Source of the DNA: Limosilactobacillus reuteri | Lineage (GTDB): Bacteria; Bacillota; Bacilli; Lactobacillales; Lactobacillaceae | DNA: 52,676 nt | Assembly: GCF_020784725.1 (NCBI RefSeq) | Contig: NZ_JAJGTZ010000034.1 | Span: 1 to 52,676, forward strand | Direction: 5' to 3' | Shown: positions 1-52,676 of the stretch, in pieces | Layout of the letters: every line of letters starts with the position of its first letter | Numbering within the stretch: the stretch's first letter is position 1 | Translations under genes and position numbers: made by a program | Notes under the pieces: model-generated | What the model was told of the DNA's origin: nothing | Seen by the model: the letters and a program-made list of their open reading frames with translations, nothing else | Databases searched by the model: none

Positions 1-294
1 GGTCATATGATGCCAGATCATGTGCACTTGTTAGTAAGTATTCCGCCGAAGCTAAGTGTATCGCAGTTTATGGGATACTTAAAAGGGAAAAGTGCATTAA
101 TGATGTTTGATCGACATGCAAACTTAAAATACAAATATGGGAACCGACATTTTTGGGCTGAAGGCTACTACGTAAGTACAGTTGGATTGAATGAATCCAC
201 GATAAAGAAGTATATCCGAGATCAAGAGAAACATGATATAGCAATGGATAAGCTAACAAGTGTGGAATATTCGGACCCTTTTAAGGGTAAGTGA
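1..294 (+). CDS. tnpA: IS200/IS605-family transposase TnpA, 5' truncated by window edge
   Basis: The reading frame is open from the first base, so the gene begins before the window and only its C-terminal part (about 97 residues) is seen. The visible part carries the HUH metal-binding motif in PDHVHLLVS near the left edge and a downstream tyrosine in STIKKYIRDQE, the likely nucleophile. That is the layout of small single-strand DNA transposases that cut and join with a 5'-phosphotyrosine link. No tnpB follows, so the element is of the tnpA-only IS200 type or has lost tnpB. The stop is followed by a run of palindromes typical of the element's right end. The missing N-terminus prevents judging whether the gene is intact. 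Confidence 0.9.
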   Translation, partial: GHMMPDHVHLLVSIPPKLSVSQFMGYLKGKSALMMFDRHANLKYKYGNRHFWAEGYYVSTVGLNESTIKKYIRDQEKHDIAMDKLTSVEYSDPFKGK

Positions 295-358
295 AGTAGT
301 ACAAACACCGCTTAAAGCGGTGGCAAAGTAGTCAGAGCATTTTGGCTTGAGCAAAGCG

Positions 359-390
359 AAAGCCAGCGCCTTGAGACGCCGGCTTTTATT
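359..390 (+). terminator. Terminator-like hairpin after tnpA
   Basis: AAAGCC and GCG pair with CGC and GGCTTT around an 8-base loop and are followed by TTATTA. It could end tnpA transcription or be one of the element's structural hairpins. Confidence 0.5.
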
Positions 391-440
391 ATCGGCTTAT
401 AGCCGATGTGCAAACCACCCGTTTGACGGGTGGTTATGAT

Positions 441-645
441 TAAAAATGTCTAAGAAAAAATCGAAAAACAAATAACTTATACTTAATAAAATTAACTTAT
501 CGCTAGTTCCTATCTTTAAAAATTATTGTTTGAAACGCTGACATCTTAGATAAACACAAACTTTAATGAAGGATATTTATTTTATTTTCTAGCGATGATA
601 AAGTAATATCAACGTTAAAATTTGATTAAAAAGGAGTCGGTGTAG
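441..645. other. Non-coding spacer between the insertion sequence and the glutamine ABC transporter
   Basis: Together with the IS tail this makes 351 bases without a gene (295-645). After the hairpins the sequence is AT-rich. A TTTGAAACGCTGACA stretch near 530-544 has a good right half of a catabolite-response element, but its left half is poor, so I do not call it. I cannot assign a convincing promoter for the downstream gene. A strong ribosome binding site (AAGGAG) lies just before position 646. Confidence 0.5.
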
Positions 646-2109
646 ATGCATAGCAGCAAGATAAAAAATATGATCATCACCATTGTTGCAGTTCTTGGAA
701 TTGTAGTGGGGTGGCAAATGGTCGAACCTCAGCAGGTATCTGCTGCTGAACCGACTTATACGTTTGCAACTAACAACACCTTTGAGCCCTTTGAAATTCA
801 AGATAGTAAAGGTGGGTACTCAGGAAATAATCCTGGGATTGAAATTGAAATGCTTAAGAAAATTGCTAAGCATGAGCATTTTAAGTATGAATTGAAGCCA
901 ATGAGCTTTAATGGTGATTTACAAGCTCTTGAAGCAGGACAAGTTGATGCAGTAATTGCCGGAATGAGCGTTACTGATGAACGAAAAGAAAAGTATGATT
1001 TTTCAACACCTTACTATACTAGTGGTGTTGTTATGGCTGTTGCAAAAGATAGCAATATTAAGTCGATGAGCCAATTAAAAGGCAAAACAGTTTCGGCTAA
1101 ATCTGGAACGAGTGCGGCATTATTTTTGAAGAATAACCAAAAGAAATATGGTTACAAGATTCGTTACTTTGATTCTTCAAATACGATGTGGAATGATGTG
1201 AAGACTGGGAACACGGCAGCTACTTTTGATGATGGTCCTGTTCTTGAATACGGAATTAAAGAAGGGGTTCCGCTTAAGGTTGTGACGAAGAAGCCAATTG
1301 ACGCACAACCAGTTGCCGTTGGCTACCAAAAGGGCAAGAACTTAGAATTACAGAAAAAGATGAATGATGGGATTAAGTGGCTAAAGGATACTGGCCAAAT
1401 GGATCAAATCATTGATAAATATACTAAGAGTGACAAAACAACGAAGGACAGCGCGACTGATAGGACAATCTTAGGATTAATTCGCGCCAATTATCCAGCC
1501 TTACTTCGTGGATTATGGATGACAATTGAATTAACCGTTGTCGGCATTATTTTTGCGATGATCTTTGGAGTAATTCTAGGGATATTGGGGATTGCACAAA
1601 ACAAATTCGCCAATGCTGTTTCTAGTACCCTGATTTATATATTCCGTGGTATTCCAATGATTGTGTTAGCCTTCTTTATTTACATGGGGATTCCGAACGT
1701 TATTGGCCATAAAGTTCCATTGTTCTTGGCAGGAATCTTAACGTTGACTTTTAACGAAGGAGCTTATATTGGAGCCATTGTTAAAGGTGGATTTGAATCC
1801 GTTAATATTGGCCAATGGGAAGCAGCACGGAGCTTAGGATTGCCATATAGCAAAGCCCTGATTAAGGTCATCGCTCCCCAAGGATTTAAGTTAATGATTC
1901 CTTCGTTAGTTAACCAGTTTATTATTACCTTGAAAGATACCTCAATTCTTTCTGCAATTGGTGTAATGGAACTTACACAAACAGGGACTGTCATCATTTC
2001 CCAGAACATGGAAGGATTTAAGATGTGGTTAATCATTGGGACGATGTATATCATCATCATTACCCTGTTGACTTGGTTATCAAACTACGTACAAAAGAGG
2101 ATGGGTTAA
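646..2109 (+). CDS. glnPH: Amino acid (glutamine-type) ABC transporter, fused substrate-binding and permease protein
   Basis: This 487-residue fusion joins an extracellular amino acid receptor to a membrane permease, as in lactic acid bacterial GlnP proteins. Residues 1-33 form a basic start and hydrophobic segment ending near VSAAEP, which acts as signal or anchor. Residues 36-265 are a type-3 solute-binding domain (FEPFEIQD, the VDAVIAGMS region, [12 protein letters not shown]). Residues 285-487 are a HisM/GlnP-type permease with several membrane spans and the coupling EAA loop EAARSLGLP near residue 395. The start is supported by AAGGAG 8-9 bases upstream. The ATPase gene begins one base after the stop, so the two are co-transcribed. 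The family imports glutamine, glutamate or asparagine; the exact substrate cannot be read from sequence. Confidence 0.93.
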
Positions 2110-2110
2110 T

Positions 2111-2854
2111 ATGGATAAAAACTATAAAGTACAAGTAAAAAATCTGCACAAAAGTTATGGAAGTAATGAAGTGCTGAAAGGTATTAGCTTGGACGTAAAA
2201 ACCAATGAGGTGGTTTGCATGATTGGACCATCAGGATCGGGTAAAAGTACCTTTCTTCGTTGTATTAATAAGCTTGAAGAGCCAAATAGCGGTCATATTT
2301 ATATTGATGGCTACGATATTGCTGATCCGCAAGTAAATATTAATAAGGTTCGGGAAAATATCGGGATGGTTTTTCAGCACTTTAATCTCTTTCCAAATAT
2401 GAATGTTTTGGAGAATATTACTTTGGCGCCTGTTCAGCTTGGAAAAATGTCCAAGGAAGAGGCGGAAAAGGATGCGATGCACTATCTCGACTTAGTTGGG
2501 CTAGCTGATAAAGCAGAAGCGGATCCAACCAAGCTCTCTGGAGGCCAAAAGCAACGGGTAGCGATTGCCCGTGCCCTTGCGATGAAACCGGATGTAATGC
2601 TCTTTGATGAACCAACGAGTGCCCTTGACCCTGAAATGGTAGGGGATGTTTTGGAAGTAATGAAACGGTTAGCGCAAGAGGGAATGACCATGATCGTGGT
2701 AACTCATGAAATGGGATTTGCTAAGCAGGTTGCCGATCGAGTTGTTTTCTTCCATAATGGTGATATTCGGGAACAAGGTACCCCAGAAGAAATTTTTGAT
2801 AATCCGCAACATCCAGATACGAAGAATTTCTTGGATAAAGTGCTAAATATTTAA
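2111..2854 (+). CDS. glnQ: Amino acid ABC transporter ATP-binding protein GlnQ
   Basis: This is a 247-residue cytoplasmic ATPase of the polar amino acid uptake family. The motifs are in order and intact: Walker [10 protein letters not shown] at residues 39-47, the Q-loop in [10 protein letters not shown] near 87, signature LSGGQ at 142-146, Walker B VMLFDEP at 162-168 and the switch histidine in VVTHEMGFA. It starts one base after the receptor-permease gene, so translational coupling is likely, and it powers that permease. Length is normal for GlnQ/HisP proteins. No terminator is obvious after the stop before the next promoter at 2883. Confidence 0.95.
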
Positions 2855-2882
2855 TTATCGACTGACTTTCAGTAATTTAAAT

Positions 2883-2910
2883 TTGACAAAGTTAGGATAA
2901 TCATTATAAT
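2883..2910 (+). promoter_or_regulatory. Sigma-A promoter of the T-box/permease transcript
   Basis: TTGACA (2883-2888) and TATAAT (2905-2910), both perfect, are separated by 16 bases. Transcription would start about seven bases later, at the 5' end of the T-box leader. Confidence 0.8.
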
Positions 2911-2915
2911 AATGA

Positions 2916-3110
2916 GTAACTTCTAATAATTGGCTAACAGAGAATCCAGTATTTGCTGAAAGCTGGATCCAATTAAATGGCATGAGCGTTTGAAATGGAG
3001 TGGTTTCCTTATCAACCTAGAGGTAGTTCGCAAAGGTGAGCTATAAAGATGGGTGGAACCGCGTTAAAAAACGTCCCTGGTATATTGATTACCAGAGACG
3101 TTTTTATTTG
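2916..3110 (+). promoter_or_regulatory. T-box riboswitch leader of the CycA-like permease
   Basis: The conserved T-box GGGTGGAACCGCG lies at 3051-3063 and is followed by a strong hairpin with a T-run (3070-3107). These are the alternative antiterminator and terminator of a tRNA-sensing leader. The T-box variable base gives TGGA (3054-3057), which pairs with a tRNA acceptor end whose discriminator is U, as in tRNA-Gly. An upper stem I helix is visible (TAATTGG at 2932-2938 with CCAATTA at 2969-2975), and GGC follows at 2979-2981, a candidate glycine specifier. TGG at 2996-2998 sits in the GAA-N-codon-A context but would call for a G discriminator. Glycine is favoured, not proven. Uncharged tRNA would allow read-through. 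Confidence 0.85.
3070..3107 (+). terminator. T-box regulated intrinsic terminator
   Basis: AACGTC plus CTGGTA pair with TACCAG plus GACGTT, followed by TTTTATTT. The 5' arm overlaps the sequence that would otherwise pair with the T-box region. Confidence 0.85.
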
Positions 3111-3159
3111 TTTAAGAAAACGTTTTTGTTATTAACTAAATTTTTTAAGGAGGCATATT

Positions 3160-4509
3160 ATGGACGAAAAACAACAACAGAAGTTAGAACGATCGCTTAA
3201 AAGTCGTCACGTGACGATGATTGCTATTGGTGGGGCTATTGGGACCGGTCTTTTTCTTGGATCAGGAACAGCTATTCATCAAGCAGGTCCATCAATCATT
3301 CTTTCATACCTAATCGTCGGTATCTTTTGCTTCTTTATGATGCGGGCGTTAGGGGAACTTATTTTAGCTGATACTTCAAAGCATTCCTTTATTGATTCAG
3401 TTAAAGAATATCTTGGTGACCGGATGGAATTTGTTGCCGGCTGGATGTATTGGGCATGCTGGCTGACATTAGCAATGGCTGATCTTACGGCAACTGGTAT
3501 TTACTTGAAATATTGGTTTCCTAATTTACCACAATGGGTCGGGCCGTTAATTATTGTTATTTTATTAATGTTAGTAAACATGGTAAACGTTGGACTGTTT
3601 GGTGAACTAGAAAGTTGGTTCTCCATGATTAAGGTGATTGCAATTTTAGCCTTGATAGCAGTGGGAATTGTCTTACTTGTAATGCGTGGTCATGTTGAAG
3701 GACGGCCAGTAACCCTTTCGAACTTAGTTAATCAGGGTGGCTTTTTCCCTACTGGTCCAATGGGATTCTTGATGTCCTTCCAAATGGTAGTCTTTGCCTT
3801 TGTAGGAATTGAAATGGTCGGATTAACAGCTGGAGAAACTAAGAATCCAGATAAAGATATTCCTAAGGCGATCAATACCTTACCAGTCCGGATTGGTTTA
3901 TTCTATATCGGATCAATGATTGCGATGATGTCAATTTACCCATGGTTCCAGATCAAGACTACTTCTAGTCCGTTTGTTCAAGTGTTTGCAGCAATTGGAG
4001 TTCCGGGAGCAGCCGCAATTCTAAACTTTGTGGTTCTGACTGCTGCCATGTCTGCAACTAACAGTGCGATCTTTAGTACTAGTCGTTCCCTCTACTCATT
4101 AGCTCGAAGCGGGAACGCCCCAAAACGTTTTGGGGAATTAAGTGCAAAGGCTGTGCCTAATCATGCATTAACCTTTTCTTCATTGATCCTTTTTATCACA
4201 GTTATCCTAAATTACATTATGCCGGCAGGAATATTCGATGTGATTGCTGGAATTTCAACAATTACCTTTATCTTTACGTGGATTATTATTTTGGTTGCCC
4301 ACGTTAAATTCCGGCAACAAAATCCTAAGGGAGTTGCAAACTTCAGAATGCCAGGATATCCAATTACTAGTTGGTTAACAATTATTTTCTTCTTGGCAGT
4401 CCTAGTGATTTTACTATTTATTGATTCAACACGAATTCCATTAATCCTTTCAATCGTTATTTTTGTAATGCTCGCTTATGGTTACGGATTTTTGAAGAAG
4501 AAAAATTAA
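3160..4509 (+). CDS. cycA: Amino acid permease, CycA-like (glycine / D-alanine / D-serine type)
   Basis: This 449-residue APC-superfamily transporter has about 12 membrane spans. It opens with the family signature IAIGGAIGTGLFLGSG and keeps the AGPSII, MRALGEL, FAFVGIEMVG and FSTSRSLYSLA blocks. Segments such as GWMYWACWL, ESWFSMIKV and NFVVLTAAMSATNS match my recall of E. coli CycA more closely than AnsP or GABA permeases, so a small neutral amino acid substrate (glycine, D-Ala, D-Ser) is inferred. The T-box leader in front indicates induction when one aminoacyl-tRNA runs low, and glycine is the specifier most compatible with this protein. AAGGAGG precedes the ATG at optimal distance. A terminator follows the stop. 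Confidence 0.85.
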   Translation: MDEKQQQKLERSLKSRHVTMIAIGGAIGTGLFLGSGTAIHQAGPSIILSYLIVGIFCFFMMRALGELILADTSKHSFIDSVKEYLGDRMEFVAGWMYWACWLTLAMADLTATGIYLKYWFPNLPQWVGPLIIVILLMLVNMVNVGLFGELESWFSMIKVIAILALIAVGIVLLVMRGHVEGRPVTLSNLVNQGGFFPTGPMGFLMSFQMVVFAFVGIEMVGLTAGETKNPDKDIPKAINTLPVRIGLFYIGSMIAMMSIYPWFQIKTTSSPFVQVFAAIGVPGAAAILNFVVLTAAMSATNSAIFSTSRSLYSLARSGNAPKRFGELSAKAVPNHALTFSSLILFITVILNYIMPAGIFDVIAGISTITFIFTWIIILVAHVKFRQQNPKGVANFRMPGYPITSWLTIIFFLAVLVILLFIDSTRIPLILSIVIFVMLAYGYGFLKKKN

Positions 4510-4517
4510 AAATCTGG

Positions 4518-4550
4518 AAGAGACTCGAAGAAATTTGGGTCTCTTTTCTT
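4518..4550 (+). terminator. Intrinsic terminator after the permease gene
   Basis: AAGAGAC pairs with GTCTCTT around a 15-base loop and is followed by TTCTTT. Confidence 0.8.
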
Positions 4551-5085
4551 TGCATTTGATAATTATTAGTTTAAGAGAGTGGTAAAAAGTAATAGAAAAG
4601 AAGGTTTTGTTTAATAATTGTAAGGAGGATAAATCCCGCCATGACGCGGTTTTATTGTCTTTTGAGAGGGGAGGGATTATACTAAAAGTGTGGAAAGATA
4701 GAAGGCCGAATTTAACAAACATCTTCTCATAATAAAACTACTTTGAAGTACGTTAATTAGACTTTTTGCATGAAAATACCAACACCCCACTCCACATGAA
4801 ACGCTTTAGTTTCCGTAAAAAGTATGTTAGCTAAAAGTAATTAGTGGCCATATCTACAACGAACCTATAATGATAAGCTTAAGTTCCTCGTATTAAGCAG
4901 ATAGATAAGTTACCAAAAATTAAAATAATACTCGGCCTTTCTTCCCACTTCTTCATGGTTGAGAAGCCCGGAATGTTATTTCGATAAACGTCCCGGGCTT
5001 CTGCCAGTTTAAACCCTAAAGATTTTATATTATTTCCTGGGAAATACTAAAGTTAGTGAAACTGTAAATTCCTTCTTTAAATGTC
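4551..5085. other. Long AT-rich intergenic stretch with one strong isolated hairpin
   Basis: I find no convincing gene here; open frames are short and lack ribosome binding sites in the right place. The clearest structure is a 10-bp GC-rich stem, AGAAGCCCGG (4962-4971) with CCGGGCTTCT (4993-5002). It lacks a T-run on the + side, so it is either a - strand or decayed terminator or a repeat. A small CCGC/GCGG hairpin followed by TTTTATT sits near 4637-4655. On the - strand around 4745-4825 there are fragments that could be a decayed insertion sequence end, but I cannot assign a family. Confidence 0.45.
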
Positions 5086-5120
5086 TGAACATTTGCTCAA
5101 TTGGGTTTATTGAGTATAAT
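5086..5120 (+). promoter_or_regulatory. Promoter with DeoR-like operator upstream of the nucleoside transporter
   Basis: TTGCTC (5093-5098) and TATAAT (5115-5120) are 16 bases apart. The dyad TGAACA-TT-TGCTCA (5086-5099) overlaps the -35 box. It has the same 6-2-6 layout as the dyad TGGACA-AA-TGTTCA in front of deoC, and resembles the known B. subtilis DeoR operator. Repression by the deoR product encoded at 18687 is inferred. Confidence 0.55.
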
Positions 5121-5126
5121 CGAAAA

Positions 5127-5194
5127 ATTTGGCAGGAGCAACGGAAAGACACGTAGCAAAGACGATCTGCTACGTGCACCTTTCCGTTTATTTT
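5127..5194 (+). ncRNA. Candidate short leader RNA / attenuator hairpin upstream of the nucleoside transporter
   Basis: Transcription from the 5115 TATAAT box would start near 5127 and almost at once run into a very stable hairpin: AACGGAAAG...ACGTAGCA (5140-5158) pairs with TGCTACGT...CTTTCCGTT (5168-5188), then TATTTT. The product would be a roughly 65-base RNA ending at an intrinsic terminator. It could be a stable small RNA or the prematurely terminated leader of the transporter mRNA. I see no ORF or known riboswitch consensus inside it. Confidence 0.5.
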
Positions 5195-5204
5195 CGCTAA
5201 CAAA

Positions 5205-5218
5205 TGATAACGTTTTCA
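5205..5218 (+). promoter_or_regulatory. cre site (CcpA catabolite-response element)
   Basis: TGATAACGTTTTCA fits the consensus TGWNANCGNTNWCA at every defined position. It lies downstream of the promoter at 5093-5120, where CcpA binding would act as a roadblock or repress the second promoter. Confidence 0.75.
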
Positions 5219-5336
5219 TAAGTTCTGAAAAAACTTTGTGAAATTTTAAAAAGCTGAAAAGTTAATAAAATGAGTGAATTGTAAAATTATAATTTAAAAA
5301 ATAATAAAAATTCACAAATTGTCTACAAAACAGCGC

Positions 5337-5365
5337 TTTACAGGAATCAAATTTAAAGATATTCT
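5337..5365 (+). promoter_or_regulatory. Candidate second promoter of the nucleoside transporter gene
   Basis: TTTACA (5337-5342) and TATTCT (5360-5365) are 17 bases apart, about 90 bases before the start codon. AGCGCTTTACA overlaps the -35 box and resembles half of a cre site. Confidence 0.4.
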
Positions 5366-5454
5366 TAAATAGTTAACTCGCCACAATTGCAATTATATTG
5401 TCTTAATTTGGAACGGCTGTTAACGAATATTCTATTTAAGGAGGGTACACAGCC

Positions 5455-6666
5455 ATGTCTATGTATCTTATTATCAACATTATTGGGTTGATTGTCTTTC
5501 TTGGAATTGGATGGCTTTTCTCCAAGAATCGAAAGGAGATCAACTGGAAGACTGTAGGAATCATGGTAGTATTGAACTTACTTTTAGCATGGTTCCTAGT
5601 AAGTTCAGCAGCTGGTCGTGCTGGGGTTAAAGCGGCCGCTGATGGTTTTGCTTGGATTGTTAACGTCTCTGCAAAAGGAACTGTGTTTGCATTAGGTGAT
5701 TGGTACACACCAAAGAACCTTAACTTCATTTGTTCTGCATTGATGCCAATCCTTATGATTGTTCCATTGTTCGATATCTTAAACTACATTGGTATATTGC
5801 CATGGATTATTAAGTGGATCGGACGTGGACTTTCCTTCATTACTGGTGAACCTAAGTTTGAATCATTCTTTGCTGTAGAAATGATGTTCTTAGGTAACAC
5901 TGAAGTTTTGGCTGTTTCTGGTATGCAATTACGTGCCATGAACAAGGAACGTAATTTGACAATTGCCATGATGTCAATGTCTTGTGTTACTGCTTCAATT
6001 CTTGGTGCATATATTGAAATGATGCCAGGACAATATATTCTGACTGCTGTTCCAATTAACATTATTAATTCATTGATTGCTGTAAGTATGTTAAACCCTG
6101 TTAAGGTTCCAGCTGAAGATGACACCATCGAAAAGGTTGGTGCAGAAGTTGATTCTGATAAGCGTGAACCATTCTTCAGTTTCTTGGGAGACTCAATTTT
6201 AGGTGCTGGTAAGTTAATCCTTATCATCATTGCTAATGTTGTTGCCTTCGTTGCTTTGGCAGCCTTGATCGATGCTATCTTAGCATTGTTCTGGAAGGAC
6301 CTTTCACTTGAAAGTATCTTAGGTGTTATCATGTTCCCATTCTCATGGTTGCTTGGGTTACCTGTTCACCAAGCATGGATGCTTTCTCAAGATATGGGTA
6401 TGAAGTTAATTACTAACGAATTCGTTGTTATGGGTAAGGTGACTGGCGAAATCAACAGTTACGCACCTCACTTGCGAGCTGTCTTGACTGTCTTCGTAAC
6501 TTCATTTGCCAACTTTGGTACTTTAGGTATGATTATTGGTGCCTTCAAGGGATTAGTTGACAAAGAAAACAACGATTACATCGCTTCAAACATTGGTTAC
6601 TTAATGCTTTCTGGTATTTTGGTATCATTATTATCAGCCGCATTTGTTGGTCTCTTTGTTTGGTAG
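5455..6666 (+). CDS. nupC: Concentrative nucleoside transporter (CNT/NupC family)
   Basis: This 403-residue inner-membrane symporter imports nucleosides with protons or sodium. It has the CNT family order: an N-terminal pair of spans (IINIIGLIVFLGIGWLFS), a GFAWIVN region, the conserved SALMPILMIVPLFDIL segment, the core GEPKFESFFAVEMMFLGNTE and MSCVTASILGAYIEM, and a C-terminal NFGTLGMIIGA region. AAGGAGG and a spacer precede the ATG. It is followed by a terminator and then a RihC-like nucleoside hydrolase, so imported nucleosides can be split at once. A cre site and a DeoR-like operator lie upstream, which suggests control by glucose and by deoxynucleoside-derived signals. Nucleoside specificity cannot be told from sequence. 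Confidence 0.93.
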   Translation: MSMYLIINIIGLIVFLGIGWLFSKNRKEINWKTVGIMVVLNLLLAWFLVSSAAGRAGVKAAADGFAWIVNVSAKGTVFALGDWYTPKNLNFICSALMPILMIVPLFDILNYIGILPWIIKWIGRGLSFITGEPKFESFFAVEMMFLGNTEVLAVSGMQLRAMNKERNLTIAMMSMSCVTASILGAYIEMMPGQYILTAVPINIINSLIAVSMLNPVKVPAEDDTIEKVGAEVDSDKREPFFSFLGDSILGAGKLILIIIANVVAFVALAALIDAILALFWKDLSLESILGVIMFPFSWLLGLPVHQAWMLSQDMGMKLITNEFVVMGKVTGEINSYAPHLRAVLTVFVTSFANFGTLGMIIGAFKGLVDKENNDYIASNIGYLMLSGILVSLLSAAFVGLFVW

Positions 6667-6672
6667 AAATGG

Positions 6673-6699
6673 AAAAGCAGCTGGTAAGGCTGCTTTTTT
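6673..6699 (+). terminator. Intrinsic terminator after the nucleoside transporter gene
   Basis: AAAAGCAGC pairs with GCTGCTTTT around a 7-base loop, then T-run. Read-through could still feed the hydrolase gene. Confidence 0.8.
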
Positions 6700-6711
6700 C
6701 AACATTAAATT

Positions 6712-6725
6712 CGAAAACGCTTGCA
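6712..6725 (+). promoter_or_regulatory. cre-like site before the nucleoside hydrolase
   Basis: CGAAAACGCTTGCA matches the cre consensus with two mismatches, at the first base and at one W position. It sits just upstream of the ribosome binding site. Confidence 0.5.
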
Positions 6726-6747
6726 CGAGAAAAAGGAGATAAAAATT

Positions 6748-7656
6748 ATGACTACAAAGATTATTATGGATACTGATCCAGGTATTGATGACGCAGCTGC
6801 TTTAACAATGGCTATTAATGACCCATCATTAGACTTGAAATTAGTTACAACAGTTGCCGGTAACGTTACTGCTGATAAAACAACTGCTAACGCCTTGAAG
6901 ATTATTCACTTCTTTGGTAAGGATATTCCCGTTGCAGCAGGTGCTAAGCAACCATTGATTAAGCCATTTGAAGATGCTGCCCGAATTCATGGTGAATCGG
7001 GAATGCCTGGTTATGATTTCGGTGACGACTATGGTAAGCCGCTTGATAAGACTGCTGTTGAAGCACTTCATGACGCAATCATGGCTGAAGATGAAGTCAT
7101 CCTGGTTCCAACTGGTTCGTACACTAATATTGCATTACTCTTTAGCGAATACCCAGAAGTAAAGAGTCACATTAAGCAAATCGTTGCGATGGGTGGTTCA
7201 TTCTCTGGCGGTAACATGACCAGTGTAGCTGAATTTAACGTCTTCACTGATCCAGATGCTGCTAAGATTATGTACAATGCGGGCGTTCCAATTGTAACTG
7301 TTGGATTGGATGTTACCTTAAAGGCTCTCTTAACTGCTGATACAATTGAAAAACTTGGTAGCCTTAATAAGACCGGTGAAATGTTGCATGGATTAATTAC
7401 GCACTATAATGATGGTAATGATCAAGGTCGTCCAATGCACGATGTTAATACTATCTTCTACCTTCTTCATCCAGAAGCATTTACTACCAAGGATATGTGG
7501 GTTGACATTCAAACAGATGGCCCAGCAATCGGTGCTACTGTTGGTGACATTCGTGCTGCTTATCATGATGGTAAGACCAACGCAAAAGTTTGCTTAGATA
7601 TTGATGCTGAATACTTCAATAAGTGGTTCTTAGAGGAAGTAAGCAAAATGAAATAA
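6748..7656 (+). CDS. rihC: Ribonucleoside hydrolase, RihC-like (IUNH family)
   Basis: This 302-residue cytoplasmic enzyme hydrolyses the N-glycosidic bond of ribonucleosides to give a free base and ribose. The calcium-binding family signature DTDPGIDDA is at residues 8-16. HGESGMPGYDF and the C-terminal active-site histidine in MHDVNTIF match E. coli RihC, a broad-specificity member acting on purine and pyrimidine nucleosides. The start is placed at the ATG preceded by AAAAGGAG; a TTG nine codons upstream has no ribosome binding site. Length fits the family. Position behind the CNT transporter and a cre-like site points to carbon-controlled use of imported nucleosides. Confidence 0.92.
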   Translation: MTTKIIMDTDPGIDDAAALTMAINDPSLDLKLVTTVAGNVTADKTTANALKIIHFFGKDIPVAAGAKQPLIKPFEDAARIHGESGMPGYDFGDDYGKPLDKTAVEALHDAIMAEDEVILVPTGSYTNIALLFSEYPEVKSHIKQIVAMGGSFSGGNMTSVAEFNVFTDPDAAKIMYNAGVPIVTVGLDVTLKALLTADTIEKLGSLNKTGEMLHGLITHYNDGNDQGRPMHDVNTIFYLLHPEAFTTKDMWVDIQTDGPAIGATVGDIRAAYHDGKTNAKVCLDIDAEYFNKWFLEEVSKMK

Positions 7657-7659
7657 GAT

Positions 7660-7697
7660 ACTGAGAGCTGAGAGCTTGCTTTCGGCTCTTTTTATTA
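7660..7697 (+). terminator. Intrinsic terminator after the nucleoside hydrolase gene
   Basis: An imperfect stem with AGAGC/GCTCT arms is followed by TTTTTATTA. Confidence 0.65.
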
Positions 7698-7705
7698 CTT
7701 TCTTG

Positions 7706-7719
7706 TGTAAGCGCTTCAC
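7706..7719 (+). promoter_or_regulatory. cre-like site at the promoter of the 3-hydroxyacyl-CoA dehydrogenase gene
   Basis: TGTAAGCGCTTCAC carries an intact TGWAARCGYTT core. A TATAAT box follows at 7722-7727, so CcpA bound here would cover the promoter. Confidence 0.5.
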
Positions 7720-7758
7720 GATATAATGGCAGTAATTAAAGTAAGGAGGAAATGAAAA

Positions 7759-8643
7759 ATGAAGAATATTATGATTGCTGGCGCTGGTGTATTAGGTAGT
7801 CAGATTGCATATCAAACGGCTTTATCTGGCTTTAATGTCAGTGTATATAACCACCATATTGATACTGCTGAACGACGAATTAAGGCGCTGAAAAGTGATT
7901 ATGAACGTGACTTGCATTTGACAGATAAGGAATTTCAACAGGGCCTTGATAATATTAAAGTAATTACTGATGATATTGCGACTGCAGTTAAAGATGCTGA
8001 TTTAATGATTGAAGCATTACCGGAATCATTAGAGTTAAAAGAACAGTTTTACGAAGCAGTTTCAGGATTAGCCCCTGAAAAAACAATCTTTGCCAGTAAT
8101 TCCTCTACATTTATCCCTAGTCAACTAGCTTCTTATACTGATCGGCCAGAAAAATTTCTTAATATGCACTTTGCTAACCAGATTTGGAAATTTAATGTGG
8201 TCGAAATTATGGGTACCTCCCAAACAACTCCAGAGGTGATTGAAGAAGCTACAAAGTTTGCCCGGGAAATAAAGATGATTCCTGTTATCCTTAACAAGGA
8301 ACAACACGGTTATATTCTGAATTCCCTTTTAATTCCGTTACTTGCATCTGGTCTTAGCTTATGGGCTAAAGGAGTTGCTGATCCAGAGATGATTGATAAG
8401 GATTGGATGATTTCGACAGGTGCACCAATGGGACCATTTGGTATTTTAGATATGGTCGGTTTACGGACGGCAGCGCAAATTGAACGGAATGCCTATGCTC
8501 AGACTAAGGATGAAAGTCATAAGGAAATTGCCGATAAGATGGAAAAGATGATTCAAGAAGGGCACGAAGGAAAAGAATCAGGACAAGGATTTTATAATTA
8601 TCCCAATCCAGCCTTCATGGCTCCAGACTTTTTGAAACATTAA
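7759..8643 (+). CDS. 3-hydroxyacyl-CoA (3-hydroxybutyryl-CoA) dehydrogenase family protein
   Basis: This 294-residue NAD(P)-dependent enzyme belongs to the family that interconverts 3-hydroxyacyl-CoA and 3-oxoacyl-CoA. The N-terminal Rossmann fold has GAGVLGSQIAY at residues 7-17. The catalytic domain keeps the ASNSST serine region, the RPEKFLNMHFAN histidine region and an IMGTSQT segment, and the C-terminal half is helical with GPFGILDMVGL. AAGGAGG lies upstream. No other beta-oxidation or butyrate gene is nearby, so it stands alone and its physiological substrate is unknown; a short-chain or non-CoA hydroxy acid is possible. Flanking terminators make it monocistronic, and a cre-like site suggests carbon control. 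Confidence 0.85.
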   Translation: MKNIMIAGAGVLGSQIAYQTALSGFNVSVYNHHIDTAERRIKALKSDYERDLHLTDKEFQQGLDNIKVITDDIATAVKDADLMIEALPESLELKEQFYEAVSGLAPEKTIFASNSSTFIPSQLASYTDRPEKFLNMHFANQIWKFNVVEIMGTSQTTPEVIEEATKFAREIKMIPVILNKEQHGYILNSLLIPLLASGLSLWAKGVADPEMIDKDWMISTGAPMGPFGILDMVGLRTAAQIERNAYAQTKDESHKEIADKMEKMIQEGHEGKESGQGFYNYPNPAFMAPDFLKH

Positions 8644-8667
8644 GATTAAGTATTGAAAACGCTAGGA

Positions 8668-8717
8668 AAGGGAGCAAGATAAAAGTCGCTCGTGACTGAT
8701 ATCTTGCTCCCTTATTT
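8668..8717 (+). terminator. Strong intrinsic terminator
   Basis: A perfect 14-bp stem, AAGGGAGCAAGATA with TATCTTGCTCCCTT, is followed by ATTTTG. It separates the dehydrogenase gene from the rsmG operon. Confidence 0.85.
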
Positions 8718-8742
8718 TGCGCTCCAATTTTTACGTAATCCG

Positions 8743-8771
8743 GTTGCAACAATGGCAAAATTACGGTACAG
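8743..8771 (+). promoter_or_regulatory. Promoter of the rsmG-noc-parA-parB operon
   Basis: TTGCAA near 8743 and TACAGT near 8766 are separated by 17 bases. Transcription would start just before the inverted repeat at 8782. Confidence 0.5.
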
Positions 8772-8781
8772 TAGTAGAGAA

Positions 8782-8804
8782 CGTGAAACAAAAAATGTTT
8801 CACG
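8782..8804. repeat. Inverted repeat of parS half-sites (inside-out parS)
   Basis: CGTGAAACA (8782-8790), five A residues and TGTTTCACG (8796-8804) form a perfect 9-bp inverted repeat. These are exactly the two halves of the parS consensus TGTTTCACGTGAAACA, but in swapped order. It lies between the operon promoter and the rsmG ribosome binding site. It may be an operator bound by the ParB-type proteins encoded downstream, or an mRNA hairpin. No canonical parS was found in the window. Confidence 0.6.
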
Positions 8805-8823
8805 AAAGGAGACCTAATAAATA

Positions 8824-9549
8824 ATGAATCCTGAACAATTTCAACAAGCATTAGCTGATCATGGGATTACCTTATCAGTAGAACAAATGCAACAATTTGC
8901 TGACTATTATCAATTATTAGTTGAAACTAATGAACATGTAAATTTGACACGGATTACTGAAAAGGATGAAGTGTATTTAAAGCATTTTTATGACTCAATT
9001 ACAGGAGCGTTTGCTGATCCATGCTTAGAGAGCGAAGAACTGACATTATGTGATATCGGTGCTGGGGCCGGCTTTCCTTCCTTACCGTTGAAGATCGCTT
9101 TTCCGCAATTAAAGGTAACGATTGTTGATTCGTTAAATAAGCGGATTGCTTTTCTTGAAGCCTTAGTTGCCAAGCTCGGTTTAACCGATGTTACTTTGAT
9201 TCATGATCGAGCAGAGACTTTTAGTGCTAAGAAGAGTCCATATCGGGAGAAATTCGATATTGTTACCGCCCGTGCAGTTGCCCGCCTATCAGTTTTAAGC
9301 GAATTATGCTTGCCCGCCGTTAAAGTTGGTGGGGAATTCATCGCTTATAAGGCAAGTGCAGCTCCCGAAGAACTTCAACAAGGTGGGACAGCAATTAAAC
9401 AGCTTGGGGGAAAAGTTCAAAAAACAGTGACATTGACCTTACCGGAAACTGATGAAGAACGTAATATTATTGTGATTGATAAGATAAAGGCGACCCCTAA
9501 TAAATATCCACGGCGTCCAGGATTACCAAGCAAAAAACCAATTCAATAA
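8824..9549 (+). CDS. rsmG: 16S rRNA (guanine-N7) methyltransferase RsmG (GidB)
   Basis: This 241-residue cytoplasmic enzyme methylates N7 of the guanine equivalent to G527 in the 530 loop of 16S rRNA with S-adenosylmethionine. The cofactor motif DIGAGAGFP is at residues 77-85. Upstream are the family blocks HVNLTRI and YLKHFYDS, and downstream are [11 protein letters not shown] and the basic C-terminal tail. Length is normal. AAAGGAG precedes the ATG. It leads the operon with noc, parA and parB, the order seen near the replication origin in Bacillus and lactobacilli. Loss of this enzyme gives low-level streptomycin resistance in other bacteria. Confidence 0.96.
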
Positions 9550-9566
9550 GATAAGGAGTTGAAAGT

Positions 9567-10535
9567 ATGGCTTTTTCATTATTTGGCATTGGAAAAAATA
9601 ATTCCGATAATACAAAAAATAAGGTCGTAGAAGTAAAAATTGATCAAATTATTCCTAATCGTTACCAACCACGGAAGGTATTTGATCAAGACGGGATTCG
9701 TGAATTAGCACAAACAATTGACGAACACGGGTTGTTACAACCAATTGTTTTACGTGAATACGAACCAGCAAAATATGAAATTATTGCTGGGGAACGTCGA
9801 TACCGGGCGATGAAGCTCTTGAAGTGGGAAAAAGCACCAGCAATAATTGAAAAGATGAGTGATCAAGAGACTGCTTCACTTGCCCTCATTGAAAATCTGC
9901 AACGGTCGCAATTGAGTTCAGTAGAAGAAGCGCAGGCTTACCGGCAATTAATGGACTTGAACCATCTTACTCAATCGCAATTAGCAAAAGGAATGGGGAA
10001 GAGTCAGTCCTTTGTTGCCAATAAATTACGGTTGCTCCGTTTAATTACTCCGGTCCAAACAGCTATTTTAGATCACCGGATTACGGAACGTCATGGTCGA
10101 GCATTGTTAGATTTAGATGAAAAGCAACAACGTGATATGTTAATGCGGATTGTTAATGAGCGGTTAACAGTTCGGCAGACGGAAGATGAAGTTGCTCGCT
10201 TGTTAGGGCGTCCTTTACCTTCAGAGATTGCAGAATTAAAAGCAGCTGCTAAGCGCAAAGAATTAGCTTCTATTGAGGGCCATACTGAAGAAACAGCAGA
10301 GGTTGCAGAGGTACCAGTAGAAAAACCGGCTGAAAAGAAGCGAGCTCCTAAACGAAAGACAACTAAGAGGGCCCAAAACAAAAAAACTCAGCAGGCTAAT
10401 GATGCGCGTTTAGCTTTAAATACGATTAAAAAATCAATTAAGCTGGCGACAAATGAAGGCTTTGAAATTAAAATGCATGAGGAAGAAAACGGCGATACTT
10501 ATCAATTAACAATTGAGATTCCGAAGAAACAGTAG
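9567..10535 (+). CDS. noc: Nucleoid occlusion protein Noc (ParB paralogue)
   Basis: This 322-residue DNA-binding protein of the ParB/Noc family prevents division septa forming over the chromosome in Firmicutes. It has the N-terminal ParB domain with PNRYQPRKVFD and the GERRYRAMK CTP-binding box, then ENLQRSQLSSVEEAQAY and the helix-turn-helix LTQSQLAKGMGKSQSFVANK. A lysine/arginine-rich linker around residues 245-285 (VEKPAEKKRAPKRKTTKR) separates it from the C-terminal dimer domain. Its place before soj/parA and a second ParB supports Noc rather than chromosomal ParB. The short amphipathic start (MAFSLFGIGKN) fits the membrane-targeting N-terminus known for Noc. Confidence 0.92.
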   Translation: MAFSLFGIGKNNSDNTKNKVVEVKIDQIIPNRYQPRKVFDQDGIRELAQTIDEHGLLQPIVLREYEPAKYEIIAGERRYRAMKLLKWEKAPAIIEKMSDQETASLALIENLQRSQLSSVEEAQAYRQLMDLNHLTQSQLAKGMGKSQSFVANKLRLLRLITPVQTAILDHRITERHGRALLDLDEKQQRDMLMRIVNERLTVRQTEDEVARLLGRPLPSEIAELKAAAKRKELASIEGHTEETAEVAEVPVEKPAEKKRAPKRKTTKRAQNKKTQQANDARLALNTIKKSIKLATNEGFEIKMHEEENGDTYQLTIEIPKKQ

Positions 10536-10547
10536 GGAGGCCAAAAA

Positions 10548-11318
10548 ATGGGTTCTGTAATTGCCCTTGCAAATCAAAAAGGCGGTGTTGGTAAAACAAC
10601 AACGAGTGTTAATTTGGGTGCATGCTTAGCTGAGACTGGCCAGCGCGTCTTATTAATTGATCTTGATCCTCAAGGGAATGCCACTAGTGGTTTAGGCGTT
10701 GAAAAGCAGAATATTAAGCAAAGTATTTATGATGTCTTAATTAATGAAGTGCCATTAGAGAATGTCATTCAAAAGACAAGTCATGAAGGGGTTGATATTG
10801 CTCCAACGACAATTGCCTTATCTGGTGCCGAAGTAGAATTAACTAATTTAATGGCCCGGGAAACACGGCTTAAAGATTCTTTTGGGGAAATTCGCCAAAA
10901 ATATGATTTTGTTTTAATCGATTGTCCACCATCCCTAGGGCTACTGACAATTAATGCATTTACTGCTTGTGACTCAATTCTAATCCCTGTCCAAAGTGAA
11001 TACTATGCACTGGAAGGCTTAAGTCAACTTTTAAATACCATCAAGCTTGTTCGTAAGCACTTTAATCCTCAACTTAAGATTGAAGGAGTTCTTTTGACAA
11101 TGTTTGATCGGCGCACAAACCTTGGACAACAGGTAAATTCTGAGGTTAAAAAGTTTTTTGGTGACCAGGTTTATGATACGATTATCCCTCGTAATGTCCG
11201 TTTATCAGAGGCCCCAAGTCACGGCTTAGCAATTATTGATTATGATAAAAATTCAACGGGGGCGCACGTCTACCAACAATTAGCAAAGGAAGTGTTGGCT
11301 AACCATGGCAAAGAATAA
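10548..11318 (+). CDS. parA: Chromosome partitioning ATPase ParA (Soj)
   Basis: This 256-residue ParA-type ATPase, with ParB, segregates origins and in Bacillus also controls DnaA. The deviant Walker A box KGGVGKT with its signature lysine is at residues 11-17. Walker A' is in DLDPQGNATSG, and Walker B in FVLIDCPPSLG. A GGGAGG ribosome binding site is 7 bases before the ATG. The last 14 bases overlap the start of parB, so the two are translationally coupled. Length equals that of Soj proteins. Confidence 0.96.
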   Translation: MGSVIALANQKGGVGKTTTSVNLGACLAETGQRVLLIDLDPQGNATSGLGVEKQNIKQSIYDVLINEVPLENVIQKTSHEGVDIAPTTIALSGAEVELTNLMARETRLKDSFGEIRQKYDFVLIDCPPSLGLLTINAFTACDSILIPVQSEYYALEGLSQLLNTIKLVRKHFNPQLKIEGVLLTMFDRRTNLGQQVNSEVKKFFGDQVYDTIIPRNVRLSEAPSHGLAIIDYDKNSTGAHVYQQLAKEVLANHGKE

Positions 11319-12189
11319 AAAAGGTGGGCTTGGTCGAGGCATTGAGGCCCTCTTTGCGGAAAATGAAGTAACTGAGCTTGCGGATGAAACGGTTCAAGAT
11401 ATCAAGCTATCGTTAATCCATCCTAATCCCTACCAACCACGGCGAACGTTTGACAAGAAAGCTTTAGCAGAATTAGCTTCATCGATTGAAAAATCAGGGG
11501 TGTTTCAACCAATTATTCTTCGACAAACGGATCCCCAAATTAATCGTTATGAGTTGATTGCTGGGGAACGACGGTTTAGGGCTTCTAAGATTGCTAAACA
11601 AAAGACTATCCCAGCAATAGTGCGTAAGATGAGTGATGAGCAGATGATGGAAATCGCGGTTCTTGAAAATCTTCAACGTGAAGACCTCACGCCACTTGAA
11701 GAAGCGCAGGCCTACCAAATGCTAATGGACAAGTTATCATTAACTCAAGCACAGGTGGCAAGCAGACTAGGGAAGAGTCGACCTTATATCGCTAATTACT
11801 TGCGGTTACTAGGTTTACCAAAAGTAATTAAGGAATTTCTTAATACTGGCAAACTTTCGATGGGCCAAGCACGAACAATTCTCGGCTTAAAAGATAAGTC
11901 AAAACTTGTTCCACTTGCCCAACGAGCTGTTGAACAAAACCTTACAGTGCGACAATTGGAAGAGATTGTAACGCAAACTAACGGAACAGCAAAAAAGAAA
12001 GAAGAACGGCGAACGCAACGCAAACCAGTTTATATTCGAGAAGCTGAATCACAGTTACAGAGTAAATTTGGTACAAAAGTTGCTGTCGCCCAAAGTCGTA
12101 AAAAGGGCGCAGGAAAGATTGAAATACCTTATACGTCAAATGAAGATTTAACCCGTATTCTTGAATTATTAAACATAACCCTAGATTAA
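11305..12189 (+). CDS. parB: Chromosome partitioning protein ParB (Spo0J)
   Basis: This 294-residue CTP-dependent DNA clamp loads at parS and works with ParA and SMC. Motifs in order are an N-terminal GLGRGIEALFAEN ParA-stimulating segment, IHPNPYQPRRTFD, the CTP-binding box GERRFRASK, ENLQREDLTPLEEAQAY and the helix-turn-helix LTQAQVASRLGKSRPYIANY. The C-terminal dimerisation domain ends with LELLNITLD. The start overlaps parA. The inverted parS half-sites at 8782-8804 in front of the operon could be a target, which would give autoregulation; that is inference. Confidence 0.96.
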   Translation: MAKNKKGGLGRGIEALFAENEVTELADETVQDIKLSLIHPNPYQPRRTFDKKALAELASSIEKSGVFQPIILRQTDPQINRYELIAGERRFRASKIAKQKTIPAIVRKMSDEQMMEIAVLENLQREDLTPLEEAQAYQMLMDKLSLTQAQVASRLGKSRPYIANYLRLLGLPKVIKEFLNTGKLSMGQARTILGLKDKSKLVPLAQRAVEQNLTVRQLEEIVTQTNGTAKKKEERRTQRKPVYIREAESQLQSKFGTKVAVAQSRKKGAGKIEIPYTSNEDLTRILELLNITLD

Positions 12190-12202
12190 GGAGGAATAAC
12201 TC

Positions 12203-12400
12203 ATGGCAGCATATGATAAGGGTGACATTGTAATGATGAAAAAGGCTCACCCATGTGGAACTAACCGTTGGAAGATTACACGAGTGGGTGCAGACATTAA
12301 AATTGAATGCCAAGGCTGTGGTCATATTGTCATGATGACCCGTCAGAAATTTAATAAGGGATTAAAAAAGGTTATCGAAAAAGCTGCTCAAGCTGATTAA
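12203..12400 (+). CDS. DUF951 family small protein
   Basis: This is a 65-residue protein of a conserved Firmicutes family of unknown function. It has the family look: a YDKGDIVMMKKAHPCGTN start, a central RWKITRVGADIKIECQGC and a basic C-terminus. Two or more cysteines (HPCG, ECQGCGH) suggest a small metal-binding or OB-like fold, but this is not established. AAGGAGG precedes the ATG, and it lies 13 bases after parB and just before ychF, its usual neighbour in lactobacilli and Bacillus. Confidence 0.88.
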   Translation: MAAYDKGDIVMMKKAHPCGTNRWKITRVGADIKIECQGCGHIVMMTRQKFNKGLKKVIEKAAQAD

Positions 12401-12483
12401 TATTTTTAATGATTGATGATCACAAATAACTAATTGTAGATTAAAATAATAAATGATTAATTGAAAAGGAAAGTGAACAATTT

Positions 12484-13581
12484 ATGTCATTAACTGCAGG
12501 AATCGTTGGTTTGCCAAACGTTGGGAAGTCAACACTTTTTAACGCAATTACTAAAGCTGGTGCCGAAATGGCTAACTATCCATTTGCAACAATTGACCCC
12601 AATGTGGGGATGGTTGAAGTTCCGGATAGTCGACTTGACCGGATTCAAGAATTAATTCCAGCGAAGAAGATCGTCCCAACTACCTTTGAATTTACCGACA
12701 TTGCCGGAATCGTTAAGGGTGCTAGTAAGGGTGAAGGGCTTGGGAACAAGTTCTTGGAAAATATTCGTCAAACTGACGCAATTGTTCATGTTGTGCGGGC
12801 ATTTGATGATAATGATATTACTAGTGTTTCTGGTAAAGTGGATCCAATTGAAGATATCGATACTATCAACTTAGAATTAGTAATGGCGGACTTAGATGCT
12901 GTTAATAAGCGTTTGGCAAAGGTTCAGCGGGCTGCTAAGGGGCGTGATAAGGATGCTTTAGCAGAATTAGAAGTGCTCGATAAGATTAAGCCAGTTCTTG
13001 AAGATGGCAAGAGTGTTCGCTCAATTGATTTTAGTGATGCTGAACAAAAGATTGTCAAAGGGCTTTTCTTATTAACAAGTAAACCAGTCCTATACGTTGC
13101 TAACATTGCCGAAGAAGATATGGCAGATCCAGATAGCAACAAATACATGGATGCAATTAAAGAACATGTAAAAGATGACGGAGAAGTTATTGGTGTTGCA
13201 GCAGCTGCTGAAGAACAAATTGCTGAAATGGATGAAGCGGATAAGGCTGATTTTCTTGAAATGGAAGGCGTTACTGAACCAGGTTTGAACCGGTTGATTC
13301 GGGCAGCCTATAAGCTCTTGGGTCTTGAAACATTCTTTACTGCTGGTGGTCCTGAAACACGGGCCTGGACTTACAAGAAGGGTACAAAGGCTCCCCAAGC
13401 AGCGGGAATTATTCACTCTGATTTTGAACGCGGATTTATCCGGGCGGAAGTAATGAGCTTTGAAGATCTTGATGAATTAGGTTCTGAATCAGCAGTAAAG
13501 GAAGCGGGAAAGCTCCGTCTTGAAGGAAAAGATTACGTAATGCAAGATGGCGATATTGTTGAATTCCGGTTCAACGTTTAA
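12484..13581 (+). CDS. ychF: Ribosome-binding ATPase YchF (Obg family)
   Basis: This 365-residue P-loop protein of the Obg family prefers ATP and associates with ribosomes, with links to stress and redox responses in other bacteria. The G1 motif GLPNVGKS is at residues 9-16, G3 is in FTDIAGIVKGASKGEGLG, and the G4 position reads NIAEED in place of NKxD, the hallmark of ATP specificity. A coiled-coil insertion follows the G domain, and the C-terminal TGS domain covers about residues 280-365 (FFTAGGPETRAWTY, IHSDFERGFIRAEV). Length is standard. Gene order after DUF951 is conserved. Confidence 0.96.
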   Translation: MSLTAGIVGLPNVGKSTLFNAITKAGAEMANYPFATIDPNVGMVEVPDSRLDRIQELIPAKKIVPTTFEFTDIAGIVKGASKGEGLGNKFLENIRQTDAIVHVVRAFDDNDITSVSGKVDPIEDIDTINLELVMADLDAVNKRLAKVQRAAKGRDKDALAELEVLDKIKPVLEDGKSVRSIDFSDAEQKIVKGLFLLTSKPVLYVANIAEEDMADPDSNKYMDAIKEHVKDDGEVIGVAAAAEEQIAEMDEADKADFLEMEGVTEPGLNRLIRAAYKLLGLETFFTAGGPETRAWTYKKGTKAPQAAGIIHSDFERGFIRAEVMSFEDLDELGSESAVKEAGKLRLEGKDYVMQDGDIVEFRFNV

Positions 13582-13613
13582 ACCTCTGAAGCTAAGAGAG
13601 GAGTAGTATTATA

Positions 13614-14384
13614 GTGAGTGAAGAACAACCACGGAATGCACAAGCTGGTCAACGTCAAAAACAACTAGAAAAAGAACGACGGCAAGCAAATGGAAGGGTT
13701 TTTAGCAACTATGATCTAACACGAAAAAATGAAGATTTTATGTATCAATTAAATAAACAGTTGGATCGTCTCGATGTTCCTTCAGATAAGAAAGACTCAA
13801 TGCTAAAGGAAACCATTGATAAATTGTTAGCAGGACAAAAGAAGGGACAAACTGCGCGGGCATTATTTGGTACGCCAACCGAATATGCTAAAGAATTGAA
13901 GAATCCTAAGCCAACTCCTGCTGAAGCAAGTAAGCAATCAATTAAGTTGTTAGCAATTGATAATATGCTGATTTTCTTAAGTATCTTTACTTTTATGTTT
14001 GGCTTAATGTTCTGGTTATCACCAGCTGCAATGCAAACAAAGAATGCTGGAAGCAGTGGTATTACTGCAATCTTAATCGTGGCGATCACTGGAGGATTGA
14101 TTTTTGGTTATGTGGCTACCCAAGTTCAACCGCAAATTGATAAGAACGGTAAACGAGTAAGTAAGAAGCCATTATGGCAACGAATCCTTTTGATAGTTGC
14201 TGGATTAGCAGCTTGGTTGATTATTTACATGCTCGTAAGTATGTTGCCAAATGTAATCAACCCACGGCTCAATCCATGGGTCTACATTGGCATCGGAGTT
14301 ATTACTTTCATTGGGGATATGTATTTCAGGTCTAAATTCCATGTTACAGGTTCCCTTTACGGTAATCGTGCGCCACGGCGTTAA
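13614..14384 (+). CDS. DUF1129 family membrane protein
   Basis: This 256-residue protein starts with a hydrophilic cytoplasmic part (residues 1-110) holding the motif NEDFMYQLNKQLD and a KKGQTARALFGTPTEYAKEL segment. Four hydrophobic spans follow between about 120 and 240 (IFTFMFGLMFWLSP, ITAILIVAITGGLIFG, ILLIVAGLAAWLIIYML, WVYIGIGVITFIGDMYF). This layout matches the DUF1129 family, common in lactobacilli and without known function. The start is GTG preceded by AGAGGAG at good distance. It follows ychF with a short gap and is closed by a terminator, so it is the likely end of the parAB-ychF transcription unit. Confidence 0.8.
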   Translation: MSEEQPRNAQAGQRQKQLEKERRQANGRVFSNYDLTRKNEDFMYQLNKQLDRLDVPSDKKDSMLKETIDKLLAGQKKGQTARALFGTPTEYAKELKNPKPTPAEASKQSIKLLAIDNMLIFLSIFTFMFGLMFWLSPAAMQTKNAGSSGITAILIVAITGGLIFGYVATQVQPQIDKNGKRVSKKPLWQRILLIVAGLAAWLIIYMLVSMLPNVINPRLNPWVYIGIGVITFIGDMYFRSKFHVTGSLYGNRAPRR

Positions 14385-14438
14385 ACAACAAATAGTCTCA
14401 GCAATGGAACTATTTTCCAAGGTATCTTTAAAATAAAT

Positions 14439-14480
14439 GAGGGTGAGAAAAGGCAAAAGTTTTTTTCTCACTCTTTTCTT
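14439..14480 (+). terminator. Intrinsic terminator before the deo operon
   Basis: GAGGGTGAGAAAA pairs with TTTTCTCACTC-like sequence and is followed by a T-rich tract. Confidence 0.75.
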
Positions 14481-14513
14481 TTTTCTCTTTTTGAAATAAA
14501 TTTCTCTAATTAT

Positions 14514-14529
14514 ATGGACAAATGTTCAT
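14514..14529. promoter_or_regulatory. DeoR-like operator at the deo promoter
   Basis: ATGGACAAATGTTCAT is a dyad with TGGACA and TGTTCA arms two bases apart. It overlaps the position of the -35 region relative to the TATAAA box at 14543-14548. It resembles the B. subtilis DeoR operator ATTGAACAAAATTTCAAT as I recall it. The matching repressor gene lies at the 3' end of the same cluster. Confidence 0.6.
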
Positions 14530-14597
14530 TAGGTTGTTAAGATATAAATGTAAACTTATGAAACCGCATTCAAAAATTGAGAGGAGATCATATTATT

Positions 14598-15272
14598 ATG
14601 AAGTTAACGCAAGCACAATTAGCAAAATACATGGATCACACAATGCTTAAACCAGAAGCTACCCCCGAAATGATAGATAAGACAGTGGAAGAAGCTCGAA
14701 AATACAATACAGCTTCCGTTTGCATTAATCCTTACTGGGTTAAGCGAGTTCATGAAGGCTTAGAAGGTACGGATATTAATACTTGTACAGTTATTGGCTT
14801 TCCTCTGGGGGCAACTTCAACAGAAAGCAAAGTTTTTGAAACTAAGCAGGCAATTGAAGATGGCGCCGATGAAATTGATATGGTTATTAATATCGGCGAA
14901 TTAAAAGCCGGAAATGATGATGCGGTTGTTGCTGATATTAAAGCGGTTGCTGACGCTACTCACGAAAAGGGTAAACTTCTTAAAGTTATTATTGAAAATG
15001 CTCTTCTTACTGACGAAGAAAAAGCACGTGCAAGTAAGCTTACTGTAAAAGGTGATGCTGACTTTGTGAAGACCTCAACTGGTTTTTCAACTTCAGGAGC
15101 TAAGGTAAACGACGTTAAGATCATGCGTGAAGCAGTTGGCCCAGACTTTAAGATTAAGGCTGCTGGTGGAATTCACAGCCTTCAAGAGGCTTACGATATG
15201 ATTGAAGCTGGTGCTAACCGTTTAGGGGTTTCTGCTTCAGTTCAAATCTTGGAAGAAGCTGCAAAACAATAG
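14598..15272 (+). CDS. deoC: Deoxyribose-phosphate aldolase DeoC
   Basis: This 224-residue class I aldolase splits 2-deoxyribose 5-phosphate into glyceraldehyde 3-phosphate and acetaldehyde, the last step of deoxynucleoside catabolism. The Schiff-base lysine is K158 in [10 protein letters not shown]. Other family blocks are [12 protein letters not shown] near the start, [17 protein letters not shown] and KAAGGIHS. The start is the ATG after GAGGAG; an in-frame TTG further upstream lacks spacing. First gene of the deo operon, with the DeoR-like dyad upstream. Confidence 0.95.
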
Positions 15273-15324
15273 GAATAAAGTTTAATTACTAATCTTAATT
15301 TACAGAAATAGGAGGAGTCAGAAA

Positions 15325-16518
15325 ATGTCATATAAACGTGTTTTTGTTATTGTAATGGACTCAGTTGGTACAGGTGCCGCTCATGACGCCGCAAAGTTTG
15401 ATGATGTTGGATCAGATACACTTGGCCATGTTGGTGAGTATTACAAAGGTGCCTTGAAGTTACCAAACCTTGGCAAATTAGGGATTAGTAATTTACGTGA
15501 TACTCCGATTGAAAGTGTTCCAGTTGCTGATCCAGCTATTGGTCATTACGGGAAAATGGAAGAAATTTCTGCCGGAAAAGATAGCATGGATGGTCACTGG
15601 GAAATGATGGGCTTACCAGTAATGAAGCCATTGTCAACGTTCCCTAATGGTTTCCCACAAGAAATTGTTGATAAGCTTGAAAAATTCTCGGGACGAAAGG
15701 TTATTGTTAACAAGCCATACTCAGGAACCGAAGTAATTCATGACTATGGTGAACGTCAAATGGAGACTGGAGAATTAATTCTCTACACGTCTGGTGATTC
15801 AGTAATGCAGATTGCTGCTCATGAAGATGTTATTCCTGTTGAGGAACTCTACAAAATTTGTGAATATGCTCGGACACTTGTTAATGGACCAGAATATACT
15901 GTAGGTCGGATTATTGCCCGTCCATATGTTGGTCCCGATAAAGATCACTTTACTCGGACTGCTAATCGCCATGACTTTAGTTTGAAGCCAATTGGTGAGA
16001 CTGATATGGATCGCCTTCGTGCAGCTGGGTACGATGTAATTGGGGTTGGTAAGATTAATGATATCTTCTCTGGTGAAGGGATCGATAAAGGATACCATAA
16101 CGAAAGTAACATGGACGGAATGGATCATGTTGATGAAGTAATGAAACAAGACTTTACTGGTTTCTGCTTTACAAACTTGGTTGATTTTGATGCAATGTAT
16201 GGTCACCGTCGTAATCCAAAGGGCTTTGGTCAAGCATTAATGGACTTTGATAAGCGTCTAGGCAAAGTTCTTGATGAAATGAAGCCGGATGACCTTTTGA
16301 TGGTAACTGCTGATCACGGTAATGACCCTGGCTTTAAGGGAACTGATCATACGCGTGAAAATGTTCCATTGTTGGTTTACTCCCCTTCAATGAATAAGCC
16401 AAATCAATCACTTGGATTACGGAAAACATTCTCAGACCTTGGTGCAACTATTTTAGAGAACTTTAATGTTGAACCAGTAAAAGGTACCAGCTTCTACAAA
16501 GAAATCAGTAACGATTAA
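15325..16518 (+). CDS. deoB: Phosphopentomutase DeoB
   Basis: This 397-residue Mn-dependent enzyme of the alkaline phosphatase superfamily interconverts (deoxy)ribose 1-phosphate and 5-phosphate. Metal ligand motifs are VMDSVGTG at the N-terminus and, near the C-terminus, TADHGNDP and GTDHTREN. The catalytic threonine region is in GSDTLGHV. Length is standard for DeoB. It sits between deoC and pdp with strong AGGAGG and a short gap, and hands deoxyribose 1-phosphate made by Pdp and DeoD to DeoC. Confidence 0.96.
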
Positions 16519-16546
16519 GATTAATTAGGGGAAGAGGCGAAACGCG

Positions 16547-17845
16547 ATGCGAATGGTTGATATCATTGACACCAAGAGAAATGGCGGAGTTCTAAGCGAT
16601 GAGCAATTACAATTTTTTGTTGATGGCGTCGTTAATGGAACGATTCCTGACTATCAAATTAGTGCTCTCCTCATGGCAATCTATTTTCAGGATATGACCA
16701 AAGAAGAACAGACGAGTCTAACGATGAAAATGATGGCGTCTGGTGAACGATTGGACTTAAGCCGAATTCCTGGTATTAAGGTTGATAAACATTCAACGGG
16801 TGGTGTTGGTGATAAGGTGAGCTTGCCACTTGCAGCAATGGTCGCCGCTACTGGAATTCCAGTTCCGATGATTTCAGGTCGTGGCCTTGGTCATACAGGA
16901 GGCACGCTGGACAAGTTGGAGGCGATTCCGGGATTTCGGGTAGAACTTTCTGAAGATGAATTCATTAATCAAGTTGCTAAAGAAAAGTTAGCAATAGTGG
17001 GTGCGACTGGTGAGGTTGCGCCAGCAGATAAGAAGATTTATGGATTACGAGATGTTACCGATACTGTTGACTCGATTCCGTTAATTGCTAGTTCAATTAT
17101 GAGTAAGAAAATTGCTTCTGGAACAGATGCGCTTGTAATCGATGTTAAAACTGGTAGCGGGGCCTTTATGAAGACGCTTGATCAATCAAGACTATTAGCT
17201 AAAGCGCTAGTTGAGATTGGTAAACAAGCGGGATTAAAGTGCATGGCAGTAATCTCAGATATGAATCAGCCGCTGGGGAATAAAATTGGCAATACCCTTG
17301 AAATTGAAGAATCAATTGATGTCTTAAAAGGAAAGGGACCAAAAGATCTTACGGAATTAGTTTTGACGCTTGGTAGTTATATGGTAGTAATGGGTGAAAA
17401 AGCACAAAATACTACTGAGGCGCGAGAAATGTTAGAGCAAACTATTCAGGATGGCTCTGCTCTTGAACGATTTGCGGCAATGATAAAAGCACAAGGAGGA
17501 GATCCTGCTGTTGTTGATAACTATCAATTGATGCCGCAAGCTAAATACAAGATTCCTTTCAAAGCTGATCGGGATGGAGTATTGACAAAACTTTCAGCGG
17601 ATGAAGTTGGAACTGCTAGCATGTTATTAGGAGGAGGCCGTCAAAAAGCAGATGATGCCCTGGATTATAGTGTAGGAATTGAATTACATCATAAGCTAGG
17701 GGATTACGTTAAAGACGGCGAACCAATTTTAACCATCTATAGTAACCGCCAAGAAATTCCAGACGTAGAACAGTTATTAAGAGAAAGTATTAAAATTAGC
17801 GATGATGGCAAAGTACCAACGCTAATTCATGAAATTATTGAATAA
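16547..17845 (+). CDS. pdp: Pyrimidine-nucleoside phosphorylase
   Basis: This 432-residue enzyme splits uridine, thymidine and deoxyuridine with phosphate into base and (deoxy)ribose 1-phosphate. The glycosyl transferase family 3 signature is seen as [13 protein letters not shown] near residue 80 and [17 protein letters not shown] near residue 110, with a C-terminal biotin/lipoyl-like domain ending in [14 protein letters not shown]. The N-terminus MRMVDIID agrees with B. subtilis Pdp, so the ATG at 16547 is kept, although a second ATG follows two codons later. AGGGGAAGAGG precedes it. Part of the deo operon. Confidence 0.95.
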
Positions 17846-17865
17846 AGAGACAGGAGGATACTTCA

Positions 17866-18576
17866 ATGAGTACACATATTAATGCTAAAATGGGTGATTA
17901 TGCAGATACTGTATTACTGCCAGGGGATCCGCTACGTGCAAAATATATTGCAGAAAACTTCCTTGAGAATGTTAAACAAGTAAATTCAGTTCGGAATGCC
18001 TTTGGTTATACTGGTGAATATAAGGGGCACCGGATTTCAGTACAAGGATCTGGGATGGGAATTCCTTCGATGTCAATTTATATTAATGAATTGGTACGTG
18101 AATTTGGCGTTAATACGATTATCCGGGTTGGTTCTTGTGGAGGGATTGCTCCAGATGTTCATGTTCGCGACGTTCTTCTTGCTCAAGGGTCTTCAACCGA
18201 TTCAGCAGTAACGGTAAATACATTTGGACCAGGATTCCATTACGCACCATTAGCTGATTTCAAGTTGTTAGATACTGCTTACCATGTAGCTGGTAAATTA
18301 GGTATTGAAACAAAAGTTGGGGATATTTTTGCTGCCGATCGTTTCTACAATGATGAGCTTGATATGGAAAAGCTTCGTGACTATGGAATTTTAGGAACAG
18401 AAATGGAATCGGCTGGACTTTACTTATTAGCGGCCAAGCTTCATTTCCGGGCACTTTCAGTTTTGACTGTTAGCGACCTAATCTTTGGCGACGAAAAGGC
18501 AACTGCTGAAGAACGTGAGCGAACATTTAATGATATGATTAATATTTCGCTTGAAACGGCGATTGCTGGAAAGTAA
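17866..18576 (+). CDS. deoD: Purine-nucleoside phosphorylase DeoD
   Basis: This is a 236-residue hexameric-type enzyme that phosphorolyses purine (deoxy)nucleosides. Phosphate-binding residues lie in [14 protein letters not shown] at the N-terminus and RVGSCGGI in the middle; the nucleoside-binding segment is [12 protein letters not shown], and the catalytic aspartate is in [14 protein letters not shown] precedes the ATG. It is the last enzyme gene of deoC-B-pdp-D; a terminator at 18631 then precedes deoR. Confidence 0.96.
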
Positions 18577-18630
18577 GTCCTTGCATAGGCTAGGGAATGT
18601 ATTTTATAGTAAGATGTAACTTAGATAGTG

Positions 18631-18662
18631 AAAGAGACTGAGGTAATGCCCAGTCTCTTTTA
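18631..18662 (+). terminator. Intrinsic terminator after deoD
   Basis: AAAGAGACTG pairs perfectly with CAGTCTCTTT around a 10-base loop. Confidence 0.85.
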
Positions 18663-18686
18663 GTATGGAGAAAGGAGGGAAATTAG

Positions 18687-19625
18687 ATGGATGATAAAAA
18701 TAAGATCGAATTAGCGCTAAAAGTAGCAACCTTATATTATCGTGACGGATGGAACCAAAGTGATATTGCAACTGAATTGAATATTTCCCGGGCAACAGTG
18801 TCCCGATTATTACAATTTGGTCGAGATCGCGGATTAGTAACCATTAAAATTAATAATCCAGTTGCTCCGCTTCACCAGTTGGAAGTGGACTTGCTTGCTA
18901 AATATCCATCATTGCATAAAATTATTATTGTTCCAGGCACGGATGATCCGCTTGAAGAAGTTGGCGCAGCCGGTGCTAAATATATCGAACAAGTTGTGGA
19001 AGATAAAGATATTATTGGATTAGGCTGGGGAAAAACAGTTTATCAAGTAGGGTTGCATTTGAAACCTAAAGACGTTACTGATATTACTGTTGTTCAAATG
19101 AAAGGCAGTATGGCAAATACTAATACGCGAAATTATGCGTTTGAAACTGTTAATATCTTTGCAAATGCTTTTAATACCGTTCCACAGTATTTGCCGTTGC
19201 CAGTTATCTTTGATCATGCAAAGACGCGTGAACTAGTCGCCAATGATACTCATATCAAGCATATTATGAAGTTAGGGGAGCAATCCAATATTGCCATTTT
19301 CACAGTGGGGACAGTACGTGACTCAGCATTATTATTTAAATTAGGTTACTTCACCAAGCAGGAGCAATTAACGTTACAACATGAGGCGGTAGGGGACGTT
19401 TTCTCTCGTTTCATTGATAGCAAGGGCCAGATAGTAAATGAAGATATTAACCAACGAACAATTGGGATTGCGCTTCCAGAACTGCGAAAGAAAAAACATA
19501 GTATTTTAGTGGCAGCAAATGTTGCTAAGGTACCAGCAGTGCATGGTGTTTTGACTGCCGGGTATGCCAATACATTGGTTATTGATCAAGAGAGTGCGAA
19601 TAGCCTAGTTAATTTTTTAAATTAA
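18687..19625 (+). CDS. deoR: SorC-family deoxyribonucleoside regulator DeoR
   Basis: This 312-residue sugar-phosphate-responsive regulator has an N-terminal helix-turn-helix (YYRDGWNQSDIATELNISRA, then TVSRLLQFGRDRGLV) and a C-terminal SorC sugar-binding domain (residues 55-312: VVEDKDIIGLGWGKTVYQV, VQMKGSMANTN, DVFSRFIDSKGQIV, GIALPELRKKKHSILVAA). It is the B. subtilis DeoR type, not the E. coli fold of the same name. Placement at the end of the deo cluster implies that it represses deoC-B-pdp-D and is relieved by deoxyribose 5-phosphate. Candidate operators are the dyads at 14514-14529 and 5086-5099. AAGGAGG precedes the start. Confidence 0.9.
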   Translation: MDDKNKIELALKVATLYYRDGWNQSDIATELNISRATVSRLLQFGRDRGLVTIKINNPVAPLHQLEVDLLAKYPSLHKIIIVPGTDDPLEEVGAAGAKYIEQVVEDKDIIGLGWGKTVYQVGLHLKPKDVTDITVVQMKGSMANTNTRNYAFETVNIFANAFNTVPQYLPLPVIFDHAKTRELVANDTHIKHIMKLGEQSNIAIFTVGTVRDSALLFKLGYFTKQEQLTLQHEAVGDVFSRFIDSKGQIVNEDINQRTIGIALPELRKKKHSILVAANVAKVPAVHGVLTAGYANTLVIDQESANSLVNFLN

Positions 19626-19676
19626 TTTAAATATTTAGATTGACCTCAGTGCGAAATCCTAGTAGAGTATACCTAA

Positions 19677-20846
<1,170 letters not shown>

Positions 20847-20859
20847 CTAATTCAATAAG

Positions 20860-20908
20860 AAACTGCTATGGCTTTATTCGTGAAGAGATAGTCACAGCAG
20901 TTTTTATT
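20860..20908 (+). terminator. Intrinsic terminator after guaB
   Basis: AAACTGCT with AGCAGTTT, inner AGTC/GGCT-type pairing, then TTTATTT. Confidence 0.75.
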
Positions 20909-21026
20909 TCCCGAGAAATAATGGAGGGTAAACTTTTTGTTAAGGCTATCTTAGAATGATCGCTTTTTTCGCATAGTTAGTTATAATATTCAATAGGATA
21001 TTATGCTGTAAAAAGGAGTACCTCTT

Positions 21027-21716
21027 ATGAAAATTCTAGTTGTTGATGATGATAAAGAAATTGTTCAATTACTTGAAATTTACATCCGAAATGAAGGATA
21101 TGAGCCAATTTCTGCTTACGACGGAAAAGAAGCATTAACAAAGCTAAATACTAATCCTGATATCGGTTTGATTATTCTTGACTTAATGATGCCAGAAATC
21201 GATGGAATGGATGTAATTAAACGGGTGCGGAAAGATTCTGATATTCCAATTTTAGTGCTTTCAGCTAAGACGGCAGACATGGATAAGATACAAGGTCTAA
21301 TCACTGGTGCGGACGATTATGTTACTAAGCCATTTAATCCGCTTGAAGTAATGGCACGAGTTAAATCATTACTTCGTCGGAGCCAAGGAGAAGTGACGAA
21401 TGATCAACCGGATATTCTTAATGTTGGGCCATTATTAATCAATAAAGATTCCCACGAGGTTAAGACGATTAAAGGGGATGTAATTCAGTTAACAGCCCTT
21501 GAATTTGGTATCTTATACTTACTTGCCAGTCACCCTAACCGTGTTTTCTCAGCAGATGATATTTTTGAGCGAGTATGGCAACAAGAAAGTGTCGTATCAG
21601 CTAAAACAGTCATGGTTCATGTGAGTCATTTACGGGATAAAATTGAAGAAGCAACTAACGGTGAAAAAGTTATTCAAACTGTTTGGGGTGTTGGTTACAA
21701 GGTGGAAGACCACTAA
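21027..21716 (+). CDS. OmpR/PhoB-family response regulator
   Basis: This 229-residue two-component regulator has a receiver domain at residues 1-120 with the acidic pair in VVDDDKE, the phospho-accepting aspartate in LIILDLMMPEIDG near residue 52, and the KPFNPLEVMAR lysine region. The C-terminal winged helix (about 130-229) ends with GVGYKVE. The sequence resembles VanR/ResD-type proteins, but the regulon cannot be inferred. The histidine kinase gene follows after 31 bases, so the two form a pair. A TATAAT box at 20985-20990 is a likely -10. Confidence 0.9.
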   Translation: MKILVVDDDKEIVQLLEIYIRNEGYEPISAYDGKEALTKLNTNPDIGLIILDLMMPEIDGMDVIKRVRKDSDIPILVLSAKTADMDKIQGLITGADDYVTKPFNPLEVMARVKSLLRRSQGEVTNDQPDILNVGPLLINKDSHEVKTIKGDVIQLTALEFGILYLLASHPNRVFSADDIFERVWQQESVVSAKTVMVHVSHLRDKIEEATNGEKVIQTVWGVGYKVEDH

Positions 21717-21747
21717 AGCGTAGCCTTAATGATGTGGAGGAAAAATT

Positions 21748-22893
21748 GTGAAGTTAACGGGGCGTGAAAAGAGTTCGCTTATTTTAGAAGGGGTAGTAAC
21801 GGTTATTCTATTGTTATTGCTGAATATGGCGATTATTGTAATTGTTCAAGATGCCATTCAGTCAAATCCAGGAGTAACTAATGGAATCTTTATGATTAAG
21901 CAATCATTGAAGATTGGCCCTCTTCAAGCACAAATATGGAGCTATCAGCGGATCTTAATTGCCTTTTTAGTAATTATTGATGTGTGGGTGGTATGGTGGC
22001 GATTGCGTCGACGGTACCACCTTTATCAAATGGATCATATTATCGCGGAATTACACTATATTGCGCAGGGACATTTGGATCACCGGATTCCATTTCGGCT
22101 AAAAGGAAATCAACAGCATGTTATTGCTAGTGTAAATGCATTAGTTGATAGCGCGGTGCGTTCAATGGATGATGAACGGAAGATTGAGAAGTCAAAAGAT
22201 GAGCTGATTACTAATGTGAGCCATGATTTACGGACGCCATTGACTAGTATTATTGGCTACTTGGGATTGATTGAAGATAAGCAGTATCGTAGTGAGGAAG
22301 ATATTCTAAAATACACCCATACTGCTTATGAGAAGGCTAAACAAATGAAGACCTTGGTTGACGATTTGTTTGAATATACAAAAGTTCAGCAACATGGGGC
22401 GCCAGTAAATATTATGAAAATCGATCTTAACCAGTTAATTGAACAGTTAACGGCAAGTTTTGAATTAGAAGCCCAGCATCGCGGAATCGAAATTACTTCC
22501 TCAGTTATTCCTAATCCCTTAATGATTGAGGCGGATCCGGAGAAACTTGGTCGAGTTTTTAATAATTTAGTTTCAAATGCCTTTAAGTATGGCAATGGCG
22601 CAAGTTACATTCGGATCGATGCCCGGCAAGAAAATGATATGGTGGTCGTCAAAGTTGCTAATGATGGTACACCAATTCCTGAAAAAGCACTTGACCACCT
22701 ATTTGAACGTTTCTACCGCGCAGAAGCTTCCCGTTCACGAGCTACTGGTGGAACGGGATTAGGTTTAGCGATTGTCAAAAGCATTGTTGATCTTCATCAC
22801 GGGAGCGTCAAGGTTACCTCAAATGAAGACGAAACAGCATTTGTTGTCACATTGCCTTTAAAACAAGAAGTTAAAGAAAACAAGCAAAAATGA
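21748..22893 (+). CDS. Sensor histidine kinase partner of the preceding regulator
   Basis: This 381-residue membrane kinase has two spans (about residues 12-32 and 68-85) that enclose a short extracellular loop of roughly 35 residues, then a HAMP-like linker. The H-box is SHDLRTPLTSIIGYLG near residue 156, the N-box NNLVSNAFKYG, and the G-boxes include GGTGLGLAIVKSIVDLH. The start is GTG after GGAGG. The small sensor loop resembles VanS-type and cell-envelope-sensing kinases, so an envelope or peptide signal is plausible but unproven. A strong terminator follows. Confidence 0.9.
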   Translation: MKLTGREKSSLILEGVVTVILLLLLNMAIIVIVQDAIQSNPGVTNGIFMIKQSLKIGPLQAQIWSYQRILIAFLVIIDVWVVWWRLRRRYHLYQMDHIIAELHYIAQGHLDHRIPFRLKGNQQHVIASVNALVDSAVRSMDDERKIEKSKDELITNVSHDLRTPLTSIIGYLGLIEDKQYRSEEDILKYTHTAYEKAKQMKTLVDDLFEYTKVQQHGAPVNIMKIDLNQLIEQLTASFELEAQHRGIEITSSVIPNPLMIEADPEKLGRVFNNLVSNAFKYGNGASYIRIDARQENDMVVVKVANDGTPIPEKALDHLFERFYRAEASRSRATGGTGLGLAIVKSIVDLHHGSVKVTSNEDETAFVVTLPLKQEVKENKQK

Positions 22894-22894
22894 G

Positions 22895-22934
22895 AAAAAA
22901 GTCTAAAATCATTTGATTTTAGACTTTTTTCTTT
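22895..22934. terminator. Strong terminator after the histidine kinase gene
   Basis: A 17-bp stem, AAAAAAGTCTAAAATCA with TGATTTTAGACTTTTTT, and only two unpaired bases. It could act in both directions. Confidence 0.85.
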
Positions 22935-23028
22935 TTCAATTATATTCAACTAATTTTATATGTGGTAGACTAAAAGAGCATTGTGTCACTTGATATTATA
23001 AAAGATACAAATTATTGGAGGAAATTCT

Positions 23029-23937
23029 GTGGCTAAAGCACAAATAAATCCAGAAAGGACACGCTGGCTTGAGGTGCTTGGTGTCTCAATGCCATTGTGT
23101 CTTAGTTATATTCCGATTGGATTGGCCTGTGGAATCTTACTACACGCAGCAGGTTTAAACTTTATAATGATTTTATTGGTGTCGGTATTAGTGTTCTCTG
23201 GTGGGGCACAATTTATTCTGGCATCGTTATTAGCAAGTAACGCTCCATTAGGGACTATCTTTATCTCACTTTTCTTCTTGGAGTTACGATATGCATTGTT
23301 AGGATCGAGTTTATCTAAATATATTAAGGATAAATCAGCACGTTTCATCCTCATCTTTTCTGCATCAATGAACGATGAAAACTATGCTGTTAACTATATG
23401 AAGTTTGCAACTGATAAGAAATGGGATCCCGATGACGCGTTGTTAGTGGAGTATTATTCACTTGCAGCATGGTCGATTTCAAACATGGTTGGTGGTTTGA
23501 TTGGTGGTGCAATTTCGATTGACCTTGAAGTGGTTGATTTTGCATTAACGGCCTTATTCTTATATATGATCGTAATGCAGGTTCAAAACCACTTGACCCT
23601 AGTTATTGGAATCTTGGCAGCTGTTCTTGGTGTATACTTCCAGGCGTTGACTAAAAGTACACTTGGGATTATTATTGCAACCTTAATTGCTTCCTTTGTT
23701 GGATTCTTGATTGAAAATACAGTTCGTCACCATAGTAAGCATCCAAATTCGAACTGGTTCTTGACAAAAATGTTTAGGCCGAAGATCACAAAGACTACGA
23801 TCGAGGATAAACAAGCTCAACAAAAAGAAGTTAAGGAAGTTGAAAAACTGGAAACTAAGATTGAAGATGTTATTGAACACCATGATGAAAAACATGAAGA
23901 GAAAAAACATGATGATCAACATCCTGATGAGGGCTAG
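23029..23937 (+). CDS. azlC: AzlC-family branched-chain amino acid exporter, large subunit
   Basis: This 302-residue membrane protein of the LIV-E family works with AzlD to export branched-chain amino acids. The core (residues 1-235) has family blocks SYIPIGLACG, SVLVFSGGAQFI and FFLELRYALLGSSL, and about six to seven spans. Unusually, residues 245-302 form a long hydrophilic tail rich in Glu, Lys, Asp and His (VIEHHDEKHEEKKHDDQH) beyond the usual end of about 240 residues. GTG start after GGAGG. Two bases separate it from azlD. Confidence 0.88.
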   Translation: MAKAQINPERTRWLEVLGVSMPLCLSYIPIGLACGILLHAAGLNFIMILLVSVLVFSGGAQFILASLLASNAPLGTIFISLFFLELRYALLGSSLSKYIKDKSARFILIFSASMNDENYAVNYMKFATDKKWDPDDALLVEYYSLAAWSISNMVGGLIGGAISIDLEVVDFALTALFLYMIVMQVQNHLTLVIGILAAVLGVYFQALTKSTLGIIIATLIASFVGFLIENTVRHHSKHPNSNWFLTKMFRPKITKTTIEDKQAQQKEVKEVEKLETKIEDVIEHHDEKHEEKKHDDQHPDEG

Positions 23938-23939
23938 AC

Positions 23940-24284
23940 ATGGAACAACTATTAAGTAATAAAATCGTTTACCATATTATAGTGATTATCTTGGCAGCTT
24001 TAGCGGCATTTATTCCCCGTTATCTACCAGTATTATTCTTCTCAACGCGAAAAATCCCAGAATGGTTTAATGAATGGATGAAATATGTCCCAGTTAGTTT
24101 ATTTGCGACCCTGGTTGTGAAGGGGATCTTCTTAACTGGCTCTTATCATTTTACTTTATTTGGTTATCCAGAACGAATTATTGCAGCAGTGATCGTGATT
24201 GTGATTGCATACTTTACACGGTCAATGTCGATTTCAGTAATTGCTGGATTACTTGCTGTTTGGCTTCTGAGTTTAGCGTTATAA
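23940..24284 (+). CDS. azlD: AzlD-family small subunit of the branched-chain amino acid exporter
   Basis: This is a 114-residue protein with about four hydrophobic segments (IIVIILAALAAFIPRYLPVL, PVSLFATLVVKGIF, AAVIVIVIAYFTRS, AGLLAVWLLSLAL). The IPRYLPVL block and the small size are typical of AzlD. Starts two bases after azlC, so coupled translation and complex formation are expected. GAGGG lies inside the azlC end as ribosome binding site. Confidence 0.88.
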   Translation: MEQLLSNKIVYHIIVIILAALAAFIPRYLPVLFFSTRKIPEWFNEWMKYVPVSLFATLVVKGIFLTGSYHFTLFGYPERIIAAVIVIVIAYFTRSMSISVIAGLLAVWLLSLAL

Positions 24285-24322
24285 GAGTAGTTTTGTTATA
24301 ATTAAATTAAGCTTTAAACAGT

Positions 24323-24360
24323 GGATTGGTTTCTAACTTGCGAAGGAGCCAATCCCTTTT
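24323..24360 (+). terminator. Intrinsic terminator after azlD
   Basis: GGATTGG pairs with CCAATCC around a 19-base loop, followed by CTTTTATTTT. Confidence 0.7.
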
Positions 24361-24379
24361 ATTTTAGGAAGTGAGTACG

Positions 24380-25255
24380 TTGGATTTTAAGCAAACAATT
24401 GCATTTGTTAATCTTGCTAATACTTTGGATTATCAATATGCGGCAAAAAAATCAGGGATAACGGTTGATGAATTGGTTCGCACAATTAAGGCACTTGAAG
24501 ATGAGCTTAACATCAAGCTTATTAGACCAGAAGGCGGCGTAGTTGAATTAACTGAAATCGGGGCAAAACTTTTACCGTTGATCACTGAAATTGCTCAAAA
24601 ACATGCTAAATTATTATCGGTGGTTACGGATTATCGAAAAAAGGAAGCAGAAGAAGCGATCAAAGTTGCTGTCGTCCCAGGCTTTGCTAATTATCAAGCA
24701 GCTCCGGTTGTTAAAAAATTAGCCCAACAACATAAAATGAATATTGTTGAAGATGTTGATCCAATGGAACAGCTACAACAAGGGGACAGTGAGCTGGCAT
24801 TTATTAGTTATGCTGGTAAACTTCCTGATGATTTTGAGGTGCTTTCAGTGGGAACTGATGATTTAGTAGCTTATATTCCAGCGCGGAATCCACTTTCTAA
24901 ACAAAAGGAATTAACGCTTATGGATCTAAAAGCAGAAAAGTTCTTAACACTAAACCATCAAAATCCGTTTGCGGTCTTTGTTCAACAAGTTTGTGCTGCG
25001 GCTGGGTTTGACCCATATTCCGTTTTTGAAGGCGAAAAAGGAAGAACATTAGTAAATATGGTTGCTTTGGGGATGGGGATAACCTTGTTGATGGAACAAT
25101 CAATAAGTGAAAACTTAGATAGCAAAGTGGTTAAAGTGCCAATTGTTCCCCACGTTACCCAAAAACTTGCTTTTGTTCGTCGCAAAAATAATGTCGAACA
25201 GACACCAAGGCAGGAAAAGCTATGGCAAGCTCTAAAAGAATCTTTTGCAAAATAG
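24380..25255 (+). CDS. LysR-family transcriptional regulator
   Basis: This 291-residue protein has an N-terminal winged helix region (residues 1-62: FVNLANTLDYQYAAKKSGIT, VRTIKALEDELNIKLI, VELTEIGAKLL) and a LysR-type effector domain (about 90-291: IKVAVVPGFANYQ, GDSELAFISYAG, MVALGMGITLLME). The start is set at TTG because AGGAAGTGA ends eight bases before it. An upstream in-frame GTG at 24371 would overlap that ribosome binding site. The gene lies alone between azlCD and the pyr operon, and its target is unknown. A role in controlling azlCD would be a guess from position only. Confidence 0.85.
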   Translation: MDFKQTIAFVNLANTLDYQYAAKKSGITVDELVRTIKALEDELNIKLIRPEGGVVELTEIGAKLLPLITEIAQKHAKLLSVVTDYRKKEAEEAIKVAVVPGFANYQAAPVVKKLAQQHKMNIVEDVDPMEQLQQGDSELAFISYAGKLPDDFEVLSVGTDDLVAYIPARNPLSKQKELTLMDLKAEKFLTLNHQNPFAVFVQQVCAAAGFDPYSVFEGEKGRTLVNMVALGMGITLLMEQSISENLDSKVVKVPIVPHVTQKLAFVRRKNNVEQTPRQEKLWQALKESFAK

Positions 25256-25265
25256 AAAAAAAGAT

Positions 25266-25294
25266 TTGACATTTTCATGAACTACGCTTATTAT
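25266..25294 (+). promoter_or_regulatory. Sigma-A promoter of the pyr operon
   Basis: TTGACA (25266-25271) and TATTAT (25289-25294) are 17 bases apart, upstream of both attenuators. Confidence 0.8.
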
Positions 25295-25311
25295 CATAAA
25301 TAACAAAAATA

Positions 25312-25400
25312 CCTTTAACTTAGTCCCGTGAGGCTAGGAAGGATTTAATTGAGCGTTTAAGTACACCTTCTTAGCTATTGCTGAGGAGGTTTTTCTTTTA
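25312..25400 (+). promoter_or_regulatory. PyrR-dependent attenuator 1
   Basis: TAGTCCCGTGAGGCTA with flanking CCTT/AAGG pairing (25312-25342) matches the PyrR-binding anti-antiterminator loop. It is followed by a terminator, ACCTTCTTAGC with GCTGAGGAGGT and TTTTTCTTTT (25364-25399). With UMP-bound PyrR the loop is held and the terminator forms, so transcription stops when pyrimidines are plentiful. Confidence 0.85.
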
Positions 25401-25450
25401 AGCAGTAGTACCAAGAATACGCCAGTAAAATCAATAGGTATTTTGAAACG

Positions 25451-25570
25451 ACCGACCATTTAATTGTTTCCAGAGAGAGCAGAACGGTATGTTGTTTTTA
25501 GCCTACTTATATCCTAAAAGCAAACAGTGATGACTCTCGAAATCTAAATGGGAAGTTATCACTGTTTTGT
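25451..25570 (+). promoter_or_regulatory. PyrR-dependent attenuator 2 and second terminator
   Basis: TTTCCAGAGAGAGCAGAACGG (start 25467) resembles the PyrR-binding loop (CCAGAGAG core), with ACCG (25451-25454) able to pair with CGGT (25485-25488). A terminator follows: AAACAGTGAT (25522-25531) with ATCACTGTTT (25558-25567) and TTGTTG. Two attenuators in series before pyrB explain the 345-base gap between the LysR gene and pyrB. Confidence 0.7.
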
Positions 25571-25600
25571 TGTAATTAGACTGGAAAAGGAGCGCTATTG

Positions 25601-26530
25601 ATGATTAGTACAGAAAGAATTCAACCAAATTTAGTAACAGTTGCCGACATGGATGCAGCAGATGCAATTGATTTAATTCATGAAGCTCAAGCATATAAGG
25701 CTGGAAAGCAAGCAGTTCTCACTGCACCTGCATACGCGGTTAACCTCTTCTTTGAAAACTCAACCCGAACAAAGACCAGTTTCCAAATGGCACAAATGAA
25801 GTTGGGGATGAATGTACTAGAATTCGAAGCGGGTACGAGTTCAGTGAAAAAAGGGGAAAGCCTCTATGACACTGTTAAGACAATGGAATCAATTGGTGTA
25901 AATGTTGCGGTAATCCGTCATCCTGAAAATGAATATTACAACCAATTGCTTAACCATTCAGACCTTAAGATCGGAATTGTAAATGGTGGTGATGGCAGTG
26001 GTCAACACCCATCGCAATGTTTACTTGATATGATGACAATTAATGAAGAATTTGGCGATTTCAAGGGCTTAAAAGTACTAATTATTGGTGATCTTAGTCA
26101 CTCCCGAGTAGCGCACTCAAATGCAATGATGCTTAATCGCCTAGGAGCAGAGGTTTATTTTGCTGGCCCAGAAAAATGGTATGATCCTACGCTGGAACAA
26201 TATGGAACTTTTGGTAACTTTGACGAATTGCTGCCCCAGATGGATGTGGTTAATTTATTACGAGTTCAAAATGAACGATTAACGACTGCTGACGGTCAGG
26301 CTTTTGATGCTAATCAATATCACCAAGCTTATGGTTTAACTTTAGAACGGGCCGCAAAGATGAAGCAGGGCGCAATCATTATGCATCCAGCGCCAGTTAA
26401 CCGGGGTGTTGAAATTGATAGCTCCCTTGTTGAAGCGCCTAATTCCCGCATTTTCCAACAAATGACAAACGGCGTATATACCCGGATGGCAATTCTTAGT
26501 CGAGTTCTTCGTTACCAAGGATTGATGTAA
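25601..26530 (+). CDS. pyrB: Aspartate carbamoyltransferase catalytic subunit
   Basis: This 309-residue enzyme joins carbamoyl phosphate and aspartate to N-carbamoylaspartate. The carbamoyl phosphate-binding motif [12 protein letters not shown] lies near residue 55, the [11 protein letters not shown] block in the middle, and the aspartate-binding region [12 protein letters not shown] near the C-terminus. Start is the ATG after AAAGGAG; the TTG directly before it is not needed. No regulatory subunit (PyrI) is present, as usual in Firmicutes. First gene of the pyr operon behind two PyrR attenuators. Confidence 0.96.
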
Positions 26531-26543
26531 AAAGGTGATTGCG

Positions 26544-29491
<2,948 letters not shown>

Positions 29492-29495
<4 letters not shown>

Positions 29496-30133
29496 CATAT
29501 TCACAACGCGTTGCAAAAGCATTATTAGATATTCATGCTGTTACCCTTAACCCAGACCAACCATTTACCTGGGCAAGTCGTCTAAAATCCCCAATCTATA
29601 CAGATAATCGATTGACGATTTCTTATCCAGAAGTTCGGCAAGCAATTTTTAATGGGATGGTTGAACAAATTAAACTCCATTTTAGTGAGGCTAATGTTAT
29701 TGCCGGGACAGCAACTGCTGGAATTCCTCATGCGGCATGGGTTGCTCAGAATATGGAATTACCGATGATTTATGTTCGGACTAAGCCGAAAGATCATGGC
29801 CAAGGAAAGCAAATTGAAGGGGTGCTTAAAGAAGGACAAAAAGTCGTTGTGATTGATGATCTTATTTCAACTGGTGGTAGTGTACTAAATGCTGTACGGG
29901 CGGTTAACAATGCCGGTGGAAAAGTAATTGGCGTTGTTTCTGTCTTTACTTATGATTTGCCTGCCGCTGAGCAAAACTTTATGGCAAATGGGCTGAAGTA
30001 CTATTCAGTAACAGATTATATGACTTTGATTAAGGTTGCAAAGGAAAATAACCAAATTAGTGCAGATCACCTCAAATCTCTGCAAGAATGGCGAAAAGAC
30101 CCGTTAAGTTGGAGTAAAGAGCAAGCATCATAA
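29492..30133 (+). CDS. pyrE: Orotate phosphoribosyltransferase
   Basis: This 213-residue enzyme makes OMP from orotate and PRPP. The PRPP-binding motif VVVIDDLISTGGSVLNA is near residue 120, the TATAGIPHAAWVA loop near 70, and RTKPKDHGQGKQIEG is the flexible catalytic loop. The ATG overlaps the pyrF stop by four bases and AGGAGGAAG lies inside pyrF. Last gene of the operon, followed by a terminator that is shared with the convergent HAD-like gene. Confidence 0.96.
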
Positions 30134-30146
30134 TAAATTAATTATC

Positions 30147-30199
30147 AAAAAAGCCTAAGATTGATTCAGAAAAAAGTTGAATTAATCTTAGGCTTTATC
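30147..30199. terminator. Bidirectional terminator between pyrE and the HAD-like gene
   Basis: AAAAAAGCCTAAGATT pairs with AATCTTAGGCTTT, with T-runs on both strands. It lies between convergent genes. Confidence 0.8.
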
Positions 30200-30841
30200 T
30201 TATTGCTTATCTTCCCAAATCTTTTGGAGCATTGGGTAGCGTAAGTCACCAACTTGTACTACTTGATAATCTGCACTTGCTAATGTTTTGGCATCACCAA
30301 CACCAATTGCAATCGCATTTATGTGATGAATATTCTCGATATCATAAGCTGTCGTTCCAACTCCAATGCAATTAGCGCCGATAAGGTTTAATTGATTAGC
30401 AGCAGTTAGATATGGGTTTTCTTTATCATTAGTCTTAACGATACTATCGACATAGTTATCAAGCCCAATTTGTTTGAGGACATTTTGCACATCTCCATTA
30501 GCATCTAAAACGGCAATTTTAACGTAATGATCATAGAGATTTAGTAAAAGACGCTTAATCCCTGGAAGTTGATCTTTTTCGCTTAGGCTATCCGCTTCTT
30601 CGTTAAGAAATTTTTGCCATTCTGCAATCATTGAAGCCCTTTCGCTTGGGGCAGGATTAGCATTAAAATGTGCTAAGACTAAGGTTAGCCCTTGTGAAGG
30701 GGTAAGGTTATTGAATTGAGAAGCAAATTTTCCGGGTAATCCCATCCCAAATTCATACATTGCAAAACGTTGCCATGCAGTAAAAGATAACTTATTTGAA
30801 TTAACAAAGATATTATTAAATGAAAAAATCGCACCGTCCAT
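30200..30841 (-). CDS. HAD-superfamily (beta-phosphoglucomutase-like) protein lacking catalytic residues
   Basis: This 213-residue protein aligns by eye with beta-phosphoglucomutases, but the HAD nucleophile motif DxDG is replaced: residues 6-10 read FSFNN (FSFNNIFVNSN) where the family has FDLDG. The motif II serine/threonine position reads AVLDANGD, and the motif IV acidic pair is absent in IGVGTTAYDIEN. The fold context is kept: FTAWQRFA cap start, PGIKRLLLNLYDHYVKIAVLD, LKQIGLDNYVDSIV, ENPYLTAANQL and AIAIGVGDAKTL. The start is the ATG with AAGGGA upstream; an upstream in-frame ATG would add six residues. It is probably a pseudoenzyme with a binding or regulatory role, or a decaying gene without stops. 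Monocistronic, convergent with pyrE. Confidence 0.75.
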   Translation of the reverse strand: MDGAIFSFNNIFVNSNKLSFTAWQRFAMYEFGMGLPGKFASQFNNLTPSQGLTLVLAHFNANPAPSERASMIAEWQKFLNEEADSLSEKDQLPGIKRLLLNLYDHYVKIAVLDANGDVQNVLKQIGLDNYVDSIVKTNDKENPYLTAANQLNLIGANCIGVGTTAYDIENIHHINAIAIGVGDAKTLASADYQVVQVGDLRYPMLQKIWEDKQ

Positions 30842-30931
30842 GATTAAACATCCCTTCATAGGTAATTATGTCTATATTTTAACGTAATCGAAAATGAAAG
30901 GGAATACATCTATAATGGCGAACGATATAAT

Positions 30932-30974
30932 AATGGTCCCCATCGACCAGTTAAGCTGAATGATGGAGACCATT
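30932..30974 (-). terminator. Hairpin after the cfa gene
   Basis: ATGGTC plus CATC pair with GATG plus GACCAT across a 21-base loop. On the - strand it is followed by TATTATAT, so it probably ends cfa transcription; on the + strand a T-run also follows. Confidence 0.6.
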
Positions 30975-30982
30975 TGTTTTTT

Positions 30983-32158
30983 CTATTTTGTCATGTAATC
31001 CCGAGTCATTGGTAAGTTTTTACCTGAAGGACCCTTAGTAATCAAGTATTGAATAACATCAATGTTTCCAGATTCGAATGAGGCAGCACATGCTTGAAGA
31101 TATAAATCCCACATCCGTGTAAACCGTTCACCCATCATATCAAGGATTTGGGCACGATGTTCATTGAAGTTCATATCCCAGATTTCGAGGGTGCGTTGAT
31201 AGTGACGGCGAAGCATTTCGATATCAGCGATTTGCATATGATTTTCTTCAATGTGACCGATCATTTCTTCAAGACCAGGTACATAACCGCCAGGGAAGAT
31301 ATACTTGTTAATCCACCCGTTATATGCGCCGCCTTGTTGACGAGTAATCCCATGAATCAAGGCAACACCATCATCGGCAAGGTAACCTTGGATATCTTTA
31401 AAGTAAAGACCTAGATTTTCTTTTCCAACGTGTTCAAACATACCAACGGATGTAATGTAATCCCACTTTTGATCACCGAGTTCACGATAATCAACAAGCT
31501 TAACTTCGGCAACGTTTTGCAAACCTTCTTTTTCAATCCGTTCCTTAACAAAGCGATATTGTTCTTCACTTAAAGTAACCCCAGTAACTTTTAAGCCGTA
31601 TTCTTTTGCAGCCGTTAACATTAATGTTCCCCAACCACATCCAATATCCAGCAATGTTTTGCCAGGTTTTGGATCAAGCTTCTTTAAGATGTGATGAACC
31701 TTATCAACTTGTGCTTTTGTAAGATCATCATGGTTGCCATCAGTAAAATAAGCACATGAGTAAGTTAGCGTATCATCAAGCCATAACTTGTAGAAGTCGT
31801 TTCCCACATCATAATGACTTTGAACATCATTTTCGCTCTCTTTTTCTGAGTGGCCTTGTTTAGGTAAAAATTTGCGGAACTTAGAACTCCGCATAAAACT
31901 ATCGGCACTTTCATATGCTGATTCGATCAATTCTTGAATGCTACCCTGGATCTCAATCTTCTTATCCATGTAGGCTTCCCCAAGTGCAATTGAGGCGTTC
32001 TTGGTAATATCACGCATTGGAATTTTCTCATTAAAGGTGATAGTTACCTCAGGAGTTCCGTCACCATAGATAACACTTGATCCATCCCAAAATACGATCT
32101 TTACGGGAATGTTAAATGAGTGCTTTAGTAGTGACTTATAGAACGTCTTTTCTAACAT
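30983..32158 (-). CDS. cfa: Cyclopropane-fatty-acyl-phospholipid synthase
   Basis: This 391-residue membrane-associated methyltransferase adds a methylene group from S-adenosylmethionine across double bonds of phospholipid acyl chains, making lactobacillic and dihydrosterculic acids. The cofactor motif [16 protein letters not shown] is near residue 150, [17 protein letters not shown] and LTYSCAYF precede it, and [12 protein letters not shown] and [14 protein letters not shown] follow, all typical of Cfa. The start is the ATG of MLEKTF eight bases after AAGGA; the upstream extension of the frame is AT-rich non-coding sequence. Monocistronic, transcribed opposite to its neighbours. Confidence 0.95.
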
Positions 32159-32328
32159 GAAACGCATCCTTCTTTCTGCAATAATAATATTAATTATAAC
32201 ACCCTTAAAATAAAAGTGTTTCAAGACAATTAATAAAAAACATTTCATAAGAAAGCGATAAACTAATTGCTGAAAAAATGAAAGCTTGCTACTATGCTAA
32301 TTAGTAGGGAAAATAGGGAGATGATTGA

Positions 32329-33363
32329 ATGACGAATGCCTGGAAGCATTTTATTGAGAATGTAAAACTACGGCGTTTCACCGTCTTATTATTAGTCATT
32401 GTCGTACTCTGGCTAATGAGATCAATGATGAATTTAATTTTATTTACATTTATTCTTACTTATCTTGTTGTTAGTTGGGTAAGACTCGTCCAGCGATGGT
32501 TACCACGAATGTCGACGAGTTTAATTGTAATCGTTACTTATGTATTGTTAATTGTTCTTTTATACTTAGGGGTGACACGCTATTTGCCAGTTTTATCTCG
32601 GCAAGTTATTAAAATGGTCAATTCAGTAGTTCATTTCTATAGTACGCATCAAGCGACGATGATATATCGTTATGTCAGCCATTATGTAAGTACCGCCACT
32701 ATTATGAGTCAGGTTCGACATGGGATAACAATCGCGGTTAGCACTTTGACAAGTATTGGTGCAATTACCGTTTCATTTGTAATGTCTTTAATCTTGAGCT
32801 TTTTCTATACGCTTGAATTAAAACAGATGAATGAATTTTCACATAGCTTTTTAGATAGTGATTTTGGTTGGCTTTTTCAGGATATTGATTATTTTGGCAA
32901 GAAATTTGTCAATACTTTTGGGGTAGTATTAGAAGCCCAATTTTTTATTGCTATTTGCAATACAGTGATTACCACGATTGGCCTATTATTTATGCGGATG
33001 CCACAGATTTTCGCCCTATCGTTGATTGTATTTATCTTTAGTCTGGTTCCGGTTGCCGGAGTAATTATTTCAACAATCCCATTGGCGATGGTTGGTTACT
33101 CAGTCGGTGGAATTCGCGATGTGGTTTACATTATTATCATGATCATCATCATCCATACTTTGGAGGCCTACGTCTTAAATCCTAAGTTTATGTCTAGCCG
33201 GACAGATCTGCCAATCTTTTATACTTTTATTGTCTTGCTGATTGGTGAACATCTTTTTGGTACATGGGGATTGATTGTTGGGGTACCAATCTTTACCTTC
33301 TTACTTGATGTATTAGGAGTAAAGCCCATTCGTGGTGCAAAAAAAGAAGTAAGTAAAAAATAA
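32329..33363 (+). CDS. AI-2E family (PerM/TqsA-type) transporter
   Basis: This 344-residue membrane protein has about seven to eight spans: a close N-terminal pair (LLLVIVVLWLMRSMMNLILF), a large hydrophilic middle (residues 80-200), then several C-terminal spans with the family-conserved LVPVAGVIIST, LEAYVLNPKFMSS and GLIVGVPIFTFLLDVL. Members have been linked to export of AI-2 or small molecules and to sodium/proton antiport, so no substrate is assigned. A terminator follows directly. Confidence 0.85.
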   Translation: MTNAWKHFIENVKLRRFTVLLLVIVVLWLMRSMMNLILFTFILTYLVVSWVRLVQRWLPRMSTSLIVIVTYVLLIVLLYLGVTRYLPVLSRQVIKMVNSVVHFYSTHQATMIYRYVSHYVSTATIMSQVRHGITIAVSTLTSIGAITVSFVMSLILSFFYTLELKQMNEFSHSFLDSDFGWLFQDIDYFGKKFVNTFGVVLEAQFFIAICNTVITTIGLLFMRMPQIFALSLIVFIFSLVPVAGVIISTIPLAMVGYSVGGIRDVVYIIIMIIIIHTLEAYVLNPKFMSSRTDLPIFYTFIVLLIGEHLFGTWGLIVGVPIFTFLLDVLGVKPIRGAKKEVSKK

Positions 33364-33390
33364 AATTCCATAGCGGAATTTTATTTTTTA
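33355..33390 (+). terminator. Intrinsic terminator
   Basis: AAAATAAAATTCC pairs with GGAATTTTATTTT around a short loop, then T-run. Confidence 0.8.
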
Positions 33391-33532
33391 CTTTTTTGTT
33401 ATCCGAACAATCGATGCTGTTTAGTTGGATAAAGTTAATAAAAATCGAACTTATTTTGCAAAACAGCTGAAAAAGTCTTGAGCTAGTGTATAATAAAATG
33501 AAGATAGGTCTAAAGAAAGGAAGCTGATATTC

Positions 33533-35194
33533 ATGACAGATATCGAGATTGCAGACCAAGCGACACTGGAACCAATTACAAAAATTGCCGAGAAACTCGG
33601 ACTTTCAGAAGACGAAATCGAACAATATGGTAAGTATAAAGCTAAAATTGATTTAAATATAAAGCCTTTACCTGATAAAAAACATAAATTAATTTTAGTT
33701 ACGTCCATCAATCCAACTCCTGCTGGCGAAGGAAAGTCAACAGTGTTAATTGGCTTAGGGGATGCAATGAACCAGTTGAACTATCAAACAACAATTGCAA
33801 TGCGTGAACCATCAATGGGCCCCGTATTTGGGATTAAAGGTGGTGCAACTGGTGGTGGCTATAGTCAGGTTGTTCCAATGGAAGATATTAACCTGAACTT
33901 TACCGGTGACTTGCATGCTCTTACAAGTGCTAATAATACCTTGGCCGCTTTAATTGACAACTACATTATGCGTGATAATGCAATGAATCTTGATCCGCAG
34001 CGAATCATTTGGAAACGGGTAGAAGATGTTAATGATCGGGCTTTGCGAAATATAGTTACTGGTCTTGGTGGTCCGATGGATGGTGTTCCACGTGAAACAG
34101 GCTTTGACATCACAGCTGCTTCCGAGTTGATGGCAATTTTATGCCTTTCAACTAGTCTTCATGACTTGAAAGAACGGATTAGTCGAATTGTAGTAGGATA
34201 TACATATGATAAAGAGCCGGTTACAGTTGGTCAGCTTAATTTTCAGGATGCAATTACAATTATCTTGAAAGACGCATTAAAGCCTAACCTTGTTCAAACT
34301 TTAGACCATACCCCAACAATTGTACACGGGGGACCATTTGCCAACATTGCGCATGGATGTAATAGTGTTCTGGCGACGCAAACCGCCCTTAACCTTTCTG
34401 ACTATACTGTAACGGAGGCTGGTTTTGGGGCTGACCTTGGCGGAGAAAAGTTCCTTGATATTAAACAACGTGTACTTGGTAAGCATCCAGATGCAATTGT
34501 CATCGTAGCTACTGTCCGAGCACTAGAATACAATGGCGGTGCCAAGCTTGCAGACTTAAATGAAGAAAATCTTGATGCACTGAAAAAAGGAATGGCAAAC
34601 CTTAATCGGCATATTAAGAATATGCAATTATATGGGTTACCAATCGTAGTTGCAATCAACCATTTTGTCAGTGATACCGATAAAGAAATCCAAATGATTA
34701 AGGATGATTGTGCTAAGCAAAATGTTGAAGCAATTTTGACTGATGCTTGGGCTAAGGGCGGTAAAGGCACCCATGATTTGGCCAATAAAGTAGTCGAACT
34801 TGCTGATAGTCCAAGTGAATTTACTCATATCTATGACGTTCAAGTTGATGACCTTCAAACTAAGTTAGAGAAGATTGCTAAGCAGATTTATGGTGCTAAA
34901 GAAGTATCATTTAGCCGTAAAGCACAAAATCAATTGAAGCGGTTTGCTAAGTACGGATGGAATGATTTGCCAGTATGTATTGCTAAGACCCAGTACTCAT
35001 TTACAGATGACCAAAAACAACTAGGTGCCCCAACTGACTTTACTTTCCATATTCGGGAATTGGTACCAAAGATCGGTGCCGGCTTTGTCGTGGCCTTAGC
35101 TGGTAATATGATGACAATGCCAGGTCTCCCTAAAGAACCAGCTGCAGTAAACATGACGATTGACGATAATGGTAAAATTACCGGATTATTCTAA
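33533..35194 (+). CDS. fhs: Formate--tetrahydrofolate ligase
   Basis: This 553-residue ATP-dependent enzyme makes 10-formyl-tetrahydrofolate from formate and tetrahydrofolate. The P-loop-like motif [15 protein letters not shown] is near residue 62, followed by [19 protein letters not shown], the folate/formate site region [12 protein letters not shown], and [13 protein letters not shown]. Length matches the family (about 556). AAAGGAAG precedes the ATG. It lies directly before the purine operon, whose PurN and PurH use 10-formyl-tetrahydrofolate, so the location is functionally sensible even though it has its own terminator. Confidence 0.96.
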
Positions 35195-35206
35195 ATAACC
35201 AACATG

Positions 35207-35246
35207 AAACATCGATTGTGTAATGACGTACATCGATGTTTTTTTG
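35207..35246 (+). terminator. Intrinsic terminator after fhs
   Basis: AAACATCGAT pairs with ATCGATGTTT, followed by TTTTTT. Confidence 0.85.
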
Positions 35247-35309
35247 TGATGGTATTGCCAAATCGGAAGGTAATGCTGAATAGGACGCTTAACCCTCCGT
35301 TCTTCGGGG

Positions 35310-35358
35310 GTGGGACTGAAAACTCGCAAGTGAGTTCAGTCCCACTCCCTTTCTTTTT
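35310..35358. repeat. Hairpin element between fhs and purE
   Basis: GTGGGACTGAA (35310-35320) pairs with TTCAGTCCCAC (35335-35345) around a 14-base loop that itself holds ACTCGC/GTGAGT pairing, and is followed by TCCCTTTCTTTTT. A second small hairpin, CCTCCG/CGGGGG, lies just before it (35294-35310). It could be a terminator or a copy of a short dispersed repeat; copy number cannot be judged from one window. Confidence 0.5.
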
Positions 35359-35366
35359 CACTTATT

Positions 35367-35379
35367 AAACACGAACTAT
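35367..35379 (+). promoter_or_regulatory. PurBox-like site 1 of the purE promoter
   Basis: AAACACGAACTAT fits the PurBox AWWWCCGAACWWT with two mismatches. It lies about 75 bases before the inferred start (TTGAAT at 35414-35419, TATCCT at 35437-35442). The identical 13-mer occurs at the same relative place before purC. Confidence 0.65.
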
Positions 35380-35397
35380 CTATTGCTTATTTAATTT

Positions 35398-35410
35398 AAA
35401 GTTCGAATTT
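35398..35410 (-). promoter_or_regulatory. PurBox-like site 2 of the purE promoter (inverted)
   Basis: AAAGTTCGAATTT fits the reverse PurBox AWWGTTCGGWWWT with one mismatch. Confidence 0.6.
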
Positions 35411-35468
35411 ATATTGAATTACGGAAAATGATTTGCTATCCTTAAAGCAGATTTTAGGAGGCGTTGTT

Positions 35469-35954
35469 ATGAGTGATATTAGTGTTGTGATGGGCAGCAA
35501 ATCGGACTGGCCAACTGTTAAAGAAACTTGTGATATTTTAGATGAATTTGGTGTTTCATATGAAAAGAATATAATTTCTGCTCATCGGATGCCAAATGAA
35601 ATGTTCGCGTTTGCGCAAAACGCAGTTGATAATGGCATTAAAGTGATTATTGCTTGTGCCGGGGGAGCAGCTCATCTTCCAGGGATGATTGCAGCAAACA
35701 CCCCCTTACCAGTAGTTGGGATTCCGGGACAAACAAAGGCTCTCGGTGGAATGGACTCGCTTTTATCAATTGTTCAAATGCCAGCGGGAATTCCGGTGGC
35801 AACTACTGCGATTGGGAAAGCAGGCGCTAAAAACGCTGCGTTATTAGCATTGCAAATTCTGGGGATCACAGATAAGCATATCCAACAACAAATCATCGAG
35901 TATCGACAGGCAATGCATGATCAAGCAAAAGAAAGCGGGCAGTATCTTGAATAA
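35469..35954 (+). CDS. purE: N5-carboxyaminoimidazole ribonucleotide mutase PurE
   Basis: This 161-residue class I PurE moves the carboxyl group of N5-CAIR to C4, giving CAIR. Motifs: VVMGSKSDWPTVK at the start, the active-site ISAHRMP histidine and ACAGGAAHLPGMIAA. Start is the ATG after TTAGGAGG; upstream in-frame codons have no ribosome binding site. First gene of purE-K-B, behind PurBox-like sites. The 3' end overlaps the probable purK start. Confidence 0.96.
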   Translation: MSDISVVMGSKSDWPTVKETCDILDEFGVSYEKNIISAHRMPNEMFAFAQNAVDNGIKVIIACAGGAAHLPGMIAANTPLPVVGIPGQTKALGGMDSLLSIVQMPAGIPVATTAIGKAGAKNAALLALQILGITDKHIQQQIIEYRQAMHDQAKESGQYLE

Positions 35955-37071
35955 ATTTATTCCACAAGGCTCAACGATTGGCATTATTGGTGGTGGCCAA
36001 TTGGGACAGATGATGGCATTGGATGCCAAACAGACGGGGATGAAGGTTATTATTTTAGATCCGACACCTCATTGTCCAGCGGGGCAGGTTGCTGATGAAC
36101 AAATTGTTGCTCCTTATGCCGGTACTAAAGCGATTGAAAAGTTAGCTGATAAAGCGGATGTACTAACTTACGAATTTGAAAATGTTGATTTAAACGCTTT
36201 GGAAGATGTACAGGATCGCGTTTATCTTCCCCAAGGAACTAACTTGCTTTACACGACCAAAAATCGTTTGCGAGAAAAGAACTTCTTGCGTCAGGCAGGG
36301 GTAAAAACAGCACCTTTCATGGCAGTGCACACTTCTGCTGAATTAAAGGATGCGGTAAAGAAAATCGGTTACCCGGCAGTTTTGAAAACCAGTGAAGGGG
36401 GATATGATGGACACGGGCAAGAAGTGTTACGTAATAAGGATGATCTCGATAAGTGTGCGCCTATTTTAGCCACTGGCGACTGTATCTTAGAGGGATGGGT
36501 GCCTTTTAGCCGCGAATGTTCAGTGATGGTCGGACGTAATGAAGATGGAGAAATAACGGTTTTTCCGGTTTCAGAAAATATTCACCATGATGAAATTTTA
36601 CATTTAAGCATTGTCCCAGCAAGGATCTCTTCTGAATTACAACAAAAGGCGCAAAAAATAGCGGTGCAGATTGCCCAAGCGATTAATTTACGAGGAATTT
36701 TAGGGGTTGAAATGTTTGTAACAGATGATGGAGAGATTTATATTAATGAGCTTGCTCCCCGCCCGCACAATTCCGGCCATTATTCAATTGAAGCTTGTAA
36801 CTTCTCCCAGTTCGCCATCCATAACCGAGCAATTTGTAACTGGCCACTCCCGCAAGTAGAGTTATTAAAGCCGGTGGTAATGGTAAATGTTTTAGGTCAG
36901 CATGTTAATGGAGTCCGACAACAGATTCAGAAAAAGGCAAATTGGCATTTTCATGATTATGGGAAAGCAGAAGTTCGTCATAACCGGAAAATGGGCCACG
37001 TTACAATCTTGACTGATGATATTGAAGCTACTTTAGCAGAAATTGACAATGTAGGAATTTGGAGTGCATAA
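35947..37071 (+). CDS. purK: N5-carboxyaminoimidazole ribonucleotide synthase PurK
   Basis: This ATP-grasp enzyme of about 374 residues carboxylates AIR with bicarbonate and ATP. It has the N-terminal GIIGGGQLGQMMALDAKQ, DPTPHCPAGQVAD, the ATP-grasp glycine-rich loop TSEGGYDGHGQ and the metal-binding NELAPRPHNSGHYS. The start is uncertain: TTG at 35947 gives MNKFIPQGSTIGI, which fits the family N-terminus and overlaps purE by eight bases, while ATG at 35917 would add ten residues. Neither has a strong ribosome binding site, so coupling to purE translation is likely. Confidence 0.92.
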   Translation: MNKFIPQGSTIGIIGGGQLGQMMALDAKQTGMKVIILDPTPHCPAGQVADEQIVAPYAGTKAIEKLADKADVLTYEFENVDLNALEDVQDRVYLPQGTNLLYTTKNRLREKNFLRQAGVKTAPFMAVHTSAELKDAVKKIGYPAVLKTSEGGYDGHGQEVLRNKDDLDKCAPILATGDCILEGWVPFSRECSVMVGRNEDGEITVFPVSENIHHDEILHLSIVPARISSELQQKAQKIAVQIAQAINLRGILGVEMFVTDDGEIYINELAPRPHNSGHYSIEACNFSQFAIHNRAICNWPLPQVELLKPVVMVNVLGQHVNGVRQQIQKKANWHFHDYGKAEVRHNRKMGHVTILTDDIEATLAEIDNVGIWSA

Positions 37072-37142
37072 AGTTCGGCTTTACGTAACCGCTTTTTCTG
37101 TGCGATAATACATTTAGAAAAAATAGAGAGGATTTTTAACTG

Positions 37143-38438
37143 ATGATTGATCGTTATACCAGTCCAGAGATGAAAAAGATTTGGAGCTTAGAAACACAAT
37201 ACCAATGTTGGTTAGATGTTGAGATTGCTGCTGATGAAGCGTGGAGTAAGCTTGGACATATTCCGGCAGAAGATGTGGAAAAGATTAAAAAGAATGCCAA
37301 ATTTTCTGTTGAGGGAATTGCAGAGATTGAAGCAGTGACCCATCATGATGTGATTGCTTTTACCCGAGACGTTTCTAAATCATTGGGGCCTGAACGAAAG
37401 TGGGTTCACTATGGAATGACGAGTACAGATGTAGTTGATACTGCACAAGGCTTGCGTTTAAAAAAGGCGAACGATATCCTTCGTCAAGATATCGATAACT
37501 TTATGGATGTCCTTAAAGAACTAGCTGAAAAGTATAAGTACACAGTTTGTATGGGACGGACGCATGGTATCCACGCTGAACCAACAACTTTTGGCTTAAA
37601 AGCTGCTCGTTGGTATTCAGAAATGAAGCGCAATAAGGAACGTTTTGAACATGCTGCTAAGGGTGTTGAAGCGGGTAAAATTTCTGGTGCAGTAGGAACT
37701 TTTGCGGAAATTGATCCATTTGTTGAGGAATACGTCTGCAAAAAACTTGGCTTACGTCCCCAAGAAATTTCCACGCAAGTTCTTCCTCGCGACTTGCATG
37801 CTGAATATATTGCTACCATTGCGCTTATTGGAACAAGTATGGAAGAAATGGCAACCGAAATTCGCTCGCTGCAACGGACGGAAATCCATGAAGTCGAAGA
37901 ACACTTTGCCAAGGGACAAAAAGGATCTTCTGCTATGCCACATAAACGTAATCCAATTGGCTCAGAAAACATTACTGGTTGTGCGCGGATGCTTCGTGGC
38001 TTTATGGTACCTGCTTATGAAGATGTTTCACTTTGGCATGAACGGGATATTTCTCATTCCAGTGCAGAGCGAATGATTTTACCAGATGCCACTTCATTAC
38101 TTGATTACATGTTGCGGCGCTTTGGTCGAATTTTAAAGAATCTCGATGTATTCCCTGAAACAATGAAGAAGAATATGGATAAGACATTAGGCTTGATTTA
38201 CAGTGGCCGAGTTCTTTTGAAGCTGGTTAATAGTGGGATGACGCGGGAAGCAGCTTATGATTTGATTCAACCATATACCGCTAAGTGCTGGGCAGAACAG
38301 ATTCCGTTCCGCCCGCTATTGGAAGATGACCCAACGATTCAAAAACAATTAACCAAAGAAGATCTTGACGATGCCTTTGATTACCATTGGCATCTTCGCC
38401 ATGTTGATGACATTTATAAGCGATTGGGACTAGACTAA
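37143..38438 (+). CDS. purB: Adenylosuccinate lyase
   Basis: This 431-residue fumarase-superfamily enzyme removes fumarate from SAICAR and from adenylosuccinate, acting in both de novo synthesis and AMP formation. [14 protein letters not shown] at the start, [14 protein letters not shown] and [15 protein letters not shown] (catalytic histidines), and the flexible signature loop [16 protein letters not shown] are intact. GAGAGGA lies upstream. Last gene of the purE-K-B unit; a terminator follows before purC. Confidence 0.96.
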
Positions 38439-38455
38439 TCTAAGCTAGTTTCAGG

Positions 38456-38492
38456 GGCTAGACGAACAAAAAGTTTGTCTAGCCTTTTTTTT
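38456..38492 (+). terminator. Intrinsic terminator after purB
   Basis: GGCTAGACGAAC pairs with GTTTGTCTAGCC (one wobble) around five A residues, then a run of T. Confidence 0.85.
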
Positions 38493-38510
38493 GTTATGCT
38501 TTATTCCGCA

Positions 38511-38523
38511 AAACACGAACTAT
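38511..38523 (+). promoter_or_regulatory. PurBox-like site 1 of the purC promoter
   Basis: AAACACGAACTAT is identical to the site before purE. It lies about 78 bases upstream of the inferred transcription start, where the PurBox of the PurR-activated Lactococcus promoters also sits. Confidence 0.65.
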
Positions 38524-38558
38524 AAAACTAAATAACAAAATAAATATCGTGATTTGTG

Positions 38559-38588
38559 TTGACAAGGGAAAGGGAGAAAGAGTATATT
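38559..38588 (+). promoter_or_regulatory. Sigma-A promoter of the purC operon
   Basis: TTGACA (38559-38564) and TATATT (38583-38588) are 18 bases apart. Confidence 0.75.
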
Positions 38589-38629
38589 GTTGTCATAAAA
38601 TATCGAATTAAATTTCGGATTATAAAATG

Positions 38630-38642
38630 ATTGTTCGTATTT
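38630..38642 (-). promoter_or_regulatory. PurBox-like site 2 of the purC leader (inverted)
   Basis: ATTGTTCGTATTT fits the reverse PurBox with one mismatch. It lies downstream of the inferred start, just before the ribosome binding site. Confidence 0.5.
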
Positions 38643-38663
38643 TATTGAAAGGAAGTTCCGTAA

Positions 38664-39383
38664 ATGGAGAAGTTATTGTATACCGGTAAGGCAAAACAGA
38701 TGTGGCAAACGGAAGATCCAGCAGTTTTACGAGTAGTTTATCTGGACCAGGCTACTGCCCTCAACGGGAAAAAGAAGGATCACTTTACTGGTAAGGGTGA
38801 GGCTGCCAATGCTATTTCTTCCCTCGTTTTTGATTATTTAATGAAGCAGGGAATCGAGACCCACTTCATTAAGAAACTATCAACTAACGAAGACTTGGTA
38901 AAAAAATGTGAGATGTTCCCGCTTGAATTTGTAACGCGAAATGTAATTGCTGGTCATTTTGCGAGTCGGTATGGACTTTCAGAAGGAGAAGCGCTTCCTT
39001 CACCAGTTGAGGAAACATTCTATAAAAGCGATGAACTTAATGATCCCTTTATCAATGAATCCGCAACGATTGCTCTTGAGATTGCCAGCAAAGAGGAGCT
39101 TGCACAAATGTGGGGGATCTGTCGGAAGGTCAATAACTTACTTAAACCATTATTTGCCCAAGCTAATTTACGACTGGTTGACTTCAAACTCGAATTTGGC
39201 CGTTTGAATGATGGCAAGATTATTCTTGCAGATGAATTTTCGCCAGATAACTGTCGGTTATGGGATCTGACAACTAAGCAACATATGGATAAAGACGTAT
39301 ATCGACGCAAGCTTGCTGATTTAACCCAAACATATGATGAGGTATTGGAACGGTTAGAAGCAGTGATTAAGGAGGAAGCATAA
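38664..39383 (+). CDS. purC: Phosphoribosylaminoimidazole-succinocarboxamide synthase
   Basis: This 239-residue SAICAR synthetase couples CAIR and aspartate with ATP. LLYTGKAKQMWQTEDP and FTGKGEAANAISSLVFDYL at the N-terminus, EFVTRNVIAGHFASRYG and LADEFSPDNCRLWD (signature with the metal-binding acidic residues) are intact. AAAGGAAG precedes the ATG. First gene of the nine-gene purC-S-Q-L-F-M-N-H-D unit; the next gene begins directly after the stop. Confidence 0.96.
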   Translation: MEKLLYTGKAKQMWQTEDPAVLRVVYLDQATALNGKKKDHFTGKGEAANAISSLVFDYLMKQGIETHFIKKLSTNEDLVKKCEMFPLEFVTRNVIAGHFASRYGLSEGEALPSPVEETFYKSDELNDPFINESATIALEIASKEELAQMWGICRKVNNLLKPLFAQANLRLVDFKLEFGRLNDGKIILADEFSPDNCRLWDLTTKQHMDKDVYRRKLADLTQTYDEVLERLEAVIKEEA

Positions 39384-39632
39384 ATGGTCAATGTTCGGAT
39401 TTTCGTAACATATAAGCAATCAGTCTTTGATCCGCAGGGAGAAACAATTAAGGATGCGATCCATTCTCTAGGTCATGATGAAGTAACTGCCGTTAAAGTT
39501 GGAAAATTCTTTGACGTTACCTTGGATACAAATGAGGATGAGGTAGCAACGGCAGTAAAAGAAATTGCTGATCAGCTCCTTGTTAATTTCAATATGGAAA
39601 CTTATACATACCAAGTTATGGAGGAAGCCTAG
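39384..39632 (+). CDS. purS: FGAM synthase subunit PurS
   Basis: This 82-residue structural subunit of the three-part formylglycinamidine ribonucleotide synthase bridges PurL and PurQ. VRIFVTYKQSVFDPQGETIK, the core LGHDEVTAVKVGKFFDVTLD and the C-terminal LLVNFNMETYTYQV are typical. It starts at the base after the purC stop and ends right before purQ. Confidence 0.94.
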   Translation: MVNVRIFVTYKQSVFDPQGETIKDAIHSLGHDEVTAVKVGKFFDVTLDTNEDEVATAVKEIADQLLVNFNMETYTYQVMEEA

Positions 39633-40313
39633 ATGAAAATTGCGGTGGTTGTTTTTCCAGGATCCAATTGCGATGTGGATTTATATGAAGCCCTTCATTC
39701 CGCTTGTCATGCAGATGTGGAGTATGTTTCTCACCGGCAAAAAAGTTTAGCTGGTTTTGATGCTGTGATGTTACCAGGAGGATTTTCCTATGGTGATTAT
39801 CTACGAGCTGGCGCAATTGCCCGGTTTACCAATATCATGCCTGCAATAATCAAGATGGCAAATGAGGGGAAACCAGTCTTTGGAACGTGTAACGGATTTC
39901 AAATTTTGACAGAAGCAGGTCTTTTGCCAGGTGGACTCAAACGCAATGATAGCCAACGCTTTGTTTGCAAAACTGTTCCTTTAGAAGTAGTGAACTCGCA
40001 CACTCTTTTTACTAGTCATTACCAGGATCACGAACGAATCGCATTACCAATTGCGCATGCCGATGGTAGTTACTATGCAGATGAAAAAACATTAGATGAA
40101 CTGGAAGCAAATAATCAAATTGTTTTTCGTTACGCAACTGAAAATCCAAATGGTAGTTTACGTAACATTGCTGGAATTACTAATAAGCACGGAAATGTTT
40201 TAGGCATGATGCCCCATCCTGAACGGGCAGTAGAAACTATTCTTGGTAGTACGGATGGCTTACGGTTATTTGAGTCCTTGTTAGAAAACGGCAGAATTAA
40301 AGTGGAGGCATAG
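39633..40313 (+). CDS. purQ: FGAM synthase glutaminase subunit PurQ
   Basis: This 226-residue class I glutamine amidotransferase supplies ammonia to PurL. The nucleophile cysteine is in [18 protein letters not shown] near residue 86, the oxyanion region is [14 protein letters not shown], and the histidine/glutamate pair of the triad is in [11 protein letters not shown] near the C-terminus. It abuts purS, with GGAGG inside the purS end. Confidence 0.95.
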
Positions 40314-40316
40314 TTA

Positions 40317-42545
40317 ATGAAGCAAGCAATGACCCCAGAAGAGATTAAAGAAAAGAAACCATACTTAGATTGGAGCTTGACTGAAGCAGAATATGATTAC
40401 ATTCGCACTCAGCTCTTGGGACGATTACCAAATTATACTGAAACCGGCTTATTTTCTGCGATGTGGAGTGAGCACTGTTCATATAAAAAGTCAAAACCGG
40501 TTCTGCGTCTCTTCCCTAATAAAAGTGAGCGAGTATTGCAAGGTCCCGGAGAAGGAGCAGGGGTTGTTGATATTGATGATGGACAAGCAGTGGTATTCAA
40601 AGCTGAAAGTCACAATCATCCGACAACTGTTGAACCTTATCAAGGAGCGGCAACCGGTGTCGGTGGGATCCTGCGAGATATTTTCAGCATGGGGGCACGA
40701 CCAATCGCTTCCCTTGATTCCCTTCATTTCGGTGAATTAGATAATTCGACAACGCAAATGAAAGTAACTAATACCGTTCGGGGAATTGGTGATTACGGTA
40801 ATTGTATGGGAATTCCTACAATTGCGGGTGAAACAACATTTGATCCGTGCTATCAGGGCAATATTCTGTGTAATGCAATGAGTGTTGGCTTAATGGACCA
40901 AAAAGATATCCAGCAGGGTCGCGCTGCCGGAATTGGAAATGCAGTGATGTATGTCGGCGCTAAAACCGGCCGTGATGGAATTCATGGCGCTACCTTTGCT
41001 TCCGCAGACTTTAATGATGAAAATATGACGCAACGTTCGGCGGTTCAAGTTGGTAATCCTTTTATGGAAAAACTCTTATTAGAAGCCTGTCTTGACCTTA
41101 TTAGAAATCATCCAGACTGGTTAGTAGGAATCCAAGATATGGGGGCAGCAGGGATTGTTTCTTCAAGTGCGGAAATGGCTTCCGAAGGTCAAAGTGGAAT
41201 GGAACTAAACTTAGATCTTGTTCCGCAACGTGAACCCGGGATGTCGGCTTATGAAATTATGCTTAGTGAATCCCAAGAACGGATGCTACTTTGCGTAAAA
41301 AAAGGTCATGAAGAAGATGTCAAAAAGATTTTTGATTTTTACGATCTTGAAGCGGTCATAATTGGCCGGATTACTGCGGGTCATGATTATGTTCTCTTTC
41401 ATGATGGTGAAGAAGTATGTCATATCCCAGTGTCGAGTTTAACGGATGACGTACTAGAAGAAGAAAGCCTAGAAAAAAAGCCTGTGCGGATTGAATTAGC
41501 CGAACAGCAGCCAGCGTGGATTCCGGATATTGATAACGTTGCTGAAGTTTTAACTAAGTTGCTTGCTCAGTCAACAATTGCGGATAAAAGTAGTCTTTAT
41601 CAGCAATATGATTCTCAAGTACGGACAAACACAGTGGCTGGTCCCGGGAGTGATGCTGGGGTTCTGCGGATTCGTGGAACACATAAAGGGTTAGCGATGA
41701 CAACTGATGGGAACGGTCGGTTTGTTTACCTTAGTCCAGAAGTTGGTGGACAAATTGCCTTAGTTGAAGCGGCTGCCAACATAATTGCCAGTGGAGCTGA
41801 GCCGTTAGCAATTACTGACTGCTTAAATTATGGTGACCCAACTGATCCAGAAATTTTCTGGGAACTTCATCAATCTGTCCAAGGGATGGCTGATGCTTGC
41901 CGTGAATTTAATACCCCGGTTATTTCTGGGAATGTTTCTTTATATAACGAAAACAATGGGCAAGCAATTCATCCGACGCCGATGGTTGGAATGGTTGGTC
42001 TAATTAAAAATATTGATCGCGTAATTCCTTCGTTTATCCAACGCCCGGGAGATAAGGTTTATCTAGTGGGCCAAACTCATGATGATTATGCGGGGTCTGA
42101 GTTGCAAAAAATGATGACCGGCGATATTAGCGGAATTGTTAAGTCATTTGACCTTCACCATGTTCATCAATATATGCAACGGTTACTGACGACGATGGAG
42201 AACGGCCTTGTTTCCAGTGCCCATGATTTGAGTGAAGGTGGCCTCGGAGTAGCTTTAGCAGAAACGGTCTTCAAAACTGATTTAGGGTTGAAAGTTGACT
42301 TTGCTGATCAGCCAGCAGCTCGCCTGTTTAGTGAGACTCCTGGAAGACTTATCGTGACGGTTGCTCCTGAAAAGGCAACCGAATTCGAACAGGTATTAGG
42401 AAAAGATGCACACCTAATTGGAGAAGTTACAAATAGCCACTGGTTAATGGTTAAACTGGCAAATGGTGAACTCAATGAAAGTGTTGCAAAATTACAAAAA
42501 ACATGGGAGGAGGCAATTCCATGCCAACTGAAATCAAAGGATTAA
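40317..42545 (+). CDS. purL: FGAM synthase large subunit PurL
   Basis: This 742-residue small-type PurL converts FGAR to FGAM with ATP and ammonia from Pur[19 protein letters not shown] near residue 50, the [20 protein letters not shown] metal/nucleotide site, [15 protein letters not shown], and in the second half [13 protein letters not shown] and [16 protein letters not shown] mark the two PurM-like halves. Length matches the Firmicutes form that needs PurS and PurQ. GGAGG precedes the ATG. The last 25 bases overlap purF. Confidence 0.96.
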
Positions 42546-43975
42546 ATGAAGAATGTGGGGTCTTTGGGGTTTTTGATGCGGCTAACGCTAGTCAATTAAC
42601 CTATTACGGCCTGCATACTCTTCAACATCGCGGCCAAGAAGGAGCCGGCATTGTCTCAACTGATGGAACGGAACTTTATCAGCACCGTGACCGAGGATTG
42701 TTGGCGAAAGTGTTTGCTGATCCGGCTGAGCTTAAACGATTAAAAGGAAACGCTGCGATTGGCCATGTTCGTTATGGGACAAGTGGACATAACTCGATTG
42801 CCAATGTTCAACCCTTCCTTTTTCACTTTCATGATGGTGCTGTTGCCCTCGCCCACAATGGTAATTTAACTAATGCTGTTACCCTTCGTCGTGAATTGGA
42901 AAATGAAGGGGCGGTTTTCCAGTCAGATTCTGATACGGAAATTTTAATTCACCTTATCCGGAAATATATTAATGAAGGTTTTATTCCTGCTTTGAAGAAA
43001 AGCCTCAACCTTGTCCATGGTGGATTTGCATATCTATTACTACAAAAAGATCGACTGATTGCGGCTTTAGATCCTAATGGGATTCGTCCTCTATGTATTG
43101 GAAGGTTAGAAAATGGTGGTTATGTTATTGCTAGTGAGACTTGTGCTTTAGACATTATTAATGCTCAATTTGTGCGTGATGTTTTGCCAGGAGAATTAAT
43201 AGTTATTGATAAAAATGGGTTACATATTGACCATTACACTACCCAAACTCAGCTGGCAATTTGCTCAATGGAGTATATCTATTTTGCCCGTCCTGATTCT
43301 ATTATTCATGGGGTAACGGTACATAATGCGCGGAAACGAATGGGAAGGTTATTAGCAAAGGAACATCCGGTTGATGCTGATATGGTGATTGGAGTACCTA
43401 ACTCATCGTTGTCTGCTGCTAGTGGATATGCTGAAGAAAGTGGCCTTCCATATGAAATGGGGTTAATAAAGAGCCAATATGTTGCGCGAACGTTTATTCA
43501 ACCAACTCAAGAGTTACGGGAGTTAGGCGTTCAGATGAAATTATCAGCTGTCCGCGGAGTTGTAAAAGGAAAAAGAGTGGTAGTAGTCGACGATTCGATT
43601 GTGCGCGGAACAACTTCTAAGCAGATTGTCCAAATGCTAAAAAGAGCTGGGGCTAAAGAAGTTCATATGCTTATTTCCTCACCACCATTTAAGTTTCCAT
43701 GTTTCTATGGAATTGACGTATCAACGCGTTCAGAACTGATGGCTGCTCATTACTCCATTGAAGAAATGCGGCAGTTAATTGGTGCAGATTCTCTTAATTT
43801 TTTGAGTATTGATAGTCTAATCAAAGCAATTAACGTACCAGACGCAGGAGATGCTCCTAATGGTGGACTTACCGTGGCATATTTTGATGGGAAGTACCCA
43901 ACACCACTTTATGATTATGAAAAAGGGTACTTAAAGTCGTTAAGCGAACAAGAGCGATTAGCAAGAAAGGGGTAA
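42521..43975 (+). CDS. purF: Amidophosphoribosyltransferase PurF
   Basis: This 484-residue enzyme makes phosphoribosylamine from PRPP and glutamine, the first purine step. The Ntn cysteine is exposed by removal of an 11-residue propeptide ([11 protein letters not shown] then CGVFGVFD). The PRPP motif [18 protein letters not shown] is near residue 360. Bacillus PurF has a [4Fe-4S] cluster; here CSMEY and PCFYGID cysteines remain, but the C-terminal NCGQC ligand pair is replaced by [14 protein letters not shown], so the cluster should be absent. Start is the ATG after GGGAGGAGG, inside purL. Confidence 0.95.
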
Positions 43976-43979
43976 GAGG

Positions 43980-45017
43980 ATGAGTCGTTATCAAGATGCA
44001 GGGGTAGATGTAAATACCGGGTACGAACTTGTTCACCGTATTAAAGATGCAGTCAAATCAACTGATCGCCCAGGTGTGATTGGAGGAATTGGCAGCTTTG
44101 GGGGGGTGTTTGACTTAGAAAAATTACAGGTGCAGCATCCAATTCTTGTCTCTGGTACTGACGGTGTAGGTACGAAACTCTTAATTGCTCAACAAATGAA
44201 TAAGCACGATACAATCGGGATCGATGTTGTCGCAATGTGCGTTAATGATGTCCTGGCGCAGGGAGCGGAACCAATAACATTTCTCGACTATATTGCGACC
44301 GGCCATAATGATCCGGCTAAGATGGCAGCAATTGTTAGTGGAGTAGCAACTGGTTGCCGAGAAGCTGGGACCGCTTTAATTGGTGGAGAAACAGCGGAAA
44401 TGCCAGATATGTATGCAGCCAGTGAGTATGACCTGGCAGGAACAGTAATAGGAGTAGCAGAAAAAGAAGAACTTCTTACCGCTGCTGGACCACAAAAAGG
44501 TGATATTTTACTTGGCCTCCCATCAAGCGGCTTGCATTCCAATGGCTTTTCCCTTGTCCGACAAATCTTATTTAAGGATAATCACGTCAAATTAACTGAT
44601 CGCCCAGAAGCATTGAGAGGAAAAACGGTCGGAGAAACGATTCTAACTCCTACTAGGATTTATGTTCGAGCGGTCTTACCACTAGTTCATCGCAAATTAG
44701 TTCATGGGATTAGCCATATTACTGGTGGCGGATTGATTGAAAATGTTCCCCGAATGTTGGGTGATAATTTGCAAGCGGTGATTGATCCTAGTCGGTGGCC
44801 ACAGCTTCCAGTCTTTGACTATTTGCGGGTGCTAGGAGGCCTTGCTAAGGAGGATTGTTTCGAAGCATTTAACATGGGAATAGGAATGGTCTTAGCAGTG
44901 GCACCAGCTCAAGTAGCGCAAGTTCAAGAGATATTAGCAAATAAAAACATGACAAGTTATCAAATTGGTTATCTTCGTCATTGTTTACCAGGTACAAAAA
45001 AGATTGTTATCAAGTGA
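43980..45017 (+). CDS. purM: Phosphoribosylformylglycinamidine cyclo-ligase PurM
   Basis: This 345-residue AIR synthetase closes the imidazole ring of FGAM with ATP. Blocks: YQDAGVDVNTGYELV, GIGSFGGVFDL, SGTDGVGTKLLIA, IGIDVVAMCVNDVLAQGAEP, GGETAEMPDMY and HITGGGLIENVPRML. It begins four bases after purF with GGGGTAAGAGG as ribosome binding site. Confidence 0.96.
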   Translation: MSRYQDAGVDVNTGYELVHRIKDAVKSTDRPGVIGGIGSFGGVFDLEKLQVQHPILVSGTDGVGTKLLIAQQMNKHDTIGIDVVAMCVNDVLAQGAEPITFLDYIATGHNDPAKMAAIVSGVATGCREAGTALIGGETAEMPDMYAASEYDLAGTVIGVAEKEELLTAAGPQKGDILLGLPSSGLHSNGFSLVRQILFKDNHVKLTDRPEALRGKTVGETILTPTRIYVRAVLPLVHRKLVHGISHITGGGLIENVPRMLGDNLQAVIDPSRWPQLPVFDYLRVLGGLAKEDCFEAFNMGIGMVLAVAPAQVAQVQEILANKNMTSYQIGYLRHCLPGTKKIVIK

Positions 45018-45026
45018 GGGTTGTAA

Positions 45027-45599
45027 ATGAGAGTCGCAATTTTAGCATCAGGAAACGGAACGAATTTTGAAGTCTTAGCACAACACTTCAAAAATAATGA
45101 TCTTCCTGGTGAATTATCATTATTATTCTGTAATCATCCAGATGCTCCGGTAATGAAAAGAGCTGCCCGGCTGGGGATTCCGGCAGAGAGCTTTACGGTC
45201 AAATCTTGTGGGGGCAAAGAGAAGTACGAAGAAAAATTATTAGGAGTATTGAAAAAGTATCAAATTGACTTTATTGCCCTTGCCGGTTATTTACGAGTAA
45301 TCGGGCCCACGATTTTGGATCATTATGCTCACCGAATTATTAATCTCCATCCAGCATGGTTGCCAGAATATCCTGGACTGCATTCGATTGAGCGGGCATT
45401 TGCTGATCAACAAGCGCAGACAGGTGTGACCGTCCATTATATTGATGCGGGACTCGATTCCGGCCCAATTATCGCCCAGGAACACGTCCCAATTTTACCA
45501 ACCGATACTATTGAAACTTTAGAAGCACGGGTTCATGAAACTGAACACCGGTTGTATCCTGAAGCACTGAAGCAGGCACTAGAAAAGGAGCAACATTAA
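45027..45599 (+). CDS. purN: Phosphoribosylglycinamide formyltransferase PurN
   Basis: This 190-residue enzyme transfers the formyl group of 10-formyl-tetrahydrofolate to GAR. RVAILASGNGTNFE at the N-terminus, ALAGYLRVIGPTIL, the catalytic NLHPAWLPEYPGLHSIERAF (Asn-His) and the aspartate in YIDAGLDSGPIIAQE complete the active site. Length fits the short bacterial PurN. The formyl donor could come from the Fhs encoded upstream. Confidence 0.96.
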   Translation: MRVAILASGNGTNFEVLAQHFKNNDLPGELSLLFCNHPDAPVMKRAARLGIPAESFTVKSCGGKEKYEEKLLGVLKKYQIDFIALAGYLRVIGPTILDHYAHRIINLHPAWLPEYPGLHSIERAFADQQAQTGVTVHYIDAGLDSGPIIAQEHVPILPTDTIETLEARVHETEHRLYPEALKQALEKEQH

Positions 45600-45602
45600 G
45601 TT

Positions 45603-47141
45603 ATGAAAAGAGCATTAGTAAGCGTTTCTGATAAGCAAAACCTGGTCCCATTCGTTAAAGGATTAGTTGAAAATGGTTTTGAAATTATTTCGACTGGGGG
45701 AACGAAGCGGGTTTTAGACGAAGCAGGAATTGAAACAATTGGTATTAAGGATGTTACTCATTTTCCAGAAATTCTTGATGGTCGTGTAAAGACTCTTAAC
45801 CCATACGTCCATGGGGGACTATTGGCTCGCCGGGACTTGCCAGAACACATGGCGACCCTCGCAAAGCTTAATATTACGCCAATCGATTTAGTCTGCGTTA
45901 ACCTTTATCCATTTAAAGAAACGATCGAAAAACCGGGAGTGGAATTAGCCGATGCAATTGAAAACATTGATATTGGTGGCCCTAGCATGGTCCGCTCAGC
46001 TGCTAAAAACTATCATGATGTAACAATCGTGGTGGACCAAGCCGATTACGATGAAGTCTTAGCCCAGATCAAAGAAGATGGCGAAACATCATTAGCAACC
46101 CGAGCACGCTTAGCAGCGAAAGCCTTTCGTCATACGGCAGCCTATGATTCTCTCATCTCTCAATACCTTACAAAACAGACAGGACTTGAAGATCCAGAAA
46201 AATTAACTTTAAGCTGGGATTTAAAAGAAACAATGCGTTATGGTGAAAATAGTCACCAAAAGGCTTGGTTATATGAAGACGCGCTCCCTAAGGATTTTTC
46301 AGTTTTACAGGCTAAACAATTACATGGTAAGAAGCTTTCCTACAATAATATTAAAGATGCTGATGAAGCATTACGGTGCATTCGCGAATTTGATGAACCA
46401 ACAGTTGTAGCGATGAAACATATGAACCCATGTGGCATTGGTCGAGGGGAGAGGTTGGTTCAAGCTTGGGATCGTGCCTATGAAGCTGACCCTGTTTCTA
46501 TTTTTGGGGGAGTGATTGCTCTTAATCGCCAGGTTGATTTAGCTACCGCCGAGAAAATGCACAAAATCTTTTTAGAAATTGTCATTGCCCCCGGCTTTGA
46601 CGATGATGCATTTGAGTTATTGGCAAAGAAGAAAAATATTCGTTTGTTGAGTCTGGACTTCAGTAAGAAGGATGAACCAACTAAACATGAAGTTGTTTCA
46701 GTGATGGGTGGAATGTTGTTGCAGGAACAAGACACGCTTAAGGAAGATTACCACGACTGGCAATGTGTTACTGAAAAGCAACCAACAGAGGAACAGCTTA
46801 AGACATTAATGTTTGCCTGGAAAGCAGTTAAGCATGCCAAATCAAATGCGATTGTCTTAGCAAATGATGAGCGGACATTAGGGGTCGGAGAAGGTCAACC
46901 TAACCGAATTGATTCATTAAAAATTGCCGTAAAACATGCTGGCGAGGCGATTGATGATCGGACAGTGATGGCATCGGATGCTTTCTTCCCATTTGGTGAT
47001 TGTGTTGAATATGCGGGCCAAAATGGCATTAAGGCGATTGTTCAGCCAGGGGGATCAATTCGCGATCAAGAATCAATTGAGATGGCGAATAAGTATGGAA
47101 TTGCAATGGTCACAACAGGTATTCGTCATTTTCGTCATTAA
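45603..47141 (+). CDS. purH: Bifunctional AICAR transformylase / IMP cyclohydrolase PurH
   Basis: This 512-residue enzyme performs the last two steps to IMP. The N-terminal MGS-like cyclohydrolase domain (1-200) has [28 protein letters not shown] and [18 protein letters not shown]. The C-terminal transformylase domain has [11 protein letters not shown], the catalytic [29 protein letters not shown] and [14 protein letters not shown]. Length is standard. Three bases separate it from purN. Confidence 0.96.
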
Positions 47142-47156
47142 AGCTAGGAGGGTATC

Positions 47157-48416
47157 ATGGAAAAGCGGGTCAACGTATTAGTTGTAGGTGAAGGTGGTCG
47201 TGAATTTGCCGTGGCGAAAAAATTACAAGAAAGTCCCCGTGTTAGGCAAGTTTATTGTGCGCCAGGCAACGTGGGGATGTCGACGGTAGGAGTAGTTCCC
47301 ATTGCAATTGCGGAAACTGACTTTGCTAAGCTGATTCAATTTGCTAAAGAACATAATGTCGCGTGGACATTCGTGGGCCCTGAGGATTGTTTGGTTGATG
47401 GGATTGTTGATGAATTTAAGGCCGCTGGATTAAAGGTTTTCGGTCCTGATGCGCGGGCTGCCCAATTAGAAGGTTCGAAAGACTATGCCCTTAATTTTAT
47501 GAATAATTATCACGTTCCCACTGCCCGCCATGCGACATATCGGGATCAAACAGCAGCGATTAATAACGTTGGGCAATTTGGCTTTCCGGTAGTAATTAAA
47601 GAAAATGGTTTAGCTGGTGGTAAGGGAGTTGTCATTGCAAAAGATCGTGCGGAAGCAATTAAGACAATCAAAGAAATGTTTGTCAATGGTCAGGCGCGCC
47701 TTGTGATTGAAGGGTGTTTATCAGGTCCTGAATATTCAATGTTTGTTTTAATTAGTAATGGCCACTACCGAATTTTGCCCATGGCTCAAGACCACAAACG
47801 AGCCTTTGATGACGATAAAGGTCCTAATACTGGGGGGATGGGGGCTTATAGTCCCTTGCCACAACTTTCCTCAGCCGTTCGTCAACAGATGATTGATGAA
47901 GTACTTAAGCCAACAATTGATGGCTTGGTGGCTGGCGAGTATCACTACCATGGGATTTTATATATTGGCCTTATTTTGACTGATGATGGTCCCAAAGTGA
48001 TTGAATATAATGTTCGTCTAGGTGATCCAGAGACCCAGGTGATTTTGCCCCGCATGAAAACCGACTTGTTCGAACTTGTAGATGCAGCAATTAATGATCG
48101 ACCATTACCAGAAGTTGAAGAAAATGAAGATGCTTGTTTTGGCGTTGTTTTGGCATCAAAAGGCTATCCAACTAAGCCAATCCATGGACAAAAGCTGGGA
48201 ACATTTCCCGTTGATCCCAATGTTACTATTGATTACGCAAATGTTGCTGGAACAATTAATGACTTAAAAGGTGCAGGTGGACGTTTACTAATGGTGATCG
48301 GGAAAGATGATTCTCTTCAAAAAGCCCGCGATCACGTTTATGGCTACTTGCGCCAGCTTGATGAACCTGAATGTTTTTATCGTCATGATATTGGTGCAAA
48401 AGCTGGACTGCAATAA
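47157..48416 (+). CDS. purD: Phosphoribosylamine--glycine ligase PurD
   Basis: This 419-residue ATP-grasp enzyme makes GAR from phosphoribosylamine and glycine. VLVVGEGGREFAVAKKLQES at the N-terminus has phenylalanine where most family members have histidine (GGREHA). The ATP-grasp loop FPVVIKENGLAGGKGVVIA, DHKRAFDDDKGPNTGGMGAY and the metal site VIEYNVRLGDPETQVI are typical, the last again with V-R where many have A-R-F. AGGAGGG precedes the ATG. It is the last gene of the operon; no strong terminator is seen before gpmA. Confidence 0.95.
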   Translation: MEKRVNVLVVGEGGREFAVAKKLQESPRVRQVYCAPGNVGMSTVGVVPIAIAETDFAKLIQFAKEHNVAWTFVGPEDCLVDGIVDEFKAAGLKVFGPDARAAQLEGSKDYALNFMNNYHVPTARHATYRDQTAAINNVGQFGFPVVIKENGLAGGKGVVIAKDRAEAIKTIKEMFVNGQARLVIEGCLSGPEYSMFVLISNGHYRILPMAQDHKRAFDDDKGPNTGGMGAYSPLPQLSSAVRQQMIDEVLKPTIDGLVAGEYHYHGILYIGLILTDDGPKVIEYNVRLGDPETQVILPRMKTDLFELVDAAINDRPLPEVEENEDACFGVVLASKGYPTKPIHGQKLGTFPVDPNVTIDYANVAGTINDLKGAGGRLLMVIGKDDSLQKARDHVYGYLRQLDEPECFYRHDIGAKAGLQ

Positions 48417-48511
48417 TTTCTTCATCACTATTGGCATTTGCAGGGGAATGGATTAAAATAATATGGTAATGCTGTTTATAGCGATTTTAAGAAGAAAGAG
48501 GTCAATTGAAC

Positions 48512-49198
48512 ATGGCTAAATTAGTATTAATTCGTCACGGTCAAAGTGAATGGAACTTATCTAACCAATTTACTGGTTGGGTTGATGTTGATTTAAGTGA
48601 AAAGGGTGTTGAACAAGCAAAGAATGCTGGTAAAGCCCTTAAGGAACACGGCATTGAATTTGACTACGCATACACTTCTGTTTTGAAGCGTGCTATCAAG
48701 ACTTTGCACTATGCTCTTGAAGAATGTGACCAATTATGGATCCCTGAATACAAGACTTGGCGTTTAAACGAACGTCACTATGGTGCACTTCAAGGCCACA
48801 ACAAGCAAAAGGCCGCTGAAAAGTACGGTGACGAACAAGTTCACATTTGGCGTCGTTCATACGATGTATTACCTCCATTGCTAAGTGCTGACGATGAAGG
48901 TTCTGCTGCAAAGGATCGTCGTTACGCTAACTTAGACCCACGTGCTATTCCTGGTGGTGAAAACTTAAAGGTTACTTTGGAACGTGTTATTCCATTATGG
49001 CAAGATGAAATTGCACCAAAGCTTTTGGACAACAAAAACGTTATCATCGCTGCCCACGGTAACTCTCTTCGTGCATTGAGCAAGTACATCGAAAACATTT
49101 CTGATGAAGACATCATGAACCTTGAAATGGCTACTGGTCAACCAGTTGTTTACGACTTCGATGACAAGCTTAACGTATTAAGCAAGGAAAAGTACTAA
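48512..49198 (+). CDS. gpmA: 2,3-bisphosphoglycerate-dependent phosphoglycerate mutase
   Basis: This 228-residue glycolytic enzyme interconverts 3- and 2-phosphoglycerate. The phospho-histidine motif [12 protein letters not shown] is at the N-terminus, followed by [13 protein letters not shown], the [10 protein letters not shown] arginine region, [15 protein letters not shown] and the second histidine in [12 protein letters not shown]. Start is the ATG after AAAGAGGT; an in-frame TTG two codons upstream overlaps nothing useful. Codon use shifts to CGT, GGT, AAC and TTC, as in highly expressed genes, unlike the purine genes before it. Own transcription unit with terminator. Confidence 0.96.
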
Positions 49199-49223
49199 AA
49201 TAAATTTACGATATTAAATTTGG

Positions 49224-49260
49224 AGAGGCGGGAAAGTTAAATTTCTAACGCCTCTTTTTT
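49224..49260 (+). terminator. Intrinsic terminator after gpmA
   Basis: AGAGGCG pairs with CGCCTCT around an 18-base loop, then TTTTTT. Confidence 0.8.
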
Positions 49261-49302
49261 GTAGCCTTTTTTGAAAAAATATTGAAGATATTGGCGAATA
49301 AA

Positions 49303-49330
49303 TTGAGCTTATAGTGAGTTGTGGTATGAT
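49303..49330 (+). promoter_or_regulatory. Promoter of the DUF975-like gene
   Basis: TTGAGC (49303-49308) and TATGAT (49325-49330) with a TG-like extension and 16-base spacer. Confidence 0.6.
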
Positions 49331-49365
49331 TAACATCAGAATCTAATAAGGTGGAGAGAATTTAA

Positions 49366-50412
49366 ATGAAAATGGAAAAACAACGAACACTCCCAATGAA
49401 GGAATTTTTTCCTTCATTGAAAGAACTGGTAAAGCCTAACTATTTAAAGGCAATGTGGCCAGTTGCAGGGGTATCAATTATTTTTATTGCTTTAGTAGCG
49501 ATCTTAGCACTCCTTAATTCAAATATTGCTGCCTCATTGAGTATGACAATGATGATGGTAATGTACGGAATGGCTTCCCCAGTTGCAATCTTGTTCTCAT
49601 TATTAGAAATTGTGGGGATTGTCGCAATTATTGCTGCGTTAGCTTTCTTCTATACTTTCTTTGGCGTTGCTACTCAATATACATACCAAGATAAGATGGC
49701 TCATCCAGAACAACCAGTTAGTGCTGGCTCAATCTGGATGCACTATAAGCACTTGCGAAAGAATCAAGTATGGCGGATCGTGCTTTATATTGGATTGTTC
49801 ACTTTCTTATGGAGTTTACCACTCAACATTGTTAATGCATTGCTCTTGCCACGTTTATCAGGCGTTGCTGCTGTTTATACTGGGTGGGCAATTCGAATCC
49901 TTAACGATATTGTTGTATTGTGGAAGAGTATCGAATATTCGCAGTCATACTTCCTTTATCGTGAAAAACAACCACAATTCCTTGGTCAATCAATGCGTTA
50001 TGCCTTAACTGCTAGTCGGCGGTTCATGACTGGTCGAAAGTGGAACTACTTTGTAATTCTGTTTGTTTTAGAATTCCTTCCAATTTTTATCTGGACCTTA
50101 ATTTTGGGTGGATTGGCATTTTACGGTGTTTACACGGCAACTTATGTCCTCACTTATATCGGAATCGTCTTAGTGATTGTTGGTATTTCCTGCTACCTTC
50201 CAGTGGTATATGCAATTCTTGCTTTGTACTACAACAAGGCTCGAGCAGGAATGGAAATGGATGTGCTCTTCAAGGATACTTTTAAGCCAGTAGCCGAATT
50301 AACCGGTGAAGCTTATGTTCATGAAGTATATGTAGAAAAACAACCAAAAGAACAGCCATCACCAACTGTTAAGCGGGATGATGAAAAAGAAACACGAAGC
50401 AAAAAAAGATGA
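49366..50412 (+). CDS. DUF975-like integral membrane protein
   Basis: This 348-residue protein of unknown function has about six to seven hydrophobic segments (residues 35-55, 60-80, 85-110, 140-160, 230-255, 260-290) and a charged cytoplasmic C-terminus rich in Lys, Glu and Arg (EKQPKEQPSPTVKRDDEKE). The segment IEYSQSYFLYREKQPQF, followed by ALTASRRFMTGRKWNYF, resembles the conserved block of DUF975 proteins, in which a pre-helix YS-x-AF-Y motif precedes a G-x-K-W stretch. The match is from memory and moderate. GGTGGAG precedes the ATG. Monocistronic between a promoter and a bidirectional terminator. Confidence 0.65.
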   Translation: MKMEKQRTLPMKEFFPSLKELVKPNYLKAMWPVAGVSIIFIALVAILALLNSNIAASLSMTMMMVMYGMASPVAILFSLLEIVGIVAIIAALAFFYTFFGVATQYTYQDKMAHPEQPVSAGSIWMHYKHLRKNQVWRIVLYIGLFTFLWSLPLNIVNALLLPRLSGVAAVYTGWAIRILNDIVVLWKSIEYSQSYFLYREKQPQFLGQSMRYALTASRRFMTGRKWNYFVILFVLEFLPIFIWTLILGGLAFYGVYTATYVLTYIGIVLVIVGISCYLPVVYAILALYYNKARAGMEMDVLFKDTFKPVAELTGEAYVHEVYVEKQPKEQPSPTVKRDDEKETRSKKR

Positions 50413-50419
50413 ATAGTGA

Positions 50420-50465
50420 AAAAAGAGGCTGAGAAAAAATTTATTTTTTCAACAGCCTCTTTTTT
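50420..50465. terminator. Bidirectional terminator
   Basis: AAAAAGAGGCTG pairs with CAGCCTCTTTTT, with T-runs on both strands. It would end the membrane protein gene on the + strand and the putative structured RNA on the - strand. Confidence 0.8.
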
Positions 50466-50487
50466 ATACGAATCTTGTTACGATATC

Positions 50488-50622
50488 GTGGAAATCCTCG
50501 TAGGCTAGCTTCGCGTCGTAACTACAAGGCTCGAGGCTAAGTCCGAACGATAATCAGCCCGTGCCGTGCTAATCACCGTTCTATCCTTAGCCCACCGCCT
50601 TGTCGAGGAAGTTAATTCCCAC
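50488..50622 (-). ncRNA. Putative structured RNA (or structured repeat) on the - strand
   Basis: The 135-base stretch folds into one long branched rod. On + coordinates the arms are 50488-50494 with 50616-50622, 50495-50500 with 50604-50609, 50524-50530 with 50597-50603, 50535-50541 with 50586-50592 and 50545-50558 with 50568-50581. Four pairs that would be A-C mismatches in a + transcript (50492/50618, 50550/50576, 50552/50574, 50555/50571) are G-U wobbles in a - transcript. This points to the - strand as the functional one. It is GC-richer than its flanks, and a terminator lies downstream on the - strand at 50420-50465. I do not recognise the family. It could be a small RNA or a copy of a mobile structured repeat. 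Confidence 0.55.
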
Positions 50623-50646
50623 TCACTTTTGTGTTTTAAATACTTC

Positions 50647-50676
50647 TTGACAGTAATCGTTAATTCCATGTACAAT
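50647..50676 (+). promoter_or_regulatory. Sigma-A promoter of tyrS
   Basis: TTGACA (50647-50652) and TACAAT (50671-50676) are 18 bases apart. Transcription would start near 50683. Confidence 0.75.
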
Positions 50677-50682
50677 GACGGC

Positions 50683-50912
50683 AATAACCAAAGATGAAGA
50701 AGTAATTTTAGTAGTAAGCGGCTGGACATTTAGGAAGCAAGTGGTAACTGTAAACTTTGCCAATGCCGTTATACGAATTACACTTACGGAGTCTTTCAGT
50801 ATTTGAACGGATCGTCTCGTTATCGACTAGAGTGGTAGCTATTTAGTTGCAAATCAAGGTGGTAACGCGGTAAATCGTCCCTGACTTCATTATTTGAAGT
50901 TGGGGATTTTTT
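50683..50912 (+). promoter_or_regulatory. Tyrosine T-box riboswitch leader of tyrS
   Basis: The specifier loop has the expected pieces: AGTA before and GAA (50775-50777) after the stem built from GTAAGCGGC and GCCGTTATAC, then one base and the specifier TAC (50779-50781). The T-box GGTGGTAACGCGG (50858-50870) carries TGGT, matching the A discriminator of tRNA-Tyr. A terminator with a T-run (50873-50912) follows. Specifier, T-box and downstream gene all agree on tyrosine. This and the - strand RNA fill the 527-base gap before tyrS. Confidence 0.92.
50873..50912 (+). terminator. T-box regulated terminator of tyrS
   Basis: AATCGTCCC and TGACTTC pair with GAAGTT and GGGGATT (with wobbles), followed by a T-run. 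Confidence 0.85.
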
Positions 50913-50939
50913 GTATCCGAGAAATTTATGGAGGTAAAC

Positions 50940-52190
50940 ATGGATATTCTTAATGAACTAGAATGGCGTGGGGCTATTAACCAAGTTACAGACGAAGAAG
51001 GCTTACGCAAATTAACATCAGAAGATAAAATTGCTCTTTACTGTGGAACGGACCCAACCGGGGATAGTCTTCATATTGGGCACTTAATTCCATTTATGAT
51101 TTTGAAACGGTTCCAATTAGCTGGTCACCACCCAGTAATTATTATTGGGGGAGGAACTGGTGCAATTGGTGATCCATCCGGCCGAAAGTCAGAACGGCAG
51201 CTTCAAACAATGGATCAAGTTCACCACAACGAAGAAGCATTAACTGCTCAAATGAAGAAGTTATTCGGCACTGAAAACTTCACGATTGTAAACAACTACG
51301 AATGGTTATCAAAGATCAGCTTGTTAGACTTCCTTCGTGACTACGGTAAACTGTTTAACATCAACACCATGTTAAATAAGGAAGTAGTAGCAAGTCGGTT
51401 AGATGCTGGAATTTCATTTACTGAGTTCACTTACCAAATTCTTCAATCAGTCGATTTCCTTCATCTTTATCGTCACAACGATGTGCAATTACAAATTGGT
51501 GGCTCCGATCAGTGGGGAAACATCACTGCCGGGATTGATTTGATTCATAAGGTTGAAGGACCAGATACTAAGGTTTACGGACTTACCATTCCATTAATGC
51601 TCAAAGCTGATGGAACTAAATTTGGAAAGACTGCGGGTGGTGCAATTTGGCTTGACCCAGAAAAGACTTCTCCATACGAATTTTATCAATTCTGGATTAA
51701 CCAAGATGACCGTGACGTTATTAAATACTTGAAGTACTTCACTTTCTTATCAAAGGAAGAAATTGATGACTTGGCAGAAAAAGTTGAGAAAGAACCATGG
51801 AAGCGAGAAGCTCAACGTCGCCTAGCCCAAGAAGTAACTAAATTTGTTCATGGCCAAGAAGCAGTTGAAGAAGCAGAACGAATTAGTAAAGCATTGTTCT
51901 CTGGGGATGTTGCTGACCTTTCTGCTGCAGAAATTGAACAAGGCTTTAAGAATATGCCTTCAGTAGATGTAGAAAATAAGAAAGAAAATATTGTTATTTG
52001 GTTAACCGATAATGGTATTGAACCTTCACGTCGCCAAGCTCGGCAAGATGTATCGAGTGGGGCTATCAGAATTAATGGGGAAAAAGTTGACGATGTTGAC
52101 GCCGAGATTGATCCCCAAGCGCATTTTGATGGTAAGTTTGTGATTGTCCGGAAGGGTAAGAAGCACTATTACTTAGCTCGCGTAAAATAA
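50940..52190 (+). CDS. tyrS: Tyrosyl-tRNA synthetase
   Basis: This 416-residue class I synthetase charges tRNA-Tyr. The HIGH motif is in GDSLHIGHLIPF near residue 45, the tyrosine-binding YQILQSVDFLHLY and GGSDQWGNITAGIDLI blocks follow, and the KMSKS-equivalent is KFGKTAGGAIWLD. An S4 RNA-binding domain covers the C-terminus (about 350-416: PSRRQARQDVSSGAIRINGE). The start is the ATG after GGAGGT; the ATG at 50928 lies before that ribosome binding site. Control by the tyrosine T-box upstream is clear. Confidence 0.96.
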   Translation: MDILNELEWRGAINQVTDEEGLRKLTSEDKIALYCGTDPTGDSLHIGHLIPFMILKRFQLAGHHPVIIIGGGTGAIGDPSGRKSERQLQTMDQVHHNEEALTAQMKKLFGTENFTIVNNYEWLSKISLLDFLRDYGKLFNINTMLNKEVVASRLDAGISFTEFTYQILQSVDFLHLYRHNDVQLQIGGSDQWGNITAGIDLIHKVEGPDTKVYGLTIPLMLKADGTKFGKTAGGAIWLDPEKTSPYEFYQFWINQDDRDVIKYLKYFTFLSKEEIDDLAEKVEKEPWKREAQRRLAQEVTKFVHGQEAVEEAERISKALFSGDVADLSAAEIEQGFKNMPSVDVENKKENIVIWLTDNGIEPSRRQARQDVSSGAIRINGEKVDDVDAEIDPQAHFDGKFVIVRKGKKHYYLARVK

Positions 52191-52208
52191 ACTAGACCAA
52201 TTGTTAGT

Positions 52209-52249
52209 AAATACGTTCTTAAAAGATAATTTAAGGGCGTATTTTTTTG
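52209..52249 (+). terminator. Intrinsic terminator after tyrS
   Basis: AAATACG plus CTTAAA pair with TTTAAG plus CGTATTT, then T-run. Confidence 0.75.
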
Positions 52250-52339
52250 TTTTTAGATATAAAAAAACAAATTTTTTCTATTTCGAATAATAAAAAAGTT
52301 CAGGTTTAAAAAATAAATTAAAAAAGTTGGAAAAAGTTG

Positions 52340-52368
52340 TTGACGAAAGGATGAAATCCATGTATAGT
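52340..52368 (+). promoter_or_regulatory. rRNA operon promoter P1
   Basis: TTGACG (52340-52345), 17 bases, TATAGT (52363-52368). Confidence 0.75.
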
Positions 52369-52434
52369 AGTTATTGTTGTCAAAACAGTTAAGTGCTGTT
52401 AAGTTGATTCAACAAAAAAAGTTAAAAATAACTG

Positions 52435-52463
52435 TTGACATCTGATTGATGACATGATATATT
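52435..52463 (+). promoter_or_regulatory. rRNA operon promoter P2
   Basis: TTGACA (52435-52440), 17 bases, TATATT (52458-52463). Confidence 0.8.
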
Positions 52464-52523
52464 AACGAAGTTGCTGATTGAGTTATCGATCAAAAGAAAT
52501 TCAAAAATAATTAAAATTTCTTC

Positions 52524-52553
52524 TTGACAAGCTAATCTGATACATGTTATAAT
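52524..52553 (+). promoter_or_regulatory. rRNA operon promoter P3
   Basis: TTGACA (52524-52529), 18 bases, TATAAT (52548-52553). About 90 bases lie between successive promoters. Confidence 0.8.
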
Positions 52554-52676
52554 AAATATGTTGATTGGCTGCTTGATTAGCCAACAGGTAGACCTTTGAA
52601 AACTGAACAAAGTTTCGACGAATCAAATGTGTAGGGTCTTCAATCACGATGTGATTTGAAGCAAAACATTTGCGAA
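52554..52676 (+). other. rrn: Pre-16S rRNA leader (16S gene begins beyond the window)
   Basis: The leader has a TTGGCT/AGCCAA hairpin (52564-52583) and the block CTTTGAAAACTGAACAAAG near 52593, a sequence I associate with lactobacillus rRNA operon leaders and spacers. No mature 16S start (GAGTTTGATC) is reached before the window ends. The 486 bases after tyrS therefore hold a terminator, three promoters and this leader, and no protein gene. Confidence 0.7.

Follow-up and report, generated by a model that had tools for sequence, protein, structure and literature searches.

What is the strongly folding segment that lies ahead of tyrS in Limosilactobacillus reuteri, an RNA gene that belongs to this locus or one copy of something that moves? 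The segment occupies positions 50488–50622 of the 52,676-nucleotide stretch analysed here (the window), and the original prediction described it as a structured RNA on the minus strand, unlike any known family, that could be either a dedicated small RNA or a structured dispersed repeat. The fold itself holds up: the minus strand of 50488–50622 folds at –60.2 kcal/mol (z –5.93), a value matched by none of 200 shuffles, versus –39.4 kcal/mol (z –2.45; matched by 2 of 200) for the plus strand. The one-sided wobbles, previously counted in four places, are there as well: of the 42 pairs in the minus strand of the copy at tyrS, 37 are Watson-Crick, five are G.U and none is A.C. In agreement with the predicted lack of a known family, the segment stays below the gathering score of every Rfam family, and none matches the rod at E-values up to 5. 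The sole above-threshold Rfam match in the window is a PyrR binding site at 25308–25397; the tyrS T-box leader, which adjoins the element, scores 69.1 bits, short of its gathering score of 93. The proposed setting is confirmed for tyrS, on the evidence of its Pfam domains, and not confirmed for the converging gene, which gave no Pfam match at 1e-3 to back its DUF975-like label. A protein-coding frame was rejected as the source of the conservation: copies differ by inserts and gaps with lengths that are not multiples of three, no frame is conserved, and the 74-aa ORF has no Pfam match.

Features of the element and its surroundings at the tyrS locus (window coordinates)
Feature	Position	Strand	Basis or remark
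Whole element (rod, linker and terminator), about 205 bp	50420..50626	-	profile match 50421–50626; limits 50488–50622 of the original prediction slightly narrow
Rod: outer stem, two inner stems, apical stem, 9-nt loop	50482..50624	-	R1 match, 140.7 bits; covariation
Optional side-hairpin insert	50496..50523	-	limits set by eye
Linker from rod to terminator	50466..50481	-	alignment of copies
Element-borne intrinsic terminator, palindromic	50420..50465	-	function inferred
Converging gene, with the element at its end	49366..50412	+	no Pfam match at 1e-3
Promoter-like site just past the element 5′ end, upstream of the tyrS T-box	50647..50676	+	
tyrS, with T-box leader at 50688–50885 (+)	50928..52190	+	Pfam tRNA-synt_1b, SYY C-terminal, S4

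The second of the two predicted alternatives, the dispersed repeat, is the one supported, with about 30 copies in the same genome. A 171-base query gave 47 matches there at E-values up to 1, comprising 21 long copies, 18 matches to a single 20-mer that is common to another repeat family, and others. A covariance model built from 32 copies gave 30 matches in this genome and detected the element in 32 of the 50 genomes searched within the genus. At the tyrS site itself the four nearest relatives carry a plain terminator, and the element profile had no match at 29 other tyrS loci, a set that includes one locus from an artefact-like genome, one with masked bases and some from distant species with a different upstream gene. 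A dedicated minus-strand small RNA gene at the tyrS locus, the first of the predicted alternatives, would account for the structure, the strand bias and the terminator. However, the sequence is multicopy, it is not at the same place in relatives, and no sigma-70-like site was found on the minus strand between 50300 and 51000, which makes such a gene very improbable.

The element is conserved end to end, both among the copies of its own genome and in other species. Its rod varies between 119 and 143 nt across copies and has a G+C content of about 50%. The outer stem (GTGGGAAATAACC/GGTTATTTTCCAC in copies that lack the insert) is followed by a 7-bp stem, a third stem, an internal loop and a 14-bp apical stem; the linker and the terminator, which has the pattern GAGGCTG..CAGCCTC, make up the 3′ part. 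Side hairpins are optional. The predicted terminator is present as a hairpin with a T tract and is conserved as part of the same element; being palindromic, it probably also ends the converging plus-strand gene. In the reuteri group the ends are an A-tract/T-tract and GAG/CTC. Most of the 28 copies compared from other species have the same order of parts with strongly differing sequences, and the internal loops look alike by eye in distant species. The optional insert holds CGACGCGAAGCTAGCCT (50502–50518), a stretch common to another dispersed family, and many copies lack the insert. Four copies (L222, L226, L230 and L218) carry a second optional insert, of the CTTGCTTCGCGGCG type, which by eye is nearly the reverse complement of the first, and the two could pair where one copy carries both.

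The compensatory changes that the original prediction anticipated are present. Both sides have changed in 19 of the 42 pairs, whereas slid controls give 6–8 such pairs and shuffles a mean of 5.1, and 92% of cells can pair, compared with 28–46% when slid and 89% when shuffled. The predicted preference for the minus strand is found at the level of the family: 33 distinct rows of divergent members (45 model matches less 11 on the opposite strand and one duplicate, L032 being identical to L218) hold 103 G.U versus 6 A.C cells, at 26 versus 6 of 41 positions, a ratio that treats rows as independent of shared ancestry, as do all our G.U and A.C counts, and that leans to G.U since these members are mostly best hits of the RNA model and were all aligned by it. 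In the subfamily of the own genome, aligned by sequence, G.U is the commonest pair in five columns and A.C in none. In contrast, the selection on the minus strand that had been read into the tyrS copy leaves no sign in single copies. Compared with the subfamily consensus over helices 3–5, 28 distinct copies (three distant ones and one identical row were left out) show 15 changes to G.U and 18 to A.C (11 and 16 distinct), together with eight other mismatches and three double changes to Watson-Crick pairs; 14 changes that start from non-Watson-Crick pairs were set aside. The G035 copies L024 and L046 are included in this alignment (A2), and without the L028 and G035 rows the counts are still 15 and 18. 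With the caveats attached to these counts, family members keep a strand-specific fold while the changes of single copies have no strand bias. The folded sense strand therefore appears to be selected in the lineage that founds copies, single inserted copies bearing no sign of it, and this pattern fits a mobile element better than an RNA acting at each locus. The contrast of a structured family with drifting copies makes it possible to tell selection for copying apart from selection for use by the host.

The state of orthologous sites bears on the same question. For 20 own copies, the upstream flank was traced in five relatives, one of which, G035, was excluded because it looks by eye like coding sequences strung together, leaving 20 × 4 = 80 cells; three, all of site L020, were not located. 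Among the 77 examined, 45 hold a terminator-like hairpin (some with weak T tracts, and three at L065 that resemble a small version of another repeat, family B), 15 the element in the same orientation, five in the opposite one and one a partial copy in the opposite one, two a truncated remnant, five family B, two an IS-like sequence and one a group II intron, and one is unclear. These states come from a lax hairpin finder, which also called hairpins in G035 coding DNA, followed by reading by eye, in which both remnants were reassigned, together with the intron, the unclear case and one of the IS-like cases. G035 is a single-contig genome in which, judging by eye at several loci (L100, L104, L109, L114 and L168–L170), one coding sequence appears to start where the previous one stops, all on one strand, as in an assembly artefact.

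At three sites the element has opposite orientations in different genomes. At one of them, L006, the element has one orientation in the own genome and in G004 and the reverse one in three relatives; the own copy is also of a different subfamily from the copies of the other four genomes, so the site has been filled more than once. Both neighbours are called for 21 of 23 own copies, none of which lies between divergent genes; 2 of 30 sampled copies in G013, another carrier, appear to do so. A host-functional 3′-UTR RNA module, multicopy and kept for its benefit, for example in protein binding or mRNA stabilisation, would be at home at gene 3′ ends, could occur genus-wide and in tandem arrays, and would explain internal loops that look similar by eye in distant species. 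It would not readily explain why occupancy of a site varies between close relatives, why orientation at a site can differ, or why copy-level changes have no G.U preference, and we regard it as quite improbable.

Filled and empty sites in close relatives show directly what happens when the element is gained. One empty relative was chosen per site for 17 of the 20 sites (L006, L012 and L020 have no clean empty site), and in 17 of 17 pairs the host hairpin is wholly or partly missing from the filled site, several pairs (such as L002, L007, L008, L014 and L019) having lost more than the hairpin. The A-tract and T-tract are retained at filled sites, lower-stem bases are retained in several pairs (AGCAT/ATGCT at L003, and also at L005, L013 and L018), and L017 has a hybrid terminator in which the 5′ arm of the element is joined to the 3′ arm of the host. 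No target-site duplication is apparent by eye in the 17 pairs. In the compared reuteri-group genomes, then, the element occupies, in either orientation, the position of the resident terminator hairpin. Such replacement may not be the general pattern, given that sampled rods of G013 are often followed by a plain terminator unlike the element's type. Copies truncated at the 5′ end with the terminator kept occur at five sites (L067/L315, the same site in two genomes; L314; L325; L323; and L148/L150) and were not used to deduce a mechanism, because selection would keep terminators. Among the copies with broken 3′ ends is L322, which a group II intron interrupts.

Our best reading is that this is probably a non-autonomous, non-coding mobile element that spreads via a folded single strand and swaps with terminators. 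It is multicopy and covarying, its presence varies between close relatives, it lies at gene 3′ ends and it brings its own terminator; that it is parasitic is something we infer. In the mechanism that we propose, copying would need the folded sense strand, as RNA or as single-stranded DNA, and only well-folded members would found new copies. The A-tract/GAG and CTC/T-tract ends that the element has in common with terminators would enable a new copy to swap places with a resident hairpin, and the element, once placed, would act as a terminator. If this is true, terminator exchange reshapes the ends of genes in a bacterial genus found in the gut and in food.

The highest copy number is that of G013, with 133 matches when searched alone and at least 65 in the 50-genome search, in which weak copies go uncounted. 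Its 133 rods lie at 117 sites, 14 of which have two or three rods arranged head to tail, always on the same strand, with 1–5 bases between them. The 16 neighbouring pairs are 62–100% identical, 11 of them at most 78%, and 417 non-neighbouring pairs average 74%. Tandem duplication accounts for some arrays; in most, a different copy seems to have been joined on. By eye, a partial 5′ segment closes several arrays, with a plain terminator after it, and some sites carry inverted copies of the element 5′ end. Sites on the plus and minus strands number 38 and 31 in the second half of the contig and 21 and 27 in the first, no clear strand bias between halves that were taken without a located origin. 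Mini elements whose 5′ end is folded back on its own inverted copy occur in different species (L317, L318 and L371).

These arrays weigh on another account, in which template switching between terminators, through the short homology of A- and T-tracts, copies any large hairpin without a dedicated system. Such passive spread would leave what is seen in the hybrid terminator of L017, the retained lower-stem bases, the two orientations and the fold-back minis L317 and L318, and it would not call for a partner enzyme, of which none was found in searches for RVT_1 and Y1. Strand-specific covariation and conserved asymmetric loops, however, go beyond the needs of a palindrome, and same-strand, head-to-tail joining of mostly dissimilar units in G013 is hard to place in it; we think it unlikely. 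Beyond the mobile element that we favour, we put forward tentatively, and with more doubt than belief, that it represents a new mobile class, in which a folded single strand swaps with terminators either way and, in one species, joins copies that are not closely related head to tail, making terminators mobile cassettes.

Candidate partners were sought in 47 genomes of the genus. A reverse transcriptase (RVT_1) is present in 16 and had no match in G000, G013, G004, G002 and other carriers; a Y1 transposase (Y1_Tnp, the RAYT domain) is present in 30 and absent from ten carriers (G001, G009, G014, G023, G028, G030, G031, G038, G042 and G048). Neither enzyme can be obligatory when it is missing from so many carriers, unless it was lost, was missed in drafts or is supplied from outside. 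A classical MITE mobilised in trans by an insertion sequence would have the size, the copy number and the intergenic location of the element. The inverted 5′-end copies seen by eye at some G013 sites would also suit it, as would the likeness of family B ends to one end of an insertion sequence in G037. Against this, host sequence is lost and no target-site duplication is seen by eye in the 17 pairs, and no insertion sequence with matching ends was seen, the enzyme families searched being RVT_1 and Y1_Tnp. A MITE origin is in our judgement an improbable one, about on a par with passive spread.

The mobile element that we propose has parallels in several known systems. Integron attC cassette arrays are head-to-tail arrays of unlike units that rely on a folded single strand under structural selection. 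The element is similar in its folded strand and its head-to-tail arrays of unlike units; it differs in that its arrays have no visible cassette genes and no core-site match is shown. With REP/REPIN-RAYT systems it has in common that it is palindromic, extragenic and multicopy, whereas REPs measure 20–40 bp and ten carriers of the element have no Y1_Tnp; we found no mention of Lactobacillus or of a terminator in one account of REP/REPIN (PMC3733652). Group IIC introns are described as mobile, structured ribozymes with a reverse transcriptase that insert at intrinsic terminators (PMC4424553). Like them, the element is a mobile structured sequence at terminators; unlike them, it is not a ribozyme with a reverse transcriptase. 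Two group II introns were seen here, at L252 and L322.

Among the pneumococcal repeats, BOX and RUP are structured and short interspersed, BOX being modular, and target-site duplications are reported for them (PMC3049150, PMC10969869); in contrast, the element has no apparent target-site duplication and host sequence is lost. SPRITE, according to the first of these sources (PMC3049150), has AAAA/TTTT ends, is terminator-like, lies at CDS 3′ ends and is regarded as parasitic; it is AT-rich, with an 18-bp duplex and a U-rich tract, and its authors did not find empty sites that could easily be compared. On that description, our element is likewise dispersed, terminator-like and near CDS 3′ ends, with A-tract/T-tract ends. 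Unlike SPRITE, it has a covarying rod of about 50% G+C ahead of the terminator, and its empty sites show hairpin replacement. By its mode of working it may be classed as SPRITE-like, the nearest in kind, with no claim of common descent. A literature search, with most subscription journals outside its scope, found no description of the element.

In our samples the element is so far confined to one genus of lactic acid bacteria. Matches occurred in 8 of 251 genomes of the family, all belonging to this one genus among 40, and in 4 of 395 genomes of the order (1 of 80 genera), with none outside the genus; like every search of more than 40 genomes, these ran with stricter filters. A 29-base pattern taken from two subgroups matched 35 stretches in the GTDB collection, only in Limosilactobacillus oris, balticus and agrestis, Candidatus L. 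merdavium and one uncultured Lactobacillus MAG. Carriage by plasmids or phages was considered and rejected, as no plasmid or phage record matches.

Other repeats and mobile sequences occur around the same sites. Family B, of about 220 bp (GGGAGCGAGACAGAAGTCAC ... CTTATGTCACAGTCCC), is represented in the own genome by L049–L064 (for example L056, from about 280); it lies mostly at gene ends, occupies some of the same sites in relatives and has the CGACGCGAAGCTAGCCT stretch of the element. A short inverted pair like the family B ends, with up to four mismatches, lies at 8670–8711 of the window and is possibly a mini terminator. An insertion sequence, IS3-like by eye, occurs at L251 (G037) and L212, and its visible end, GGGGGCTGTGACATAAGTCCC, resembles a family B end; at L251 it sits within the terminator of site L018, with one end visible. 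The two group II introns (5′ GTGCGCCCGGC) are both in G036, that of L322 inside the element soon after the apical stem and that of L252 beside a retained terminator hairpin at a family A site. In L272 and L275 the 3′ part of the element is fused to another repeat near a shared CTAG stretch, the same hybrid being present in G034 and G036. Finally, the terminators of two G036 copies, L133 and L141, are cut by the same sequence (GGCTCTACAATATCTGG or GGCTTTACAATATCTGG), which is probably an insertion sequence that entered the terminator of the element.
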